A DNA stretch of 64,000 nucleotides from Streptomyces sp. 846.5 (lineage in GTDB: Bacteria > Actinomycetota > Actinomycetes > Streptomycetales > Streptomycetaceae). The notes beneath the pieces are model-generated. The model saw only the letters and a program-made list of their open reading frames with translations, made no database searches and was not told the DNA's origin. This document shows positions 1 through 64,000 of the stretch, piece by piece. Positions within the stretch are counted from its first letter, which is position 1; each line of letters opens with the position of its first letter. The stretch spans positions 4,822,001-4,886,000 of the forward strand of contig NZ_SOBN01000001.1 of NCBI RefSeq assembly GCF_004365705.1, written 5' to 3'. Made by a program: the position numbers and the translations under genes.

Positions 1-123
1 GCCATGCACCGCCAGCTCCTCGCACACTGCCAGCCGCTCGACGACAGCCAGGGCGTCCCAGCGGTCCCGGCCCAGCGCAAGGCCCGCCGCGAGTACGAGA
101 ACCGGATCAGCGCCATCACCTGA
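1..123 (+). CDS. 3' end of an unidentified gene (partial)
   Basis: An open frame enters from the left edge and stops at TGA 121-123, giving about 40 C-terminal residues that end in RREYENRISAIT. The tail is rich in Arg and Glu and codon use is typical for high-GC DNA. I do not recognise the family. It directly abuts the IS110 remnant, so it may itself be a broken gene end. It is described only as a partial coding end. Confidence 0.4.
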   Translation, partial: AMHRQLLAHCQPLDDSQGVPAVPAQRKARREYENRISAIT

Positions 124-129
124 CCATGA

Positions 130-471
130 TCTTTCTCGGCGCTACTTCCTGTACCGGAACTACTCACGCCCGGAGCCGCACTGGGCGAGGCCGCCGCCTC
201 AGCCTCGCGCACCGACACCTTCCTCGGTGCCCGCTACCGGCGCCTGGTCAAACGACGGGGCCACAACCGCGCCCTGGTCGCGGTCGCCCGCTCCATCCTG
301 ATGATCGTCTGGCACCTGATCAACGACCCCGACGCCGTCTACCAGGACCTCGGCCCCGACTGGCACCACCGCCTGGGCGACCCAGTCCGCAAAACCCGCG
401 ACCTCGTCCGACAACTCGAAAAACTCGGCCACCAGGTCACCCTCGCCCCTACCGCCGAACCCGCTACCTGA
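130..471 (+). pseudogene. IS110-family transposase, C-terminal remnant
   Basis: The frame ending at TGA 469-471 reads GAALGEAAASASRTDTFLGA, then RYRRLVKRRGHNRALVAVA, then an IVWHL segment and a final EKLGHQVTL tail. This is the Transposase_20 C-terminal part of IS110-family enzymes, which includes the serine used in recombination. The N-terminal DEDD RuvC-like half and any start codon are absent, so only about one quarter of the gene remains. The reading frame is interrupted upstream by stops at 121 and 127. It marks an old insertion event at the left edge of a region full of gene fragments. Confidence 0.75.
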
Positions 472-595
472 ACACCCGCCACACCCCCGTCCGACCGGCT
501 CCGCCGACCGGACGCCACCGCGCGCCCACAGAACGTCTGGGTTTCCATTTAGCCCTCGCAAGCATCCGACCAATGCCCGAAGTGTCGGAATTCTC

Positions 596-1154
596 ATGCT
601 CACCACGAACGTCGCCGTCATCACCAAAACGAACGTCGCGCAACAGATGGTTGCCGACTTCCGGGAGCGGTACGCATCCAGTGACCCGTGTGACATCGCC
701 ACCGAGTACGTGCAGCTCCTGCCGTGCCGGGTGATGATGCGATTGCTCGGCGTCGAGGGCATATCCGCCAACACTCTCACGACGTGGAGCGACGCTGCCC
801 TGGAGCTGTTCTACGGCTGGCCGTCGGCCGAGCAGCAGACCCGTCTCGGGGAGCTGGTCGGGGACTTCTACCGGTGGCTGGCGGACCAGGTGGCTTGGGA
901 CGCGCCTGCGGACGGTCTGATCGGCTTCCTCCGTGGACACAGGCTGTCCAGCGGTGAGCCGCTCGATTCCTCGACCGCCGTTGCCGTATGCTTCCTTGTC
1001 TTCATCGCCGGGCAGTCCACCACGGGCCAGCTGATCTCCACGGCACTGCTCCGCGCGTTGGCCGCACCCCGGGTGTGGGCGCGGGCCGCCACCGAGGACG
1101 GCTTCGCGGAGGCTTGGGTGGAGGAGATCCTCCGTCGTGAACCCGTGGTTATGA
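596..1154 (+). pseudogene. Cytochrome P450, internal fragment
   Basis: The frame carries the P450 core from about helix C to helix K: a LLGV segment, an I helix with AGQSTT (the oxygen-activating A/G-G-x-x-T-T motif), and the K-helix ExxR in EEILRREP. Similarity stops directly after this motif. The heme-binding loop with its Cys ligand is missing, as is the N-terminal part, so the protein cannot be a working monooxygenase. The ATG at 596 is only the first Met in the open frame and is unlikely to be a true start. The fragment is flanked by other broken genes. Confidence 0.75.
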
Positions 1155-1274
1155 ACGGCTTGTCTGGCCCCAGCGGAACGTTCAACTGGGGCCAGAAGAC
1201 TCGTTCAAAGCCAGGTGAGGGTCGCACGCGGTGGCGATTGATCGGTCGCAGCGAACCCAGTCGCAGCCTGGCTG

Positions 1275-1410
1275 TCTCAACGAACCAAGTCGCCGCAGGT
1301 CAATGGGGCGACGGCTGTGGGGACGCGCCGAGGATGACCGTCTCGCGGAAGGTAGTCGCCATGGTCAGGAGATCGCTGACGACTGAGTTCGTTGAGACCA
1401 GTCAGCGATC
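1275..1410. repeat. Two inverted repeats in decayed DNA
   Basis: TCTCAACGAAC at 1275-1285 is matched by its exact complement at 1387-1397. Overlapping this, GATCGCTGAC at 1371-1380 pairs with GTCAGCGATC at 1401-1410 around a 20-nt loop. The whole stretch 1155-1635 has no convincing gene in either direction. The 11-bp arms could be remains of insertion-sequence ends, but no transposase lies between them. Confidence 0.5.
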
Positions 1411-1635
1411 CGCAGCTGTCCTGGCTCTGTCGATCTGGTCCCCGTCTCGGATGATCTGGTCCCGCCGGACCAGGTCGATTGAGATGCCCTGGCCGGGAGC
1501 GGGGCGCACGCGGCGCATTCGCGGCTCCGGGACCAGATCGTCTGAGATTCACGAGCTGACGCCGTCTCAAACGTTCTGGTCGCCGCAGGTCACAGCCCTG
1601 GCCTCGGACCAGATCACTTGCGACGGGACAGCAGC

Positions 1636-1824
1636 GGGGGGACCCGGCTGCTGTGCCATCCAGTGGTCGGTGATCTCGCGCTGGAGCGGTCGACGCTCGC
1701 CTGTGCCGACGACCCGGAGCAGCAGCTCGTCGTCTGGACAGCCAATCCCGGGAGCCCGTCCCATGACGCACTGCGGCCCCTCGCGTCCCACCCCGCCACC
1801 CGCGCTGCTGCCGCAGCGGGGTGA
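1636..1824 (+). pseudogene. MmyB-type regulator, C-terminal fragment
   Basis: The frame reads CHPVVGDLALE, then DDPEQQLVVWTANPGSPSHD and ALRPLAS. It aligns with the last 60 residues of the intact regulator on the opposite strand (RHPVVGDLHLDWNAV, VWTAEPSSPTHDVLRLLASW). Only the end of the ligand-binding domain survives. It converges tail to tail with the intact gene, with the two stop codons almost touching, so the pair looks like an inverted partial copy. No helix-turn-helix part is present. Confidence 0.7.
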
Positions 1825-2700
1825 TCAGCTCGGGCTGCCGCTGAGCGCGTGAGCCGGATCGGCGGCCCACGAGGCCAGCAGGCGCAGGACATCGTGCGTC
1901 GGGCTGCTCGGCTCCGCTGTCCAGACGATGATCTGCAGGTCGGGGTCGGCGGCCCAGGTGACGGCGTTCCAGTCCAGATGAAGGTCCCCGACGACCGGGT
2001 GCCGCAGGTGCTTGGTTCCGGTGCCCCTGTTTGCCACGTGGTGGTCGGCCCACCACTGCCGGAACTGAGCGTCCTGGACCGAGAGTTCTCCGACGAGTTC
2101 GGCCAGCTGGGCATCACCGGGGTTGTTCGCGTTGTGCATGCGCATCTGGGCGATGGACAGCCGGGTGACGCCCTCCCAGTCTGCGTAGAGCTCGCGCATC
2201 GCCGGGTCGGTGAACAGCATCCTGATGTAGTAGCGCTGCTTCTCGGGGATCTTGGCGAAGTCAGTGATCAAGGCGGCCCCCATGGCGTTCCAGGCGACGA
2301 CCTCGGTGCGCGGACCGATGACGAACGCGGGGGTGTGCGCCATGTCGTCGAGCATCCGCTGCAGCTGTAGCTGCACCTGGACCTTCGGACGCGGCACACG
2401 GCGCGGTGGGCGGAACTCGTCCTTGGCGGCGAGCTCGTAGAGGTAGGCGCGCTGGTCGTCGTCCAGGCGTAGCACCTGCGCCAGGGACGCCAGTACGGAC
2501 GGTGAGGCCGGCATGCGGCCCTGTTCCAGGCGGGAGTAGTAGTCCGTGCTGATGGCGGCCAGCACCGCGACCTCCTCGCGGCGCAGGCCCGCGACGCGCC
2601 GCGGGCCGCCGTCGGGCAGGCCGACGGCGGCCGGAGCCAGTTCGGCGCGGCGTGCTTTGAGGAATTCCCCCAGGTCGTTGCGGTGGGCATCGCGCTTCAT
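1825..2700 (-). CDS. MmyB-type XRE transcriptional regulator
   Basis: A 291-residue DNA-binding protein. Residues 8-80 form an XRE helix-turn-helix (LGEFLKARRAEL, RREEVAVLAAISTDYYSRLE). Residues 100-275 form the MmyB-like ligand-binding domain (PAFVIGPRTEVVAWNAMGAA, HPVVGDLHLDW, IVWTAEP), which in related structures binds a fatty-acid-like ligand. The ATG has GAGG eight bases upstream. The palindrome at 2735-2752 lies 35 bp before the start, which suggests autoregulation. The likely targets are the neighbouring redox genes. A second, similar regulator lies at 6856-7740. Confidence 0.88.
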   Translation of the reverse strand: MKRDAHRNDLGEFLKARRAELAPAAVGLPDGGPRRVAGLRREEVAVLAAISTDYYSRLEQGRMPASPSVLASLAQVLRLDDDQRAYLYELAAKDEFRPPRRVPRPKVQVQLQLQRMLDDMAHTPAFVIGPRTEVVAWNAMGAALITDFAKIPEKQRYYIRMLFTDPAMRELYADWEGVTRLSIAQMRMHNANNPGDAQLAELVGELSVQDAQFRQWWADHHVANRGTGTKHLRHPVVGDLHLDWNAVTWAADPDLQIIVWTAEPSSPTHDVLRLLASWAADPAHALSGSPS

Positions 2701-2734
2701 GCCAACAGCCTCGCACCTTGGATCAGAGTTGTCA

Positions 2735-2752
2735 GGGGGAGAGTTTTTCCCC
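2735..2752. promoter_or_regulatory. Candidate MmyB operator
   Basis: The imperfect palindrome GGGGGAGAGTTTTTCCCC lies 35 bp upstream of the regulator start at 2700. A nearly identical box lies 34 bp upstream of the second MmyB gene, and related boxes occur at eight further places in the window. The regulator assignment is inferred from position and recurrence. Confidence 0.6.
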
Positions 2753-2819
2753 GGTTGTGCATTCGACCGATGCGACGGGGTGGGTGGGGCCTGGTCGGGC
2801 GGTCCTGGTGCGCTCGGGC

Positions 2820-3752
2820 TCAGAATCGCAGGACGATCCGGCCGCGGACGCCGCCGGCGTCCAGGAGCTGGTGGGCCTGCTCCGCCTGGTCGAACGGCAG
2901 GACCTGCGCGACGCGGAGCGTGAGCTGTCCGTCCTCGACCTGCTGGCGCAGGCGGTCCAGTTTGGCCTGCTCCTGCGCGTAGCGGAACACGACGATCGAC
3001 TTGACGACGACGCCGCGCTCGTGGACGCCTTCGCCGCCGCGCACGCTCACCGCCGTCCCGTTGTCGCGGACAGCGGGCGTGGCGAGCTCACCCAGCGAAG
3101 CGGCGTCCACGAGGCCGTCGACGCCGTCCGGGACGTGTGCGCGTACCTGCTGCGCGTACTCGGGACCGCGGGGCACGACGATGTCGGCGCCCAGCTCCTT
3201 GACGAGCGTCTCGTCCTGCGAGCCCGCGTCGGCCACCACCCGAAGCCCGTCGGCCTTGGCAAGCTGGACGACGTATCCGCCGACCGCGCCGGCAGCGCCC
3301 GTCACGGCGACGGTCTGCCCCGGTGTGAGGCCGAGCGTGTCCAACGCGAGGCGCGCGGTCAGGCCGTTCATCGGGAGCGATGCTGCCTGCGCGTCGGTCG
3401 CCCCGGCCGGCGCCCCGACCGCGGAGTCGGCGGGCACGGTGACGTACTGGGCGTAGGCGCCGTGGGTCTCGGACGGCACGACGATGGCGATCGCGCGGTC
3501 GCCGACCCGCAGATCGGTGTCGGTTCCCTCGCCGATCTGGTCGACGACGCCGGCGGCGTCCATCCCGGGGATGAAGGGCGGCTTGGCGGTCGCTGCGACA
3601 GCCAAGCCTCGGCGTATCAGCGAGTCGATCGCGTTCACGCCTGCGGCGTTCACCTTGATGCGGATCTCACCCGGCCCGGCCTGGGGGGTCGGCAGGTCCA
3701 GGACCTGCAGCGAGTCGGGGCCGCCGAACTGGGTCACTCCAACAGCCTTCAT
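2820..3752 (-). CDS. NADP-dependent zinc-free MDR oxidoreductase (quinone reductase type)
   Basis: A 310-residue member of the zinc-independent medium-chain reductases. The N-terminal GroES-like half begins MKAVGVTQFGGPDSLQVLDL. The cofactor half has the loop TGAAGAVGGYVVQLAKADG near residue 150, and the end is GRIVLRF. The catalytic zinc cysteines of alcohol dehydrogenases are absent. The expected activity is NADPH-dependent reduction of quinones or enones in the cytosol. GGAAG stands seven bases before the ATG. It follows the MmyB gene's promoter side and shares orientation with the reductase operon upstream. It is one of several MDR paralogues in this window. Confidence 0.85.
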   Translation of the reverse strand: MKAVGVTQFGGPDSLQVLDLPTPQAGPGEIRIKVNAAGVNAIDSLIRRGLAVAATAKPPFIPGMDAAGVVDQIGEGTDTDLRVGDRAIAIVVPSETHGAYAQYVTVPADSAVGAPAGATDAQAASLPMNGLTARLALDTLGLTPGQTVAVTGAAGAVGGYVVQLAKADGLRVVADAGSQDETLVKELGADIVVPRGPEYAQQVRAHVPDGVDGLVDAASLGELATPAVRDNGTAVSVRGGEGVHERGVVVKSIVVFRYAQEQAKLDRLRQQVEDGQLTLRVAQVLPFDQAEQAHQLLDAGGVRGRIVLRF

Positions 3753-3801
3753 AGTGTCACTTCCATTGCTTCTGCCGCGGGCGGGGCCGACGCGGCTCTG
3801 G

Positions 3802-4010
3802 TCACGAGGGGTGTGCGGGTTGGTCGAAGCTCGCGAAGTACGAGGCCGCGATAGCCTCGTCGGCTCGGCCCAGAGCGGCGGTGCGCTGCAGTCGGCCGGC
3901 TCCGGCGTCCGCGATGTCGAGGTGGACGCCGCGCTCGCGGGCGGCTTCGGTGATCAGCGCCGCATCCTTGGCCGCGGTGGCGACCGCGAAGTCACCAAAA
4001 GCGGTTCTGG
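3802..4010 (-). pseudogene. 3-hydroxyisobutyrate dehydrogenase-like protein, C-terminal remnant
   Basis: Read on the minus strand, the frame gives FGDFAVATAAKDAALITEAA, then RERGVHLDI and DEAIAASYFASFD before the stop at 3802-3804. This matches the end of the helical domain (NAD_binding_11) of beta-hydroxyacid dehydrogenases and imine reductases. The cofactor domain and the catalytic Lys region are missing. About 65 residues remain between the MDR gene and the DJ-1 gene. It is the left-over end of a deleted gene in the same direction as its neighbours. Confidence 0.6.
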
Positions 4011-4112
4011 CATCCGGTGGCCGAGTGCCGGGTCGGGCCTGAGGGGTGCCCGGCAGCCCGTGTGTGGTGGCGGGCTGCCGAGCACCTTGTCGTCAGAGCT
4101 GGATCGGCGGGG

Positions 4113-4811
4113 TCAGCTGAGTGCCTTGACGACTTCCTGGGCGACCAGGACGGCCGAGTACGGGTTCTGGCCGGTGATCAGGGTGCGGTCCACCTCGACG
4201 TGAGGGGTGAACGGCTCGGTCTCGCGGTAGTCCGCGCCCAGCTCGGCGACCAGGCGGTCCTGGAGCAGCCACTTGGCGCGGTCGGCGAGGCCGTTCTGTC
4301 GCTCCTCGGCGTTCGACAGGCCGGTCAGGCGGTAGCCGTGGAACGGGGAGTTCCCGTCGGCGTCGACGGTGGCCAGCAGCGCGGCCGGGCCGTGGCAGAC
4401 CAGCGACACGATCTTGCCGGAGGCGAGCCACTCGGTGAGCAGCTTCCCGGACTCCGCGTTGTCGGGCAGGTCCTCCATGGGGCCCCAGCCGCCCGGGTAG
4501 AAGACGGCCTCGTAGTCGTCGATGTCGACGTCCTCGATGCGCTTCGGGTGCTGCAGTTCGGTCGCCTTGTGAAGGGCCTGCTTCATGGCCTCGGCACCCT
4601 CCTCACCCCCGTTGAAGTCCGGGGTCAGGCTGAGCGCGTCGGCGGTCGGCGGGACGCCGCCGGGGGTGGCCGCCTCGATCTCGTAGCCGGCCTCCTTGAA
4701 GACCGCGTAGGGGCCGAGGGCTTCCTCGGCCCAGAATCCGGCAGGCTGCTTGAAGCCGTCGGCGAGGGTCCAGTGGGTCGCGGCGGTGATGACGAAAAGG
4801 ATCTTTGCCAT
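4113..4811 (-). CDS. DJ-1/PfpI family protein (Hsp31-like)
   Basis: A 232-residue protein of the class I glutamine amidotransferase-like superfamily. It carries the nucleophile elbow SLVCHGPAALL with the reactive Cys near residue 140 and the oxyanion segment YPGGWGPMEDL near residue 110. The long N-terminal part (HWTLADGFKQPAGFWAEEA) is typical of the Hsp31/glyoxalase III branch, which detoxifies methylglyoxal or acts as a deglycase or chaperone. GGAG precedes the ATG. It is the last gene of the operon flavodoxin reductase - SnoaL - DJ-1, with a 39-bp gap to the gene before it. A role in electrophile stress is inferred. Confidence 0.85.
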   Translation of the reverse strand: MAKILFVITAATHWTLADGFKQPAGFWAEEALGPYAVFKEAGYEIEAATPGGVPPTADALSLTPDFNGGEEGAEAMKQALHKATELQHPKRIEDVDIDDYEAVFYPGGWGPMEDLPDNAESGKLLTEWLASGKIVSLVCHGPAALLATVDADGNSPFHGYRLTGLSNAEERQNGLADRAKWLLQDRLVAELGADYRETEPFTPHVEVDRTLITGQNPYSAVLVAQEVVKALS

Positions 4812-4850
4812 GGGAATGGTCTCCGGTGTTCGGTCGGTGGCGGGGCCGGG

Positions 4851-5243
4851 TCAGCCCTTGAGGGCTTCCCGCAGGACGTGGCTGTCGGCGGCCTGCACCA
4901 TGTGCGCGAGCTGGCCGTCGCGGACGGTCCAGAAGTGGATGAAGCGGACGTCCACCTTGTTCCCGGTCTTCGTCTCGGCGTGGTAGTGGCCAAGGACGAA
5001 GACGTGGTTGTCGTCGTCGGCGAAGAACTGCTCGGCCTGGGCGCCGAAGCTGTCGTAGTTCGGCATGATCGGGCCGAAGAAGTCGCGGCCCACGTGGTCC
5101 CAGCCGTGGTAGACCCCGCTGTTGGGGAAGCCGGGGGTGATGTCCCAGACCAGGTCCGGGGCCATGATCTCGGCGGTGACGTCGGGGGCCATGCCGGAGT
5201 CGTACAGACGGCGGACGAGGGTGATGTTCGCGTTGTCGGACAT
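4851..5243 (-). CDS. SnoaL-like (NTF2 fold) protein
   Basis: A 130-residue single-domain protein with the alpha+beta cone fold of the SnoaL/NTF2 superfamily: NITLVRRLYDSG, MAPDLVWDITPGFP, DDNHVFVLGHYHAETKTG, VRFIHFWTVRDGQLAHM. Such proteins are cyclases, isomerases or binding proteins, and the substrate cannot be read from sequence. The ATG at 5243 is chosen because AAGGAG lies ahead of it. An open frame continues upstream but without coding character. A broken paralogue lies at 16958-17346. Confidence 0.85.
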   Translation of the reverse strand: MSDNANITLVRRLYDSGMAPDVTAEIMAPDLVWDITPGFPNSGVYHGWDHVGRDFFGPIMPNYDSFGAQAEQFFADDDNHVFVLGHYHAETKTGNKVDVRFIHFWTVRDGQLAHMVQAADSHVLREALKG

Positions 5244-5290
5244 GATGGTGCTCCTTGGACGGTGTAGTCGGTGCGGTATGAGGCGCGGGG

Positions 5291-5893
5291 TCAGGCGGCG
5301 GCCAGCGCGGCGCGGCCGGTGGCGAAGATCGCGGCCTCGCGGGCGACCCGTGCGCCGAGGTGTTCGGCGGTCGCGATGTCGGACTCGTGCACCGCCTCGG
5401 CGCCGGCGTCGACGGGGCTCTGGGCTGCCACGCCGGCGAAGAAGCCGAGACGGTTCAGGTCGTTCTCGCTGCCGGTGGTCGACGCCCAGCCCGGCTGGAT
5501 ACCCAGGCTGACCCAGTGCATGGCGTGCTGGGCGGCCATGGTCTGGAAGTAGCCCAGGGTGGAGGACTTGTCGCCCGCCTTGGCGCCGGAGTTGGTGAAA
5601 CCGGCGGCGAGCTTGCCTGCCCAGGTCTGGGTGTACCAGCGCTTGGTGCTCGCCTGGGCGAAGGTGTGGAAGGCGGCCGAGGCGGTGCCCATGTAGGTGG
5701 GCGAGCCGAAGATGATCGCATCGGCGGCGTCCAACTGGGCCCACTGCTCGTCGGTGATGGCGTCGACCGCGATGGACGCGACGTCGGCACCGGCGGAGGC
5801 GGCACCCCGGGCGACTGCCTCGGCGAGGACGGCGGTGTGGCCGTAGCCGGAGTGGAACGCTACGGCGACGCGGGGCTGGACCGGAGAAGGCAT
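5291..5893 (-). CDS. Flavodoxin-fold NAD(P)H reductase (WrbA-like)
   Basis: A 200-residue flavodoxin-like protein. The FMN phosphate loop is VAFHSGYGHTAVLAEAVARG near residues 9-28, and the second FMN loop is FGSPTYMGTASAAF near residue 75. This is the WrbA/NADPH-dependent FMN reductase group, which carries out two-electron reduction of quinones. Start 5893 is preferred over the further upstream ATG at 5941 because GAGGAG lies just before it. It is the first gene of the three-gene redox operon. A GGGACAGATTCCTCCCC box lies 76 bp upstream. Confidence 0.85.
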   Translation of the reverse strand: MPSPVQPRVAVAFHSGYGHTAVLAEAVARGAASAGADVASIAVDAITDEQWAQLDAADAIIFGSPTYMGTASAAFHTFAQASTKRWYTQTWAGKLAAGFTNSGAKAGDKSSTLGYFQTMAAQHAMHWVSLGIQPGWASTTGSENDLNRLGFFAGVAAQSPVDAGAEAVHESDIATAEHLGARVAREAAIFATGRAALAAA

Positions 5894-5968
5894 CTTGGTA
5901 CTGCTCCTCGAAAGGGAGGTAATCGGAGGTACGTCCACCACACTGCATCGCCCACCCCGGGAAAAACA

Positions 5969-5985
5969 GGGACAGATTCCTCCCC
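5969..5985. promoter_or_regulatory. Candidate MmyB operator upstream of the reductase operon
   Basis: GGGACAGATTCCTCCCC matches the family of GGGAGAG-N-TTNTCCCC boxes, in the promoter region of the operon starting at 5893. It is one of the weaker matches. The rest of 5990-6190 has no gene. Confidence 0.4.
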
Positions 5986-6193
5986 GGATGATTTCGCCCC
6001 GCCTTTCGGGCGAATCCGATCCGCCCCGGGTGGAGGATTTCGCCCGATTGCCGCAGTCTGGGGACGGCCGGGGACGGCCAGACTCTCAGGAAAATTGGCG
6101 GCCAGGGCATGTGCGAGACGAGACGTCGCGGCAAGAAGATCGGCCATAGGGCGGATGGGCAAGTAGCCACGCCGAAAAAATGAGAAGTCCAAG

Positions 6194-6213
6194 GGGGGAG
6201 GAATTTCTCCCTC
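6194..6213. promoter_or_regulatory. Candidate MmyB operator
   Basis: The core GGGAGGAATTTCTCCC is symmetric at 14 of 16 positions. It stands about 195 bp before the broken gnd gene. CATACT at 6235-6240 could be a -10 element for rightward transcription, so the box may once have controlled that gene. Confidence 0.5.
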
Positions 6214-6406
6214 CTGCCTTCAGGGAAGGTCACCCATACTGGCGCTGCGGGCGCCTGTGATACGCGCCTCATCGTGTATCGGGTGTCACCGCCGGGCGCC
6301 CGCCACTACCTGGACGGCCCCGGACGCACTGGCCACGAAGACACAGTGCTGTCCGGTCTGCCTTCTGGCGGCCGGCGGGGCCCAAAACGAGAAGGGACGC
6401 AGAAGC

Positions 6407-6680
6407 ATGGAGGCTTCGGCGCAGATCGGCGCAGATCGGCGTGACGGGGCTGGCGGTGATGGGCCGCAACCTGGCCCGGAACTTCGCCCGGCACGGCTAC
6501 ACGGTCGCGGTCCACAACCGCACCCCGGCCCGGACGAGGGCGCTGATCGAGGAGTTCGGCCACGAGGGGGCATTCGTGCCGGCCGAGTCGCCGCAGGAGT
6601 TCGTAGCGGCGCTTGAGCGACCCCGCAGGCTGCTGATCATGGTGAAGGCCGGGGAGGCCACGGACGCGGTCATCGAGCGC
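6407..6680 (+). pseudogene. gnd: 6-phosphogluconate dehydrogenase, N-terminal fragment with frameshift
   Basis: After ATG 6407 the frame begins MEASAQIG and is then broken by an exact 10-bp tandem duplication (6421-6430 and 6431-6440). With one copy removed it continues VTGLAVMGRNLARNFARHG, YTVAVHNRTPARTRALIEEF, and LLIMVKAGEATDAVIE. This is the NADP-binding half of decarboxylating 6-phosphogluconate dehydrogenase. Similarity ends near 6680, before the catalytic domain, so the gene is both frameshifted and truncated. A normal chromosomal copy presumably exists elsewhere. Confidence 0.85.
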
Positions 6681-6855
6681 ACCGACCACGAGGGCAGCCA
6701 CCACACCCACTGGTCCGAGCCCGAACGACCCGAAACCCGTACCGACGTTTGACCCGTCATGTCCGTCATATGGGCCGGCGGCCGGCGCGCGTCGGCCTCC
6801 GTAGGGCGCGGGTGAACCGCGCAGGGCGACGCGGGCAGGCCCGCCGCCCCGGCTG

Positions 6856-7740
6856 TCAGCTTGGGCTGCCCTTGGAGCCGGGCGTGGAGGGTGTGGAGGG
6901 TGTGGCCGACCAGGACGCGAGCAGGCGCAGGCCGTCTTCGGAGCGGCTGCCCGGCTCGGCGCTCCAGACGATCAGGCGCTGCTCGGGGTCCGCGCCGGAG
7001 GTGAGCGTGGCGCAGTCGAGGGTCAGCGGACCGACCACAGGGTGGTTCAGCTGCTTGGTCCTCACGCCCAGGCCGGCGACGACGTGGGCGGCCCACCACT
7101 TCCGGAAGCGCTCGTCCTGTGTGGAAAGCTCGCCGACCAGCGTGTTCATGCGGGGGTCGCCCGGGGTGCCCGCCGCCTCCATCCGCAGCTGCGCCACAGC
7201 CGTGCGGGCGATGTTCTCCCAGTCCGGGTACAGCCTGCGCAGCGCGGGGTCGGTGAACAGCAGCCGGATGTAGTTGCGGTGGTTCTCCGGGATCTGAGCG
7301 AAGTCGGCGACCAGGGCCGCGGCCAGGGGGTTCCAGGCGAGGACGTCGGTGCGGCGGCCCAGCAGGAGCGCCGGAGACACGGTCAAGTCCTCCAGCAGGC
7401 GGAGCAGCTCGGGCTGGACCTTCTGGCGAGGACGCCGGTAGGGGCGCTGGAGCGCATCCTTCCCCGCGAGTTCGAACAGGCGTGCGCGCTGGTCCTTGCT
7501 CAGTCGCAGGACCTTGGCTATGGCGCAGATGACCGGGCCGGACGGCTGGAGGCGCCCCTGTTCCAGACGGGTGTAGTAGGCGGTGCTCACGGCAGCCAGC
7601 AGGGCGACCTCCTCGCGGCGCAGGCCGGATACCCGCCGCGGCTGCGGGTTCTCGGGCAGCCCCAGGTCGCCGGGGTTCAGTTCAGCGCGTCGGGCCTTGA
7701 GGAATTCTCCCAGTTCGTTGAGGTTCGGGTTTCGGGCCAT
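6856..7740 (-). CDS. MmyB-type XRE transcriptional regulator (second copy)
   Basis: A 294-residue paralogue of the regulator at 1825-2700. It has an N-terminal XRE helix-turn-helix (LGEFLKARRAELN, RREEVALLAAVSTAYYTRLE) and a MmyB-like ligand domain (PALLLGRRTDVLAWNPLAAA, HPVVGPLTLDC, LIVWSAEPG). Start 7740 (MARNPN) is chosen because it aligns with the first regulator's start; an ATG at 7752 is possible. The palindrome at 7774-7793 lies 34 bp upstream, the same spacing as in the first copy. The divergent neighbours are an AhpD-like protein and a cupin, a setting of stress response. Confidence 0.88.
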   Translation of the reverse strand: MARNPNLNELGEFLKARRAELNPGDLGLPENPQPRRVSGLRREEVALLAAVSTAYYTRLEQGRLQPSGPVICAIAKVLRLSKDQRARLFELAGKDALQRPYRRPRQKVQPELLRLLEDLTVSPALLLGRRTDVLAWNPLAAALVADFAQIPENHRNYIRLLFTDPALRRLYPDWENIARTAVAQLRMEAAGTPGDPRMNTLVGELSTQDERFRKWWAAHVVAGLGVRTKQLNHPVVGPLTLDCATLTSGADPEQRLIVWSAEPGSRSEDGLRLLASWSATPSTPSTPGSKGSPS

Positions 7741-7773
7741 ACGCTCCACCATGGCACGGGCCGATGCGTTTGT

Positions 7774-7793
7774 GGGGGGGAGAGTTTTCTCCG
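7774..7793. promoter_or_regulatory. Candidate MmyB operator
   Basis: GGGGGGGAGAGTTTTCTCCG has the same core (GGGGGAGAGTTTT) as the box before the first MmyB gene, at an almost identical distance from the start codon. The two matches at fixed spacing are the strongest support for an autoregulatory operator. It lies in the divergent spacer to the AhpD-like gene. Confidence 0.6.
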
Positions 7794-8062
7794 TGGAAGG
7801 GATCGCGCCCTTCGTTCAGCAGGACACGCGGGGACGGGAAGAACGCCGGATCGGCGAAGGGGGGAGCGATGTATCCCTGGATGAAGTTCTCCTATTTCGT
7901 GTTGAATGGGTGCGTGGCAAGGTCATCAGTGTGTGACCGACCGCAGGGCTCGCGGGATGTGGATCTCCGCCATTCGGCGCAGAGCCGCATCCCAATTCGG
8001 CGGGATCTGCCGACCGCGGGTCAGGATGCACGCAGACCCCAGCCCCGAAGGAGTGACGAAGC

Positions 8063-8398
8063 ATGGCCGAAGGGAAGTCTGTCGCCCCCGCGACGCTGCA
8101 GGACTTCGCGCCGAAGCTCGCGGAACTGACCGACCAGGTCCTTTTCGGGGATGTGTGGGAGCGCCCACAGCTCTCCCCGAGAGACCGCAGTCTGGTCACC
8201 GTCAGCGTCCTGGCGGCGCTGTACCGCACTGAGCAGCTCGGCTTCCATCTCGGCCGGGCCATCGAGAACGGCCTGACCGTGGACGAGCTCGTCGAGGCCG
8301 TCACGCACCTGGCGTTCTACGCCGGCTGGCCGAACGCGATGACCGCGATCAACCAGCTCCAGGCCGTCGTCGCCGAGCAGGCGGAGCAGGAGGCCTGA
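8063..8398 (+). CDS. Carboxymuconolactone decarboxylase / AhpD-like protein
   Basis: A 111-residue single-domain member of the CMD family: SPRDRSLVTVSVLAALYRTE, LGFHLGRAIENGLTVDEL and VEAVTHLAFYAGWPNAM. The classical AhpD CxxC pair is absent, so it is closer to the carboxymuconolactone decarboxylase-like group (lactone or hydroperoxide chemistry) than to a thiol peroxidase. AAGGAG lies nine bases before the ATG. It is followed by a broken cupin and a zinc alcohol dehydrogenase in the same direction, probably one transcript. Confidence 0.85.
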   Translation: MAEGKSVAPATLQDFAPKLAELTDQVLFGDVWERPQLSPRDRSLVTVSVLAALYRTEQLGFHLGRAIENGLTVDELVEAVTHLAFYAGWPNAMTAINQLQAVVAEQAEQEA

Positions 8399-8455
8399 GC
8401 CGCATCCCTCCGCCCGGACCGGTAGCGCACCCGACACGTCCGCAAGGAAAGCACC

Positions 8456-8865
8456 GTGGAAATCGTCAAGCGTCCCCCGACCGTGAAGCTGCCGGAACAG
8501 TGGTTCACCGGTGATGCCTGGGCCGACGTCGTCTACCGCGGCGAGGAGCCCTCCCGGGCGCGCGCCACCATGGTGCGGTCGCCCCCGGTGCCCGCACCGC
8601 CTGGCACTCTCACGGGATGGGTCAGGCGCTCTACATCGTGGAGGGCATCGCCTTGGTCCAGTCCCGCGGTGGTGACCTCATCGAGGCCGCTCCGGGCGAT
8701 GTGATCCGGACTCCTCCCGGCGAGGAGCACTGGCATGGCGCCGCACCTGACAGCTTCATGATCCACCTCGCGCTGCGGGAGACGGACGACGCCACCTGGC
8801 TCGACCACGTCACCGACGCCGAGTACACCAACCCGCGTGTGAGCGCCCGGAGTTTTGGCCGCTGA
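8456..8865 (+). pseudogene. Cupin-domain protein, frameshifted
   Basis: The first frame reads MEIVKRPPTVKLPEQWFTGD and runs to about ARATMVR. The second frame resumes with MGQALYIVEGIALVQSRGGD, VIRTPPGEEHWHGAAP and SFMIHLAL. Adding one T near 8579 would give VRFAPGARTAWHSHGMGQ, which restores the first cupin metal motif (HSH). A single base is therefore missing, and the metal-binding histidines are out of frame. The copy is otherwise full length (about 136 residues), so this is a recent mutation or a sequencing error. Confidence 0.8.
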
Positions 8866-8893
8866 ACACCCGACTCACCCCCGAGGAACCATC

Positions 8894-9910
8894 ATGCTGG
8901 GAGCAGTCCTTCACGCCGCCGGCGACGTCCGCATCGAGAACCGCCCGGACCCGAAGATCACCCACCCGACCGACGCCGTGATCCGGACCGTCGCCACCTG
9001 CGTGTGCGGGTCTGACCTGTGGAGCTACCGGGGCATCAACCCGGTCACCGAGCCGCAGGCGGTCGGCCACGAGTACGTCGGCATCGTCGAAGAGGTCGGT
9101 GCCGACGTCAGCGCGGTCAAGCCTGGCCAGTTCGTCATCGGCTCGTTCCTCGCCTCCGACAACACCTGTGTCAACTGCCGCAACGGCTACCAGACCTCCT
9201 GTCTCAACCGGGAGTTCTTCGGCGCCTGCCAGGCCGACTACATCCGCATCCCGCTCGCGGACGGAACCCTGGTCGCCACCCCCGAACAGCCGTCCGCCGA
9301 ACTGATCCCGAGCCTGCTGGCCCTCTCCGACGTCATGGGCACCGGCTGGTACGCCGCCAGGGCCGCTGAGGTCAAGCCCGGCTCCACCGCCGTGGTCGTC
9401 GGCGACGGCGCGGTGGGCCTGTCCGCAGTCATCGCCGCCAAGGAGCTCGGTGCGGAGCGCATCATCGCGATGAGCCGGCACGCCTCCCGGCAGAAGCTGG
9501 CCCTGGAGTTCGGCGCCACAGACATCGTCGACGCGCGAGGCGACGAGGGCGTGGCCCGAATCAAGGAGTTGACCGGCGGTGTCGGCGCCGACTCCGTCCT
9601 GGAGTGCGTCGGCACCAACGAGTCGATGCTGCAGGCGCTGCGCTCCACACGCCCCGGAGGCAACGTCGGCTTCGTCGGGATGCCGCACGACGTCGTCGTC
9701 CCGGCCGAGGAGCTGTTCTACTCCCACGTCGCCCTGCGCGGCGGACCCGCCCCGGTCCGGAGCTACCTGCCTGACCTGATCCAGCGCGTCTTCGAGGGCC
9801 GCATCGATCCAGGCAAGGTCTTCGACCTCACCCTGCCGCTCGACCAGGTCGCCGACGCCTACAAGGCCATGGACGAGCGCCGCGCCATCAAGGCGCTGCT
9901 CCGGCCCTGA
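8894..9910 (+). CDS. Zinc-dependent alcohol dehydrogenase (MDR family)
   Basis: A 338-residue enzyme. The catalytic zinc site is TCVCGSDLWSYRG with Cys near residue 37 and GHEYVG with its His-Glu pair. The structural zinc cysteines are CVNCRNGYQTSC and CL; the fourth is less regular. The Rossmann motif is VVGDGAVGLSAVIAAKELGA near residue 170. It oxidises alcohols or reduces aldehydes with NAD(P) in the cytosol. The ATG at 8894 has GAGG ahead of it. It is the last gene of the AhpD-like / cupin / ADH run. Confidence 0.87.
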   Translation: MLGAVLHAAGDVRIENRPDPKITHPTDAVIRTVATCVCGSDLWSYRGINPVTEPQAVGHEYVGIVEEVGADVSAVKPGQFVIGSFLASDNTCVNCRNGYQTSCLNREFFGACQADYIRIPLADGTLVATPEQPSAELIPSLLALSDVMGTGWYAARAAEVKPGSTAVVVGDGAVGLSAVIAAKELGAERIIAMSRHASRQKLALEFGATDIVDARGDEGVARIKELTGGVGADSVLECVGTNESMLQALRSTRPGGNVGFVGMPHDVVVPAEELFYSHVALRGGPAPVRSYLPDLIQRVFEGRIDPGKVFDLTLPLDQVADAYKAMDERRAIKALLRP

Positions 9911-10186
9911 CCATCCTCCCGATCGATGATCCGGGCCCTGGACCGTCGCCCCCCGGCAGCGGTGGCGGCGCCACAGCGACCGTGCCCGCGTCGTCAGCGG
10001 CCTGTGCGGGTTCTGTGGCGCCGTGTTGACGGGCTGTGGCCGATGATCTTCAATCCGGTCTCGGCAAGGCCCAGCCTCGGCCCTGTGGTCGGCCGGAGGC
10101 TGGTCCGCCGGGGGAGGACCGCTCCTCCTCGACCGGCGCTCCTGAAGCCGCACAGCCGAGGCCGTCGGCCTGCCCTGAGGGGCCGG

Positions 10187-11773
10187 TCACTCCGCCGCGG
10201 TGCCACCGTTCAGGCGGACCTGCTCGGCGTCGAGGGTGGCCTGCAGGCGGCGCAGCACGGTGTCGTCGATGCGGCGTTCGTTGCGCAGCCGGACGACGGT
10301 GGCACGCCTATGGGCGATGAGGGCCAAGCCCAGAGTGACGTAGTGCTCGCGGTCGCGCAGGGCCGGGGCGTCGGCGGCACCCGCGCAGGTGGCGCGGGCG
10401 GTGGCCAGGTGGACCTCGTACTCCTGGCGCAGCCATTCCGCGACCTGGGGTTCGGTGTCCAGTTCGGTGGCGAGCCCGGGGAGCGCGGTGAGGGCTTCGG
10501 ACAGCACAGTGGTGGCGGCGAGGTTCTGCTCCCGCTCGACCGAGGTGTCCGGCGGGAGCTTGGCCCAGCGGACCGCCACGGGCAGCAGCAGCCCCTGGCC
10601 CACCAGGGTCACCAGGATGACGCCGGCCGTGACGAAGATGATGAAGCTGCGGTTGGGGAACGACACACCGGAGGCGAGGGTCTGCGGGACCGAGAGCGCC
10701 ACCGCGAGGGAGACCGCGCCGCGGAAACCGGCCAGGCCGCTGAGGACCCGGGTGCGGTGGTTGACCCGCAACGCGCGCTGCTGGGGGCGGCGGTCGAGGA
10801 GCCGGATCACGTACACGGAACCGAACAGGAACGCGAAGCGCGTGGCGACGAGCACGGCGCAGACGACCGCGACGGTGGCGGTGGCGCGGGCGAGGTCGGC
10901 GTGGCCGAGGTGGCGCACGGCGTACTGCAGCTCCACGCCGACCAGGACGAAGAGCGATCCGTTGATGATGAAGGTGATCAGGGGCCAGAACGCGAGCGCC
11001 TGCGTGCGGTGTTCGGCGCGGATGAGGGTCGGCGCGACCTGGGCCATGATCAGGCCGCTGACGACCACGGCGATGACGCCGGAGGCGTCGATCAGTTCGG
11101 CGAGCAGGTAGGCGGTGAACGGCGCCAGGATCATGACGAGGTTGCCGAGCAGCGCGTCGTCCAGGCGGCGGCGCAGGTTCATGTTCACCCAGGCGACCGC
11201 CACGCCGACCACGGCCCCGCCGCCGTAGGCGAGCAGGAAGAGGCCGGCGACGTGCGGCAGGCTCAGGTGCTCCTCACCGACGGTGATGCCGACCGCGAGG
11301 CCGTAGACGACCAGCGCGGTGCCGTCGTTGACCAGGCTCTCGGCCTGCAGGATGGTGACCTGACGGCGTGGCAGCATCCGGGCCAGCACGCCGACAGTGG
11401 TCGCGTCGGTGGGCGCCACCGCCGCGCCGAGCACCCAGGCCGGCCCCCACGGCAGTCCGAGGGCGTGCCCGGCCGCAGCGACGGCCCAGGCCGTCAGGAT
11501 CACCAGCACCGTGCTGAGCAGCACGATGCCGCGCAGGTTGCTGCGGATCTCGCGCAGCGAGGTCGACAGGCTCTCCCAGTACAGCAGCACCGGCAGGAAC
11601 AGCAGCAGCACCACCTCCGGCGGCAGCTGGGCCTGCCGCACCTGCGGAATGAACCCCAGCACCGCGCCCGTCAGCAGCAGCACCACCGGCGCAGCGACGC
11701 CCAGGCGCTGCGCCAGGACGTTGCCCACCAGGACGGCGATGCCCAGCACCACGACGAGTTCAAGACCGAGCAA
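10187..11773 (-). CDS. Na+/H+ antiporter, CPA1 family
   Basis: A 528-residue integral membrane protein with about twelve hydrophobic segments and a cytosolic C-terminal tail. The family signature VAPTDATTVGVLARML, the following ESLVNDGTALVVYGLAVG segment and GFRGAVSLAVALSVP are present, matching NhaP/CPA1 exchangers. The likely start is TTG at 11773, with GGAG seven bases upstream and the first membrane helix directly after. The longer frame to 11878 has no Shine-Dalgarno sequence. It exchanges Na+ for H+ for pH and salt balance. It stands alone. The spacer 9911-10186 holds no gene I can support. Confidence 0.87.
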   Translation of the reverse strand: MLGLELVVVLGIAVLVGNVLAQRLGVAAPVVLLLTGAVLGFIPQVRQAQLPPEVVLLLFLPVLLYWESLSTSLREIRSNLRGIVLLSTVLVILTAWAVAAAGHALGLPWGPAWVLGAAVAPTDATTVGVLARMLPRRQVTILQAESLVNDGTALVVYGLAVGITVGEEHLSLPHVAGLFLLAYGGGAVVGVAVAWVNMNLRRRLDDALLGNLVMILAPFTAYLLAELIDASGVIAVVVSGLIMAQVAPTLIRAEHRTQALAFWPLITFIINGSLFVLVGVELQYAVRHLGHADLARATATVAVVCAVLVATRFAFLFGSVYVIRLLDRRPQQRALRVNHRTRVLSGLAGFRGAVSLAVALSVPQTLASGVSFPNRSFIIFVTAGVILVTLVGQGLLLPVAVRWAKLPPDTSVEREQNLAATTVLSEALTALPGLATELDTEPQVAEWLRQEYEVHLATARATCAGAADAPALRDREHYVTLGLALIAHRRATVVRLRNERRIDDTVLRRLQATLDAEQVRLNGGTAAE

Positions 11774-12047
11774 GGGGTTTCTCCAGGAGAGACGGGCCAG
11801 GGCGGGCAGGGGTGTGTGCCGGTACCAGTCATGATCACCTCGACCGGCCGTGTGCGCCGGTCGAGGCCGTGCCGGCATCGACCGGAGCGCCGCGCAGGGT
11901 GGCCTGGGCGATGCGCCACTTCTCGCGCAGGGCGGGTCATGGTCCGGGCCGAGACGGCTGCTTCGTCGGGGCCGCGATTCGCCATCGGCTCAGCGGCCCG
12001 CGCTCCCAGGGAACAACATGATCCACCGGTGGGCAAGGCGTCAGCCT

Positions 12048-12066
12048 GGGAGGAAATCCTCCCTCC
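12048..12066. promoter_or_regulatory. Candidate MmyB operator
   Basis: GGGAGGAAATCCTCCCTCC is one of the cleanest copies of the palindrome family. It lies 168 bp before the amidohydrolase start at 12234. The rest of 11790-12230 is without genes, and an AT-rich stretch around 12100-12150 is a plausible leader. Confidence 0.5.
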
Positions 12067-12233
12067 CTGCTGGCGCGCCGACGCCCTGGCCCGGTGTTAG
12101 CGTCATTGGCGAAAATGCCTGACGAACACATTTTCATTCTTTCCTTCCGCACCTCGGCAGGAGAGGTGGGCGCTGCTGTGACGGCCTTTGGACGGCCCCG
12201 CGCGGCGCCTCGATCTACGAAGGGACCGCCGTT

Positions 12234-13205
12234 ATGCCCCCAGCACCCCCCGTCGGCACCGGTCTCGTCGACGTGCACGCGCACTTCGTCACGGACGACT
12301 ACGTGGCTGCCGCGACCGCCGCAGGCCACGCCCACCCGGACGGACTGCCGTACTGGCCCGCCTGGAGCCCGCAGGAGCAGCTGCACCTGATGGACGAGCA
12401 GGGCATCACCACCGCGATGCTCTCGATGTCCTCGCCCGGCACCCACTTCGGCGACGACACCGCGGCCCGCAAGCTGACCAGGCAGGTCAACGAGTACGGA
12501 GCCGACCTGGCCCGCGAACACCCACGCCGGTTCGGGCAGTTCGCATCACTGCCGCTGCCCGACGTGGACGGAGCGCTCGCCGAACTCGCCTACGCGCTGG
12601 ACGAGCTGAAGGCCGACGGGGTCGCCCTCATGACGAACGCGGCCGGCCGCTACCTCGGCGACCCGGCCTTCGACCCGGTGTGGGCCGAGCTGGACCGGCG
12701 CCGGGCCGTCGTCTTCGTCCACCCCACCTCACCGCCCGACCCCGGGCCGGTCTCGCTGGGCAAGCCCCGGGCGATGCTGGAGTTCCTCTTCGACTCCGCC
12801 CGCACTGCGGCCGATCTGGTCTTCGCCGGGACACTGACCCGGTACCCGGACATCCAGTGGGTCTTCACGCACGGCGGCGGCGTGCTCCCGCTGATGGCCG
12901 ACCGCATGGAGCTGTTCCGCAGCGCGTTCCTGGGCGGCTCCGCCGACGACCCCACCGTGCAGGAACTAGCCGGCCGGCTCTGGTACGACATCGCCGGTAC
13001 CCCGTTCCCGCATCAAGTACCGGCACTGGCAGCCGCGTTCGGCACCGCACGGATCCTGTACGGCAGCGACTACTGCTGGACTCCCGCACCCGGTGTGGCC
13101 CGCCAGATCGCCGCGGTGGACGCTGCTCCGACACCGCCCGGCAGCACGGACTGGCGCACTCTCACCACCGGGAACGCGCACCGTCTGCTGCCCCGCCTGG
13201 CCTGA
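12234..13205 (+). CDS. Amidohydrolase 2 family metal-dependent hydrolase/decarboxylase
   Basis: A 323-residue TIM-barrel protein of the ACMSD / gamma-resorcylate decarboxylase superfamily. Metal ligands are visible as VDVHAHF near residue 12, VFVHPTSP near residue 160, a FTHGGG segment, and the Asp of LYGSDYCWTP near residue 280. It could decarboxylate an aromatic acid or hydrolyse a lactone; the substrate is not evident. GAAGGGA precedes the ATG. It is a single gene with a GGGAGGAAATCCTCCC box upstream. A second member of this family lies in the catabolic operon at 43980. Confidence 0.83.
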   Translation: MPPAPPVGTGLVDVHAHFVTDDYVAAATAAGHAHPDGLPYWPAWSPQEQLHLMDEQGITTAMLSMSSPGTHFGDDTAARKLTRQVNEYGADLAREHPRRFGQFASLPLPDVDGALAELAYALDELKADGVALMTNAAGRYLGDPAFDPVWAELDRRRAVVFVHPTSPPDPGPVSLGKPRAMLEFLFDSARTAADLVFAGTLTRYPDIQWVFTHGGGVLPLMADRMELFRSAFLGGSADDPTVQELAGRLWYDIAGTPFPHQVPALAAAFGTARILYGSDYCWTPAPGVARQIAAVDAAPTPPGSTDWRTLTTGNAHRLLPRLA

Positions 13206-13283
13206 GCCGCTGCGCAACCGCCTGATGCTCAACCTGGCCTACGGCGCCGCCCTGCACCGCACCGAGCTGTGCGACCTGCGTCT
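13205..13283 (+). pseudogene. Tyrosine recombinase, short internal remnant
   Basis: The frame reads PLRNRLMLNLAYGAALHRTE and then LCDLRLK. It resembles the box around the first catalytic Arg of phage-type integrases (LAYDAALRREELCSLR). In this copy the Arg before the Glu is retained as HRTEL. Only about 27 residues are recognisable before the frame loses similarity. It sits between the amidohydrolase stop and the LuxR gene and suggests an old integrative element. Confidence 0.45.
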
Positions 13284-13337
13284 GAAAACTGAACAGCCCC
13301 TGACCGGTGGGGAGTTGCCGCTGACGTACCCGGCCTG

Positions 13338-14627
13338 CTACACCGCACCCCACTCATGAGCGAGTGCGGCGGCCTCACCACGGGAGGTGACGCCCAGCTT
13401 GTCGAAGATCTTCCCCACGTGGAACTTCACCGTCGACTCGCTGATGTGCAACTCTTGGGCGATGTCCCGGTTGCGCCGCCCGCGGGCCAGCTGTCCCAGC
13501 ACCTCCAACTCCCGTGCACCGAGCCCGGTCAGCGGGCCCTGGCGCGGTGTGTCGGGCGGATTGAGGGGTACCTCGACCGTCACTGTCGTGCCCCACTCCG
13601 GCACGGCATCCAGCTCGAACCTCCCGCCGAGGGGCGTCAGCCGCTCGCCGACCCTGTGAGCGTCGAGAGAATTCCGGGACAGCGTCCCGGGCCCGTCATC
13701 CCGTACGGTGGCCCGCAGGGCGGCCGCGCCCACCTTCCAGCCGACGTGGATCCGGCTCACCCGACGACCGTCCGGCCCGTGCCCCTGGTCCTCCAACGAG
13801 GCCTGAACGACGGCCCGGACCACCGCGGCTGCCGCGTTGACGACATCGCAGGGCAGCAACCGGTCCGCGCCCTCCTCCGCGCCGGGGGTGCCGAGATCCA
13901 GCCGTACGCCACGGGCGCGCAGGATCAGCCGCAGCGAGTCGGCGAGCCGCAGGAACGCGTCCCCGGCCCGCTCCTCCACCAAAGCCTGGTCGAGTTCCGC
14001 CTGCGAGCGGAGTTCGGCCAGGGCGGAGACGGCGAGGTCGACGGCGCGCATCCGGGCGTTGCTGTTGCCCAGGCCACGGTCCCGCAGAACGCTGAGCATG
14101 GCGCTCAGCGCGGCTCCGTATGCGGCACCGAGTTCGGTGAGGGCCATGGCCCGTGCGGCTGCCGCGGCCCTGGACACGGCCAGCGTTCCGGGGACGGCCT
14201 CCGCTCGCAGGCCCTCCCGGTGCGCGGTTTGCGCGTCCCACAGCGACTGGGCGGGCGCCAGGTGCTCCTCCGGTACGGGAGTGTCCTCGGTCCGCAGGAG
14301 AACCAGCAGGGCGGCGGGCTCGGTGATGTCGCTGGCCAGGGCCAGCACCGGCACGTCGGTGCCCGCCATCCGCGCCCGGCCCTGCCAGTTCCTTCCGCCG
14401 GACATCAGGGGCCGTAGCGCGGCCACCTCGGCGGTGGTGACGGCTGAACCAGGCCGCCCTGGGGATTCCCCGTAGACCTGGAACGGCGCGTACGCGCAGT
14501 TGGGCGAGAGGTCGGCCAGCGAGTGGTGGGGAATCACCCCGGCCAGGGCGGCGGAAAGCCGCGTCAGCGCCTCGGCCAGCGGCGCCCGGATCACATCGAC
14601 AGTGGTCATCGGGTCCATGGCGACCAT
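13338..14627 (-). CDS. LuxR-type regulator with histidine-kinase-like ATPase domain (copy 1)
   Basis: About 429 residues. The N-terminal 190 residues are a sensor-like region. Residues 260-355 resemble the GHKL ATPase domain, with an N-box-like NAAAAVVRAVVQAS, VRDDGPG and GTTVTVEVPL. The last 60 residues are a LuxR helix-turn-helix (LGARELEVLGQLARGRRNRD, ISESTVKFHVGKIFDKLGV). No phospho-acceptor His or receiver domain is seen, so this looks like a one-component fusion. Starts at 14627 or 14618 are both possible. It is divergent from an MDR gene, with a spaced inverted repeat between them. The whole pair is duplicated at 47.9-50.3 kb. Confidence 0.82.
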   Translation of the reverse strand: MVAMDPMTTVDVIRAPLAEALTRLSAALAGVIPHHSLADLSPNCAYAPFQVYGESPGRPGSAVTTAEVAALRPLMSGGRNWQGRARMAGTDVPVLALASDITEPAALLVLLRTEDTPVPEEHLAPAQSLWDAQTAHREGLRAEAVPGTLAVSRAAAAARAMALTELGAAYGAALSAMLSVLRDRGLGNSNARMRAVDLAVSALAELRSQAELDQALVEERAGDAFLRLADSLRLILRARGVRLDLGTPGAEEGADRLLPCDVVNAAAAVVRAVVQASLEDQGHGPDGRRVSRIHVGWKVGAAALRATVRDDGPGTLSRNSLDAHRVGERLTPLGGRFELDAVPEWGTTVTVEVPLNPPDTPRQGPLTGLGARELEVLGQLARGRRNRDIAQELHISESTVKFHVGKIFDKLGVTSRGEAAALAHEWGAV

Positions 14628-14652
14628 CGTAATCAGCCCCCTCCTCACTCAG

Positions 14653-14692
14653 GCTGTCCTTTGGTCCAGCCAGAACCGTGCGAAAGGACAGC
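14653..14692. promoter_or_regulatory. Spaced inverted repeat in LuxR/MDR spacer, copy 1
   Basis: GCTGTCCTTT at 14653-14662 and AAAGGACAGC at 14683-14692 are perfect complements separated by 20 bp. The same arms with the same spacing occur in the paralogous spacer at 49208-49247, while the 20-bp interior differs. It is therefore a conserved binding site, most likely for the LuxR-type regulators. Confidence 0.7.
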
Positions 14693-14781
14693 ACGAGCGG
14701 GGCAGCCCCTGCCGAGGATGGAGGCGTTGTCCGCGAACCGCCTCTCAAGGCGGCGTATGCATGTGACGGGAAGTGACAGAG

Positions 14782-15690
14782 ATGAAGGCGATCGTCTACG
14801 AGGAGTTCGGCGGCCCCGAGGTCCTGCGGCTCGCGGAAGTCGAGGAGCCGCACGCCGGCCCCGGACAGGTGCGGCTGAAGGTCATGGCCGTGGGCGTCAA
14901 CCCCATCGACTACGCAACCCGCCGCGGCTGGATGCAGCAGATGTTCCCCGTGGCCTTCCCCGTCACCCCGGGAATGGAGGCGGCCGGCATTGTCGACGAG
15001 GTCGGCGAGGCAGTCACCGGCGTCTCGGTGGGCGACCAGGTACTGAGCTCCAACGTGGTCGGCCCCTACGCCCAGTACGCCCTCGCCACAGATGTCGCGC
15101 ACAAACCGGCCGGCCTCGGCTGGGAGACCGCCGCCGCGCTGCCGGTGGCCGTCGAGACCTCGGACCGCGTGCTGGACCTCCTCAAGGTGAATCGCGGCGA
15201 GACGCTGCTGGTGCACGGAGCCGCCGGCGTCGCTGGCTCCGTCGGCGCCCAGTTCGCCGTGGCCCGCGGCGCCACCGTCATCGGCACGGCATCCGAGGCC
15301 AACCACGACTACCTGCGTTCGCTCGGCGTCACGCCACTCGTGTACGGCGAGGGCCTCGCCGACCGGGTGCGCGCCGCTGCCCCGCAGGGCATCGACGCCG
15401 TGTTCGACGCCGCCGGGAAGGGCGCCCTCAAAGCCTCCATCGAACTGCGCGGCGGCACCACCGACCGCATCGTCACCATTGCCGACCTCGGGGCCTCCGA
15501 CCTGGGCGTGGCCTTCTCCGCCGCCGGCCACCGTCAGTTCGGGTCGGCACTGGCCGAATACGCCCGCCTCGTCGCCGACGGCCGACTGCGTGTCCGTATC
15601 GACCGGAGCTTCCCGCTCGCCGACGCCGCCAAGGCCCAGGAACTGAGCGAAACAGGCCACGCGCGCGGAAAGATCGTCCTCCGTCCGTAG
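14782..15690 (+). CDS. NADP-dependent zinc-free MDR oxidoreductase (LuxR-linked, copy 1)
   Basis: 302 residues, beginning MKAIVYEEFGGPEVLRLAEV. The cofactor loop is HGAAGVAGSVGAQFAVARGA near residue 145, and the end is GKIVLRP. It lacks zinc cysteines and belongs to the quinone oxidoreductase-like MDR group. Alternative starts at 14773 (GTG) exist; the ATG at 14782 aligns with the paralogue at 49341. The two paralogues share long identical stretches such as TSDRVLD, ANHDYLRSLG and RVRAAAPQGIDAVFDA. It is transcribed divergently from the LuxR-type regulator and is probably its target. Confidence 0.87.
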   Translation: MKAIVYEEFGGPEVLRLAEVEEPHAGPGQVRLKVMAVGVNPIDYATRRGWMQQMFPVAFPVTPGMEAAGIVDEVGEAVTGVSVGDQVLSSNVVGPYAQYALATDVAHKPAGLGWETAAALPVAVETSDRVLDLLKVNRGETLLVHGAAGVAGSVGAQFAVARGATVIGTASEANHDYLRSLGVTPLVYGEGLADRVRAAAPQGIDAVFDAAGKGALKASIELRGGTTDRIVTIADLGASDLGVAFSAAGHRQFGSALAEYARLVADGRLRVRIDRSFPLADAAKAQELSETGHARGKIVLRP

Positions 15691-15807
15691 CCGGTCCCTC
15701 GCTCGTCATCAGCCGCGCTCAACCAGTGTGTCCTGTGACCGAGCATCATCTGCAATTCGGCAGTTGTTCCGCAATTTCGCCGTACTCACGTGGACGGAGT
15801 AGTTCTC

Positions 15808-16710
15808 ATGCGCTTGGGTTTCAGTCTTCCCACGCTCGGGTCGAAAGCCAATGAGGTGAAGGGCATCGCCAGGTTCTCCGCGGACGTGGAGAAACTCGGC
15901 GCGACCAGCCTCTGGGTCACTGACCGGCTGCTGTCGCCGGTGGACCCCAGCGTCGGCTACTACCCCGATTCCACATTCCTTCCGGCCGAGTTCAGCGTGG
16001 CAGCCGACCCGTTGACGGCTCTGGCGATCGCTGCGGCGGTCACCAGCGAGGCCCGGCTGGGCACCCACGTCATGTCCGCGCCGTGGCATTCGCCCGCGTT
16101 GCTGGCTCGCACGCTGGCCAGCATCGACGTGGCCAGTGGTGGCCGACTCACCGCTGGGTTCGGGACCAGTAACTTTCCTGAGGAGTACCAGGCCGCAGGA
16201 GTGCCGTTCGAAAAGCGGGGCGCCCGGCTGGACGAAATGCTGGACGTACTGGAGTCATGGTGGACGGCTGACCCCGTGGCCCACCAGGGCCCGCTCTTCA
16301 CCATCCCGGCAAGCTACGTCCAGCACAAACCAGTGCAACGGCCGCGCCCCCCGATCTATCTCGGCGGGTTCGGGCCACGGGCGCTGCGCCGGGTCGGTCA
16401 GCGGGCCGACGGCTGGATGCCCTACTGGTTGGTGCCGGAAATGATGCCGGCCAGCCAGCTGACCGAGGGGTGGGCGACCGTTCGGCACACGGCTGAGGAG
16501 GCCGGCCGCGACCCGGAACAGCTCGGGTTGGTGCTCCGTATCAACGTGAGTGCCGGCACCATGGTGGAAGCGGTCGCCGAGGGGCTGAAGAAGATCACTG
16601 CGGTACTGCCGGCAGACGAGACACTGATTGATTTCACCTACATGGCCACCTCCGTCGGTCAAGCCATCGACCTGGCCGGCCAGATACTGGAGCACGTGGC
16701 GGCCGGCTGA
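15808..16710 (+). CDS. LLM-class (luciferase-like) flavin-dependent oxidoreductase
   Basis: A 300-residue TIM-barrel protein of the bacterial luciferase superfamily, F420-dependent type by its overall pattern. It has MRLGFSLPTLG at the start, LGATSLWVTDRLLSP, ASIDVASGGRLTAGFGTSNF near residue 110, and PPIYLGGFGPRALRRVGQRA near residue 185. It probably reduces or oxidises a small organic substrate with F420 or FMN. Start 15808 has GGAG eight bases upstream; an upstream GTG at 15790 is less likely. A GC-rich hairpin follows the stop. Confidence 0.85.
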   Translation: MRLGFSLPTLGSKANEVKGIARFSADVEKLGATSLWVTDRLLSPVDPSVGYYPDSTFLPAEFSVAADPLTALAIAAAVTSEARLGTHVMSAPWHSPALLARTLASIDVASGGRLTAGFGTSNFPEEYQAAGVPFEKRGARLDEMLDVLESWWTADPVAHQGPLFTIPASYVQHKPVQRPRPPIYLGGFGPRALRRVGQRADGWMPYWLVPEMMPASQLTEGWATVRHTAEEAGRDPEQLGLVLRINVSAGTMVEAVAEGLKKITAVLPADETLIDFTYMATSVGQAIDLAGQILEHVAAG

Positions 16711-16723
16711 CGGCGCGCCACCT

Positions 16724-16741
16724 GCCCGCCTCCGGGCGGGC
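16724..16741 (+). terminator. Hairpin after the LLM gene
   Basis: GCCCGCC and GGCGGGC form a perfect 7-bp stem around a TCCG loop, 13 bp after the stop codon at 16710. No T-run follows, as is usual in high-GC actinomycetes. It may serve both convergent units. Confidence 0.5.
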
Positions 16742-16787
16742 AACCCCGCCGGTGCCCGACGGGCGCCGCCGTACCGGGGCCCGCCCC

Positions 16788-16940
16788 GGCTCTTTGCTGA
16801 TGAGGGCCGCGCCCGGCTGGATGCTGGCCGCTTTGACCCGGACCAGGGACTGCCCGGGGGCGGGGCACCGGCTGCTCGACCTCCAGCAGGTGCAGAACCT
16901 CGACGCCGCCGTACTGCTGGAATCCGACTGCCCGCGGCAA
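16788..16940 (-). pseudogene. MDR oxidoreductase, N-terminal remnant with frameshift
   Basis: From a possible TTG start the frame reads LPRAVGFQQYGGVEVLHLLE and VEQPVP. It aligns with the start of the intact MDR enzyme at 45004 (MPRAVRFAQYGGVDVLDVVE). In a C-rich stretch the frame changes, and the second frame continues PGQSLVRVKAASIQPGAALI. The rest of the enzyme is missing. It lies just after the broken SnoaL gene in the same direction, so both may be the remains of one operon. Confidence 0.65.
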
Positions 16941-16957
16941 GGTGCGCGGGCCCTTGG

Positions 16958-17346
16958 TCAGCCGGTGACGCCCTGCTGGGCGATGCGGCTGTCGGCGGCC
17001 TGCTCGATGCTGGCGAGCTTGCCGTCGCGGACGGTCCACAGGTGGATGAAGCGCACCGCCACGGCCTTGCCGGTCTTGCAGACGCCGTGGCAATGGCCGT
17101 AGACGAAGACGTGGTCCTCGGTGTCCGCGAAGTACCGCTCGCCCTCGGCGTACCAGGAGTCGACGACCTCAAGGAGCTCGCCGAAGAAGTTCCCATCCCG
17201 TCGAGGCCGTTGTAGACGCCCCCGAAGGGGCGGCCCGGGGTCACGTCCCAGACCAGGTCCGGGGCCATGACCTGCTGGGCCACGGCCAGGTCGCCCTTGG
17301 AGTCGTAGAACCGTCGGGCCAGGGCGATGTTCGGGGAGTCGGACAC
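16958..17346 (-). pseudogene. SnoaL-like protein, single-base frameshift
   Basis: From GTG 17346 (AAGGAG ahead of it) the frame reads VSDSPNIALARRFYDSKGDL and VMAPDLVWDVTPGRPFGGVY as far as NGLDGMG. It then continues in another frame as NFFGELLEVVDSWYAEGERY, HVFVYGHCHGVCKTG and IHLWTVRDGKLASIEQAADS. One missing base near 17195 would restore a 129-residue protein closely similar to the intact SnoaL protein at 4851-5243. It is either a recent loss or a sequencing error. Confidence 0.8.
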
Positions 17347-17497
17347 GGGTGTACTCCTTTGGGGGAGCTGGGTCGGTCGTCTGGCCGGCCTGCGGCGCGG
17401 GCGGTGGGCCGGATACGGGCAGCGCCGACCGGCGGTGCGCTGGTTTGCAGCGACGTCTCGACGCTGACGCGGACCGCTGCCCCGGGCGCTCTGGGAA

Positions 17498-17517
17498 GGG
17501 GGGAGGATTTTGTCCCC
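17498..17517. promoter_or_regulatory. Candidate MmyB operator
   Basis: GGGGGGAGGATTTTGTCCCC lies between the broken SnoaL gene (start 17346, minus) and the MFS gene (start 17614, plus), so it could serve either. It belongs to the same family as the boxes before both MmyB genes. Confidence 0.5.
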
Positions 17518-17613
17518 GATTGATGGCTTTCCGGGACGGGGGCTCATCGCGTTTCCTTGGTCTGCGAGCGCGCGAGGTCGGATACCCGCGCCTGGGCGGA
17601 AGGCGAGTTCCGG

Positions 17614-18849
17614 ATGTACAGGACCCGGCCGGTGGAGCAGGGGCGGGTGATGACCCGCGGGCTGACGTTGCTGTTCGCGGTGGCGGGCGGCGTGGCGGTG
17701 GGCAATCTCTACTGGGCGCAGCCGCTGCTGGACCTGATCGCCGGCGACCTGCACGCCTCCGCGCGGACCGCGGGCCTGCTGGTGACCATGACTCAGGTCG
17801 GTTATGCGGTGGGGGCGGTGCTGATCGTGCCGCTGGGCGATGTGTTGGACCGGCGTCGGCTGGTGCCGGTGCTGATGCTCTGCGCAGCTGCGGCGCTGGG
17901 GCTCTGTGCGCTGGCGCCGTCCTTCGGGGTGCTGCTGGGGGCGATCACGGTGCTGGGGCTGACGACCGTGGCCGGGCAGGTCCTGGCACCGCTGGCGGGG
18001 GACCTGGCCGGGGACGAGGACCGCGGGCGCGTGGTGGGCACGGTGGTGTCGGGCATCCTGACCGGCATCCTGGTGTCGCGGACGGTCAGCGGCCTGGTCG
18101 CCGAGGTCGCGGGCTGGCGCACCATCTACGCCGCAGCCGCGGTCCTGGCCCTGCTGCTGGCGGCGCTGCTGTACCGCGCGATCCCGTCACTGGCACCGAA
18201 GGCCGCGATGACCTACCCGGCGCTCATCGCCTCGGTGGCCAAGGTGGTCGCCCGCGAGCGCACGGCCCGGTGGACGCTGGTGCTCGGCGCGACCGCGTTC
18301 GGGGTGTTCACGATGTTCTGGACGGCTCTGACGTTCCTGCTCAGCGCCCCGCCGTTCGGATACTCGGTGGCCCAGATCGGCCTGTTCGGGCTCGCCGGGC
18401 TGGCCGGGGCACTGGCCGCGCAGCGGGCCGGCCTGCTGCACGACCGCGGCTGGTCGGTGCCTGCCACCGGAGCGGGCTGGGTGGTGACCCTGTTCGCCTT
18501 CGTCCTGGCGGGGCTGGCGGGGGCAGGCGGCTCGGCGGTGTTCCTGCTGGTCGCGATCGTGATCCTGGACACCGGCGTCCAGGGGCTGAACATCCTCAAC
18601 CAGCTGCGGCTGTTCGCGCTGGCGCCCGAGGCCCGCTCCCGGCTGAACACGGCCTTTGTGGCGTGCAACTTCGTCGGCGGCGCGATCGGCTCCGCCGCAG
18701 CCACGCTGCTGTGGTCCGCCGGCGGCTGGACGGCTGTGACGACTGCGGGCGCGTCGCTCAGCGGGGCGGCGCTGCTGGTGTGGGCGGTTGCCAGGGGTCG
18801 CGGCGCGCTCAGCGTGGCGACGGCGGCTGAGCCGCAGCCGCAGGAGTAG
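17614..18849 (+). CDS. MFS transporter
   Basis: A 411-residue transporter with twelve predicted membrane helices. The loop after helix 2 is LGDVLDRRRLVPVLMLCAA, the classic MFS cytoplasmic motif. Helix 4-5 has GTVVSGILTGILVSRTVSGL. The family matches multidrug or sugar efflux permeases of the YnfM/CynX kind. Several starts are possible (17557, 17614, 17650); 17614 was chosen for its spacing from GGAAGGCGAG. The Ala/Pro-rich end after the last helix is cytosolic. A candidate MmyB box lies about 100 bp upstream, so export may be linked to the redox stress genes. Confidence 0.85.
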   Translation: MYRTRPVEQGRVMTRGLTLLFAVAGGVAVGNLYWAQPLLDLIAGDLHASARTAGLLVTMTQVGYAVGAVLIVPLGDVLDRRRLVPVLMLCAAAALGLCALAPSFGVLLGAITVLGLTTVAGQVLAPLAGDLAGDEDRGRVVGTVVSGILTGILVSRTVSGLVAEVAGWRTIYAAAAVLALLLAALLYRAIPSLAPKAAMTYPALIASVAKVVARERTARWTLVLGATAFGVFTMFWTALTFLLSAPPFGYSVAQIGLFGLAGLAGALAAQRAGLLHDRGWSVPATGAGWVVTLFAFVLAGLAGAGGSAVFLLVAIVILDTGVQGLNILNQLRLFALAPEARSRLNTAFVACNFVGGAIGSAAATLLWSAGGWTAVTTAGASLSGAALLVWAVARGRGALSVATAAEPQPQE

Positions 18850-18941
18850 CGGTGCTGGCGGTCTCGGCGGCGGCGAGAGGGGCTCACCGCCGCGGCAGCA
18901 GCCGTTGGGCGTTGGCGGTGGGCAGGGAGCGCCAGCTGCCT

Positions 18942-19004
18942 CCGTTCGAAGCTTCGGTCGTGGTGCCCGCCCGAGGGGGACAGCAGCACGTCCAGGTCGA
19001 CCTT
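18942..19004 (-). pseudogene. LacI-family regulator, short internal remnant
   Basis: On the minus strand the frame gives VDLDVLLSPSGGHHDRSFER. It matches ADLDVLLSPSGDQHENAFRR of the intact LacI regulator at 30107, with near identity at DNA level over about 50 bp. It is only about 20 residues long. It lies upstream of the sugar importer, so a second LacI gene probably once flanked the locus here. Confidence 0.6.
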
Positions 19005-19056
19005 GTTCATACCGTTCCCCTATGGGCCCTGCCATGGCCGGTCATCCTGCGGTACG

Positions 19057-19148
19057 CGAACCGATTCGACTACATGTGACGAAACCCTTGACTTGCCTTT
19101 ACTGTCGTCTTAGGTTCCCAATCGAACCGGTTCCGGCAATCGGTTCGA
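19057..19148. promoter_or_regulatory. Promoter of the sugar ABC operon with LacI-type operators
   Basis: A sigma70-like promoter TTGACT (19088-19093), 17 bp, TAGGTT (19111-19116). Three palindromic boxes surround it: CGAACCGATTCG (19057-19068), CGAACCGGTTCC (19123-19134) and CAATCGGTTCGA (19137-19148). They are variants of the CGAATCGATTCG box at the LacI and GH39-like promoters. Sites directly after the -10 element fit repression by roadblock. Confidence 0.7.
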
Positions 19149-19233
19149 CATCTCCGCGCAACGCATCCATGAGCACAACAGCTCGCATCCTCTGCCCCTG
19201 CGACGACGCAGGCCGGAAAAGGGACAACGCGCC

Positions 19234-20484
19234 ATGAACAGAACCACGCCCCGCAGATTCGCCCTCGGCTCCGTCGCCGTCGCGGTCGTCCTCACCAGCG
19301 TCGCCGCCTGCGGCTCCTCGGTGTCCTCCTCCTCCGGTTCGTCCGGCTCCTCCGCCCGGGGCAGCTACACGGTCTGGGACCCCTACCCGCAGTTCGCCGC
19401 CGGCTCCGCCTGGACCAAGCTGCTGGACGACTGCGGCAGCCAGGCCGGCGTGACGGTCAAGCGCACCGCGTTCGACACCAGCGACCTGACCAACAAGACG
19501 CTGCTGGCGGCCCAGCAGGGCAACTCCCCGGACGTCCTGATCGTCGACAACCCGGTGGTCTCCACCCTGGCCGACGCCGGAGTGCTGTCCACCACGGCCG
19601 ACAACAAGGTCGACACCTCGCAGGTCGAGCCGAACCTGCTGGCCGCGGGCCAGAGCGGCGGCAAGACCTACGGGACGCCGATCGGCGCCAACACCCTCGC
19701 CCTGTACTACAACAAGAGCGTGCTCAAGGCCGCCGGAGTGGACCCGGTGTCGGTCAAGGACTGGGCCTCGCTGACCTCGGCGCTGGCCAAGGTGAAGGCA
19801 GCGGGCAAGAAGGGCATCACCTTCTCCGCGATCGGCACGGAGGAGGGCAGCTTCCAGTTCCTGCCCTGGTTCTGGGGATCCGGCGCCCAGCTGACCGACC
19901 TGTCCTCGGACCAGGCCGTGTCCGCGGTGACCCTGTGGCGGGACTGGCTCAAGAACGGCTACGCCCCCAACTCGGTCCTCAACAACACCCAGACCACCAG
20001 CTGGCAGGAGTTCGCCACCGGCCAGTACGCCTTCGCCGAGAACGGCACCTGGCAGCTTGCCAACGCCAAGAAGTCGGGCCTCGACTGGGGCCTGCTCGCC
20101 GTCCCCGGCGCGAACGGCAGCACGGCAGCGGCACCCACCGGCGGCGAGTTCGTCACCGTCCCCGTCCAGAAGGACGCCGGCCGCTACACCACCACCGACA
20201 AGCTCGTGTCCTGTCTGACCAGCTCGCAGAACCTGCTGGCCACCGACACCACCCTGTCGTACGTCGCGCCCACCAAGGCAGTGCAGGACCAGCAGGTCTC
20301 CACGAACCCCGACCTCAAGGTCTGGGTGCAGGCCGTGCAGGCCGCCAAGGGCCGCACCGCCGACAACCTGGGCACCAAGTACCCCAAGATCTCGGAGCAG
20401 TTGTGGGGTGCTGTGCAGGCGGCACTGACCGGCTCCAAGTCGCCCAAGGACGCACTGACGGCAGCTCAGGCCGCCGCTCAGTAA
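19234..20484 (+). CDS. Sugar ABC transporter substrate-binding lipoprotein
   Basis: A 416-residue extracellular solute-binding protein (family 1, maltose-binding-like). The lipoprotein signal is MNRTTPRRFALG followed by a hydrophobic core and the lipobox VAAC at about residues 25-28, so the mature protein is anchored outside the membrane. SPDVLIVDNPVVSTLADAGV, YGTPIGANTLALYYNKSVLK and WFWGSGAQLTDL are typical sugar-binding lobes. AAGGGA precedes the ATG. It opens an operon with two permeases and a GH63-like hydrolase. The ATPase is not encoded here and is probably a shared MsiK-type protein. Confidence 0.9.
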   Translation: MNRTTPRRFALGSVAVAVVLTSVAACGSSVSSSSGSSGSSARGSYTVWDPYPQFAAGSAWTKLLDDCGSQAGVTVKRTAFDTSDLTNKTLLAAQQGNSPDVLIVDNPVVSTLADAGVLSTTADNKVDTSQVEPNLLAAGQSGGKTYGTPIGANTLALYYNKSVLKAAGVDPVSVKDWASLTSALAKVKAAGKKGITFSAIGTEEGSFQFLPWFWGSGAQLTDLSSDQAVSAVTLWRDWLKNGYAPNSVLNNTQTTSWQEFATGQYAFAENGTWQLANAKKSGLDWGLLAVPGANGSTAAAPTGGEFVTVPVQKDAGRYTTTDKLVSCLTSSQNLLATDTTLSYVAPTKAVQDQQVSTNPDLKVWVQAVQAAKGRTADNLGTKYPKISEQLWGAVQAALTGSKSPKDALTAAQAAAQ

Positions 20485-20568
20485 GCCCCGTAGGCCCCAG
20501 TACGCAGACCGACCCCCAGGCGCCGCCGCACTCCGCGGCGGCTGCCTGTCCACAAAGGACACCGCCGA

Positions 20569-21561
20569 ATGAACGACAGCGCAAAGCTGGCGGAGCCCTC
20601 GTCCGGGCGGACCCGGCGGGGGGCGGCCACCACCGCCCCCTCGCCGGGCACCTCCCGCGCAGCGAGCCCGCCCCGCAAGCCCCGCTCACCGCAGTGGGCC
20701 GCCTGGGGGTTCCTGGCCCCGGTAGTGCTCTACCTGGCCGCCTTCTACGCCTATCCGCTCTACCGCAACCTCGACCTGTCCCTGCGCAACTACACCGTGC
20801 GCTCCTTCGTCCAGGGCGACGCCCCCTTCATCGGGCTGCAGAACTACAGCACCGTCGTCCACGACCCCACCTTCTGGCCGGCGCTGACCCACACCGTGAT
20901 CTTCACGGTGGTCTCGCTGCTGTTCCAGTACTCCATCGGGCTGGCCCTGGCCGTGTTCTTCACCCGGCACTTCCCGCTCTCCAGCACCCTGCGCGCACTG
21001 TTCTTGGTGCCGTGGCTGCTGCCGCTGATCGTCTCAGCGTCCACCTGGTCCTGGATGCTCAACAGCGACTCCGGCATCGTCAACGCAGCCCTGCACACCG
21101 TCGGCATCGGCCAGGTCGACTGGCTCACCTCGCCCACATGGACCCTGATCTCGGTCACCGTCGCCAACATCTGGATAGGCGTGCCCTTCAACCTGGTCGT
21201 CCTGTACAGCGGACTGCAGTCGATCCCCGACACCCTGTACGAGGCGGCGGCGCTGGACGGCGCAAACGCCTGGCAGCGGTTCTGGCACATCACCTTCCCG
21301 CTGCTGCGGCCCGTTTCGGCGATCACGCTGCTGCTGGGCCTGGTCTACACGCTCAAGGTCTTCGACATCATCTGGATCATGACCAAGGGCGGTCCCAGCG
21401 ACTCCTCGACCACCTTTGCCACCTGGTCCTACAAGCTCGGTTTCGGCAACCTGCTGCCCCAGTTCGGGCCCGGCGCCGCAGTCGGCAACCTCCTGGTCCT
21501 GATCGCTCTGGCGTTCGGACTTCTCTACATCCGCGTCCAACGAAAGCAGTTGGCCTCATGA
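20569..21561 (+). CDS. Sugar ABC transporter permease (MalF type)
   Basis: A 330-residue inner-membrane permease of the binding-protein-dependent family with six main helices. Its cytosolic EAA loop is TLYEAAALDGANAWQRFWHI near residue 225, which contacts the ATPase. A Ser/Pro/Arg-rich N-terminal tail of about 40 residues precedes the first helix. AAAGGA lies before the ATG. Its last codons overlap the next gene by ATGA, a sign of translational coupling. It forms the translocation channel together with the next protein. Confidence 0.9.
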   Translation: MNDSAKLAEPSSGRTRRGAATTAPSPGTSRAASPPRKPRSPQWAAWGFLAPVVLYLAAFYAYPLYRNLDLSLRNYTVRSFVQGDAPFIGLQNYSTVVHDPTFWPALTHTVIFTVVSLLFQYSIGLALAVFFTRHFPLSSTLRALFLVPWLLPLIVSASTWSWMLNSDSGIVNAALHTVGIGQVDWLTSPTWTLISVTVANIWIGVPFNLVVLYSGLQSIPDTLYEAAALDGANAWQRFWHITFPLLRPVSAITLLLGLVYTLKVFDIIWIMTKGGPSDSSTTFATWSYKLGFGNLLPQFGPGAAVGNLLVLIALAFGLLYIRVQRKQLAS

Positions 21562-22439
21562 GTGCCCTCAGCGCCCTCAGCGGCCGCGCCGGATCAAGCC
21601 CGGCCCCTGTGCTCACCCGGCGACCGCAGCGCCGCATCTGGTGGAAGACCGTGTTGGGCGTGGCCTTCACTGCGGTCATGCTGTTCCCGGTCTACTGGAT
21701 GGTCAACGTCTCGCTGACCCGCGACCAGAACATGCGCAAGACCACCCCCGACCTGGTGCCGGTGCACGGCACCCTGGAGGGCTACCGGCTGGTCCTCCAC
21801 CAGCAACTGCCCTATCTGGGCACCAGCCTGGTCATCGGGCTGGGCACCGTCGCACTGACGGTGGCGCTGGCGGCCCCGGCCGGCTACGCGCTGGCCAAAC
21901 TGCGACCGCGCGGCGGCGGCATTCTCGGCTTCCTGATGCTGGTGGCCCAGATGATCCCCGGGATCATCATGGCGATGGGCTTCTACGCCGCCTACCTCAG
22001 CCTGGGCTTCCTGGACTCGGTCCTTGGCCTGATCGTGGCCGACTCAACCCTGGCCGTCCCCTTCGCGGTGCTCATCTTCACGGCCTTCATGTCCGGCATC
22101 CCCGGCGAACTGCTGCAGGCCGCCCAGATCGACGGCGCCGGGCCGATCCGCACCTTCTGGTCGATCGTGCTGCCGATGAGCCGCAACGCCGTGGTCACGG
22201 TGTCGCTGTTCGCCTTCCTGTGGTCCTGGTCCGACTTCGTCTTCGCCAGCACCCTCGACAACGGCGGCTCCCACCAGCCGATCACCCTCGGCATCTACCA
22301 CTACATCGGCAACAACAACCAGCAGTGGAACGCGATCATGGCCACCGCCGTGGTGGCCTCGATCCCCGCCGCGCTGATTCTCGTCCTCGCCCAGCGCTAC
22401 GTCGCCGCAGGCGTCGCCACCGGCGCGGTCAAGGACTGA
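21558..22439 (+). CDS. Sugar ABC transporter permease (MalG type)
   Basis: A 293-residue permease, partner of the preceding gene. Its EAA-loop equivalent is GELLQAAQIDGAGPIRTFWS near residue 200, with the conserved Gly. The first helix is VLGVAFTAVMLFPVYWMVNV, and the end is RYVAAGVATGAVKD as in many MalG proteins. The start is the ATG that overlaps the previous stop (ATGA); the open frame runs far upstream but only as a shadow of the two preceding genes. Confidence 0.9.
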   Translation: MSALSALSGRAGSSPAPVLTRRPQRRIWWKTVLGVAFTAVMLFPVYWMVNVSLTRDQNMRKTTPDLVPVHGTLEGYRLVLHQQLPYLGTSLVIGLGTVALTVALAAPAGYALAKLRPRGGGILGFLMLVAQMIPGIIMAMGFYAAYLSLGFLDSVLGLIVADSTLAVPFAVLIFTAFMSGIPGELLQAAQIDGAGPIRTFWSIVLPMSRNAVVTVSLFAFLWSWSDFVFASTLDNGGSHQPITLGIYHYIGNNNQQWNAIMATAVVASIPAALILVLAQRYVAAGVATGAVKD

Positions 22440-22485
22440 CAGCCGCACCTTCGCACCGCTGCCGAGAACGCCCCCCTCACACGAA

Positions 22486-24258
22486 GTGAGCTCTGCCTTG
22501 ACCGACTCCGTCCACGGCCTGACCTTCGACCTCAGGTCCATACCGTTCAGCCACTACGGGTCCTGGTTCAGCCTCTCGCCGGTCACGGCCCTGCACACCC
22601 GCTCCCACGACCTGCACCTGGTCTCCCACAAGAACGGCATGCACGCCGTCCTGCGACTGCTCCCGCTGGACCCCGACACCGGGGAACGCGCCGAAGCAGC
22701 CTGGCAGCCGACCCCCGGCATGCTCACCCTGGCCGCCGACCGGGGCCGCATCGAGATCGTCTACCAGGACGCGGACACCCTGCGCCTGCGCGGACAGGGA
22801 CTCTCCCTGCGGATCACACCGGCCGCAAGCCGGCTCACCCCGTTCACCGGCATCTACTTCTACCGCGACCCCACCGACGGCTCCTACCAGTTCAGCTCCT
22901 ACGAGACCGGACGCCGCTACCGCATCACGGTCCTGAGCGGCACCGCGGGCGACATCATCGGGGCCGAGGGACTGTCCGGGACGGACCGCAGCCTCACCCT
23001 CCACGGCAGCCCCCAGTGGGAAGCCGTGCTGGAAGAGCTGGACAGCGCCCGCCGCCCCTACACTGCGACCTGCGACTTCGCCGCCACCACCGACCGGGCC
23101 CGGCAGCGGTTCATCGACTTCGCCGCAGACCTGTCCAACCCCCTGGCACCCACCGCACCCGCCGCCGACCTGGCCGCCTACGTGCTGTGGTCCGCCACTG
23201 TCCGCCCCGAGGGCTTCGTGACCCGGCCCGGGGTACTGATGTCCAAACACTGGATGGACAAGATCTGGAGCTGGGACCACTGCTTCAACGCCCTGGCCCT
23301 GGCCCCCTCGGCCCCCGAACTCGCCTGGGACCAATACCAGTTGCCCTTCGACCACCAGGACGAGAGCGGAGCCCTGCCCGACTCCGTCACTCACTCCGAG
23401 GTCCTCTACAACTTCGTCAAACCCCCGATCCACGGCTGGGCCCTGGGCCGCCTGCGCGAACGACTGCCCCACCCACTCGACCGCGACCAACTGGAGACGG
23501 CCTACCAACGCCTCAAAGGCTGGACCCGATTCTGGCTGGACGCCAGACGCGCCCCCGGCCAGGTCCTGCCGCACTACCAGCACGGCAACGACAGCGGCTG
23601 GGACAACGCCACCACCTTCGACCAGCACCGGGTGCTGACCACCCCCGACCTGGCCGCGTTCCTGGTCCTGCAGTTGAAGGAACTGGCCCGGCTGGCCGAG
23701 GAGCTCGGCCACAGCGCTGAAGCCGCCGGTTTCGACGCCGCCGGCAGTGCGGTTCTGGACGCTCTGCTCGACCAGCTCTGGGACGGACAGCGGTTCCTGG
23801 CCCGCTCTCCGCACACCGGTGCCGCTTCCCGCAGCCGCAGCCTGCTCGACCTCATGCCGATCGTCCTGGGCGAGCACCTGCCCGAGCACATCAGCGCGGT
23901 GCTCGCCGAGGGGATCACCGCCCACCTCACCGAGCACGGACTCGCCACTGAACACCCCGACTCCCCCCAATACGAACCGGACGGCTACTGGCGCGGCCCG
24001 ATCTGGGCCCCCTCCACCGTGCTGATCGAGGACGGCCTGCGCAGGGCAGGCCACACCGGACTCGCCGACACCGTCAGCACCCGCTTCCGCCGCCTGTGCG
24101 AGCGCTCCGGCTTCGCCGAGAACTTCGACGCCCGCACCGGCCAAGGACTGCGCGACCGCGCCTACACCTGGACCGCCAGCAGCTACCTGCTCCTGGCCGA
24201 CGACCACGCCCACCGCACCCTGCGCCACCCGAAGCAGAACATCGACCAGCTCACCTGA
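22486..24258 (+). CDS. GH63-like (MGH1-type) glycoside hydrolase
   Basis: A 590-residue protein without signal peptide, so cytosolic. The C-terminal (alpha/alpha)6 toroid starts near residue 230 with LMSKHWMDKIWSWDHCFNAL and holds DHQDESGALPDS, NDSGWDNATTFDQ, DGYWRGPIWAPSTVLIEDGL and NFDARTGQGLRDRAYTWTAS. These are landmarks of GH63/trehalase-like enzymes, including mannosylglycerate hydrolases and alpha-glucosidases. The N-terminal 200 residues form a beta-rich domain. It probably splits the imported oligosaccharide. Starts GTG 22486 or TTG 22498 are both possible. It follows the permease by 46 bp and shares its operon. Confidence 0.82.
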   Translation: MSSALTDSVHGLTFDLRSIPFSHYGSWFSLSPVTALHTRSHDLHLVSHKNGMHAVLRLLPLDPDTGERAEAAWQPTPGMLTLAADRGRIEIVYQDADTLRLRGQGLSLRITPAASRLTPFTGIYFYRDPTDGSYQFSSYETGRRYRITVLSGTAGDIIGAEGLSGTDRSLTLHGSPQWEAVLEELDSARRPYTATCDFAATTDRARQRFIDFAADLSNPLAPTAPAADLAAYVLWSATVRPEGFVTRPGVLMSKHWMDKIWSWDHCFNALALAPSAPELAWDQYQLPFDHQDESGALPDSVTHSEVLYNFVKPPIHGWALGRLRERLPHPLDRDQLETAYQRLKGWTRFWLDARRAPGQVLPHYQHGNDSGWDNATTFDQHRVLTTPDLAAFLVLQLKELARLAEELGHSAEAAGFDAAGSAVLDALLDQLWDGQRFLARSPHTGAASRSRSLLDLMPIVLGEHLPEHISAVLAEGITAHLTEHGLATEHPDSPQYEPDGYWRGPIWAPSTVLIEDGLRRAGHTGLADTVSTRFRRLCERSGFAENFDARTGQGLRDRAYTWTASSYLLLADDHAHRTLRHPKQNIDQLT

Positions 24259-24267
24259 GGAGATGCC

Positions 24268-24438
24268 ATGTTCCCCACCCGTCGAACACCCGGCGCCGGT
24301 CGTCGACGCGGCAAGGCCGCCGCCGCCCCGGTGGCATCGGGCGGCTCCAGCGCGCTGCTGACGGCGTACGCCGCCTGGACGGAGGACGGTGCCCCCGTCC
24401 GCGGGTTCACCACCAGCAGCTGGCAGCCCGTCCGGTGA
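24268..24438 (+). CDS. Small unidentified ORF coupled to the GH63-like gene
   Basis: A 56-residue frame with start ATG 24268. A good ribosome site (TGAGGAG) overlaps the stop of the preceding gene. The product is basic at the start (FPTRRTPGAGRRRGKAAAAP) and ends FTTSSWQPVR. I find no domain. It may be a real small protein or the stump of a longer gene. The rest of 24439-24636 shows no gene. Confidence 0.4.
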   Translation: MFPTRRTPGAGRRRGKAAAAPVASGGSSALLTAYAAWTEDGAPVRGFTTSSWQPVR

Positions 24439-24636
24439 TCGCCGCGAGGACCTGATGGCACCCCTGGACATCAGCCGCATCAAGTCCTCGTGGCCTCCGG
24501 GCTCCAATCGCCGCTCCGCCATGGCCCTACGAACGAGCCGACGCGACACCCCACCCAGCCCTGCCCGCCACGGTCCACACACCGTGCCCGGGCAGTCAGC
24601 ACCACCTCACTCCCATCCCCACTCCAAGGGAGCACC

Positions 24637-26460
24637 ATGCACCTGCACCCCCGCCCACTGGCCGCAGTCCTCACCGGGCTGGCCGTCGCCCTCGCCACCG
24701 CGATCGTGCCCGTCACCGCGGCCCACGCCGCCGACACCGCGGTGACCGTCGACTTCTCCACCGCCGGCGGCGCCCCGAGCTACCACGCCTCGGGCATGAT
24801 CTACGGGATGACCCCGGACGGCTCGCTGCCGCAGGACCACTTCTTCACCGACATCAAGTGGCACTTCATGCGCGCCGGCGGAGCCCAGCTCAACAGCGGC
24901 GGCTACGCCACCAGCCTGGCCGACTACCAGACCCGCTGGAACTCCACCCTCGCCCAGTACAAGCGCACCGCCGCCCTCGGCGGCACCTTCGTCATCCTGC
25001 CCCACGACCTGTGGGGCGCCGACAGCACCACCAGCCAGGGCTGGCCCGGCGACAACGGCAACTGGACCCAGTTCGACGCCTTCGTCACCCAGCTCATCAG
25101 CGACGTCCAAGCCAACCACATGACCGTCGAATGGGACCTGTGGAACGAGCCCGACAACAATCCCTTCTGGGGCGCCTCGCAGAGCCAGTACCTGCAGATG
25201 TGGTCGCGGTTCTACGCCCAGGTCCGGGCCGCCTTCCCCACCCAGCTCATCGTCGGACCCAGCATGGCCGGGCAGCCCAACTCCGCCAACAACTGGTGGA
25301 CCACCTACCTCGCCTACGTCAAGGCCAACAACGTCGCCCCCGACATCTACAGCTGGCACGACGAACCCGGCGATCCGGTCACCGACGTCGGCCGCGCCAA
25401 CTCCACCCTGGCCGCCGCCGGACTGACCAACACCCGGGCCTACCAGGTCAACGAGTACGCCACCTTGTCCATGCAGTCCCCCGGAGGCGGCGCCTGGTTC
25501 ATCGGCCGCCTGGAGCGGGCCGGCGCCGACGGCCTGCGCGGCAACTGGGCCTCGGGCGCCAACCTGCACAACGACGAGGCCAACCTGCTCACCCAGAACA
25601 GCGCCGGCCAGTACCTGCCGCTGGGCGAGTGGTTCATGTACCGCTACTACGGCTCGCAGACCGGAAACATCGTCAACCTCGTCCCCGGCACCGGCACCGA
25701 CGGCCTGGCCACCAAGGACAACACCGCCAAGAACGCCAAGGTCCTGCTCGGCAGCAGCGGCAACACCGGCAATGTCACCGTCAACCTCACCGGGTTGAAC
25801 ACCACCTCCGTCGTCGAGAACGGCCAGGTCCGCGCGGTCCTGCAGCGCATCCCCTACAACAACGGCGGTGCGGTGGCCGGGCCGGTCACGGTGTCCGACC
25901 AGACCCTGACGGTCAACGGCAACGCCGTCGCGGTGACCGTGCCCTTCACCAACGCCAAGGACGGCTACACGGTCACCCTGCTCCCGCCGTCCAACACCAC
26001 CGTCTCCACGGTCGCCGTGAGCGAGAACAGCGGGCAGTGCCTGGACGACACCAACCTCAGCACCGCCGACGGCACCCAGTACCAGCAGTACTACTGCGAG
26101 GGCGGCTACCAGCAGATGCTCGACTTCAAGGCGGTGGCCGGGCGGACCAACACCTACACCGTGGTCAACGAGCTCAGCGGCAAGTGCCTGGACGTCGCGG
26201 CTGCCTCCACCGCCGACGGCGCCTCGGTCCAGCAGTACACCTGCAACGGCCAGACCAACCAGATGTTCACCCTCAACCCGGTCACCGCGCTCGGCAACAG
26301 CAAGGACTACCAGCTGGTCGCCGTCCACAGCGGCAAGTGCGTGGACGTCAGCAATGTGTCGACCTCGCCCGGCGCCCTGATCCACCAGTGGACCTGCGAC
26401 GCCGCGAGCGTGCTGGCCACCAAGAAGAACCAGATCTGGCAGCTGCAGGGCAGGGCCTGA
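24637..26460 (+). CDS. Secreted GH39-like glycoside hydrolase with ricin-type lectin domain
   Basis: 607 residues. The signal peptide MHLHPRPLAAVLTG...AAHA gives cleavage near residue 31. The catalytic TIM barrel (about 35-400) has VEWDLWNEPDNNPFWG, with probable acid/base Glu171, and AYQVNEYATL, with probable nucleophile Glu273. This is the clan GH-A layout closest to GH39. The C-terminal 150 residues form a ricin-B type lectin with SGKCLDV repeats and QxW-like turns. It should attack a plant or microbial polysaccharide outside the cell; the substrate is unknown. AAGGGAG lies before ATG 24637. It follows the importer operon and shares its fold with the protein at 27185. Confidence 0.8.
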   Translation: MHLHPRPLAAVLTGLAVALATAIVPVTAAHAADTAVTVDFSTAGGAPSYHASGMIYGMTPDGSLPQDHFFTDIKWHFMRAGGAQLNSGGYATSLADYQTRWNSTLAQYKRTAALGGTFVILPHDLWGADSTTSQGWPGDNGNWTQFDAFVTQLISDVQANHMTVEWDLWNEPDNNPFWGASQSQYLQMWSRFYAQVRAAFPTQLIVGPSMAGQPNSANNWWTTYLAYVKANNVAPDIYSWHDEPGDPVTDVGRANSTLAAAGLTNTRAYQVNEYATLSMQSPGGGAWFIGRLERAGADGLRGNWASGANLHNDEANLLTQNSAGQYLPLGEWFMYRYYGSQTGNIVNLVPGTGTDGLATKDNTAKNAKVLLGSSGNTGNVTVNLTGLNTTSVVENGQVRAVLQRIPYNNGGAVAGPVTVSDQTLTVNGNAVAVTVPFTNAKDGYTVTLLPPSNTTVSTVAVSENSGQCLDDTNLSTADGTQYQQYYCEGGYQQMLDFKAVAGRTNTYTVVNELSGKCLDVAAASTADGASVQQYTCNGQTNQMFTLNPVTALGNSKDYQLVAVHSGKCVDVSNVSTSPGALIHQWTCDAASVLATKKNQIWQLQGRA

Positions 26461-26465
26461 CGCAG

Positions 26466-26481
26466 AGGGCCCTTTTGCCCT
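26466..26481 (+). terminator. Weak hairpin after the lectin-hydrolase gene
   Basis: AGGGC and GCCCT pair around CCTTTT, six bases after the stop at 26460. It is short, but its position fits a terminator. Confidence 0.35.
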
Positions 26482-26536
26482 GGCGGCAAGGGACTTCGTG
26501 GTCGGTTTGTGACGTGGGCAGCGGGATCGACGTTGA

Positions 26537-27168
26537 TCAGATGGTCCGCCAGGACTGCTGATTGCTGAGGAGTCCCGTTGCCCACGCGTCAGTGTGCCCT
26601 GTTGCCCGTTCTGATGACGGTGCCTCGCGAGTTGACGGTGGGTGCGGGCCCGCTCCTGCTTCCGCCAGGCCGTCGCCGTCTCCGACGCGGCAGACAAGCA
26701 GGAGCCTGAGGCCTGGACTCGCTCTCCGCCGCGTGTGACAGCAGATGCGCCTCGGTCGCCGCCCGTCTGCGCGCCGCCACAGCACGACGAGGATCAGGGC
26801 CGCGCCGCACAGGACGAGGGTCGCAGGTCCCAGGCCCGGTTCATGGCGAAGGTGTTGTTGGCCAGGTCGGTTGTTGGCCAGGTCGCAGGTGGGGGAGCAG
26901 TCGACCTCCAGGCCCCTGCCGTCGCCGCTGATGGCCTTGGCCGCAGTGTGCCGGTGAAGGTGCGCCAGGGTCGGAAACCGTCCCGACTGCGCAGGGTCGG
27001 CAGGTCCCGCAGCCGCAGCTGACGGGCCACCGGATCGTCCAGGGCGAGTTGTCCGTCGCGTGCCGCGACGACCAACGCCGCCACTGCTGCGTCGGCACCC
27101 CTCACCGCAGCAGGCAGGCCGTGCCGCGGCCCTCTCGGGCACCGCACCACGGCCTGCCGTTCGATCAC
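26537..27168 (-). pseudogene. Decayed gene with 16-bp tandem duplication (identity uncertain)
   Basis: The minus strand between the two glycosidase genes has coding-like segments in different frames: VAALVVAARDGQLALDDPVA with LRLRDLPTLRSRDG, and VDCSPTCDLANN followed in another frame by TFAMNRAWDL. An exact 16-bp unit is repeated at 26854-26869 and 26870-26885 and breaks the frame at DLANN. The first segment faintly resembles the start of beta-lactamase-type serine hydrolases (GKLxLDDPV, LRxLLTHxSG), but I cannot confirm it. No intact gene is present. Confidence 0.4.
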
Positions 27169-27184
27169 TGCTGGGTCTGCCTGC

Positions 27185-29359
27185 TCAGCCCGCTGTGGCG
27201 CTGGTCAGGACGAAGTGGTCGATGTTGTACCAGCCCGTGTCACCGGCGCCCACGGACACCCCGATGGTGTTCGGGCCTGCGGGCAACTGCACGGTGATGG
27301 TGGCGTCGGCCCAGGTGTCCCAGCTGCCGGTCTCGGGCAGTTGGATCTGTCCTTGGGCCGTACCGTTGGCCGACACGGTCGCCGTTCGGGTGCCGCCGGG
27401 CCCGTTGGGGCCCGCGGCGTAGCGCACGTCGAACGTGTAGCCGCCGGTAGTGGGTGCGTTGAACTGCTGGGTGACACCCGGACCGGTACTGGTCAGGCAG
27501 GCCACGAATCCGGTTCCGGTGGAGCCGGTGTGGTCGTTGGCGGAGCAGGCCCCACCGGTCAGGTTTCCGGTCTCGGCCTCGCACACGTCCCCGAGCCCGC
27601 AGGGCACGATCAGGTCAGAGGCGTTCTGTACGGTGATCGGCCCGTCGGGAGTGACGGCCTTGGCGGTGACGGTGAATCGGTAAGCCACTGCGGGTGCCGT
27701 GGCCGGCACGGTCACCTGGTAGGTGGACGTGGTCGACGCACCGGGTGGCAGGCTTCCCACGGCCGGGCAGGTCTTGCGGGTGGTGCCTTTGCAGGTCACG
27801 GTGAGCAGGGCGGCGTCCGCGGGGTCCGCGGAGGAGATCGCCAGGGAGGTGTTGACGGTGGTGTCCTTGACTCCGCTGCGGTTGGAGAACGTCACCGGGA
27901 CGTCGTAGGTGCCCGGAGCCGACAGCTCGTCAGGTGCGTTGAGGGCGACGGTCTGGGCGCCGTCCCAGGACAGGTAGACCGCGAACGCGTCGTGCGCGGA
28001 CTGGAAGGTGAAGGGCACGGTGACCGAGCCGCCGGCGGCGCTGAGGGTCTGGCTGGAGACCACCTGCGGGGAGTAGAGCGGACCGGTGTCCGGGATCCGG
28101 TAGACGGTCACATGAACGGCGCCGTGCTTGACCAGCCACGGCACGGACGACAGCCCGGACAGGGTCACCGACGCGGGCCCGGTGTAGCCGTCCGAGTCGC
28201 CGACCATGGCCACAGCACGGTTCTGCGCCTTGTCCTTGGAGGCCGAGATCGCGGTCGAGGCGACCGCTCCGGAGGTCGCCACCTTGGTGCCGGTCATGTC
28301 GGCGTAGGTGCGCATCGCCCACCAGTTGCCGGTGGGCGCCCATCCGGTGGCGGTCTGGGTGAGCAGGCCGGTGAGGTTGGGGATCATGCAGCATCGCCAG
28401 TTGCCGCGCATCGCGGTGGTGTAGGAGGACTGGGCGAAGCGGTCGAGGTACCAGGCGGTGACCCCGGCGGTTTGGCGGTCGGCGGGCTGGTACTCGTTGG
28501 CCGACAGCGGCAGGTGCCCGAGTCCTGCGTCGGCCGCGTCGGCCTCGATGGCCTGGCCGACGGCTACCGGGTCGTCGACGTCGCCCTCGTCGTGGTTGCT
28601 GATCACGTCCGGCACGGTGTGCTCCGCCTTGACGTGCGCGAACCAGGTCTGCCACTCCGCCGGGTTCCGCTGGGGAGTGTAGGCGAAGGACGGCCCTGCG
28701 ATCGTCGCGGTCGGCGCCACGCTGCGGATGGTGCGGTAGGCGGTGTCCCACATCTGGAAGTACTGCGGGGTGTTGACGCCCGGTCCCCAGAAGAACGAGA
28801 ACTCGGGCTCGTTCCAGATGTCGAAGGCGAAGTTGATGCCGGACTTCTCCAGCGCCTTGATCGTCGTCGTCAGGAAGGTGACGTAGTTCGAGCAGTCGCC
28901 GTCTGCGCAGGGCCACTGGGTGTTGCCCGGTTCGCCGCCGTTGGCTCCGTACAGGTCGCTGAGCAGGACCTGGTACTGGAAGCCGGGGCCGTTCTGCTTC
29001 TCCAGCCGCTTGGCCTGGGCGATGATGGAGGCGACGTCGGCCTTGGCGGCGTTCCCGTACTGGTAGTCGTCCTTGATCCAGCCGCCGGAGAACCATCCGC
29101 CGCCCCGGAAGGCGTTGATGTCCAGCGGCTTGAGGTATTGGTCGGCGGGCTGGGTCGCGTCCGCGGACATACCGTAGAGCAGGCCCAGGCCCACCCCGGT
29201 TGCCTTGCCGGCGTTGGAGGACAGGTCGACATTGAGCGCGCGGACGCTCGGAGTGTCGGCAACGGCCGTGGTGCTGGGAACGCTGAGGAGTGGCAGCGCC
29301 AGCGCGACGGCGCCGGCTACTGCCGCCGCCCATCGACCTGCGCGAGGTCTGACTCTCAT
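27185..29359 (-). CDS. Secreted GH39-like glycoside hydrolase with Ig-like and CBM6/35-like domains
   Basis: 724 residues with a signal peptide (MRVRPRAGRWAAAVAG...AVADT, cleavage near residue 35). The TIM barrel holds FAFDIWNEPEFSFFWG (acid/base Glu184) and LPLSANEYQPADR (likely nucleophile Glu289), so it is a divergent relative of the enzyme at 24637. Residues 490-590 look like an Ig/NEW3-type domain. The last 130 residues (CEAETGNLTGGACSAN to YNIDHFVL) have the CBM6/CBM35 pattern of sugar binding. GGAG stands seven bases before ATG 29359. The promoter upstream carries two tandem CGAATCGATTCG boxes, so it belongs to the LacI regulon. Confidence 0.8.
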   Translation of the reverse strand: MRVRPRAGRWAAAVAGAVALALPLLSVPSTTAVADTPSVRALNVDLSSNAGKATGVGLGLLYGMSADATQPADQYLKPLDINAFRGGGWFSGGWIKDDYQYGNAAKADVASIIAQAKRLEKQNGPGFQYQVLLSDLYGANGGEPGNTQWPCADGDCSNYVTFLTTTIKALEKSGINFAFDIWNEPEFSFFWGPGVNTPQYFQMWDTAYRTIRSVAPTATIAGPSFAYTPQRNPAEWQTWFAHVKAEHTVPDVISNHDEGDVDDPVAVGQAIEADAADAGLGHLPLSANEYQPADRQTAGVTAWYLDRFAQSSYTTAMRGNWRCCMIPNLTGLLTQTATGWAPTGNWWAMRTYADMTGTKVATSGAVASTAISASKDKAQNRAVAMVGDSDGYTGPASVTLSGLSSVPWLVKHGAVHVTVYRIPDTGPLYSPQVVSSQTLSAAGGSVTVPFTFQSAHDAFAVYLSWDGAQTVALNAPDELSAPGTYDVPVTFSNRSGVKDTTVNTSLAISSADPADAALLTVTCKGTTRKTCPAVGSLPPGASTTSTYQVTVPATAPAVAYRFTVTAKAVTPDGPITVQNASDLIVPCGLGDVCEAETGNLTGGACSANDHTGSTGTGFVACLTSTGPGVTQQFNAPTTGGYTFDVRYAAGPNGPGGTRTATVSANGTAQGQIQLPETGSWDTWADATITVQLPAGPNTIGVSVGAGDTGWYNIDHFVLTSATAG

Positions 29360-29480
29360 CGCATTGCTCCGTCTCTCGGTGGCTCGGGACATCGCACAAG
29401 GTGTGGGCTGCTGGCTGCGGTACGGCTCCCCACACCGTCAGCTCAGTCAGGCGTATGCCTGAACGGCTGAGCCGCAATGC

Positions 29481-29539
29481 CGAATCGATTCGCCGAATCG
29501 ATTCGCCGAGATCGTACGACCGGGTTTCTGGAGCGTCAA
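29481..29539 (-). promoter_or_regulatory. Promoter of the CBM-glycosidase gene with tandem LacI operators
   Basis: On the minus strand: TTGACG (29534-29539), 17 bp, TACGAT (29511-29516). Two perfect palindromes CGAATCGATTCG at 29494-29505 and 29481-29492 follow directly. The layout copies that of the sugar importer promoter. Confidence 0.75.
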
Positions 29540-29688
29540 TGGCTCGTTACGAAGAGATTGACTGCTGTGCGGCATGTACCTCTGTGTCCGTTGGCCGGCA
29601 TCTGGGCCCGGACGTCCGACCCGGCGGGCTGGGCACACTTCGACGGTTGCCCGTGATCACGGTCCCCGTTCCGCGCCACCGCCGATCA

Positions 29689-29714
29689 TTGGTGACATAG
29701 CGTCATGTCGCCAA
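29689..29714. repeat. Hyphenated dyad in the spacer
   Basis: TTGGTGACAT and ATGTCGCCAA form a 10-bp dyad with one mismatch and a 6-bp centre. The surrounding stretch 29540-29917 has no gene. The dyad could be a regulator site, but its owner is unknown. Confidence 0.4.
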
Positions 29715-29917
29715 CGATGCTGGCCCTGAGCGGAAGTTGGGGTCGGGGGTGCGGGCTCCACGCCGCCTCCTTCTGCTCCAGGAGGTGAGCGGCCCGTGTC
29801 GAGGGAGCCGGGGGTTGGCGGCCGGGGCTCGGCGGTCGGGGCTCGGCGCGCCTGGGCGGGGGCCCTCTCTGTGTCCACAGCGGGGCGAGGAGATGGGTCG
29901 CTTGATCGAAGCCCCGC

Positions 29918-30065
29918 CGAATCGATTCGATCGTGAGTTGGCGCATTCTGTAGTCCTACAAGCCGTGGATTGTGAGAGTTGTCGTCCCACGCGCGGGGCG
30001 ACGAACGCGGCAGCACGCGTTGACCCCTCGGAAGGGGCCTGACTACACTCGCTCGAATCGATTCC
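29918..30065 (+). promoter_or_regulatory. lacI-type gene promoter with operators
   Basis: CGAATCGATTCG at 29918-29929 and CGAATCGATTCC at 30054-30065 flank a promoter TTGACC (30020-30025) with TACACT (30044-30049), 18-bp spacer. The second box lies directly after the -10 element, which predicts autorepression. Confidence 0.7.
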
Positions 30066-30106
30066 TTCCTCGCCGACCGAGGGCGGCCTCAGGGCAGAGG
30101 AGCAGG

Positions 30107-31123
30107 ATGAACATCGGGGAGATCGCCAAGCGGGCGGGAGTCTCACGCAGCACCGTCTCGTATACCCTCAGCGGCAAGCGGACCGTCTCCGAGGCAACCC
30201 GCGCGCGCATCCAGCAGGTCATCGACGAACTCGACTACCGTCCGAACGCTGCTGCCCGCGCGCTGAAGGAAGGCCGTACCCGCACCATCGGGCTGGTGAT
30301 CCCCCCTCCGGCCAGACGACTGACCTACAGTCAGCTGGAATTTGTCGCCGCAGTCCTGGAAGCGGCAGCGGCTGCCGACCTGGACGTGCTGCTCTCGCCC
30401 TCCGGCGACCAGCACGAGAACGCCTTCCGACGCCTGATCGACGGCGGGCGCGTCGACGGCGTCATCCTCATGGAGATCAGGCTCAGCGATCCCCGCGTCT
30501 CCCTGCTGCACAAGGCCGGCGTCCCTTTCGTGACCATCGGCCACACCGCGCACGCGGAGGGCACCTGGTGGGTGGACGTCGACTACCAGGGACTGATCGG
30601 CAGGTGCGTCAGCCACCTCGCCGATCTCGGCCACACCCGGATCGCGCTGATCAACAGGTCCGCCGAGCTACTGGCCAACGGATACGGCCCGGCGCAGCGC
30701 GCCCAACAGGGGTTCCAGGACGCGATCGCACGCGGCAGACTGGTCGGCTACGAGTACCCGTGCGGGGACGACGCCCCCGCAGGAGACGCGTGCATGGCCC
30801 AGATCCTGGACCAGCATCCCGAGGTAACCGCCGCAGCCACCGTCAACGAGGCCGCCCTGCCCGGATTCCAGCGCGCCCTGCAGCGCGCCGGTCTGAGCGT
30901 CCCGACCGATTTCTCCTTGATCGGCGTGGCGACCCAGCACTGGGCCGAGGAATCCAACCCGCCGCTCACCTCGGCCGACGTGCCTGCCACCGAGATGGGT
31001 GCCGAAGCAGTCCGCCTTCTCAACAACCGCATCGCGGAACCCGACGCGACTCCGCAGCACCTGCTTCTGTCGCCTCCGATCTCCTTGCGCGAGAGCGCCA
31101 CGCGGGCACCTGGAAGAGCCTGA
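30107..31123 (+). CDS. LacI-family transcriptional regulator of the sugar locus
   Basis: 338 residues. The N-terminal helix-turn-helix is MNIGEIAKRAGVSRSTVSYT followed by the hinge helix (YRPNAAARALKEG). The ribose-binding-like effector domain runs from residue 60 (TIGLVIPPPARRL, ADLDVLLSPSGDQHENAFRR, DFSLIGVATQHWAEE) to the end. ATG 30107 is chosen for GAGGAGCAGG before it and because the domain begins there; the frame is open further upstream. Binding sites are inferred at three promoters in the locus. It presumably represses the importer and both glycosidases until an oligosaccharide is bound. Confidence 0.9.
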   Translation: MNIGEIAKRAGVSRSTVSYTLSGKRTVSEATRARIQQVIDELDYRPNAAARALKEGRTRTIGLVIPPPARRLTYSQLEFVAAVLEAAAAADLDVLLSPSGDQHENAFRRLIDGGRVDGVILMEIRLSDPRVSLLHKAGVPFVTIGHTAHAEGTWWVDVDYQGLIGRCVSHLADLGHTRIALINRSAELLANGYGPAQRAQQGFQDAIARGRLVGYEYPCGDDAPAGDACMAQILDQHPEVTAAATVNEAALPGFQRALQRAGLSVPTDFSLIGVATQHWAEESNPPLTSADVPATEMGAEAVRLLNNRIAEPDATPQHLLLSPPISLRESATRAPGRA

Positions 31124-31271
31124 CCGCGCCCGGGCCGGTACACCCAAACCGGGCCCGAGCGTCAGTCAGCCGAGCCGGCCGACTGGCCCTCATGTAGGGC
31201 CTGTTGCAGGTCCGGATCATGTGGCCAGCCGGAGGCTGCGGAGCCGGATCACGGCGGCGCGAACAAGCTCA

Positions 31272-32033
31272 TTACATGCGGCCCACGCCGTGGCCGCCGT
31301 CGACAGTGACAACCGCGCCGGTGACGAAACCCGCCTCGTCTCCGGCGAGCATCGCGATGACCCGGGCCACGTCCTCCGGTTCGGCCACGCGGCCCAGAGG
31401 GGTGCGCTCCGCGAGTCGCTTCTGGAGCTCCTGCGGCATGCCGACGCTGGCCCCGGTGCGAACGAAGCCCGGTGCAACGACGTTGACGTTGACGCCGAGA
31501 GGACCGGCCTCATAGGCGACGAAGCGGGCGAACGTGTTCAGGGCGGACTTGGCGGTACCATGCGCGGCCATGCCCGTGGCGGGAGGACCGTCCGCCACGC
31601 TGCTGGAGACATACACGATCCGGCCCTGTCCTCGGGCGCCCATGATTGCCAGCGAGTGCTGGGTGAGGGTGTAGACGGAAGCGAGCTCGTTCGTCACCTT
31701 GGTCTGGAAGTCCTCCCAGGCAAGCGCCAGGAGCGGCGTAGGTGTGAAGCGGGCGCCGGCGTTGCAGACCAGGAGGTCCAGGCGCCCGTCGACTGCGGCG
31801 CGCAGCAGCAGTTCCGCAGCCTGGCTCGGGTCGTACACGTCGGCCTGCACGGCGAAGGCTTCGCCGCCGTCAGCCTCGATGGCGCCGACCACCTGCTCGG
31901 CCGCCTCCTGGTTCGAGAAATAATTGACGGCCACTCGGTACCCGCGGGAAGCGAGCTCCCGCGATGTCGCCGCGCCTATGCCCCGGCTGCCGCCGGTAAC
32001 AAGGGCCGTGGGTCGGGTCGTCGTCGCTGACAT
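31272..32033 (-). CDS. SDR-family oxidoreductase with His in the Tyr position
   Basis: A 253-residue classical short-chain dehydrogenase. The NADP loop is ALVTGGSRGIGAATSRELAS, the structural motif LLVCNAGA is near residue 87, and the active-site Ser is in IVYVSSSVADG. The usual YxxxK is replaced by HGTAK in GMAAHGTAKSAL, so the catalytic Tyr is His while the Lys is kept. The end VTGAVVTVDGGHGVGRM is normal. I recall SDR subgroups with HGTAK but cannot verify this here, so activity is uncertain. It is a single gene after the LacI gene, convergent to it. Confidence 0.83.
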   Translation of the reverse strand: MSATTTRPTALVTGGSRGIGAATSRELASRGYRVAVNYFSNQEAAEQVVGAIEADGGEAFAVQADVYDPSQAAELLLRAAVDGRLDLLVCNAGARFTPTPLLALAWEDFQTKVTNELASVYTLTQHSLAIMGARGQGRIVYVSSSVADGPPATGMAAHGTAKSALNTFARFVAYEAGPLGVNVNVVAPGFVRTGASVGMPQELQKRLAERTPLGRVAEPEDVARVIAMLAGDEAGFVTGAVVTVDGGHGVGRM

Positions 32034-32246
32034 GGAATCTCCATCGGTGATTGAACAGCGTCAATTTCTGTATGGGCAGAGCCGATCGGAGCGCAGCCTT
32101 CCGATCGAAACACGTGGCGGTCGGCAATGACCGCGCTGCCTGGTGTGCGCTCACGGCCACCCGCCAGACGACGGGCACGGACGGGAATCGGCGGGCCGCG
32201 CGCGGCCAAGTACCGGTCAGTGTCAAGCAGCAGGAGCACGACCCGC

Positions 32247-33146
32247 TCAGCCGGGGGTCGTCGGCGGCAAGGCACGTCGACCGGCGGCGGCTTCTCGGAC
32301 CGCCGTTCGGAAGGTCTCGGCCACGGCCACGGCGCCGGCGGTCAAGGCAAGGAGCTCCGCCGCCGCGAGTTCCTGGGTTGCGCTCGGCGCGAGCAGTGCC
32401 TGCGCGTCAGCCTCGCCGTCGGCGAGCTGTTGCAGTTGGCGCCACTCGGTGTAGCTGCGGTCGGCCTCGCGGGCTGCCGCGGCGTACTGCTCGAGTCCCT
32501 CGACCCGGCCGACGACGACTTGCCATGCTGTGTTCAACAGCGCGGCCCGGTCCCTGGTCGCCTGGCGCAGCTCCACCGTGGCCGGGTGAGCCGGCAGCCC
32601 CATGCTGTGGCGGCCATGCTCGGCCAGTGTCCGCGCGATCTCCCAGACCTGGGCCGGCAGTGCGACCTCATTGCCCCGCCGGTCGATCAGGTCGTCGGTG
32701 TGAACGCGGGTCGCCGTTACGGCCTGGGCCGCCCTGTGGGCGCGCTCCACCAGAGCAGCGGCGCGCGGCGTCAGATCCTCGCGCAGGACGACGTGCGGCC
32801 TCGCCCGCGCGGCGGTCCACCGCTCACTCTCGGCAGCCCGCCATTCCCGGATCCCGCGGGCGGCGATGTACAGCGTCAGCATCATGGCTCCTGCGGCGCC
32901 GAGGCGGACGTTCGACAACAGGCTGCCCAACGGGTCTGCCCGGGCCGCCGGATTGCCGCCGGGGATACTGTCGAGGACCACTACGGCGACGGCCAGCGCG
33001 GTTGCGCCGACGAGTTTGAGCCGGAGGGGCTGGAGCCACGGACCCGCGGTGATATTGCGGTGGAGCCTCGCACGGCCGGGCGCCTTCGCGTTGTAGGGGC
33101 TCATGTCGGTGGGCGCTGCCGGGTCGACCACTGGGAAGGGACTCAC
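32247..33146 (-). CDS. Hypothetical protein with two membrane helices
   Basis: About 299 residues from GTG 33146 (GAGGA ahead); a start at ATG 33104 is also possible. A short basic N-terminus is followed by two hydrophobic segments, LVGATALAVAVVVLDSI and LGAAGAMMLTLYIAARGI, near residues 45-95. The remaining 200 residues are a soluble, Ala/Arg/Glu-rich helical domain with LVERAHRAAQAV and LEQYAAAAREADRSYTEWRQ, probably coiled coil. I do not recognise the family. It stands alone between an SDR gene and a hydrolase gene. Confidence 0.6.
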   Translation of the reverse strand: MSPFPVVDPAAPTDMSPYNAKAPGRARLHRNITAGPWLQPLRLKLVGATALAVAVVVLDSIPGGNPAARADPLGSLLSNVRLGAAGAMMLTLYIAARGIREWRAAESERWTAARARPHVVLREDLTPRAAALVERAHRAAQAVTATRVHTDDLIDRRGNEVALPAQVWEIARTLAEHGRHSMGLPAHPATVELRQATRDRAALLNTAWQVVVGRVEGLEQYAAAAREADRSYTEWRQLQQLADGEADAQALLAPSATQELAAAELLALTAGAVAVAETFRTAVREAAAGRRALPPTTPG

Positions 33147-33423
33147 GTCGACGCGGTCCTCTTTCCGATCACTGCTGGTTCCTTTCGCGTGTGGGCGCGT
33201 CCGTGTCTGCTGGGACGGGTTTGACGGCCCTGGCCTGCGGCCCACCAAGCGGGCGTGGGTATCAGGACCGCCCGGGCGAGCCCCGACGCCCCCGGGCGAC
33301 GATAGTCACGCAGCCCCCGCGAGCCCTGCGGACACGACCTCACGTGTGTGAGCGTCATCCCAACGAGGGACCGGCCGACGCACGGCATCGTCAAGCCGAG
33401 GCGCCGTCGATCGCGCGGTGTGC

Positions 33424-34341
33424 TCACACGGCCAGGCTCTTGCCGTAGAACTCGACGAGCTTGGCCACCGCGGGGGTCACGTACTCGTCCCGGTCGTACA
33501 GGTCGATGTGCGATGCACCCTCGATGAGGAAGAGCTCCCGGGGATCGGCGGCCCGGGCGACGGCCTCCTCGCTGAAGTAGCGGGTGTCGGCGTCCGTGCC
33601 GGCGATCATCAGCAGCGGTCGAGGTGAGATCCAGTCCTGGTGCGCGAAGGCGTCGAACTGGGCCACCACGTCCGCCCGCAGCATCGACCAGTTGTCGGAC
33701 AGCGGGTGGCTGCCGCGCGGCGTGAGGTAGTACTCGTAGCCTTCCCGGTACATGCTCCGCTCCGGGAGCGCGGCCAGTTCCGCTTTGCCCGGGAAGGCCG
33801 CGTGGAAGGAGAAGGAGCCCTCACCGCGAGCCTCGGCGTTGCGCAGGACGCCTGCCTGTTCCAGTAGGGCCGCACGGACCTCGGGGCCCTGGGTCCTGCC
33901 GATGCCGTCGAAGAACGCGCCGCGCGTGTCGTAGGCGCTGACTGTGGCCACAGCCTTGATACGGCGGTCGGTCTGCGCGGCGAACGACAGGTAGCCGCCG
34001 GAGGCGCAGATGCCCAGCCCGCCGATCCGCTCAGCGTCGACGTCCCCGCGGGCCGCGAGGTAGGAGACCGCGGCGCGGACGTCCTCGGCCCGCTGGAAGG
34101 GGTCCTCCAAGCCGTGCGGGGCGCCTTCGCTCTCCCCTTGGTAGGCGGCGTCGAAGACGAGCGCGGCGAAGCCCTCACGGGACAGCCGCTCTGCGTAGAT
34201 CGAGGCGGTCTGCTCTTTCACGCCACGCCACGGATGGCCGACGACCACGGCCGGCATGCGCTCGCCGGAGTAGCTGTCCGGTACGAAGAGGATGCCGGCC
34301 AGTAGCAGACCCTGGCTTGGGAAGTTGACTCGGATCTTCAT
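33424..34341 (-). CDS. Alpha/beta hydrolase with probable Cys nucleophile
   Basis: A 305-residue alpha/beta-fold hydrolase of the dienelactone hydrolase / YcjY-like group. VVVGHPWRGVKEQTASIYAE near residue 35 gives the HPW segment. The nucleophile elbow is GGLGICASGGYLSFA near residue 108, where the central residue of G-x-Nu-x-S is Cys. The acid/His pair is IAGTDADTRYFSEEA and EGASHIDLYD near the end. GGAG lies nine bases before the ATG. The upstream 200 bp carries two candidate MmyB boxes and is duplicated near 38.8 kb. Confidence 0.82.
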   Translation of the reverse strand: MKIRVNFPSQGLLLAGILFVPDSYSGERMPAVVVGHPWRGVKEQTASIYAERLSREGFAALVFDAAYQGESEGAPHGLEDPFQRAEDVRAAVSYLAARGDVDAERIGGLGICASGGYLSFAAQTDRRIKAVATVSAYDTRGAFFDGIGRTQGPEVRAALLEQAGVLRNAEARGEGSFSFHAAFPGKAELAALPERSMYREGYEYYLTPRGSHPLSDNWSMLRADVVAQFDAFAHQDWISPRPLLMIAGTDADTRYFSEEAVARAADPRELFLIEGASHIDLYDRDEYVTPAVAKLVEFYGKSLAV

Positions 34342-34560
34342 GCGAACGGACTCCGTTTCGATGCTCTGACCAGTGCGCTCGTCATTCCGGTAGCCCCTCG
34401 GCGAAGGGCGGTCGGGAACCGTGAAGCAGCTGTGTCCCTGGTTCGGAATGGCTCAAGCCTTGCGTCTTCGCGCACCGCTACAGGGAGAGAATGTCCTCCC
34501 AGGGTCGCGAAGATCCAGGGAGAGAGTTGTCCCCCCTGGCTCGGGTTGCGCTTCGCGCAC
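34342..34560 (-). promoter_or_regulatory. Hydrolase promoter region, copy A, with two candidate operators
   Basis: It contains GGGAGAGAATGTCCTCCC (34484-34501) and GGGAGAGAGTTGTCCCCCC (34518-34536). About 200 bp, from the start codon to past the second box, is recognisably duplicated at 38765-38975. Shared stretches include TCCGTTTCGA, GCTCTGAC, GGTCGGGAACCG and GGAATGGCT. Confidence 0.6.
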
Positions 34561-34648
34561 ACCGGGCGACACCACCCATGACTTGGGCCGGAAAAGGGTG
34601 GGGCCGTGCGGTAAGCAGGCTGCCGCGCGCGTCGGTGTAGGCAGTGCG

Positions 34649-34672
34649 GTACGGGCTCGGCCGAGCCCGTAC
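34649..34672. repeat. Perfect 24-bp palindrome
   Basis: GTACGGGCTCGG is followed at once by its exact complement. The site lies in 34560-34810, where I see no gene. It could be a dimeric protein site or a tight hairpin. Confidence 0.55.
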
Positions 34673-34811
34673 GACCGGCATCTGGGTCCACATGGGTGAG
34701 CCCATCCGGGGGGTCGTGGCGTGAGCGGGGGGTGGTTTGCTGGCGGCTCGCGCCTTGACGCGGTTCCGGTCCGCTCCGGTCCGGTGGCAGCCACGGCAGG
34801 CCCATGGATCC

Positions 34812-34937
34812 CTACGAGGTGAGTACCCGCAGGATGAGGTCGTCGACGATCTGCTTGTCCCGGCTGGGCTTGGCGTCTTCGGGGACGGGCGGCGCGATGG
34901 CTGGCACAGAGCCAGCGATGGCGCAGTCGATTGGCAT
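34812..34937 (-). pseudogene. Possible 3' gene fragment
   Basis: A 41-codon frame ends with PPVPEDAKPSRDKQIVDDLI and LRVLTS. Codon use is gene-like, but no start signal precedes the Met and no domain is recognised. It lies just downstream of the ABC permease in the same direction. It is listed as a doubtful remnant only. Confidence 0.25.
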
Positions 34938-34970
34938 GGCGGAACCGGATCTGTGTGGGGAGCGGTCGGC

Positions 34971-35846
34971 TCAGGACACGATGTCTTTGGCGCGGAGATG
35001 GCGGAATGCCAGCGCGCCGAAGACCAGGGCCAGTGCGACGGCCAGGGACAGGCCCTTGGCCATGCCGGTCCAGTTCGGGGTGGGCTGGAGAACGTCCACC
35101 CAGGCGTACATCCCGTGCGTGGGCATGAAGTCGCGCAGTGAGCCGAGCGCGGTGATGTTGTCGAGGATGCTGGACAGGATCGCCAGCCCCACCGCGCCGC
35201 CGACGGCGCCCAGCGGGGCGTCGGTCAGCGTGGACATCCACAGGGCGAGGCCCGCGATGGAGAGCTGGCAGAAGAACAGGTAGACGGCGATCAGCGCCAG
35301 CCGTTCTGCCACTGTCCCGGCCGGGAGGGAGCCGGCGAGCGGCAGGTGCAGATCGCCCCAGCCGTACGCGGCGGTGCCCACGCCGAGGGCGACCAGCGGG
35401 AGGGCGAGCACTGCGACGGCGCTGAAACCGAGCGCGACGATCAGCTTGCTGGTCAGCAGCCGCGCCCTGGGCACGGGTGCCGCGAGGAGGTAGCGCAGTG
35501 AGGCCCAGCCGGCCTCGGAGGCGATGGTGTCGCCGAAGAAGAGCGCTACCGGCAGGCTGAGCAGGAAGCCGCTGGCCATGAAGAGGACAGCGCAGGTGAA
35601 GTTGGCGCCGGAGGCGGTGGCCGCCTGGATCAGCGATGTGCTGTCGGCCGGCCCGGAGGGCGTGCCGCCGACGGCCAGGGCGGCCCAGATGATGACCGGC
35701 AGCGTGAGCATCACGCCGAAGACGATGAAGGTGCGGCGGCGCAGCAGTTGGCGGCGCGCCTCGACGCGCAGGGGCAGCGTGCGGGACGGGCGGTAGTGGG
35801 ACGCGGCGCCGGAGGCGTTGGTGAGTGCGGTCGTGTCGGTGTTCAT
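34971..35846 (-). CDS. ABC-2 type transporter permease
   Basis: A 291-residue membrane protein with six hydrophobic stretches: FIVFGVMLTLPVIIWAALAV, FTCAVLFMASGFLLSLPVAL, LIVALGFSAVAVLALPLVAL and others. It matches the ABC-2 exporter permease layout, with the loop FFGDTIASEAGWASLRYLLA typical of the group. Its ATG overlaps the stop of the preceding hydrolase-ATPase gene by four bases (ATGA), so the two are translationally coupled and form one exporter. The substrate is unknown. Confidence 0.82.
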   Translation of the reverse strand: MNTDTTALTNASGAASHYRPSRTLPLRVEARRQLLRRRTFIVFGVMLTLPVIIWAALAVGGTPSGPADSTSLIQAATASGANFTCAVLFMASGFLLSLPVALFFGDTIASEAGWASLRYLLAAPVPRARLLTSKLIVALGFSAVAVLALPLVALGVGTAAYGWGDLHLPLAGSLPAGTVAERLALIAVYLFFCQLSIAGLALWMSTLTDAPLGAVGGAVGLAILSSILDNITALGSLRDFMPTHGMYAWVDVLQPTPNWTGMAKGLSLAVALALVFGALAFRHLRAKDIVS

Positions 35847-38509
35847 GCGCGGTCTCCGGTGAGGGTGAGGAATACGTCCTCCAGGCGGTGGTGCGGCCCG
35901 ACCCGCACCACGGGGACGTCCAGGGCCAGCAGCTCGCTGAGGAGTTCGGCGACGGTGAGGCCGTCGAGGCGGACCAGCAGGCCGGGTTCCTCGGTGGCGG
36001 GCGTGACGGAGGCGACGCCGTCGGCGGTTTCGAGCTCGGCGATCACTGCGTCGAGTGTCTTGCTGGTCATCTCGCCTGTGCTGACCAGAAGTTCGTTGTC
36101 GTTGCCGGTGATCTCCGCGACCGGTCCGGCGGCGAGCAGGCGTCCTTGGGTCATCACGACGAGGTGGGTGCAGGTCTGTTCGACCTCGGCCAGGAGGTGG
36201 CTGGAGACGATGACCGTGCGGCCGCCTGCTGCGTAGCGGGTGATGACGGCGCGCATCTCACGGATCTGCTGCGGGTCCAGGCCGTTGGTGGGCTCGTCCA
36301 GGATCAGCAGTTCCGGCAGGCCGAGCATGGCTTGGGCGATGGCCAGGCGCTGCCGCATGCCCTGCGAGTAGGTGCGTACCGGTCGGTTCAGCGCTTCGCC
36401 GAGGTCGGCGATCTCCAGCGCTTCGTCGAGGTGGGCGTCGGCGGCGGGGCGGCCGGTGGCGCGCCAGTACAGGTCCAGGTTGGCGCGGCCGCTGAGGTGC
36501 GGCAGGAAGCCGGCGCCCTCCACGAACGAGCCGACGCGCGACAGGACCGGGGCGCCGGCGGTGACCGGGTGGCCGAAGACGTGGACGGTGCCGGCGTCGG
36601 GCCGGATCAGGCCCATCAGCATGCGCATCGTCGTGGTCTTGCCGGCGCCGTTGGGCCCGAGCAGCCCGAGGACTTGCCCGCGTTCGACTCGGAAGGAGAG
36701 GTCGTTGACCGCGTAGCGGTCGGTCGAGCCGCGGTAGCGCTTGGACAGGCCGTGCACGACCAGCGGCAGCTCGGCGAGCCCGAGATCCTGGCTGCGCGAG
36801 TCACGCCTGCGGCGGGCGCCGGTGAGGGTCAGTGCGGCCGCGACGGCCGCCGCGGCGAGCGGCAGCAGCCAGACCCAGAGGGGCAGCGGCGTGGTCTCGT
36901 TGCGCAGTGCGGTGTCCGTCGGGAGCGTGAGGGTGTCCCCGGCGGGCAGCGAGACCTGGTAGGTCGCCGGGGTGGCGGGGGTGGAGTAGCCGAGGTCGGT
37001 GGCCGCGAGCACCAGGCGGAGCCGGTGGCCAGCGGCGAAGTCATGGTCGACGGTGGGCAGTTGTACGTCCACGGTGCGGGAGGAGGTGACCCGCACCGGG
37101 GTGACCAGTTGGTGGGGCAGGATGCTGCTGCCGTCCGGGGCGACGTCGTAGAGCTTGGCGAAGAGCACAGCCGGTTCGCGGCTGCTCGTCGCAATGGTGA
37201 CCCTGGTGCTGGGTGCGCCTGTCAGTTGCAGGGCGCTGTCCAGGGGCGCCGACTGGAACGCCGCGTACTGGCCGGGCAGGTCCTGGCTGATCGGCAGGCT
37301 TCCGCCGGCCAGGCTGCTGAGCTGGGACAGGGCGCCGCCCAGTCCGGGCACGGAGGATAGGGCGGGCGGCATCCCACCGGCTGGGTTGGCGACGCTCTGC
37401 GGGTGGCCGTCCAGGGTCACGTTGCGGTGCGAGGTGCGGATGTCGGTCGGGTAACTGCTCGCGCTGGCGCCGAACTGGGCCGTTTGACCGGCTTCGATGG
37501 AGACGCCGCCGGTCCGGGTGACCCGGAACGCCGGGCCGGTGCCGACGCTGCTGTCGTGCTTGAGGTAGCGGTCGAACCAGGCCAGCGTGCGGGCGCGGGT
37601 GCGGTCGGACTCCTGGTCCCCGCCGTCGTGCCCGCCGGAGAACCAGTCCACGGCCACCGGCGCGCCGTTGCCGGCGATGGCGCGAGCCATCTGGTCGGCC
37701 TGGGCGAGCGGGAACAAGGAGTCGTTCTGGCCCTGGGTGATCAGGGTCGGGACGTTGATCCGGCCGGCGACGGAGGCGGGGCTGGACTTCTCCAGCAGTG
37801 CCGTCGAGGCGGTGTCGGTGGTGCCGGTCAGCGCGGCGTGCTGGTAGACCTGGCACAGCTCTGCGGTGAACCGGCAGCCATGCCCGTCGCCGGTGAAGAA
37901 CACCGCGGTCCACAGCTTCTTGAACACCCCGTCGGGGAAGAGCGCCTGGTTCAGGTCCCACCAGGTCATCTGCGGCGCGATGGCGTCGACGCGCTTGTCG
38001 TAGCCGGCCGTGAGCAGTGCGATCGCCCCGCCGTAGGAGCCTCCGGCCATCCCGACGCGTGGGTCGTCCGGTCCGTCCTGCAGCACGTCCGGCCGGTGGC
38101 CGAGCCAGTCGATCAGCTGCTGTACGTCCGTGACCTCCCGGTCCGGCGCGTCCAGCCCGATCGCCCCGGTCGACCGCCCGAAGCCGCGCGCGGACCAGGT
38201 CAGCACCCGGTAGCCGTGCCGCGCGAGGAACCGGGCCTGGTCGGCCATGTCGTCCTTGCGGCCGCCGAATCCGTGCGCGAGCAGGACGGCGGGGCGCGGG
38301 GTGCTGTCCCCGCCGGTGAAGTAGGTGGTGTCGATGCTGACCGTCTTGGTGCTACCGGGGGTGTCGGGCATCGTGAACGTGCGGTCCTCCTCATGCACCG
38401 GGGCCGACCCGCCGCCTCCGGCGGCGACGGCTGTCCCACCGCCCACGAGGAGCAGAGCGGTTACGGCTGCGGTGGTCCATCGCCGCAGTGGACGGGGTAT
38501 CAACGGCAC
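35843..38509 (-). CDS. Fusion: secreted CocE/S15-type hydrolase + membrane helix + ABC ATPase
   Basis: 888 residues from GTG 38509 (AAGGGA ahead). A signal-like N-terminus (residues 1-30) is followed by an alpha/beta hydrolase of the X-Pro dipeptidyl peptidase/CocE kind, with nucleophile Ser158 in AGGSYGGAIALL and HDGGD near residue 295. A jelly-roll-like domain ends near residue 525. A helix (WVWLLPLAAAAVAAALTL) lies near 550. An ABC ATPase fills 585-888: Walker A GPNGAGKTTT near 618, signature SQGMRQRLA near 718, Walker B LLILDEPTNGLD near 738. The hydrolase would thus sit outside and the ATPase inside, pairing with the coupled permease. Confidence 0.83.
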   Translation of the reverse strand: MPLIPRPLRRWTTAAVTALLLVGGGTAVAAGGGGSAPVHEEDRTFTMPDTPGSTKTVSIDTTYFTGGDSTPRPAVLLAHGFGGRKDDMADQARFLARHGYRVLTWSARGFGRSTGAIGLDAPDREVTDVQQLIDWLGHRPDVLQDGPDDPRVGMAGGSYGGAIALLTAGYDKRVDAIAPQMTWWDLNQALFPDGVFKKLWTAVFFTGDGHGCRFTAELCQVYQHAALTGTTDTASTALLEKSSPASVAGRINVPTLITQGQNDSLFPLAQADQMARAIAGNGAPVAVDWFSGGHDGGDQESDRTRARTLAWFDRYLKHDSSVGTGPAFRVTRTGGVSIEAGQTAQFGASASSYPTDIRTSHRNVTLDGHPQSVANPAGGMPPALSSVPGLGGALSQLSSLAGGSLPISQDLPGQYAAFQSAPLDSALQLTGAPSTRVTIATSSREPAVLFAKLYDVAPDGSSILPHQLVTPVRVTSSRTVDVQLPTVDHDFAAGHRLRLVLAATDLGYSTPATPATYQVSLPAGDTLTLPTDTALRNETTPLPLWVWLLPLAAAAVAAALTLTGARRRRDSRSQDLGLAELPLVVHGLSKRYRGSTDRYAVNDLSFRVERGQVLGLLGPNGAGKTTTMRMLMGLIRPDAGTVHVFGHPVTAGAPVLSRVGSFVEGAGFLPHLSGRANLDLYWRATGRPAADAHLDEALEIADLGEALNRPVRTYSQGMRQRLAIAQAMLGLPELLILDEPTNGLDPQQIREMRAVITRYAAGGRTVIVSSHLLAEVEQTCTHLVVMTQGRLLAAGPVAEITGNDNELLVSTGEMTSKTLDAVIAELETADGVASVTPATEEPGLLVRLDGLTVAELLSELLALDVPVVRVGPHHRLEDVFLTLTGDRA

Positions 38510-38659
38510 GGGCTGGTCCCTTCGGGGTGCGGGGATGGCAGGCGGCGGTCAGCACTCCAAGACGTTCCTGACCTGCGCGGGCGCCATGACGGACGAGCCA
38601 GGATTCGGCCTGCGGAGCATGGCCTGAGCGACGGCAAGCGTTGTACGACTCGATGTGAT

Positions 38660-38764
38660 TCACCCTCGTACGACACCTGCTCGGGGCGGGTGCCGCGCGG
38701 TCGGCCTCACAGCCGACGTCGGTGCGAACGCTGGAGGCCACAGGAAGTCGGCTCGAACCTCCAT
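38660..38764 (-). pseudogene. 5' stump of a second alpha/beta hydrolase gene
   Basis: An ATG at 38764 stands in the same position relative to the duplicated promoter as the start of the hydrolase at 34341. The first residues MEVRADF resemble MKIRVNF. Then similarity ends and the frame stops at 38660. The gene body has been lost while its control region is kept. Confidence 0.5.
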
Positions 38765-38975
38765 GCGAACACACTCCGTTTCGACGCTCTGACAGGAGCG
38801 CACGCCATGCGGAACGCATCGGCGAAACGCGGTCGGGAACCGCAGGGACGGCCCGAGTCCGGGTCGGAATGGCTACAACCCCTGCGACTTCGCGCACGAC
38901 CCCAAGGGAGACTGTCCTGCCAGGAGAGCGGACAGCCAGGGACGGAGTTCTCCCCTCCCAGCCTCGGTTGCTCCA
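38765..38975 (-). promoter_or_regulatory. Hydrolase promoter region, copy B, with two candidate operators
   Basis: It is the counterpart of 34342-34560 in the same orientation. GGGAGACTGTCCTGCC (38906-38921) and GGGACGGAGTTCTCCCC (38939-38955) take the place of the two boxes in copy A, with similar spacing. Most of 38975-39277 holds nothing I can name. Confidence 0.55.
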
Positions 38976-39277
38976 GGTAGGTGTCGGGCACGGTCCCCAC
39001 TTTTCGAGCCATCAGGGTGGTGCGTCAGCGGCATGCAGTCTGACTGCCCGTCGGAGCGGCACAGGTGCACGGGCTCGGTCGGCTCCGCCGGACTCACCCG
39101 TCGCTACACAGGTCCGAGCGGGTGTGTCTAGCCGGGCGGTCGGGCAGATCGCCTGGCACCCAGGTCGCGGCCGAGGTCCGCCCCGCTCCGGGGCCCATCC
39201 TGCACACCCCTGTCACCGCGGGAGATCCAGTCGTCGGCGCCCGGTATGAGTCGCCGTCACGTCCCTGTAAGCATGGC

Positions 39278-40093
39278 CTATCCGTGGCGCGGTCCGTGCG
39301 GGTGCGCGGCCGTCTCACGGTACCGGGTAGCGGGGGCTGGGCGGCTGCCCCCGTCCAGCAGGGCGGACTCGGCCGCGTGGAAGGCGTCGAGCGCGGCGGC
39401 CGCGTCCTCGAGGCCCGGGATGCAGATGCTCTCGCCCAGCCGCAAGCCCGACAGGCTGGCTGCGGCGACGTCCTCGGGGGACATTGCCCAGGGGATGCTC
39501 TGGCCTGCCCCGCTGTTCCACTCGGTGGCGACGACACCGGGGCACACCACCTGCGTGCGGATCGGGGTGTCGGCGAGTTCGCCCGCAAGTGTGCGGGTGA
39601 AGGCCAGGACGGCGGCCTTCGATGCGGCGTACAGGGTGCGCCGGGGCGCCCTGCGGTCAGTGCTGCCAGCGCTGAAGGCCAGCAGGGAGGCGACGGTGAC
39701 GATGCTGCCCTCCTGGGCAGCGAGCATGCCGGGTAGCGCAGCGCGTACCAGCTGGACCGGCGCGACGGCGTTGAGTGTGAGCAGCCCGTCGATGTCCGCA
39801 GGGTCGACGTCGGTGAGCGGCGCATAGCCACCGGCTCCGGCATTGCTGATCAGCATGCGGACGTCACCGGCAGCCAGGCGGTCGGTGACGGCGGCGATGC
39901 CGCCGCTGGTGCCGAGGTCGGCGGGCAGCACCTCGACGGCCGCGCCGCCGGCGCGCAGCTCCTGCGCCAGGCTGTCGAGTCGATCGGCGCGCCGGGCTAC
40001 GAGGACAAGGTCGTAGCCGCCCGCCAGGAGATGTGCGTAGGCGGCACCGATGCCGGAGGAAGCGCCGGTGATGAGGGCGAGGTTCCGAGTCAT
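39278..40093 (-). CDS. SDR-family oxidoreductase
   Basis: A 271-residue short-chain dehydrogenase: the NADP loop is LALITGASSGIGAAYAHLLA, then VLVARRADRLDSLAQELRA, NAGAGG near residue 88, the Ser region IVTVASLLAFSAGS and the intact catalytic YAASK in RRTLYAASKAAVLAF. It resembles the DltE/YqjQ-type SDRs that reduce diverse carbonyls. Start 40093 (MTRN) is preferred to ATG 40102. It is divergent from a MarR regulator, with a 75-bp spacer holding an operator-like box, and is probably its target. Confidence 0.85.
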   Translation of the reverse strand: MTRNLALITGASSGIGAAYAHLLAGGYDLVLVARRADRLDSLAQELRAGGAAVEVLPADLGTSGGIAAVTDRLAAGDVRMLISNAGAGGYAPLTDVDPADIDGLLTLNAVAPVQLVRAALPGMLAAQEGSIVTVASLLAFSAGSTDRRAPRRTLYAASKAAVLAFTRTLAGELADTPIRTQVVCPGVVATEWNSGAGQSIPWAMSPEDVAAASLSGLRLGESICIPGLEDAAAALDAFHAAESALLDGGSRPAPATRYRETAAHPHGPRHG

Positions 40094-40125
40094 GCCATCC
40101 ACTTTGCATCAACTGCTTTGCTTGA

Positions 40126-40140
40126 GTCAAACATTTGATA
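40126..40140. promoter_or_regulatory. Candidate MarR operator in SDR/MarR spacer
   Basis: GTCAAACATTTGATA, preceded by TTGA so that TTGAGTCAA (40122-40130) forms a palindrome. The box matches 13 of 15 bases of the complement of 42043-42057, before the ALDH operon. Confidence 0.55.
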
Positions 40141-40168
40141 TGCTGCTGGTTGCCGATAGGGTGGAGCA

Positions 40169-40624
40169 GTGACACAGAACGAGGAGGAGCCCGTCGGGCC
40201 CGACGCGCTGAACCGGGTGACCTGGGCGCTCCGGCGCGCGGAACTCGCGGTGCAGGCACTGAAGGATCAGCGGTTGCGCTCCGTGGGCATGGCCGTATCG
40301 CACTACGCACTGCTGATAAGCGTCCACACCCAGCCCGGGCTGACCGGGGCGGAGTTGGCCCGCCGACTGAACGTTACCCCGCAGGCGGTCGCCTCGCTGG
40401 TGGCGCGCTTGGAGGGCCGCGGGCAATTGGAGCGCCACGAGCACCCCCGCCATCGGCACGTCCAGGAGTTGCACGTCACCGCGGCTGGGCGCGAAGCGCT
40501 GCGGGCAGCCGACGAGGTCATCGCGGCGGTCGAGCGGCAGATCACGGATCTGCTCGGTGCTGGTCCGGCGGAGCAGTTGCGGGCGCTGCTCAATGAGGTG
40601 TCCGAAGGGGCGCGCGAGGACTGA
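40169..40624 (+). CDS. MarR-family transcriptional regulator
   Basis: A 151-residue winged-helix protein: LTGAELARRLNVTPQAVASL is the recognition helix region, followed by VARLEGRGQLERHEHPRHRH, whose wing carries several His residues, and a dimerising C-terminal helix. The start is GTG 40169 with GGAG close upstream. It is divergent from the SDR gene and co-oriented with a deleted MDR gene and, further on, the ALDH operon. It probably represses SDR and itself and may also act on the operon at 42300. Confidence 0.85.
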   Translation: MTQNEEEPVGPDALNRVTWALRRAELAVQALKDQRLRSVGMAVSHYALLISVHTQPGLTGAELARRLNVTPQAVASLVARLEGRGQLERHEHPRHRHVQELHVTAAGREALRAADEVIAAVERQITDLLGAGPAEQLRALLNEVSEGARED

Positions 40625-40677
40625 GCCCGTCTCCTGCCTGGAGGAATGGCCGCCTCCGCCGCGCTGTTGGCGCTGGT

Positions 40678-41235
40678 ATGAGCGAAGCGGTAGTGGCGGG
40701 CGAGTATGGCGGTCCCGAGGTCCTGTCCGTGGTGGACGTCGTTGTCCCGGAGCCCGGGGCGGGGCAGGTGCGCATCGCAGTGCGCGCCGTCGGCGTCAAT
40801 CCGGTGGATTACAAGATGTACAGCGGTGCCTTCGGCACCGATCCGGCGAACCTGCCGATGCGGCTCGGTGCCGAGGCTGCGGGTGTGGTGACCGCGGTGG
40901 GTGCCGGCGCGAACGGCCCGGCAGGGGCCGATCTGGTGGGCACCGACGAGGCGGTCGACGTCTCCGTGGAACTCGTGGCGGATCGCTCCCGCATCGCCAC
41001 GATCGCGGCGTTCGAGCGCGGGGCCCGGTCCGGCGTCAGGCTCCTCGGCGGCGGGCCCGGCGCAGACCCCGGCGCGGAGATCCGCGCTGCCGCGCGTCTG
41101 CAACTGACCGAAGCGGTGGCAACCGGGGGACTGCGCGTCCTGGTGGCGGGCAGCTACCCGCTCCGCGAGGCCGCCGCCGCGCATCGCAAGATCATGGCCG
41201 GGCACACCACTGGAAAGATCGTTCTGGTCCCCTAG
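40678..41235 (+). pseudogene. Zinc-free MDR oxidoreductase with internal in-frame deletion
   Basis: 185 residues against about 305 in the family. The N-terminal part is normal (SEAVVAGEYGGPEVLSVVDV, GVNPVDYKMYSGAFG). It joins at about residue 83 (GANGPAG) directly to the late part of the cofactor domain (ADLVGTDEAVDVSVELVADR). The normal end HTTGKIVLVP follows. The glycine-rich NADP loop is lost, so no catalysis is expected. The frame is still open with a clean stop. Confidence 0.75.
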
Positions 41236-41405
41236 GCCGGCCGGGTGCAGACTTCCGGTCGGCGAGCTCTCTCGGCCGTCGAGGCCCGGGGGATTCCGCT
41301 GCGGCCCATGCGTCAGCTGCGGCCGAAACGGGCACAGCATCGGTGCTCTGTGCCCTCGCAGCCGGTCTGGAGCTGAAACAGGGTCGCAGGAGTCTGGTCG
41401 CCCCG

Positions 41406-41798
41406 TTACTTGTTGCAGGCCACGACGCAGCGCCTGCCCCAGGGCTGTGCGGCAAGTACCTCCGCCTCGATCGGCACCCTGACGGCTTCGCGCACCCAGG
41501 CGACAACGTCGCCGGGCTCGGGCTCTTCCTCCAGCTAGACCGAGAGCAGCCACTCGTTCACACCGTTGACCAGCGTGATACACGGTCTGCGTTCCGACGA
41601 GAGGGTGTGGATCTGCACCGCGGGGCCGCCCGGGCGCTCCCGGAGCAGATCCGGCACCCCTGCGGCGCGCGGCGTCCCGGTGGGCGCGCACGAGGGGTGG
41701 AGGCACCGGACATGCGGGCCATGTGGCTGGACGACGACCGGTACGGCCTGCGCGGCAACACCAACGCCCTGCCCATGCTGCTCGGCCGCGATCCGCAT
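41406..41798 (-). pseudogene. Unidentified gene with internal stop
   Basis: The minus-strand frame reads VQIHTLSSERRPCITLVNGV, NEWLLSV, a TAG at 41535-41537, then LEEEPEPGDVVAWVREAVRV and AAQPWGRRCVVACNK to TAA at 41406. The two halves are in the same frame and both look coding, so a nonsense change is likely. I do not recognise the family, and the start is uncertain. The rest of 41236-42000 shows no gene. Confidence 0.35.
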
Positions 41799-42020
41799 CC
41801 TTCGAGCAGGCAGTCGCTGCGTCCGCCGCGCGAGGCTGGCCCCGATCCCCTCGTCCGCACACGGTGACGGCCCGCCGGAACCGACGGGCCGTCACTCCGG
41901 CGGCAGACGGCGGCCTTGCCGCCCGGATTTGACGCGGTCGGCAGCGTCCTGGCCGCCTGGGCCTGGCCGAATGGGCCGGGAGCCGACCACCCCCGCTCAA
42001 GGGCGAAGGGCCCCTGCCTC

Positions 42021-42037
42021 AAGGGCTAAAGGCCCTT
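42021..42037 (+). terminator. Hairpin before the ALDH operon
   Basis: AAGGGC and GCCCTT pair around TAAAG, followed by a short T-rich run (TCTTGT). It sits just upstream of the operon's control box. Confidence 0.45.
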
Positions 42038-42042
42038 TCTTG

Positions 42043-42076
42043 TATCAAGCGTTTGACATCATCCAGGTACTTGATA
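42043..42076. promoter_or_regulatory. Control region of the ALDH operon with MarR-like box
   Basis: TATCAAGCGTTTGAC (42043-42057) is, on the other strand, a 13/15 match to the box in the MarR/SDR spacer. TATCAAG (42043-42049) and CTTGATA (42070-42076) also form a perfect inverted repeat. TTGACA (42053-42058) may be a -35 element. The gene starts 225 bp downstream. Confidence 0.5.
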
Positions 42077-42299
42077 ATGTGGTGTGCGTCGCGGTTCCCG
42101 AGTCGTCCCGGTTCGGGTCCGCCGCAAGAGGTCGAAGAAGCCGTGCCCAGGCACGGACGGCCTCGGGGAATTCATTCATACCGGCGTGGACCCGCTGTCG
42201 AGCAGCGGCGTCCACCGCGCCGAACGCGGCGCCCGCCGCCTGCCGTCACCTTTCGGTGCTGTGCCCGCGGGCGGTCGCAAGGAACTGGGAGAGAGACCC

Positions 42300-43838
42300 G
42301 TGACCAACAACAACACTCCGACCATCACGCGTGACGGAGTCATCGGACAGGACGGGAGCGCGGTCGTCACCGTCGACCAGGCCACCGGAGCCGAGTTCGC
42401 CCGGTACCCCGTGGCGGGCAAGACAGAAGCGGACGCGGCCGTAGCCGCCGCTCGCTCGGTCTCCGGGGCCTGGTGGGACCTCGGATTCGAGGGCCGCGCG
42501 CAGCGGCTGCGCGCCCTGCGGCGCGAGATCGCCCTCGGCGGTGAGGAGGGCGCCGAGCTCATCCACGCCGAGAACGGCAAGCCCCTCGACGAGGCCCGTG
42601 TCGAGGTGCTCGGGACTCTGGAGCACCTGAAGTACGTCATCGACAACGCCGAGCGCGTCCTGGGGCGCCGGGAGGTCCCGGACAGCCCCACTGTGCCCAA
42701 CCAGCGTGCCTGGGTCGAGTACCAGCCCTACGGTGTCGTCGGTGTCATCGGCCCCTGGAACTTCCCCTTGCTGACTCCGGTGGCCATCGTCGCCGACGCA
42801 CTCGCAGCCGGAAACGCGGTCGTCCTCAAGCCCAGCCAGATCACGCCCGGCGTGGCGCAGTGGCTCATCCGAAGCTGGCAGCGTGCCGTTCCGGACCTCC
42901 CGGACGTCCTGCAGAACCTGAACGGATTCGGGGCCACCGGTGGAGCGCTCATCGAAGCCGGCCTGGACAAGCTCGCCTTCACCGGCAGCGTCGCCACGGG
43001 CAAGACCGTGGCCGCGCAGTGCGCGCAGACCCTGACCCCCGTTCTGCTGGAACTCGGCGGCAAGGACGGCGTCATCGTCGCCGAGGACGCCGACCTGGAC
43101 GAAGCCGCCGCGCACATCGTCTGGGGCTCGATGGTGAACACCGGGCACGGCTGCATCAGCCTCGAAGTGGCCTACGTCGTCGAATCCGTCCACGACGAGC
43201 TCGTCGAGAAGATCAGCGACCTCGCCAGGAAGGTACGCGTCGGCAGCGACGAGGACTCCGAGATCGGGCCGGTTCCCCTGCCCACGCAGACCTCGATCAT
43301 CCGGGCGCACATCAAGGACGCCCTCGAGCGCGGAGCGAGGGCCACCGTGGGCGGCCTCGACGCGGTGGGCGACCACTACGTCGCCCCCACCATCCTTGTC
43401 GGTGTGAGCCCCGAGGCCCTCGCGGCGACGGAGGAGACCTTCGGGCCGACGCTGGCCATCATCAAGATCGCCGACACCGACGAGGCCATCGCGCACATCA
43501 ACGCCGGCCGGTACGGACTGGGCAGCGCCGTCTTCAGCCGCAACCGCGGGGAGGACATCGCCCGTCGCCTCCACACCGGCATGACCAGCATCAACGACGC
43601 GCTGGTGTTCTCCATGAACCCCGCCGTGCCCTTCGGCGGCCGCAGCGACAGCGGCTACGGACGCAAGCAGGGCGAGGAAGGACTCAGGGAGTTCGCCTAC
43701 CCGCACTCCTTCACCGTCAAGACCGGCCCCGCCCAGTTCTCGGCCTCGACGTTCGGCAGGCCGCCGGGCGCGCTGGCTGGAGCCCTCGCCGGGATTCGCA
43801 ACGCGATCCTCGCCGAGGAGAACAAGCAGACCGGCTGA
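42300..43838 (+). CDS. Aldehyde dehydrogenase (NAD(P)+)
   Basis: A 512-residue enzyme. It has GPWNFPLLTPVAIVADALAA near residue 155, the cofactor loop FTGSVATGKTVAAQ near residue 230, the general base Glu in LELGGKDG near residue 258, and the nucleophile Cys in NTGHGCISLE near residue 285. The C-terminal PFGGRSDSGYGRKQGEEGLR is typical. It resembles succinate-semialdehyde-type ALDHs. The GTG start at 42300 has GGGAGAGA ahead. It is the first gene of a four-gene run with an amidohydrolase, an MDR and a second ALDH, which suggests oxidation of an aromatic or ring-derived substrate. Confidence 0.88.
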   Translation: MTNNNTPTITRDGVIGQDGSAVVTVDQATGAEFARYPVAGKTEADAAVAAARSVSGAWWDLGFEGRAQRLRALRREIALGGEEGAELIHAENGKPLDEARVEVLGTLEHLKYVIDNAERVLGRREVPDSPTVPNQRAWVEYQPYGVVGVIGPWNFPLLTPVAIVADALAAGNAVVLKPSQITPGVAQWLIRSWQRAVPDLPDVLQNLNGFGATGGALIEAGLDKLAFTGSVATGKTVAAQCAQTLTPVLLELGGKDGVIVAEDADLDEAAAHIVWGSMVNTGHGCISLEVAYVVESVHDELVEKISDLARKVRVGSDEDSEIGPVPLPTQTSIIRAHIKDALERGARATVGGLDAVGDHYVAPTILVGVSPEALAATEETFGPTLAIIKIADTDEAIAHINAGRYGLGSAVFSRNRGEDIARRLHTGMTSINDALVFSMNPAVPFGGRSDSGYGRKQGEEGLREFAYPHSFTVKTGPAQFSASTFGRPPGALAGALAGIRNAILAEENKQTG

Positions 43839-43979
43839 TCCACATCGCGGCGCGCCAGGCCGCTCTGCAGCGGGCACCCGACGCGCCGGCCACCCGACTG
43901 CCGGGCCGACGCCCTCCCACCCCTTCGACGGGACGGTGGCGGCCCGGCCGAGCCGCAAGGACACAACATGGAGGAAGAC

Positions 43980-44942
43980 ATGCGTATCGTCGCCGTCGAA
44001 GAGGCTTTCTCGGTCCCGGGTGCCATCCGGCAGGAGGAATCGATCCGCCAGCGCTTCGCGGTGCCGGACGTGATGGCGCAGGAGTGGTTCCGGCGTCTGG
44101 CCGACCTGACCGAGTTGCGGCTGGCCGACATGGACGCCAACGGCGTCGACGTCCAGGTCCTGTCGTTCTCGACGCCGGGCCTGGAAGTGGTCGAGGACCC
44201 GGCCGAGGCCGTTGCCGTAGCCCGGCGGATCAACGACTACCTCGCCAAGGCGGTCGCTGAACACCCGACCCGGTTCGCGGGCTTCGCGACTCTTCCGCTG
44301 CAGGATCCGCAGGCCGCGGTCGTGGAACTGCGCCGGGCCGTGGAGGAGCTCGGCCTCAAGGGCGTGCTGATCAACGACCACGTGCGGGGCCACTACCTGG
44401 ACGAGCCGCGGTTCCGGCCGGTGTGGGCCGAGCTGGAGCGCCTCGGGGTCACCCTGTACATCCACCCGGCCGCTGTTCCGGCTGACAACTGGCGCGTCTT
44501 CGAGGGGTATCCCGTGCTGGTCGGGCCCTCCTGGGGGTGGACCGCCACCGTGGCGGCCCATGCGCTCCGGCTGATCTACGGCGGTGTGTTCGACGAGTTC
44601 CCCGGCGCCTCGGTGACGTTGGGTCACATGGGAGAGCTGCTGCCGTTCCAGATGGCCCGGCTCGACAGCCGCTACAGCCAGGTGCCCGCCGAGGCCAGGA
44701 CACTGCAACTGCCCTCGTACTACCTGCGCAACAACGTGTACGTGACCACGAGCGGAGTCATGTCGCACGCCGCGCTGATGGGAGCCGTCCAGGCCGTCGG
44801 TATCGACCGGGTGCTGTTCGCCATCGACTACCCGTTCGAGGAGACCAGCGAAGCGGTTGGGTTCCTGCGTTCCGCGCCGTACGCGCCGGCCGATGTCGAG
44901 CGCATAGCGCACGGCAATGCGGAGCGCATCCTGCGGCTGTGA
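43980..44942 (+). CDS. Amidohydrolase 2 family protein (resorcylate decarboxylase-like)
   Basis: A 320-residue TIM-barrel enzyme. VAVEEAF replaces the first His-x-His by Glu-x-x, as in gamma-resorcylate and related decarboxylases. Later ligands are LYIHPAA near residue 160, LGHMGELLPFQ near residue 215 and FAIDYPFEE near residue 285. These enzymes remove CO2 from hydroxybenzoates without redox. ATG 43980 is preferred to ATG 43968 because GGAGG lies five bases before it. It is the second gene of the catabolic operon. Confidence 0.85.
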   Translation: MRIVAVEEAFSVPGAIRQEESIRQRFAVPDVMAQEWFRRLADLTELRLADMDANGVDVQVLSFSTPGLEVVEDPAEAVAVARRINDYLAKAVAEHPTRFAGFATLPLQDPQAAVVELRRAVEELGLKGVLINDHVRGHYLDEPRFRPVWAELERLGVTLYIHPAAVPADNWRVFEGYPVLVGPSWGWTATVAAHALRLIYGGVFDEFPGASVTLGHMGELLPFQMARLDSRYSQVPAEARTLQLPSYYLRNNVYVTTSGVMSHAALMGAVQAVGIDRVLFAIDYPFEETSEAVGFLRSAPYAPADVERIAHGNAERILRL

Positions 44943-45003
44943 GCAGCCGTCAGCCGACTGGCCCCGTAGTCCTTACAGCCGCAATCCGATCGAAGGAGTC
45001 ACG

Positions 45004-45924
45004 ATGCCCAGAGCAGTGCGGTTCGCGCAGTACGGCGGCGTGGACGTCTTGGACGTGGTGGAGGTCGACCGGCCCACGCCCGGTGAGCGGCAGTTGCTGG
45101 TGAAGGTGGTCGCCGCCGGTATCAACCCGGGCGAGGCCATGATCCGGCAGGGGTTCCTGCGCGACAGGTTTCCTGCGACGTTCCCCTCCGGTCAGGGCAG
45201 CGACCTCGCCGGAGTCGTAGAGGAGCTCGGCGTCGGCGCCACCGGATTCGCGGTGGGCGACGAGGTGATCGGCTTCACCGACAAGCGGGCGAGTCACGCC
45301 GAGTACGTGATCGCGGAGCAGGGCCAGCTCATCCATCGACCGGCGGGTGTCCCGTGGGAGCAGGCCGGTGCGCTGTTCGTCGCGGGCGTCACCGCGTACG
45401 CGGCGGTGCGCGCGGTCGGGGTGAAGCTCGGCGACACGGTGGTCGTCTCCGGTGCCGCGGGCGGTGTGGGGTCCCTGGTCGTCCAGCTCGCCCGCCACGC
45501 CGGGGCGACCGTCATCGGGCTGGCCGGCGAGTCCCACCACGCATGGCTGGCCGAGCACGGAGCGCTGCCCGTGACCTACGGCGAGGGCGCCGGAGACCGG
45601 ATCCGCGCTGTTACCGGCGGCAGGGTCGACGCGTTCATCGACACGTTCGGCGCTCCCTACATCGAGCTTGCCCTGGAACTCGGCGTGTCCGGCGCACGGA
45701 TCAACACGATCATCGATTTCCAGGGCGCGGCGAAGCACGGCACCAAGGCGGACGGCAGCGCGGCGGCGGCCAGCGCCGACGTGCTGCGGGAGCTCGCCGC
45801 GCTGATCGCCGGTGGGGACCTGGAGATACCCATCGCCGGTGTCTACCGGCTCGACGAAGTCCGCGAAGCCTTTCGCGAGCTGGAACGCCGGCACACGAAC
45901 GGAAAGATCGTTCTCAAGCCCTGA
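45004..45924 (+). CDS. NADP-dependent zinc-free MDR oxidoreductase
   Basis: 306 residues: MPRAVRFAQYGGVDVLDVVE at the start, the cofactor loop SGAAGGVGSLVVQLARHAGA near residue 155, and HTNGKIVLKP at the end. No zinc cysteines. GAAGGAG precedes the ATG. It lies 61 bp after the amidohydrolase gene in the four-gene operon and probably reduces an enone or quinone intermediate. The broken gene at 16788-16940 is a fragment of a close relative. Confidence 0.87.
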   Translation: MPRAVRFAQYGGVDVLDVVEVDRPTPGERQLLVKVVAAGINPGEAMIRQGFLRDRFPATFPSGQGSDLAGVVEELGVGATGFAVGDEVIGFTDKRASHAEYVIAEQGQLIHRPAGVPWEQAGALFVAGVTAYAAVRAVGVKLGDTVVVSGAAGGVGSLVVQLARHAGATVIGLAGESHHAWLAEHGALPVTYGEGAGDRIRAVTGGRVDAFIDTFGAPYIELALELGVSGARINTIIDFQGAAKHGTKADGSAAAASADVLRELAALIAGGDLEIPIAGVYRLDEVREAFRELERRHTNGKIVLKP

Positions 45925-46003
45925 GGGGCTGTCACGCACCGGCGGCTGACGCTTCTTGCGAGCGGGCCGTCCCATCGAAAGAAACCCTGAACGGAGCCAG
46001 TCC

Positions 46004-47500
46004 ATGACTGTGTCATCACATCCCGAAGGTGTGGTCCGCACCCGGTGGTCGTCCCAGGACGCCGCCGACCGGTTCACCGTCGACAACCCGGCGACCGGAG
46101 CGCCGCTGGCCGTCGTGCAGGGCGCCGGGGAGAAGGAGGTCGACGCGGCCGTGCGGGCCGCCTACGACGCGCACTTCTCCTGGAAGGCCCGCACCGCCCG
46201 CGAGCGCGGCGGCTACCTGCGGAAAGTCGCTGCGGCGGTGCGCGAGCACGCCGACGAGATCGCGGCCCTGGAGTGCAGCGACAACGGCAAGCCCCTTTCT
46301 CAGGCACGCAACTGGGACGTGAACGCGGCGATCGGGATCTTCGAGTTCTTCGCGAGTCTGTGCGACTCGATGCCCGGCCACGTCAACGACGGCGGAAGCC
46401 TGCTGGACCTCACGGTCCTCGAACCCTACGGTGTCGTGGCCGCGATCGTGCCGTTCAACTGGCCGCCGATCCACACCGCCAGCAAGCTGGCCCCGGCGCT
46501 GGCCGTCGGCAACGCGGTAGTGATCAAGCCACCGGAGCAGGCCCCGCTGTCGGCCATCCGCATGATGGAGATCATCCAGTCCGTCCTGCCCGACGACGTG
46601 GTGCACATCCTCCCCGGCACAGGCCCCGTCGGGTCGCTGCTCGCCGGGCACCCGCTCGTCGGCAAGATCTCGTTCACAGGGTCGCCCACCACCGGCGTCT
46701 CGGTCATCAAGACCGCGGCCGACAACCTGACCCCGACCCTGATGGAGCTCGGCGGCAAGGACCCGTTCATCATCTTCGAGGACGCGGACCTCGACCTGGC
46801 GCTCCCGTGGGCGATCGAGGGCGGCCTGTTCAACCAGGGCGAGGCATGCACCTCGGCGTCCCGCGTCCTGGTCCACGCCGACATCTACGACGAGGTCGCG
46901 CGTCGCTACGGCGACGCGGTCAAGCGGCTGCGCGTCGGCGACGGCGCCGACGCCGGCACCCACATCGGACCCATGGTCTCCGCCGCCCAGCGCAAGCGCG
47001 TGCTGGACTACATCGACATCGGCGTCGAGGAGGGTGCCACGATCGCGGCCCAGGCGCCGCTGCCCGAGGACCCGGAGCTGGCAGGCGGGTTCTACGTCGC
47101 GCCGACGCTGTTCACCGGGGTCCGCCCGGACATGCGCATCGCACAGGAGGAGATCTTCGGCCCGGTCATCTCGATGATCCCGTTCCGCGACGAGGACGAG
47201 GCCGTCAAGATCGCCAACGGCACCGCCTTCGGCCTGGTCGCCGCGGTGTTCACGCCGGATTCCGAGCGCGCGCTGCGGGTCGCCCGCGCCCTGCACACCG
47301 GGTTCGTCTTCGTGAACAACTACAACCGGAACTTCACGGGGACGCCGTTCGGCGGTGTCGGTGCGAGCGGCTACGGCCGGGAGACCGCGGCGGAGACCCT
47401 GCAGGAGTACGGCTACAGCAAGAACATCCGTCTGGTCTCCGGGCGCGGCGAGATCCCGCGCTGGGCGCCGTCCCTTGAGGTGACCGGCCAGGCGAAGTGA
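46004..47500 (+). CDS. Aldehyde dehydrogenase (betaine-aldehyde type)
   Basis: A 498-residue enzyme of the NAD(P)-dependent ALDH superfamily: VPFNWPPIHTASKLAPALA near residue 160, FTGSPTTGVSVIKTA, Glu in LMELGGKDPF near residue 255, nucleophile Cys in FNQGEACTSASRV near residue 288, and PFGGVGASGYGRETAAETLQ near the end. It is distinct from the ALDH at 42300 (well under half identical by eye). It is the last gene of the operon; a strong hairpin follows 40 bp downstream. Confidence 0.88.
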   Translation: MTVSSHPEGVVRTRWSSQDAADRFTVDNPATGAPLAVVQGAGEKEVDAAVRAAYDAHFSWKARTARERGGYLRKVAAAVREHADEIAALECSDNGKPLSQARNWDVNAAIGIFEFFASLCDSMPGHVNDGGSLLDLTVLEPYGVVAAIVPFNWPPIHTASKLAPALAVGNAVVIKPPEQAPLSAIRMMEIIQSVLPDDVVHILPGTGPVGSLLAGHPLVGKISFTGSPTTGVSVIKTAADNLTPTLMELGGKDPFIIFEDADLDLALPWAIEGGLFNQGEACTSASRVLVHADIYDEVARRYGDAVKRLRVGDGADAGTHIGPMVSAAQRKRVLDYIDIGVEEGATIAAQAPLPEDPELAGGFYVAPTLFTGVRPDMRIAQEEIFGPVISMIPFRDEDEAVKIANGTAFGLVAAVFTPDSERALRVARALHTGFVFVNNYNRNFTGTPFGGVGASGYGRETAAETLQEYGYSKNIRLVSGRGEIPRWAPSLEVTGQAK

Positions 47501-47540
47501 ACAACCAGGGCTTCGAGGCGGTGTAGCCGCCCCGAAGGCG

Positions 47541-47580
47541 CGGCGTGCGGCACCGCATGGGCAGACGGTGCCGCACGCCG
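47541..47580 (+). terminator. Strong hairpin after the ALDH operon
   Basis: CGGCGTGCGGCAC and its exact complement GTGCCGCACGCCG form a 13-bp stem with a 14-nt loop, 41 bp after the stop. No T-run follows. The next 300 bp (47581-47892) has only a doubtful coding stretch (AGAEIAKGLGAGVARALGEL) without start or known family. Confidence 0.7.
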
Positions 47581-47892
47581 TCTCACGACTGCCGGCAAGG
47601 CGTCCTACGCCAATTCGGCCGCCAATGCCCCCGGCCGCCATGGCGTCTGCCGGGCACGATGCCCGCACTGCCACGCAACCGCGCAGGCACAGGACTCCCC
47701 AAGTTCACACATCGCTGGAGGCCGGCGCCGAGATCGCCAAGGGCCTGGGGGCTGGTGTCGCCAGGGCACTGGGGGAGCTGTCGGCACAGGCGCGGCAACG
47801 TCTCGCGGCCGCCCCGCCGCACCTCGTGGAACTCACTCGGGTCGTGAACGACTCGGCCTGGGGACCGCCCCCGCGGTGGTGAGCCGCCCTCT

Positions 47893-49173
47893 CTAGGCCA
47901 CATCCCATTCGTGGGCGAGCGCAGCCGCCTCGCCGCGGGAGCTGACGCCCAGCTTGTCGAGGATCTTCGCCACGTGGAACTTCACCGTCGACTCGCTGAT
48001 GTGGAGCTCCTCGCCGATGTCCCGGTTGCGCCGCCCGCGGGCCAGTTGTCCCAGCACCTCCAGCTCCCGCGCCCCCAGGGCGGTCAGTGGGTCCTGTCGC
48101 GGTGTGTCGGGCGGCCCGAGCGGCACCTCGATGGTCACCGTCGTACCCCACCCGGGCACCGCGTCCACGTCGAGCCGCCCGCCGAACGGTGCCAGCCGCT
48201 CCCCGGTGTGGCGGGTGTCGAGGGCGCCGCGCGGCAGCGTTCCGGGACCGTCATCCCGCACGGTGGCCCTCAGCAGGTCCGGGCCGACCTTCCAGCCGAC
48301 GTGGATCCGGTGCACCTGGCCACCGTCCAGTCCGTGCCCCTGGTCCTCCAGACAGGCGTGCACGGCGGTCCGGACGACAGCGCGTGCCGTGTTGACGACG
48401 TCGGCGGGCAACTGCCGGTCCGCGCCTTCCTCCGCGCCGGGGGTACCGAGGTCCAGCCGTACACCGCGGGGGCGCAGCATCCGGCGCAGCGACTCGGCGA
48501 GTTGTTCGAAGGCGTCCCCGACCCGTACCTCCACCAGCGCCTGGTCGAGTTCTGCCCGCGAGCGCAGTTCGGCCAGGGCGGAGACGGCGAGGTCGACGGT
48601 GCGGGTCCGGGCGTTGGTGTCGTCGAGGCCGCGGTCGCGCAGGACGCCGAGCAGGGCGGTCAACGCGGCTCCGTGCGCGTCGCCGAGTTCGGCCAGGGCG
48701 ATCGCGCGGGCTGCCGCCGCCGCTCGCGAAGCCCCCAGCCTGCCGGGCGTCGGCTCGCTTCGCATGCCCTCCCGGTGCGCGGTCAGCAGGTCCCACAGCG
48801 CCTGAGCGGGTGCCAGGTACTTTTCCGGTACCGGGGTGTCCTCGGTGCGTACCAGGACCAGGAGCGCGCCCTCCTCGGTGATGTCGCTGGAGAGGACCAG
48901 TACGGGAACTTCGGTGCGCGCCAGTCTGGCCCGGCCCTGCCAGCTGCCCCGTGCGGGCACCAGCGGCCGCAGCGCGGCCACCTCGGCGGTAGTGATGACA
49001 GTGCCCGGCCCTCCGGGGGACGCACCGTGAGTCTTGAACGGCGCGTACGAGCAGTTGCCGGACAGGTCCGCCAGCGCTCGGTGGGGAATGCTCTCGGCCA
49101 GGGTGGCGGACAGACGCGACATGGTCTCCACCAGCGGCGCCCGGATCAACTCGACGGCGGCCATCAGTTCCAT
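47893..49173 (-). CDS. LuxR-type regulator with histidine-kinase-like ATPase domain (copy 2)
   Basis: A 426-residue paralogue of the protein at 13338-14627, with the same order of domains. The ATPase-like motifs are VVNTARAVVRTAVHACLEDQ, VRDDGPGTL and GTTVTIEVPL. The LuxR helix-turn-helix at the end (LGARELEVLGQLARGRRNRD, ISESTVKFHVAKILDKLGV) is almost identical to copy 1, while the sensor region differs more (MELMAAVELIRAPLVETMSR against MDPMTTVDVIRAPLAEALTR). The near-identical recognition helix and the shared inverted repeat predict cross-binding. Confidence 0.82.
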   Translation of the reverse strand: MELMAAVELIRAPLVETMSRLSATLAESIPHRALADLSGNCSYAPFKTHGASPGGPGTVITTAEVAALRPLVPARGSWQGRARLARTEVPVLVLSSDITEEGALLVLVRTEDTPVPEKYLAPAQALWDLLTAHREGMRSEPTPGRLGASRAAAAARAIALAELGDAHGAALTALLGVLRDRGLDDTNARTRTVDLAVSALAELRSRAELDQALVEVRVGDAFEQLAESLRRMLRPRGVRLDLGTPGAEEGADRQLPADVVNTARAVVRTAVHACLEDQGHGLDGGQVHRIHVGWKVGPDLLRATVRDDGPGTLPRGALDTRHTGERLAPFGGRLDVDAVPGWGTTVTIEVPLGPPDTPRQDPLTALGARELEVLGQLARGRRNRDIGEELHISESTVKFHVAKILDKLGVSSRGEAAALAHEWDVA

Positions 49174-49207
49174 GGTGACCAGCGTAAGCAACCCGAGCCG
49201 CCCTCGC

Positions 49208-49247
49208 GCTGTCCTTTCGGCCAGGCCGAACCGTCCCAAAGGACAGC
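49208..49247. promoter_or_regulatory. Spaced inverted repeat in LuxR/MDR spacer, copy 2
   Basis: GCTGTCCTTT (49208-49217), 20 bp, AAAGGACAGC (49238-49247). The arms and the spacing are the same as in copy 1 at 14653-14692. Confidence 0.7.
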
Positions 49248-49340
49248 GGGTGCCGAGCACGTCCCATCGGAGGCTTGAGGCGTTGACAGCGACCCGCCTC
49301 GAAGGCGGCATACACGTACGACTTGGGAGTGATGGACACG

Positions 49341-50255
49341 ATGAAGGCGATCTCGTACCAGGAGTTCGGCGGGCCGGAGGTGCTGCGGCTCACGGAGGTC
49401 GAGGAGCCGCACGCCGGTCCCGGGCAGGTGCGGCTGAAGATCATGGCCGCCGCCGTCAACCCGGTCGACTGCAAGGCCCGTAGCGGCTGGATGGAGCGCA
49501 TGGGCTTCGGGGGTGGCGGCTCCTTCCCGGCCACGCCGGGCACGGAAGCGGCCGGCATCGTCGACGAGGTCGGGGAGGGAGTCACCGGTCTCGCGGTGGG
49601 CGACGAGGTGCTCGGCTGGACGGTCACCGGCGCCTACGCCCAGTACGCCCTGGCCACGGATGTCGCGCCCAAACCGGCCGGCCTCGACTGGGACACGGCC
49701 GCCGCGCTGCCGGTGGCCTCCGAGACCTCCGACCGTGTGCTGGACATCCTCAAGGTGACCGACGGCGAGACGCTGCTAATCCACGGAGCCGCGAGCGTGG
49801 TCGGCTCCGTCGGCGTTCAGCTCGCCGTGGCCCGCGGCGCCACCGTCATCGGCACCGCCTCTGCGGCCAACCACGACTACCTGCGCTCCCTGGGAGCCGT
49901 TCCCGTCGCCTACGGCGACGGCCTCGCCGACCGGGTGCGCGCCGCTGCCCCGCAGGGCATCGACGCCGTCTTCGACGCCACCGGCTACGACGTCCTGGAG
50001 GCATCCATCGGCCTGCGCGGCGGCACCACCGACCGCATCGTCACCATCGCCGATGCCCAGGCCTTCGAGCTTGGCGTCACCTTCGCCGGCGACGACCGCC
50101 GGTTCGGGCCGCAGCTCGCCGCCTACGCCCGCCTCGCCGCCGACGGCCTGCTGCGCGTCCGCATCGACCGGGCCCTCCCGCTCGCCGACGCCGCCGAGGC
50201 CCACGAGCTCAGCGAATCCGGCCACCCGCACGGGAAGCTCGTCCTCCGCCCGTAG
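49341..50255 (+). CDS. NADP-dependent zinc-free MDR oxidoreductase (LuxR-linked, copy 2)
   Basis: 304 residues, MKAISYQEFGGPEVLRLTEV at the start, the cofactor loop HGAASVVGSVGVQLAVARGA, the end GKLVLRP. It is a close paralogue of the enzyme at 14782, with a two-residue insertion near GWMERMGFGGGGSFPATPG. ATG 49332 (MDTMKA) and TTG 49323 are other possible starts. It is divergent from LuxR copy 2. Together with copy 1 it shows duplication of the whole regulator-enzyme module. Confidence 0.87.
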   Translation: MKAISYQEFGGPEVLRLTEVEEPHAGPGQVRLKIMAAAVNPVDCKARSGWMERMGFGGGGSFPATPGTEAAGIVDEVGEGVTGLAVGDEVLGWTVTGAYAQYALATDVAPKPAGLDWDTAAALPVASETSDRVLDILKVTDGETLLIHGAASVVGSVGVQLAVARGATVIGTASAANHDYLRSLGAVPVAYGDGLADRVRAAAPQGIDAVFDATGYDVLEASIGLRGGTTDRIVTIADAQAFELGVTFAGDDRRFGPQLAAYARLAADGLLRVRIDRALPLADAAEAHELSESGHPHGKLVLRP

Positions 50256-50336
50256 CGGGACGCTCGCCCATCCTCGGCCACGCATGACCGGAGTCGGGCT
50301 TCGGGGGCTTCATACCGAGCCCTCGGAGACCGTCCA

Positions 50337-50369
50337 CGCGGCCCATGGGAACATTCCTCGTGGGCCGCG
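50337..50369 (+). terminator. Hairpin after MDR copy 2
   Basis: CGCGGCCCA and TGGGCCGCG form a perfect 9-bp stem with a 15-nt loop, 80 bp after the stop at 50255. It separates the MDR gene from the recombination-like locus. The rest of 50370-50675 has no gene. Confidence 0.55.
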
Positions 50370-50675
50370 CTGCCATGCTCGAAAGCTTCACGCCGAGAGA
50401 GTGGACAGGACTGGATCACGCTTGGTCCCGGCGTCGCGCCAGCGAAGACCCCCGAAGCGCAGCCGCGCCGGCGATCGGCCTGCGACCAGAGAATTCCTAT
50501 GTTGCAAGTTTCCACGATGCAGGTCACACGCGGTGCGCCCAAGCGCGAGACTGGCGTATGCGTAAATCTAGGACGCGCGCATTGGGTTTCGGAGTGCTCG
50601 CCTCTTGGGTTGCCGCACGTGGAGGGGGTGAGCGGCGCGTCCGTCCAGCGGGAGGAGCGGAGGGGAGCCGGGGAG

Positions 50676-53279
50676 ATGGCTGTGCAGGGAGACCAGGAGA
50701 CGCCCTGGCCGGAGCGGATCTGCCTGGGCGACCGAATTGTGCTTGGGGATCTCCTGTGGACCGTTCGGGCTCTCGACGGCCCCTGGTTGTCGCTGGAGGA
50801 TCAGCACGGCGGGACACAGGAGTTGACCGTGCTCCAGGCGCTGGTCGCAGGAGCCTGGTTCGCTGCCGCGGCCGGAACGGTGCCGGCTTCGCCGCAGGAC
50901 CGGGTGCCCGTGTCGGGCAGCGCGGCGTGGGCGAAAGCCTGCTTCTGGGAACAGCACCTTATCGAGGTGATCACCGGACAGCGACCGATGGCCCACGCGG
51001 CCGGGGCGTCGAACCCCGACTATGACCTCCGTGCAACCACGCTGGCGCAGCGTGAGGCCGCGAAGGCGGCGGAACTGTCACGGATGCCCTGGCCGGGGCG
51101 GGTGTCCGCGCGGACGGTGCGCCGTAAGCGGTTGAGCTACCAGGAGCAGGGCCTTGGCGGACTGGTGGATGGACGGGCCGGGCGTACGGAGGCCAACGGG
51201 GCCCGCGTCAATCCCGTGATCCTGCAACTGCTCTATAACCAGGCATTGGAGCGGCGGAGGGGCCAGACGTCCGTGACGCTCTTGCGCAGGATTCTGGTCG
51301 ATGAGGTGGAGCGTCGCCATCCTGAACTGGTCGACGCTGTGCCGTCGGTTTCGACGATCCGCCGGATCGTCTCGAAGGCCATGGCTGCGCCGAAGCCGCA
51401 CCGTCCCCAGGCATGGGGCCTGGGCGCCGGCAGGGAGCGGTTGCTTCCGGACGGGCGGGCGCAGGTCACCTCGATTCTGTTCGACCTGCGCGCGCCCGGC
51501 GGAGGAGTCGTCCCGCAGCAGTTGACGGTGGCGATGGATGCGGCCACTTCACGCCTGCTCGCTGCCGTGGTCCACCTGCCCTCCTCTCTGCCCGATGGGC
51601 CGGCCCTGCTGGTGCGGATGTGTACGCCCAGGGTGCTGCTGCCCGGCGCCGAGGCCGCGAGTGATCCGGCGGCACTGGAGCAGCCGTTCGTCCGGCCCCG
51701 GCAGTTGCTCCTCGAGCCTGGGCCGCTCGCCCGTTCGGCCGCCCTGCGCTCGGCTTGCCGTGCGCTCGGGCTGGGGCTGCAGGTGCGAGCGCTCGGGCCG
51801 TTGGACAAGGGCGAGGTGGAGCGGCACGGGAAGAGGCTGCGGCAGGCACTGGAGGCCGCCTTGAGCGAGGAGGACTTCTGGCGGAGGCTGCCGCAGCAGG
51901 GGGATTCCGAGGCGGTATGGGTGGCGGTGCAGCGCTTCGTGGACGAGTGGATCCCCGGCGTGTGGCAGCCGGCGCCGGCCAGGGGCGCCGTAGTCCCCTC
52001 CGATCAGCGAGGGAGAAGGCAGCGGCGGGGCGGAATGCGGTATGCCGATGTGCCCTATCCGCCGCAGGCGACCTTGCCGCTGCTGCCTTCGATGTGGCGC
52101 CAGGTCACCCGCCGCGGTGTCCAGGTGGGAGGACAGCGCTATGACGGCGCCGTCCTTGACTCGCTGCGAGGACTGCCTCGGCAGGACGGTGCGGTGCAGG
52201 CAGGCCGGGTCCGTGTCCACGTCGACTCCACCGACCCGGAGCGGGTGTGGCTCCGGTTGCCGCACCAGGGCTGGGCAGCGGTTCCCCGTGTCGGCGAGGC
52301 ACCGGGTCCCCGTTCGGGCCCACGGCCCATGGAGCCCCGCACGCACATCGCCAACGTGGTAGCGGGCAGCACGTCGAGTGGCACGGTCTTCCAAGCTGCA
52401 TCCTGGGCCGACCTGGTCCGGTCCGGGCAGCGGACTGATCGGGAGGGCGACTTTTGGGGGCCTCCGGGTAGTGACGGCTACCGTGCACGACTGGACTACC
52501 ACGCGCAACTGGCAGTCCTCGACAGCCCGTTGGTCGCGGCGGTCCGCGAACGGGCGCAGGCGTTGCTGGTGATGAACGCGCAGCCACGGGATCCTGGGGG
52601 GCCTCGGCACATGTTGCTGGTGACCGGAGTCCCGGGGATCGGGAAGACGACAGCGTTGCGCGAGGTCGCCCGCAGCGTCGAGCAACGGGAGCGGACGCAG
52701 GACCCTGAACGGCCCGACCTGACTGCGAGCCTCTACACGCCGGTCCGTCCCGGGAGCAGCGCCCGCCAGTACTTGGCCGACACGCTTCAATTCCTGGGCC
52801 TGTCCAGGTCTCGCCACTCGACCTGGCAGCTGTGCGACCTGCTGCGCGATGAACTGCTGCGACGCGGAACCAAGGTGGTCATCGTTGACGACGCCCACGC
52901 TCTGGGCAGGCGTTCCGGCGGTGGTGACTTGGAGGTACTCCGGCATCTGGCCGACCAGGTGCCCGCCCTGTTCATGGTCGCCGCTGTGGAGCTCGACCTC
53001 TCCGGCGCGCAGCAAGTCGCGGCCCGGTTCGAGCATGTACGGGGCGGCCCTGTGCCCCCCGGTCCCGAATGGGAGCGCCTGGTACGCGATTTGGAGGACC
53101 AGCTGCGACTGCGTCACTTCCGATCGGGCGGCCTCGTCCAACAGGCGGACTACCTTCACGCCCGGACCCGGGGCGTGGTCGGCGGCCTGGTCCGACTGGT
53201 GGCACGCGCGGCGGTCGAGGCCATCCAGGACGGCAGCGAGGACATCCTCGGCCGTCTGGCTGAACGGCGACTGGTCTGA
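50676..53279 (+). CDS. TnsB/TniA-type integrase fused to TnsC/TniB-type AAA ATPase, altered triad
   Basis: About 867 residues from ATG 50676 (GAGGGGA upstream; earlier in-frame starts exist). Residues 115-235 are helix-turn-helix-rich (RVSARTVRRKRLSYQEQGLG GLVDGRAGR). Residues 260-400 form an RNase H-type core: Asp270 in VTSILFDLRAP, then LTVAMDAATSRLLAAVV, then LLLEPGPLARSAALRSACRA with Glu347 where the second Asp (normally DxG) should be, and Glu382 in GEVERHGKRL, 35 residues later. A beta-barrel-like region follows. Residues 645-867 are AAA+: Walker A TGVPGIGKTTAL (near 651), Walker B KVVIVDDAH (near 735). Usually these are two proteins. No TniQ is nearby. Confidence 0.75.
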   Translation: MAVQGDQETPWPERICLGDRIVLGDLLWTVRALDGPWLSLEDQHGGTQELTVLQALVAGAWFAAAAGTVPASPQDRVPVSGSAAWAKACFWEQHLIEVITGQRPMAHAAGASNPDYDLRATTLAQREAAKAAELSRMPWPGRVSARTVRRKRLSYQEQGLGGLVDGRAGRTEANGARVNPVILQLLYNQALERRRGQTSVTLLRRILVDEVERRHPELVDAVPSVSTIRRIVSKAMAAPKPHRPQAWGLGAGRERLLPDGRAQVTSILFDLRAPGGGVVPQQLTVAMDAATSRLLAAVVHLPSSLPDGPALLVRMCTPRVLLPGAEAASDPAALEQPFVRPRQLLLEPGPLARSAALRSACRALGLGLQVRALGPLDKGEVERHGKRLRQALEAALSEEDFWRRLPQQGDSEAVWVAVQRFVDEWIPGVWQPAPARGAVVPSDQRGRRQRRGGMRYADVPYPPQATLPLLPSMWRQVTRRGVQVGGQRYDGAVLDSLRGLPRQDGAVQAGRVRVHVDSTDPERVWLRLPHQGWAAVPRVGEAPGPRSGPRPMEPRTHIANVVAGSTSSGTVFQAASWADLVRSGQRTDREGDFWGPPGSDGYRARLDYHAQLAVLDSPLVAAVRERAQALLVMNAQPRDPGGPRHMLLVTGVPGIGKTTALREVARSVEQRERTQDPERPDLTASLYTPVRPGSSARQYLADTLQFLGLSRSRHSTWQLCDLLRDELLRRGTKVVIVDDAHALGRRSGGGDLEVLRHLADQVPALFMVAAVELDLSGAQQVAARFEHVRGGPVPPGPEWERLVRDLEDQLRLRHFRSGGLVQQADYLHARTRGVVGGLVRLVARAAVEAIQDGSEDILGRLAERRLV

Positions 53280-53714
53280 CCGCCGGCGGCAGGACGCCCA
53301 CGGGTCGGCGCGGATCGGTCGATTCATCCAACTGGCCTGACTTCAAGTGGTGTTGGCGCGTGGGGGAGGACCCGGGGAAGCCCGGACCGGGTCGTGGCGG
53401 AACTCGTTCCGGCAGCCACCAGAGGAAGGATGCCGACGCGGATCCGGATCACTGTAGATGGCCCTTTGCGGCATGCCAGTTGTCAGCTTCAGTGGCACTT
53501 CCCGCCATTGAGTTCGGTGGGAGCGTCGGTAGCATCACCGCGAACCGCGATTGCTCGACCACGGCCGGGCGTCACGGGGGAATGCGGCTCATTCGCGGCA
53601 GCTTAGGGCCCATAACTGAGCCCTGTGGAACCAGATTTGACCGGCAAAAGTCCGAATTCGGGCAATAGGTCCAAAGGCTCTCGGGGGTCGCGGCACCGGT
53701 CCTACTGTGGCGCC

Positions 53715-54239
53715 ATGACCATGCATGCCGAAACGCCGACGGCCCCGCAGGTGGAGGCCGATCTCTTGGGGTTGATCATGGAGTGCGAGCGCCTGATCGA
53801 CTTCCATGAGGGCCGCATGATGCGCATGAAGGAACGGCGCGACCAGGCCGTGGCTGCGCTGGAGACTTTGCGGGGTGCCGCCGGCCTCGTGGCCTCGATC
53901 CGCCGTGAGCTTCGAGGCGATGTGGAGCCGCCGCTACGTGTGGTCCCCGACCCCGTACCCGAAGCGCAGCCGCAGGAGACAAAGATGATCACATTCAAGG
54001 GCGGCAGTATCTCGGTGGCGATCCTCACGCTTCTGGAGTCCGACCCGAATCGGACCGCGCCCTGGAGCGTGGACGAGATCACCCGTGCGCTCTCGAAGGC
54101 CGGACCGACAAGTCGGAGCCGGGTCTCGGCGAATCTGGATCACGTGTACCGGCGTGGCGCGCTCGAGAAGGTCGCGGTCCCCACGGATCCCGAGCACGTC
54201 TACTACCGCGTCTGTGTCCGCTGGGGCGTCACCGACTAG
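53715..54239 (+). CDS. Unknown protein: coiled coil + winged-helix-like domain
   Basis: 174 residues. Residues 10-65 are helical and charged (LIMECERLIDFHEGRMMRMK ERRDQAVAALETL), probably a coiled coil. A Pro-rich linker leads to a C-terminal winged-helix-like part (SISVAILTLLESDPNRTAPW, VDEITRALSK, RSRVSANLDHVYRRGALEKV), which could bind DNA. ATG 53715 was chosen because the frame upstream lacks coding character. It follows the integrase-ATPase by 435 bp, a stretch (53280-53714) without a gene. A role as accessory DNA-binding factor is only inferred from context. Confidence 0.6.
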   Translation: MTMHAETPTAPQVEADLLGLIMECERLIDFHEGRMMRMKERRDQAVAALETLRGAAGLVASIRRELRGDVEPPLRVVPDPVPEAQPQETKMITFKGGSISVAILTLLESDPNRTAPWSVDEITRALSKAGPTSRSRVSANLDHVYRRGALEKVAVPTDPEHVYYRVCVRWGVTD

Positions 54240-54829
54240 CCGGACCGTACTGGCCTACCCATCTCGGAGCACTCGCCAGCGATCAAGGAAGGAGGGAGCG
54301 CCGCCCGCCCCGGTAGAGTTTTGGCAAACGCCCGGGGCGGGGCGGCAACCACCCGCAGGCAGCCAAGCGCCGGATTGCGGGTCTCGTTTGGACGGTACCG
54401 GCCCTTCGGGTCGGCTGTCCGGCGTTCGGCCGATTCGTCCTGCGCGCGTGTCAGAAAGTCGAACGCCCATGCGAATCAAGTTCACTCGTGCGACGATCCC
54501 GGGCCCGCGGCGGACCCGCCGCCTCCTGGCTTCCCGCCGCTCCTGCCGCGTTGGCCTCCTCGCCGCGCTGGTCGCCGACCGGTCCGACGGTGCGGCTGCC
54601 GTCCTTCGGCTGGCCGCGCTGGGGCCGGTCGGGGCGGCACAGCCAAAGGATCACCCCCAGGAAGCCTTCCAGTGCGCTGACTGCGCACACGTCCGGCCAG
54701 GAGCTGCCGGTGGGGACGCTGGCGGTCAAGAGGGCGAATCCACATGCGAATCGAGTCCCTGCCAGTGAGCGCGCCGGAGCCGCTGCCGTGCACAACGACC
54801 ATCGCGGCCCGCTCCCGCGAGTTCGGCCC

Positions 54830-55462
54830 ATGAGCACCCGCGGGGAAGCCGCCGGAGGCCGGGACGCGGTCGCCGCGAGCCTGCTCCGGACACTGGATGC
54901 CACCAGGAAGTACCTGGACGAGGCCAAGGGGGAGGCGGAGCAGGCGCGGAAGGACCTGTCCCGCGCCGAGGACCGGACTGCGAGTCTGGTCGGCCTGCAG
55001 ACCCGGGTCGGTGCCGAACTCGACCGGGTCACCAAGGCGTGGGAGACCTGCTGCGGCCTGCACGACGAACTCGTCGAACTCTGCGGAGCCCAGGACGCGC
55101 CGGATGACGGACCCCGGCCTCCGGGCGCCGAGACGCAGGAACCTGTGGAGATCACCGGCGCTCGCTCGATCGCTCTGATGCGGATGCTGAAGCCTGCGCC
55201 GATGGATGCCTGGGCGTTGCGGCCTGCGGCGGCGTCGGTGGCCAGGCGGTGCGCCGTCATCGCCCGCCGGGCCGGCCTGTCCACCCGCCACAACCCCGTG
55301 CGCGTGCGCGACGTCACCGCCTGGTACGGCCGCACCGTCCTGGCGCGCACCGGCAGCCTCCCCGAAGTCGCCCGCGCACTGGGGCTGACCTCGCTGGACG
55401 CGGCCGCGGCCGCCATCGGCTACCCCTGGCAGGACCAGCCAGCCGCCGGGGCCAAGCCATGA
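54830..55462 (+). CDS. Unknown protein: coiled coil + C-terminal helical domain
   Basis: 210 residues. Residues 15-85 form a long charged helix (RTLDATRKYLDEAKGEAEQA RKDLSRAEDRTASL). The C-terminal 90 residues (ARRAGLSTRHNPVRVRDVTA, TGSLPEVARALGLTSLDAAA, AAIGYPWQ) have the rhythm of a helix-turn-helix or a degenerate tyrosine-recombinase end, but the catalytic HxxR is absent. Its stop overlaps the next start (ATGA), so the two are translationally coupled. The preceding 54240-54829 holds no gene I can support. Confidence 0.6.
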   Translation: MSTRGEAAGGRDAVAASLLRTLDATRKYLDEAKGEAEQARKDLSRAEDRTASLVGLQTRVGAELDRVTKAWETCCGLHDELVELCGAQDAPDDGPRPPGAETQEPVEITGARSIALMRMLKPAPMDAWALRPAAASVARRCAVIARRAGLSTRHNPVRVRDVTAWYGRTVLARTGSLPEVARALGLTSLDAAAAAIGYPWQDQPAAGAKP

Positions 55463-56952
55463 CCGCCCCCAAGCGCCGCCCCAGCTCACGCCAGACCCTC
55501 GCCAAGACACCCGAAGAACGCGGCTGGGAACTGGGCCCCGTACCCGACGACATCTTCGGCTCCGCCGAGGACCTGCCGGAGCCCAAAAGTCGGCGGGCCC
55601 CCCACCTGAGCATCCCCGCACGGCTGCGCGCCGTCGCCGGCAACCCGGACATCTACCGGGCTGCGGCCGCCGTGTTCATCACACCCGAAGGCCCCACCCC
55701 CGGCCGCCCTCGGAAGTTCCCCGCCTACATCTACCTCATCTACGACTGCGCCATCACCCTCTTCGGCACCGCCACCGCAGCTGAGTCCAACCTGGCCGCC
55801 CCCGAATTCTGGGCCATCGTCCAAGACGGCGTCAGGGCCGTCCTCGGAGACCAGGAGGCGAACGCACTGCTCCGCCGGGGGCCCACCCGCGGGAACTGGA
55901 GCTACTTCTTCGCCAGACACCTCAAGCCCAACCTGGCCGTACTGCGCGAACAGAGCCGCGAACTGTGGCTGCAGCAGGCGCTGGGGAGCGGCCTCCTCGA
56001 AATGGACCAGGGAACCTGGATCCGCCCCGCGTGCGGGCAGACCATCCACGGCGACGCCACCGTCGCCCACCCCGCGTCGAGCCAGACCGAGCCGACCAGC
56101 CCCGACCGCGCCGGTCGCATGAAGAACCGCCGAGTTGATCCGGACGCCACCTACACCACCGAAGGCGGAGGAACGGTCGTCTACGGGAACAAATATCTCA
56201 GCCTTGCCGTCCGTGCCGCCAACCAACCGCACAGCCGCGTCGTCCTCGACCTGCAAGCGCTTCGGTTCAAAAGGGAATCCGAGGACCCTGACAAAGAACT
56301 CGAAGGAGATGCCGTCGTCGCCAGCATGCTCCGCATCAGAAAAAGCATTGCCGGGCGATTGGCCTTCACCTACGACAAGGCCCTCCACGGCGTCCACCGC
56401 GCTCCGCTGATCGCCGCCGGAATCACCGTCTACACGCCCCAGGTCGAAAACCTCCAACCGCAGCCGCTGCAGACAGTCACCCACGAGCACTGCTGCCACG
56501 AGCTCTACGCAGCCGCCGGGCGCGTGTGCGAGCGCCTGGTGCCGGCCGACAGCAGCCGGATCATCTTCAACCCGCTCCCTGCCCTGGGGTTCCACCCACG
56601 TCCCGGCAGCAAGCGATTCCGCTTCTACCACCAGATCGGAATCCCCTGCCGCCACGGCCCGCACACCGTCATGATCCGTGTCGACGAAACATCACAGGAC
56701 CGGCAGATCATGAGCAACGGCCGCAAACGCTTCAACCGCACTCACCACTTGCGCATGGTCTACTCCGGTACCCCAGCCGGGGCGAGGCTCGCCGGATTCC
56801 GCCAGGACAGCGAATCCAAGCACTCCACCTGGGACCTCTCCTACCGCCACAAGCACGTCCCCGCCTACGGCTCCGACGGCGGCCTCGCCCTCTACTTCGG
56901 CTACGCCTGGCTGGCCAACTCCATCGCCCGCGCCTACGCCGGCAACGTCTGA
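55459..56952 (+). CDS. Unknown protein with DDE-transposase-like RNase H pattern
   Basis: 497 residues. The order of motifs resembles IS4/IS5/IS1182-type DDE transposases: Asp199 in TIHGDATVAHPASS, then DPDATYTTEGGGTVVYGNKY LSLAV as in the VYGYK strand, Asp306 in LAFTYDKALHGVHRAPL followed by GITVYTPQV, and Glu452 in RQDSESKHSTWDLSYRHKHV near the end. The N-terminal 160 residues are not shared with those families as far as I can tell. A His/Cys cluster (HEHCCHELY, CRHGPH) could bind metal. It is coupled to the coiled-coil gene before it and lies 223 bp from the tRNA gene. It may be a transposase relative or a domesticated one. Confidence 0.55.
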   Translation: MTAPKRRPSSRQTLAKTPEERGWELGPVPDDIFGSAEDLPEPKSRRAPHLSIPARLRAVAGNPDIYRAAAAVFITPEGPTPGRPRKFPAYIYLIYDCAITLFGTATAAESNLAAPEFWAIVQDGVRAVLGDQEANALLRRGPTRGNWSYFFARHLKPNLAVLREQSRELWLQQALGSGLLEMDQGTWIRPACGQTIHGDATVAHPASSQTEPTSPDRAGRMKNRRVDPDATYTTEGGGTVVYGNKYLSLAVRAANQPHSRVVLDLQALRFKRESEDPDKELEGDAVVASMLRIRKSIAGRLAFTYDKALHGVHRAPLIAAGITVYTPQVENLQPQPLQTVTHEHCCHELYAAAGRVCERLVPADSSRIIFNPLPALGFHPRPGSKRFRFYHQIGIPCRHGPHTVMIRVDETSQDRQIMSNGRKRFNRTHHLRMVYSGTPAGARLAGFRQDSESKHSTWDLSYRHKHVPAYGSDGGLALYFGYAWLANSIARAYAGNV

Positions 56953-57149
56953 ACCGGCTCAGCCACCCCAGGCCCACTCCCGACCGTGCCCGGGCCGGCG
57001 CTGTGCCTCTGCGGGAGCCGCCGCAGGGGGCTCAAAGCCGTCGATCACCCCCAAGGCGACCCGCTACACTATGCCCAAGCAGGGGTCACGCGCCTCCGCC
57101 CAGTGGATCTGTCAGTGATCAAGAGCTCAGGGCTCACCGCCTCAGAGTT

Positions 57150-57172
57150 TTTGACACATTTGTTGACACATC
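57150..57172. repeat. Direct repeat TTGACACAT beside the tRNA gene
   Basis: Two copies of TTGACACAT, 12 bp apart in period, end three bases before the tRNA-Arg gene. Read on the other strand they are TGTGTCAA repeats, which could be an element end with transposase sites. They could equally be tRNA promoter -35 elements. Confidence 0.45.
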
Positions 57173-57175
57173 CCC

Positions 57176-57248
57176 GCCTTAGTAGCTCAGGGGATAGAGC
57201 ACGGCTCTCCTAAAGCCGGTGTCGCAGGTTCGAATCCTGCCTAGGGCA
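57176..57248 (+). tRNA. tRNA-Arg (CCU)
   Basis: A full cloverleaf of 73 nt. The acceptor stem GCCTTAG pairs with CTAGGGC (one T-G wobble). The D arm is GCTC/GAGC. The anticodon stem CGGCT/AGCCG encloses the loop CTCCTAA with anticodon CCT. The T arm is GCAGG/CCTGC with TTCGAAT. The discriminator is A and CCA is not encoded. It decodes AGG, a rare Arg codon in this DNA. It directly follows the recombination-like locus, which is notable because tRNA genes are common insertion targets. Confidence 0.97.
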
Positions 57249-57278
57249 CACCCCGCCGAGACATCGGCACGCACGGCA

Positions 57279-57320
57279 AAGGCCCAGGTCAACCGGCAAG
57301 TGGCCGGAAGCCTGGGCCTT
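57279..57320 (+). terminator. tRNA terminator hairpin
   Basis: AAGGCCCAGG and CCTGGGCCTT pair perfectly over 10 bp, with an inner CCGG/CCGG helper stem. It lies 31 bp after the tRNA end. Confidence 0.65.
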
Positions 57321-57338
57321 GATCGTTTCTCGGGGTGA

Positions 57339-57366
57339 TCTGGCACGGCGGGCGCGCCGTGCCAGA
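57339..57366. terminator. Second hairpin downstream of tRNA
   Basis: TCTGGCACGGCG and CGCCGTGCCAGA form a 12-bp perfect stem around GGCG. It may back up the first terminator. A minus-strand frame over 57400-57550 (PGPTESVALVATAITERTLD) looks coding but has no workable end; it may be a remnant. Confidence 0.5.
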
Positions 57367-57582
57367 TGTGGGGGTAGATCCAGGCGCAGGGTTCCGTTGT
57401 CGCTCCGCGCGGGTTGGTCTCTCGACGCATCCCCCACCTCGGATAAGTGAGACTTTCCCACTCCCTGTCGAGGGTGCGCTCGGTGATCGCTGTAGCCACC
57501 AGCGCGACTGATTCGGTTGGGCCGGGCATGCCGTCGAAATCCGGTGCCACGGAACAACCTTGCTGGGTAGCGTTGAGGGACT

Positions 57583-57912
57583 ATGAAGAGCCGAATCATG
57601 TACATCGAGTCGAAGGCCGGGGGGTTGACCGGACCCGCGCGGATCGGCCGCGTCACGTTCTCCAGGACTGGGCGAACCCTGAACTATCGGGGCACGGCGT
57701 TCCAGAGCCTCAAAGGCGCCGGCTTCAAGGCCAACTACTACGACATCACGTCCGGTGAGGAGTACTGGATCTCGGGTCCGAAGAAGGAGGGCTCAGACCG
57801 GCTCTACGGGGAAGCCGTACCGGTCGAGATCGACGACGACACGCGAGAGGAGTACTGGAAGGAGATCCGCGGTCTGCCGAACAAGGCCGGACAGCGTCTT
57901 GCGAACCGATGA
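57583..57912 (+). CDS. Conserved protein of unknown function (109 aa)
   Basis: The product MKSRIMYIESKAGGLTGPAR, IGRVTFSRTGRTLNYRGTAF, QSLKGAGFKANYYDITSGEE, YWISGPKKEGSDRLYGEAVP belongs to a small family found in many bacteria. From memory it is sometimes labelled 1-deoxy-D-xylulose-5-phosphate synthase in databases, which at 109 residues without a thiamine-binding domain cannot be right. It is rich in aromatic residues and beta strands. ATG 57598 is the alternative start. It stands alone, with no operon partner. Confidence 0.75.
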   Translation: MKSRIMYIESKAGGLTGPARIGRVTFSRTGRTLNYRGTAFQSLKGAGFKANYYDITSGEEYWISGPKKEGSDRLYGEAVPVEIDDDTREEYWKEIRGLPNKAGQRLANR

Positions 57913-57993
57913 TCGGGGGTTGCAGCAAGTCGCGACGATCGAGTTGCACGTGCGGATGGACCGACCCCCAAGCGTTCGGCGTGATCGTGCCGG

Positions 57994-58560
57994 TCAGACG
58001 GCGCCCAGGGCGACCACGACGGAGAAGGGCACGGTGGCCTTGATCGTGCCGGTGAACATCTCGCCGTCCCGATAGACCCTGCTGGCAGGATCGAGAACGT
58101 AGGTGTAGACGACGGGAACGCCGGTAGCGGCCTGTTCGATGCGCCAGTAGAAGGCGATGCCGGCCTTGGCGTACTGGTCCACCTTCACGATCCGGTCCGT
58201 GGTCTCCGAACCCGGCGCAACGACCTCGACCACCAGGAGCACGTGCTCAGGGCGGGTGGGTGCGAGATCGATGGTCTCTGCCCGGTACACGACGACGTCC
58301 GGACGCCGGTTGGTGAGTGGGACGTCCTGCAGGCGGACGTCGAAGTCCGTGTCGGCGTTCCAGTCCGGGCCCGCGGCCGCGTCCAGGGCATTGGCGAGGA
58401 TCCGGGCCAGCCGGTTGTGCCGCTTGGAGGCACTCGGGCCCACGACGACCATCCCGTCCACGATCTCAATGCCGGCGCACTGCTCCTCGGACCAGGAGTC
58501 GTACTGTTCCGCGCTGATCTGCGCGTGCATCCATGCGGGTGCGACCATCTCTGCGGTCAT
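57994..58560 (-). CDS. Uma2-family (DUF820) PD-(D/E)xK nuclease-like protein
   Basis: A 188-residue protein. ISAEQYDSWSEEQCAGIEIV DGMVVVGPSASKRHN gives the early Glu and the GPSASxxH segment. RRPDVVVYRA supplies the Asp, and VLLVVEVVAPGSETTDRIVK the ExV and Lys of the PD-(D/E)xK core. The family is abundant in actinomycetes and cyanobacteria; its role is not known. GAGGAG precedes ATG 58560. It is a single gene, convergent to the 109-residue protein. Confidence 0.88.
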   Translation of the reverse strand: MTAEMVAPAWMHAQISAEQYDSWSEEQCAGIEIVDGMVVVGPSASKRHNRLARILANALDAAAGPDWNADTDFDVRLQDVPLTNRRPDVVVYRAETIDLAPTRPEHVLLVVEVVAPGSETTDRIVKVDQYAKAGIAFYWRIEQAATGVPVVYTYVLDPASRVYRDGEMFTGTIKATVPFSVVVALGAV

Positions 58561-58763
58561 GGCGCACCTCCTCGGGGGATGCTCGGCAGTGCCGGTGCTC
58601 GGCTCAGCGTACTGTTCTGCGCCGTCAGAGCGTCCGATTTGGACGAGGGCGTCCCCGGTCTCCGGCGGCCATGCGGTTGGTGGTGTGGCCGCAGCATCCC
58701 TGTTCCACGGGCCGTTGCTGCCTTCGTCCGGGTCGCCATCGGGGTCGCGATTCCCGCGTGATG

Positions 58764-58783
58764 ACCGGTCATATATGGCCGGT
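58764..58783. promoter_or_regulatory. Repeated palindrome, copy 1
   Basis: ACCGGTCATATATGGCCGGT, symmetric except for one base pair, in a longer repeated block that runs to about 58821. It lies 92 bp before the zinc-ribbon gene at 58875. Confidence 0.65.
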
Positions 58784-58874
58784 GCCTTGACCTGTGCTCC
58801 GACCAGGGGGAACGCCAGCATCACTCGTCAGGGCCGCCGCTTCCGGCGGCGCTGAACGATGTGGAGGAACTGAC

Positions 58875-59102
58875 ATGGCATACCGCTACCGGTGCGGCGA
58901 GTGCGGCTTCAAGACCTCCTGGGGGACCGAGTCCCAGGGTGAGGAGCAGCAGATCGCACACTACGCCGATCGCCACCCCGGTCTCGCCCCCGGCGGCCAG
59001 GTCGAGACCAACGGCAAGAACCCGGAGGGCGGCAGCGGCTGCCTCGCCTTCGTCGTCGTCGCGGTCCTGCTGCTCTTCCTCGCCTCCTCCTGCCACCACT
59101 GA
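58875..59102 (+). CDS. Zinc-ribbon membrane microprotein (copy 1)
   Basis: 75 residues: MAYRYRCGECGFKTSWGTES begins with a CxxC knuckle, QQIAHYADRHPG adds two His ligands, so a C2H2-type zinc site is likely. The end FVVVAVLLLFLASSC is one membrane helix with a Cys near its end. The zinc part should face the cytosol. A paralogue lies at 63449-63682. GGAGG precedes ATG 58875. It may share a transcript with the next gene, which starts 22 bp downstream. Confidence 0.75.
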   Translation: MAYRYRCGECGFKTSWGTESQGEEQQIAHYADRHPGLAPGGQVETNGKNPEGGSGCLAFVVVAVLLLFLASSCHH

Positions 59103-59124
59103 CCAGCCTCTAAGGAGATCCGGG

Positions 59125-59595
59125 ATGCCCACGCAGACCACAGGCACGACGGACGCGTTGATCCGGCAGGCTGTCAAGGAGCGGGAGTCACGTCGTTCGG
59201 GCAGGGCCAGGACGGTCGCGGTGCTCGTGCTGCTGGCACTCTTCGTCCTCGGACTGGTGCTGGCCTTCGCCGTCTATCCGGGCCACTCGGGCGACACGTA
59301 CAGCTACCAGGACATGCTCCACCGGCAGCGGGCCGGTCACCCCCTCGCGCTCGTCCTCGGGGTCGTCGCCATCGTGATCGCCGCACTTGCCATCGCTCCG
59401 GTGCTGTACGCCCTCGATCCGGCGAAGTTGTGGGGGACGCGGCGGCCGGAGAACTGCCCGCGGTGCCACCGGCCGAACCTGCGCGAAAAGCCGATGACGC
59501 ACACCGAGACCCGCGGCCGTGTGCAGACCACCTCGTACGGTGTGGTCACCCTGTGCACCGCGGGCTGCGGCTTCGCCGCCGTCCGGCAAGGCTGA
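59125..59595 (+). CDS. Membrane protein with C-terminal zinc ribbon
   Basis: 156 residues with two membrane helices (VAVLVLLALFVLGLVLAFAV and ALVLGVVAIVIAALAIAPVL) and a C-terminal cytosolic part carrying CPRCHRPNLREKP and a later CTAGC, four Cys as in zinc ribbons. AAGGAG lies before ATG 59125. It follows the microprotein at 58875 closely. No function can be named; the pair might work together in the membrane. Confidence 0.7.
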   Translation: MPTQTTGTTDALIRQAVKERESRRSGRARTVAVLVLLALFVLGLVLAFAVYPGHSGDTYSYQDMLHRQRAGHPLALVLGVVAIVIAALAIAPVLYALDPAKLWGTRRPENCPRCHRPNLREKPMTHTETRGRVQTTSYGVVTLCTAGCGFAAVRQG

Positions 59596-59730
59596 CCGGT
59601 CAGGCGAAGAGCAGGGCCAGGCGGTGCGGGTCGTCCCGGCAGCTTGGTCGGACTGCCGATCGAGCGGCGCAGGCGACGGGCTCAGTTCACGTATGCGGTC
59701 ATCGTAGGCAGGGCCGGGCTGGTGGTGACC

Positions 59731-59750
59731 ACCGGTCATATGTGGCCGGT
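59731..59750. promoter_or_regulatory. Repeated palindrome, copy 2
   Basis: ACCGGTCATATGTGGCCGGT, 83 bp before the secreted esterase gene. The block shared with copies 1 and 3 continues to about 59790 (GGCCTGTCCTCCGA, AACACCAGCATC). Confidence 0.65.
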
Positions 59751-59832
59751 GCCGTGGCCTGTCCTCCGAGCAGCACGAACACCAGCATCAGCGGTGTTCG
59801 GTCCGTCTCGACTCCCTTCCGGAGGACATCTG

Positions 59833-60939
59833 ATGCGTTCCTTCCTGCCCGCCCGGCGTCACGGGGCCAAGGCGGTCGCCGCCGCGGTGGCCACCGCCTT
59901 GGCGGCGGCGACCCTGCTGGTCATGCCTGCCGCGCACGCCGACGACTCGGTCCCGCCGACGCTGGCCGACGGGTTCGGTCTGACCCAGGTGGGCGCCGCG
60001 ACCGGTACCGCCGACGACTTCGTGATCACCGTGACCACGGCCCAGGTCGCCGGCCCGCACCACATCCGGATCATTCTGCCGGTCGGCTACGCCGACAACC
60101 CGGCCAGGCGCTACCCGGTCCTCTACCTCCTGCACGGCGCGACCGACGACCCCGGCAACCCGGGCCTGGCCTACCCCGCCCTCACCGGCTCCAGCTCGAT
60201 GATCACCGTCATCCCGGACGGTGGTCTGCGCGGGTGGTACGCCAACTGGCTCGACCAGTCCACCGCAGCGGGCCCACAGAACTGGGAGAACTTCCACATC
60301 GACCAGGTGATCCCCTTCATCGACGCCGACCTGCGCACCATCGCCACCCAGCAGGGCCGGGCCGTCGGCGGTATCTCGATGGGCGGCTTCGGCGCCCTGC
60401 ACTACGCCGAGGACCACCCCGGACTGTTCAGCCAGGTGGCCACCTTCTCCGGCGCCGACGACATCTCGGGGGACGAAGCCGTCATCCGTGCCGCCGTCGT
60501 CGCCACGCTGACCAATGTCGGCACCCCGCTGTGCGGTTCCAGTTCCGCTTCCGACTCGACCTGCCCCTTCAACTTCGGCCCCACCGTCTCCAGCGACGCG
60601 ATCTTCGGCACCCCCTACCCGGTGTTCAACGCCGACTGGCGCTGGAACACGGCGGACCCGTCCACGCACCTCAGCCTGCTGGCCGGCTACGGCATCTCGC
60701 TCTACACCGGCAACGGCCAGGGCGGCGGCGCCAACTCGGCCCCGGAGTTCCTGGTCGAGTCGGCATCGCAGCACGTCAAGGCCAACCTGGACGCCCTGGG
60801 CATGGACTCCTACTTCGTCGACTACGGCAATGGCGCCACGTGGGGCACCGACTGCGGTGGCGGCCACAACGGCAACTGCTGGGCGCAGGACCTGATCGAC
60901 TACGTGCCGCGCCTGGAGCAGGCCTTCGCCTCGGCCTGA
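59833..60939 (+). CDS. Secreted esterase (esterase D / antigen 85-like alpha/beta hydrolase)
   Basis: 368 residues with a signal peptide (MRSFLPARRHGAKAV...AAHA, cleavage near residue 36). The catalytic domain has YPVLYLLHGATDDPGNPGLA near residue 95, the nucleophile Ser in VGGISMGGFGALHYAEDHPG near residue 180, and CGGGHNGNCWAQDL with the final His. It matches the putative esterase family that includes mycolyltransferases and S-formylglutathione hydrolases. Four Cys late in the protein may form disulfides. GGAGG lies before ATG 59833. The repeated palindrome upstream suggests joint control with the zinc-ribbon genes. Confidence 0.85.
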   Translation: MRSFLPARRHGAKAVAAAVATALAAATLLVMPAAHADDSVPPTLADGFGLTQVGAATGTADDFVITVTTAQVAGPHHIRIILPVGYADNPARRYPVLYLLHGATDDPGNPGLAYPALTGSSSMITVIPDGGLRGWYANWLDQSTAAGPQNWENFHIDQVIPFIDADLRTIATQQGRAVGGISMGGFGALHYAEDHPGLFSQVATFSGADDISGDEAVIRAAVVATLTNVGTPLCGSSSASDSTCPFNFGPTVSSDAIFGTPYPVFNADWRWNTADPSTHLSLLAGYGISLYTGNGQGGGANSAPEFLVESASQHVKANLDALGMDSYFVDYGNGATWGTDCGGGHNGNCWAQDLIDYVPRLEQAFASA

Positions 60940-60943
60940 CCTG

Positions 60944-63313
60944 TCAGCCCGACCCGGTGAACCTGGCAGGTGCGTAGTTGGCCTGCTGCTGGCGGTACGT
61001 GCGGCCGAGGTGGTGCTGCAGCCGGAGGTGGCGGAACTGGTAGACCGCGCCGGTCTGGCGCAGCACCCCCCGGTGGTAGGCGTCGTCCAGGAAGGCGACC
61101 GTGTTCCAGGGCAGTTTGCCGGTCAGCGGGAGCCAGATGCCGGACAGGACGACCCACTGCCCCCAGGCGGTGAAGGAGAGCGCGTACGAGAACACGCCGC
61201 CGAGCCCGCCGACGGCCCCGATGAAGAACCCGTCGGACAGGTTCCAGTTCATCGGTCCGAGAAGTCCCTGGAACAGGTCGACGAACAGGCGCCCGCCGAG
61301 AGCGATCGCCAGGGTGAGGGCCGGCACCAGGACGAGGACCTGGCGGCCCACCGTCGCGCGGTTGGTGGACAGCAGGCCGATCGGGGTGGCCGCCGAGGCG
61401 ACGTCCAGGGGCGCTTCGAGCGCGGCCGTCAGCCCGAAGACCAGCCCGGCGGCCGAGCCGAAGATCAGCCCGAAGGCCAGCATGTTGATGAGCGTGCCCT
61501 GGAGCACGTCAGCGTTGGTAGGCCGCAGCCCGTAGTACAGCCAGCGCATGAGGGTGAGGGCACACGCGCAGCCGACCCCCATCACGAATCCGCCCAGCAG
61601 CACGACGCCGAACCGGGCGGTGAACGCCCGGACCGGCCGGTGTCCCAGGCCGGCGTGCGAGCCCGGCAGCCGTAGCCGCACGCGGGTCGGCTCGAAGACG
61701 CCGCCGCCGAACACGGCCATGACCCCGTACACGCAGCCGAAGGCGAGGCCGGCGACCGGCCCCATCAGCGCGCCCTCCAGGAGGGCCACACCGGGCTGCA
61801 GCGGGGAGGCGATCAGGCCCACCAGCCAGTTGGACACGGCGACGGCCAGCGCGGACGCCAGTACGACGTTCAGGATGCGGGTCGAGCCCCGCACCGAGTC
61901 GCCGATCTGCCACCAGGCGAGGTCCTGGCGATCGCGGTCGAGCCGAACCATGTGGTGGGCCAGGTAGCCGAGCCAGCGCTGGGCGCGCTCCGGGTCCCAG
62001 TTCCGCGGCCGGCCCCGGTAGCCGCCGGTGACCCGCTCGGGCACGCGGCGCCGGTAGACCGTCGGTACGAAGCCCGCCAGCAGGTGCTCCTCCAGCGAGT
62101 GCTCGGCCGGGAACCGGGTGGCGTCCAGCAGTTCCGCCGGATTCTCGCCGGGCGTCTCGCTGTACATCGTTCGAGCCAGGACGATCATCAGCGGGGTGCT
62201 GAGAACCCGGGCGAGGGTCACGCTCGCCGGGGTCTCCTCGGCCCGGAGCTCCTTCAGGACGAAGTCCCATACTCCTTCGTCGCCGGTCCTGTCGGCGTCG
62301 CCGTGGGTGACCGGTCGAGCGGTTCGGGGCAGGTAGTCCGCGAGGTCGTCGAGGGTGAGGTCGATGAGTTCGATGCCGGCGGCCCAGACCAGCGGCGCGC
62401 GTGCCGCCTGGACCGCCTCGGCGAACTCGGTGCGTCGGCTGGTCATCACAAGCGGGAGCGAGGTTGCGTTGAGCACTTCCAGCGCCTCGTGCCGCAGGCC
62501 CTCCGCGATCTCGTCGAACCCGTCCAGGACGGGCAGCACGAGGTCGGCGTCGACCAGTTCTGCGGCCAGGGTCGACCCGCTGGGGGCCCTGCGGTCCAGA
62601 TGCGGATGGTCCCGCAGCAGCCGGTCCACCAGCCAGTCCCGCAGCGCGGTGGTCGTCGGGTCCCAGGACCCGACGCTGAAGATCACCGGCACCCGGTCGG
62701 GCAGGGCCGGGGACTTGAGCAGGTCCAGGACGAACCTGATGGTCAGAATCGACTTGCCCGAGCCGGCCCGGCCGAGAATCAGCAGCCGCCCGGACCCGAT
62801 GCGCCGGTAGACCTCGGCCACACTCCGCAGGTCACCGCTCAGGTCCAGGCCGCGCGCCGTGGCTCCGGGGGCAAGGCGCTCGATGTTCTCCGCATGGTCG
62901 GTCAGGAACGCGGGGGCCGGCCGCCAGCGCACCGGGAGCGGAAACGGGTCGTGGACCCTGCGCTGTTCCTCCTCGCGCTGCCAGCGGCGCCTGACCTCCC
63001 TGGCCAACTCCTCGGCGGCGTCGGCAAACGGACCGGGTACCGGCGACGGTTCGGGAACCGGTTCAGGGACTTCGTCAGGCAGAACTGTCTGCGTCTTCGC
63101 CAGCGCGGCTGTCAGTCGTCGGCGGTCGTCGGCCCCGAGCCCCAGGGCATCCGCGAGCAGGTTCACCGTCCCGAGCCGGTGATCGGTGGACTTGCCGGTC
63201 TCCAGCCGGCGGATGGTGCGCACACTCACTCCGGACCGCTCCGCCAACTGCTCCTGCGTAAGCCCTGACTGCGTCCGCAGGCGGCGCAACAGAGGGCCGA
63301 GCTCATCCGTCAC
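60944..63313 (-). CDS. XRE-NACHT membrane protein (regulatory NTPase)
   Basis: 789 residues from GTG 63313. Residues 6-70 are an XRE helix-turn-helix (LLRRLRTQSGLTQEQLAERS, VSVRTIRRLETGKS). Residues 170-420 are a NACHT NTPase: Walker A LILGRAGSGKSIL (181-188), Walker B LVLPVLDGFDEIAEG (263-268), then TSRRTEF. Residues 480-720 hold about six membrane helices. The end is soluble and basic. The layout means a membrane-bound NTPase with a cytosolic DNA-binding head. Its start lies 50 bp from palindrome copy 3, so it is the natural candidate to bind the repeated palindrome. Its 3' end meets the esterase gene tail to tail with 4 bp between. Confidence 0.82.
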   Translation of the reverse strand: MTDELGPLLRRLRTQSGLTQEQLAERSGVSVRTIRRLETGKSTDHRLGTVNLLADALGLGADDRRRLTAALAKTQTVLPDEVPEPVPEPSPVPGPFADAAEELAREVRRRWQREEEQRRVHDPFPLPVRWRPAPAFLTDHAENIERLAPGATARGLDLSGDLRSVAEVYRRIGSGRLLILGRAGSGKSILTIRFVLDLLKSPALPDRVPVIFSVGSWDPTTTALRDWLVDRLLRDHPHLDRRAPSGSTLAAELVDADLVLPVLDGFDEIAEGLRHEALEVLNATSLPLVMTSRRTEFAEAVQAARAPLVWAAGIELIDLTLDDLADYLPRTARPVTHGDADRTGDEGVWDFVLKELRAEETPASVTLARVLSTPLMIVLARTMYSETPGENPAELLDATRFPAEHSLEEHLLAGFVPTVYRRRVPERVTGGYRGRPRNWDPERAQRWLGYLAHHMVRLDRDRQDLAWWQIGDSVRGSTRILNVVLASALAVAVSNWLVGLIASPLQPGVALLEGALMGPVAGLAFGCVYGVMAVFGGGVFEPTRVRLRLPGSHAGLGHRPVRAFTARFGVVLLGGFVMGVGCACALTLMRWLYYGLRPTNADVLQGTLINMLAFGLIFGSAAGLVFGLTAALEAPLDVASAATPIGLLSTNRATVGRQVLVLVPALTLAIALGGRLFVDLFQGLLGPMNWNLSDGFFIGAVGGLGGVFSYALSFTAWGQWVVLSGIWLPLTGKLPWNTVAFLDDAYHRGVLRQTGAVYQFRHLRLQHHLGRTYRQQQANYAPARFTGSG

Positions 63314-63362
63314 GTCGGCACCTCTCAGGTCATGAGCATGACGGCCAGAGCCTACCCTGACG

Positions 63363-63382
63363 ACCGGTCACATATGGCCGGT
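63363..63382. promoter_or_regulatory. Repeated palindrome, copy 3
   Basis: ACCGGTCACATATGGCCGGT in the divergent spacer between the XRE-NACHT gene (start 63313) and the microprotein gene (start 63449). The repeated block extends to about 63420. Confidence 0.65.
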
Positions 63383-63448
63383 GCCCTGGCCTGTCCGTCG
63401 AACAGCAGCAACACCAGCATCGGTGCCGTCCGGTTGCGAGGAGGAAAT

Positions 63449-63682
63449 GTGGCTTACCGCTACTGGTGTGGCGAATGCGGTTTCAGGACGGCGTGGCTGA
63501 GCGAGTCCCAGGGCCAGGAGAGACAGATCGAGCACTATGCCAAGCGGCACCCCGGAATCGACCCCGGCGGCCATGTGGAGGTCAACCGAAGGAAACCGGG
63601 CGCGGCTCGCGGATGCGCCAAGGCGCTGGGACTCGTGGTCCTGCTGCTGATCCTCGCGGCATCCTGCCGCGGCCAGTGGTGA
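63449..63682 (+). CDS. Zinc-ribbon membrane microprotein (copy 2)
   Basis: 77 residues, paralogue of the protein at 58875: VAYRYWCGECGFRTAWLSES, RQIEHYAKRHPGIDPGGHVE and a final helix LGLVVLLLILAASC. The CxxC and HxxxxxH ligands and the Cys at the helix end are conserved in both. GTG 63449 has GAGGAAAT before it. It is divergent from the XRE-NACHT gene, with the palindrome between. The stop is followed by three imperfect tandem copies of GTGAACCCGGTG (63679-63712). Confidence 0.75.
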   Translation: MAYRYWCGECGFRTAWLSESQGQERQIEHYAKRHPGIDPGGHVEVNRRKPGAARGCAKALGLVVLLLILAASCRGQW

Positions 63683-63725
63683 ACCCGGTGGTGAACCCGG
63701 TGGTGAACGCGGCCCCTGGCTCGGG

Positions 63726-64000
63726 TCAGCCCGCCAGCACGATCCAGGTCCGTCCGATGGCCAGGTCCATCGGCGTGCCGTTGACGGTGTACTGGGTGGG
63801 CGAGGTGTCGGTGGGCTTGGACCACTGGCCGTGCCAGACCCTGCCGTCGCGGTAGAAGTCGGCCGTGCCCTGGCCGGTGGTCTGCGAGAAGACCTCGTTG
63901 TCCGGGTGGCCGGCGTTGAAGTCGGTGTACTTGCCGGGGGCGACCTGGACGTGCTGGACGATCACGTTGGTGGTGCTGAGCCGTCCCTGGTCCGTCGTCG
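63726..64000 (-). CDS. DUF3048-type protein, C-terminal part (runs off the window)
   Basis: The frame enters from the right edge and ends at 63726. The visible 91 residues include GRLSTTNVIVQHVQVAPGKY, TGQGTADFYRDGRVWHGQWS, TPMDLAIGRTWIVLAG. This matches the C-terminal domain of YerB-like DUF3048 lipoproteins, with the typical G-x-TW-x-x-L end. The N-terminal domain and any signal peptide lie outside the window. Confidence 0.75.
   Translation of the reverse strand, partial: TTDQGRLSTTNVIVQHVQVAPGKYTDFNAGHPDNEVFSQTTGQGTADFYRDGRVWHGQWSKPTDTSPTQYTVNGTPMDLAIGRTWIVLAG

Follow-up and report, generated by a model that had tools for sequence, protein, structure and literature searches.

We found that a locus beside a tRNA-Arg gene of Streptomyces sp. 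846.5 is best explained as an eroded member, in a soil bacterium, of a site-specific mobile element family of Streptomycetaceae, with a fused TnsB-TnsC-like protein (TnsBC) as its dedicated partner, and we put the probability of this reading at roughly 0.5. The locus lies in a 64,000-nucleotide stretch of DNA, the whole of which is referred to here as the window. Comparison with relatives gave a conserved unit of predicted genes in the order TnsBC (not in every copy), F7, F4 (reversed), F1, F2, F0, right end and tRNA, and a module of related sequence was identified on mycobacterial plasmids. The family is apparently undescribed. This explanation rests on sequence: no transposition was observed, and the division of labour between the proteins has not been shown.

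Results

Structure of the locus

The TnsBC gene (50676..53279, + strand) encodes 867 aa from the ATG at 50676; the ORF is open over 50499-53279 (926 aa), and relatives of the protein start near the ATG 50676 point. The predicted chain consists of an N-terminal HTH and DDE integrase half, a Mu-transpos_C domain (residues ~469-528) and an AAA+ half (~625-860). Pfam gave AAA_22 above the cut-off (E 9e-15), TniB at 22.2-22.4 bits vs a cut-off of 22.4 (E 1e-4) and Mu-transpos_C slightly under the cut-off (E 8e-4). When seven TnsBC sequences were scanned, AAA_22 and Mu-transpos_C were each matched in 7/7 and TniB in 4/7 (best E 1.9e-13). Both domain sets are in a single ORF, which bears out the initial annotation, where a DDE integrase and an AAA regulator had been proposed to share one 867-residue chain.

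TnsBC is followed by F7 (53625..54239, +; likely start ATG 53715), a coiled-coil/helical protein whose homologue in the genome G046 is 73% identical, and by a minus-strand ORF (54451..54728) which is the remnant of F4, an XRE-type regulator, with only its C-terminal half left and the HTH part gone. The DNA match between G046 and the window ends within the F4 gene of G046, and positions 54728..55259 form a deletion or replacement scar: these 0.53 kb stand opposite 2.1 kb in G046, which encode F1, the N-terminus of F4 and the larger part of F2. In the truncated F2 (~54830-55462, +), the final ~70-80 residues correspond to the C-terminus of the tyrosine-recombinase-like protein of relatives; no homologue of its coiled-coil N-terminal part was found among the loci compared. 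F0 (P0002; 55459..56952, +) has 497 aa, a predicted Tn5-transposase fold and intact D199/D306/E452. Beyond it lie the promoter-like sequence GCTACACT (57063..57070, +; 113 bases before the tRNA), the right-end motif GAGTTTTTGACACATTTGTTGACACATCCCC (57145..57175, +), which abuts the first base of the tRNA-Arg(CCT) gene, and that gene itself, the landmark and putative target (57176..57249, +; identified with ARAGORN).

By ORFs, Pfam, alignment and ARAGORN, all of the parts initially claimed were present at their places, with two amendments. Both of the small proteins exist, the second being a stump of F2, and the set does not end three bases from the tRNA as far as genes are concerned: the last one stops 224 bases short, at 56952, although the noncoding terminal motif does reach the tRNA. 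Judged from its genes, the window copy is an eroded family member, with the second catalytic Asp of TnsBC changed to Glu, F1 absent, the F4 N-terminus lost and F2 truncated; the reading frames of TnsBC, F7 and F0 remain open.

Relatives and distribution

Gene order and tRNA recur in other genomes, so the locus is more than chance. Relatives have TnsBC, F7 (coiled coil), F4 (XRE, opposite strand), F1, F2, F0 and the right end before tRNA-Arg(CCT), and the fused TnsBC with the same neighbours was found in S. muensis, S. odonnellii, S. niphimycinicus, S. caeruleatus, spp. TRM68416 and LBL, and G046, although F7 was not matched in TRM68416. G099 and G288 make up a second branch, which has TnsBC, F7, F4, F2-like and F0-like genes beside tRNA-Leu(CAG). 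The initial annotation would have been refuted if its four genes did not co-occur elsewhere; they were found together in other genomes, and the proposed link to a tRNA gene extends to the same tRNA gene in relatives. F0 is located 5′ of tRNA-Arg(CCT), in the same orientation, at 33/39 GTDB loci (32 within ~400 bases) and at 15/19 loci of a family sample, these two sets of F0 loci overlapping. Occurrence is patchy (19/297 family genomes), and many F0 copies are broken or remnant. Loci L163-L165 were left out of the analysis.

The fused protein

The TnsB and TnsC halves do occur elsewhere as separate genes, including in the window genome. A fusion caused by sequencing error, the other refutation foreseen initially, is excluded by intact fused TnsBC in nine other genomes; the fusion is thus conserved, and in the tree the fused copies form one group, separate from 28 split relatives, which argues against an error. 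One open frame covers TnsB and TnsC in 10/11 fused loci, with the frame of L105 broken. The catalytic triad is D-D-E in 8/11 fused copies and D-E-E in the other three (the window copy, L117 and L105), compared with D-D-E in 29/29 split TnsB enzymes, and residues near the triad are eroded relative to the split enzymes. The third catalytic residue of G046 is retained in the full alignment, and the AAA+ half of TnsBC keeps its Walker A motif. Because D-D-E is kept in all of the split and most of the fused enzymes, TnsBC could perform transposition. Values of dN/dS were 0.11-0.16 for F0, 0.15-0.26 for F2 and 0.31-0.40 for TnsBC; between the window and G046 the TnsB half gave 0.46 vs 0.29 for the TnsC half.

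Four fused copies were found among the inspected loci of the family sample, all heading an F0-type module. It should be noted that this covers L050-L091 only, not every match in the 106 matching genomes, and that the remaining seven fused or broken TnsBC copies were recovered via F0, so that their association with F0 is built in. TnsBC was matched at only 7/39 GTDB F0 loci (some flanks were short), and its role may therefore be dispensable.

F0 and F2

Searches of P0002 against Pfam, NCBIfam and PADLOC were negative, a Pfam scan of 20 aligned F0 sequences gave nothing relevant, and Foldseek alone gave nothing at E <= 0.001. The F0 model was aligned to Tn5 transposase by VIA-align with Z 13.8 over 292 residues at 9-10% identity, the next families reaching 9.2. 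Across these 20 sequences, among them that of the window, D199, D306 and E452 do not vary; an Asp/Asp/Glu order had been read in the 497-residue protein initially. F0 is thus predicted to adopt a Tn5-transposase fold in which the DDE triad is intact.

F2 has the fold of a tyrosine recombinase (XerA, E 5e-10) and matches one core-binding and one catalytic-type domain. At what we take to be the motif positions of tyrosine recombinases, our own reading of the alignment found the box-I Arg and HxxR missing in 17/17 and no conserved Tyr. Since some members (e.g. L104, L111 and the mycobacterial copies) have a Tyr near the nucleophile position, the case for inactivity rests on the absent Arg and HxxR; on this alignment F2 is apparently an inactive tyrosine recombinase. 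TniQ was not matched in the four window proteins, the 20 F0 proteins or the scanned F1, F2, F4, F7, F2-like and F0-like proteins of relatives, genes outside the unit having been only partly scanned. The reported lack of a visible TniQ/TnsD or TnsA holds for the proteins scanned.

The tRNA neighbour and the element ends

The tRNA is flanked on its 5′ side in the tRNA-Arg copies and on its 3′ side in the two tRNA-Leu copies. A promoter-like octamer is found 113-123 bases before the tRNA in 28/39 occupied or remnant sites; at 25 tRNA loci without an F0 match, promoter-like matches were scattered from 20 to 168 bases out. A longer leader at occupied sites is only partly supported, a sigma-70 consensus scan gave no match, and a native tRNA promoter displaced to the left border was not found in the occupied loci searched.

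A search near TnsBC for the right end in inverted orientation gave only weak matches and no left end for the tRNA-Arg elements, for which no target-site duplication was resolved either. The similarity border of close relatives is a doubtful left end, as it falls at an AT-rich block which may be a promoter instead. A right-end candidate in the tRNA-Leu branch (L132) was rejected, being a native tRNA hairpin that is present in the empty relative L189. Comparison with empty sites in sister strains, which had been suggested for finding ends and duplications, was unsuccessful: no empty site with a left flank matching that of the window was found in 14 genomes of the genus.

Signs of mobility and neighbouring defence genes

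A TnsBC-less unit of ~5.26 kb is nested inside another F0 gene and has an 11-bp TIR (TGTTCACGAGT/ACTCGTGAACA; TGT..ACA). The five flanking bases differ at its two ends (CCGAC vs CCCCC), with no clean duplication. Three mycobacterial plasmid contexts have a common right end resembling the tRNA-Arg one, with no fused TnsBC adjoining; in mycobacterial L213, however, an AAA ATPase and a DDE-type integrase are encoded as separate neighbours 1.3 kb past the end. Because of the nested unit and these plasmid contexts, the TnsBC-less copies look mobile. Close relatives have 8.1 kb in common but unlike left flanks, and the F0 proteins of three Streptacidiphilus species do not form one clade (3 changes), in a quick tree with long branches for these rows.

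Some copies have defence genes at the position held by TnsBC in others: SspABCD (L102), DndB and an SspA-like gene (L107) and DpdB/QueC (L109) all lie left of the module. G099 has defence-like genes further left of TnsBC, so the two can coexist. As the left end is unknown, it is not shown that defence genes are inside the element.

In viral contigs we found two F0 copies and a single TnsB/TnsC relative of the ordinary split type.

Discussion

The locus had been suggested to be either a compact mobile element or a host system. The former is the better of the two; a host system is unsupported for the family, although not excluded for the window copy. A doubtful but real possibility is that the family is Tn7-like in its mechanics, with the fused TnsBC as true transposase and regulator, F2 and F0 as target selectors only (F0 captured, perhaps nuclease-like, in the place of TnsA) and the TnsBC-less copies as relics or moving in trans. 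TGT...ACA ends, as in the nested unit, suit TnsB-type enzymes, and this reading also accommodates the kept Walker A motif, the triad complete in 8/11, the purifying selection on TnsBC (0.31-0.40) and the finding of fused TnsBC only at the head of such modules in the loci inspected. F2, moreover, fits the precedent of TnsF (PMC10293859). However, constraint is stronger on F0 than on TnsBC, the second Asp is Glu in 3/11 copies including the window, with erosion around the triad, and mycobacterial copies have a similar right end without an adjoining fused TnsBC, even if L213 has its separate pair nearby. It is unlikely that the window parts are simply immobile and serve the host or nothing: the lost F1, the lost F4 and F2 N-termini, the Glu substitution and the higher ratio in the TnsB half would agree with this, but three frames remain open, the window-G046 ratios are <1 and intact family members exist elsewhere.

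An old operon beside a tRNA gene, vertically inherited and frequently lost, would explain why most loci are on one side of one tRNA gene, and loss could account for the patchy presence. We consider this very improbable given the second tRNA target, the copies on mycobacterial plasmids, the copy nested in another element, the 8.1 kb shared between unlike left flanks and, within the limits of the quick tree, the scattered Streptacidiphilus F0. We give least credence to TnsBC being cargo of an F2/F0 element, for example a weapon against rival elements. It does lie on the same side of the module as the Ssp, Dnd and Dpd genes of three other copies, but the module follows TnsBC in the loci inspected, and does so in two branches that diverge deeply and have different targets, its sole PADLOC match had E 0.011, and G099 indicates that TnsBC and defence genes are possible at once.

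Under our preferred reading of a site-specific element family, TnsBC would be a dedicated partner, not random cargo, and the F2/F0 core would define the end and target of the transposon. Recognition of the tRNA-adjacent site may fall to F2, perhaps with F0, by analogy with TnsF at comM, and F0 is inferred to cut and join the element ends. F4 and F1 may act as regulators, the AAA+ half of TnsBC may control target choice in the manner of TnsC, and the DDE half of TnsBC may help strand transfer where D-D-E is kept. The element would bring its own promoter before the tRNA, permitting insertion without silencing it. Only tentatively do we propose the full new architecture. In it, a DDE enzyme of Tn5 fold, a dead tyrosine recombinase that reads the target and a TnsB and TnsC united in one chain would jointly insert the element exactly at the tRNA 5′ end; the element would supply the promoter of the tRNA, exchange of F2/F0 would shift the site, and defence cargo would be possible.

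No paper on a TnsB-TnsC fusion or such a tRNA-Arg element was found, by titles and abstract openings, in the library searched; one review (PMC10761935) contains the words 'fusion of TnsB'. The family would join three recombinase lineages in one element, a new way of building a transposon specific for a single site. It would also provide a further apparent example, after TnsF, in which the target-selector position beside TnsB/TnsC-like proteins is taken by a dead tyrosine recombinase. Because the dead-recombinase selector position occurs with different tRNA neighbours in the two branches, target-selector swapping is testable. Defence systems in Streptomyces may have a site-specific vehicle in these elements, which could also yield a targeted-insertion tool for actinomycetes that may spare the adjoining tRNA.

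Compared with Tn7-like and Tn5053-like transposons (TnsB/TniA and TnsC/TniB), the family similarly has a DDE recombinase with a Mu-type C-terminal domain and an AAA+ partner, adjoins a conserved gene and in some copies lies next to defence genes. It differs in that TnsB and TnsC form a single chain, that neither TniQ/TnsD nor TnsA was matched in the proteins scanned, that an extra Tn5-fold DDE protein is present and that the second catalytic Asp is incompletely conserved. Tn7-like elements have TG..CA TIRs and a 5-bp duplication; in the family a TIR has been seen only in the nested TnsBC-less unit, without a clean duplication, and with no left end found for the tRNA-Arg copies this counts neither for nor against a Tn7-like nature. 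F0 resembles Tn5 (IS4-type) DDE transposases over most of its length, with the invariant D/D/E, but is set apart by its low identity, its lack of a relevant Pfam match, its F2 companion and, in some copies, TnsBC. Integrase-driven tRNA islands (ICE, prophage) have an active tyrosine integrase and insert at the tRNA 3′ end, from which the family departs in that F2 lacks the box-I Arg and HxxR and the tRNA-Arg copies take the 5′ side; the two tRNA-Leu copies do take the 3′ side. According to Faure et al. 2023 (PMC10293859), TnsF of Tn6022-like transposons carries zinc fingers at its N-terminus and tandem CB domains, has a TniQ partner and targets comM; F2 matches a single core-binding and a single catalytic-type domain, has tRNA neighbours, and no TniQ partner was found for it, but both are tyrosine-recombinase folds, inactive in TnsF and apparently so in F2, in transposons with TnsB- and TnsC-like proteins, and TnsF selects the target. 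That paper also describes homing of CAST I-D and I-B2 beside tRNA genes, with CAST I-D using TnsD; the tRNA-Arg branch differs from CAST I-D in lying on the 5′ side, while the TnsB/TnsC-type machinery of CAST I-D, 30-33 nt past the end of a tRNA-Leu gene, is comparable to the arrangement in G288 and G099.

Structure of the locus

The gene for TnsBC, a fused TnsB-TnsC-like protein, occupies a single forward-strand frame (50499-53279; 867 aa from the ATG at 50676) in which an HTH/DDE half that has a C-terminal domain of Mu type is joined to a TniB-type AAA+ half, bearing out the initial annotation of a DDE integrase and an AAA regulator in one chain. It is followed on the same strand by F7 (a coiled-coil/helical protein), a second small protein, the 497-aa F0 and tRNA-Arg(CCT) (57176-57249), in a genome of 9.03 Mb, where the window spans 4822001-4886000 on contig 1. 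Two unknown coiled-coil/helix-turn-helix proteins had been described before the 497-aa protein; the coiled coil of F7 and F0 itself stand, but the second small protein retains only the end of F2, a tyrosine-recombinase-like protein. Compared with genome G046, the window has 0.53 kb in place of 2.1 kb comprising the N-terminus of F4 (a reverse-strand XRE-type regulator), F1 (a further protein of the set) and most of F2. The set had also been described as ending three bases from the tRNA; F0 stops 224 bases short, and the tRNA is reached by a terminal motif alone. A stretch of regulator and quinone oxidoreductase type genes (names by eye) is duplicated at ~80% identity at 47898-50283 and 13343-15718.

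The TnsB-TnsC fusion

The fusion is real and not an isolated artefact, since an intact one-frame TnsBC was found in nine further genomes: G046 (64% identical), G099, G288, S. muensis, S. odonnellii, S. niphimycinicus, S. caeruleatus, S. sp. LBL and S. sp. TRM68416. In S. sp. CT34 (L105) the frame is broken. Separate halves also exist, for instance in the window's own genome, where an ordinary TnsB of 644 aa and a TnsC of 381 aa are encoded in two frames (contig 2:413043-415858). A quick tree built on the TnsB half, in which some branches are long, separated all 11 fused proteins from 28 split enzymes from Streptomycetaceae at a branch of SH-aLRT 100.

Split TnsB-like genes often lay 4-40 kb from contig ends (G278, G128, G181, G121, G289, G195 and G155), with a mirrored pair in the first five, as though within terminal inverted repeats of linear chromosomes.

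Proteins of the module

F0 was matched in 19 of 297 Streptomycetaceae genomes. The RNase H-like D/D/E order first noted in this protein was upheld: D199, D306 and E452 do not vary across an alignment of 20 sequences. Its AlphaFold model (pLDDT 79, pTM 0.81) aligned with Tn5 transposase at Z 13.8 (rmsd 4.5, 292 residues), the next families reaching Z 9.2. Foldseek returned nothing for this model at E ≤ 0.001; mariner and TnsB structures filled its first five rows and RuvC stood at rank 15, with unrelated folds in between. F2 has a tyrosine recombinase fold (model pLDDT 81; matches to XerA at E 5e-10 and to the lambda and Tn1549 integrases), and Phage_int_SAM_1 was above cut-off in one member. 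The box-I Arg and HxxR motif are missing in 17/17 F2 sequences, positions being judged from the standard motifs, and some members have a Tyr near the place of the nucleophile. F4 is an HTH_3 regulator, while F1 and F7 had no profile matches above a cut-off.

Pairwise dN/dS (Nei-Gojobori) within the S. caeruleatus group was 0.11-0.16 for F0, 0.15-0.26 for F2, 0.31-0.40 for TnsBC, 0.25-0.37 for F7, 0.21-0.38 for F4 and 0.28-0.47 for F1. Between the window and G046 it was 0.40 for TnsBC (TnsB half 0.46, TnsC half 0.29) and 0.23 for F7.

Putative insertion sites and gene order

A search for the gene order in other genomes, proposed with the initial annotation, found that the set recurs. The full order TnsBC-F7-F4(reverse)-F1-F2-F0-tRNA was present in five (S. 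muensis, S. odonnellii, S. niphimycinicus, S. caeruleatus and G046) and could still be made out in LBL and TRM68416, the latter without a visible F7 match. A stretch of 8.18 kb, bounded on one side by the tRNA, is 89% identical between S. muensis and S. caeruleatus. tRNA-Arg(CCT) lay downstream of F0 on the same strand at 33/39 GTDB F0 loci, within ~400 bases in 32 and at 5 kb in L121, and was lacking at L105, L114, L122, L124, L125 and L127; in the family sample it was found at 15/19 fetched loci. TnsBC was matched at only 7 of the 39 GTDB loci.

A second branch (G099 and G288) has TnsBC, F7, F4, F2-like and F0-like genes adjoining the 3' side of tRNA-Leu(CAG). Similarity of G288 to its close relatives G301 and G313 starts at this tRNA; the 1.5 kb past it in the relatives is unlike G288 and has no F0-like match, and the element is therefore absent there.

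The 3' side of tRNA-Arg apparently holds prophage/integrase genes in L031 (G046), L209 (a viral contig), L032, L035 and L039 (by eye), so both flanks may be insertion hot spots. In S. lushanensis a second, inverted F0-F2-F4 unit lies across the tRNA-Arg gene on its other side (L095:11505-16311). Upstream of tRNA-Arg in L148 (G008) and L146 (G047) the sequence resembles the element's right end by eye, with no F0 match; these regions are possibly scars of lost elements.

Signs of mobility, and copies without TnsBC

In G099 a ~5.26 kb unit interrupts the F0 gene of the first element, leaving pieces on both sides. It contains F0b, F2b, F4b, F7b and two small frames, without a TnsBC match, and its junctions carry a perfect 11-bp inverted repeat (TGTTCACGAGT/ACTCGTGAACA); no duplication is claimed because the flanking five bases differ. 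An HTH-F2-F0 module was also found on three mycobacterial plasmid backgrounds, in one case with F2 divided between two small genes. The module's terminal sequence GGTTTTnGTCAGGTATnCnAAGACGTCCC is like the S. lushanensis tRNA-proximal end GGTTTTAGACACGCTTTTCGACAGATCCC (by eye, without a statistic), and in L213 an AAA ATPase and a DDE-type integrase are encoded as a pair of separate genes 1.3 kb past the module. Three reverse-strand hypothetical genes adjoin these modules (L212:3107-5291, L213:4142-6300 and L214:3551-5715). F0 from three Streptacidiphilus species did not form one clade (quick tree, long branches).

Directly left of some modules without TnsBC are SspABCD (L102), DndB together with a desulfurase resembling SspA/DndA (L107) or DpdB/QueC (L109). 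These defence genes adjoin the module; their location inside the element is not shown, the left end being unresolved.

Proposed mechanism and comparison with known systems

We infer that F0 and F2 would carry out end recognition, cutting and site choice, because the other parts are less constant and less constrained and a similar right end occurs in copies without the fused TnsBC; there are no transposition or activity data. F2 may choose the site by analogy with TnsF (PMC10293859). TnsBC would be a dedicated partner, having been seen solely at the module head among the loci inspected.

That TnsBC is itself the transposase is a less likely but viable alternative. The first Asp and third Glu of its triad are kept in 11/11 fused proteins and the second position is Asp in 8/11, versus D-D-E in 29/29 aligned split enzymes (one from a viral contig). 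In the remaining three (the window copy, L117 and L105) the second position is Glu, a replacement that would usually cripple such enzymes. The roles of F0, F2 and TnsBC as transposition proteins and partner remain a proposal, with left end and target duplication unresolved and transposition not shown.

The element may also re-supply a promoter for the tRNA, as a promoter-like GCTACACT lies 113-123 bases 5' of it in 28/39 occupied or remnant sequences. This step is weak because a sigma-70 consensus scan found no promoter and matches occur at scattered positions at tRNA loci without F0.

A literature search of titles and abstract beginnings gave no description of a TnsB-TnsC fusion or of this tRNA-Arg element. 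The present combination of parts is not found in the literature searched, while site-specific transposons with target selectors are already known.
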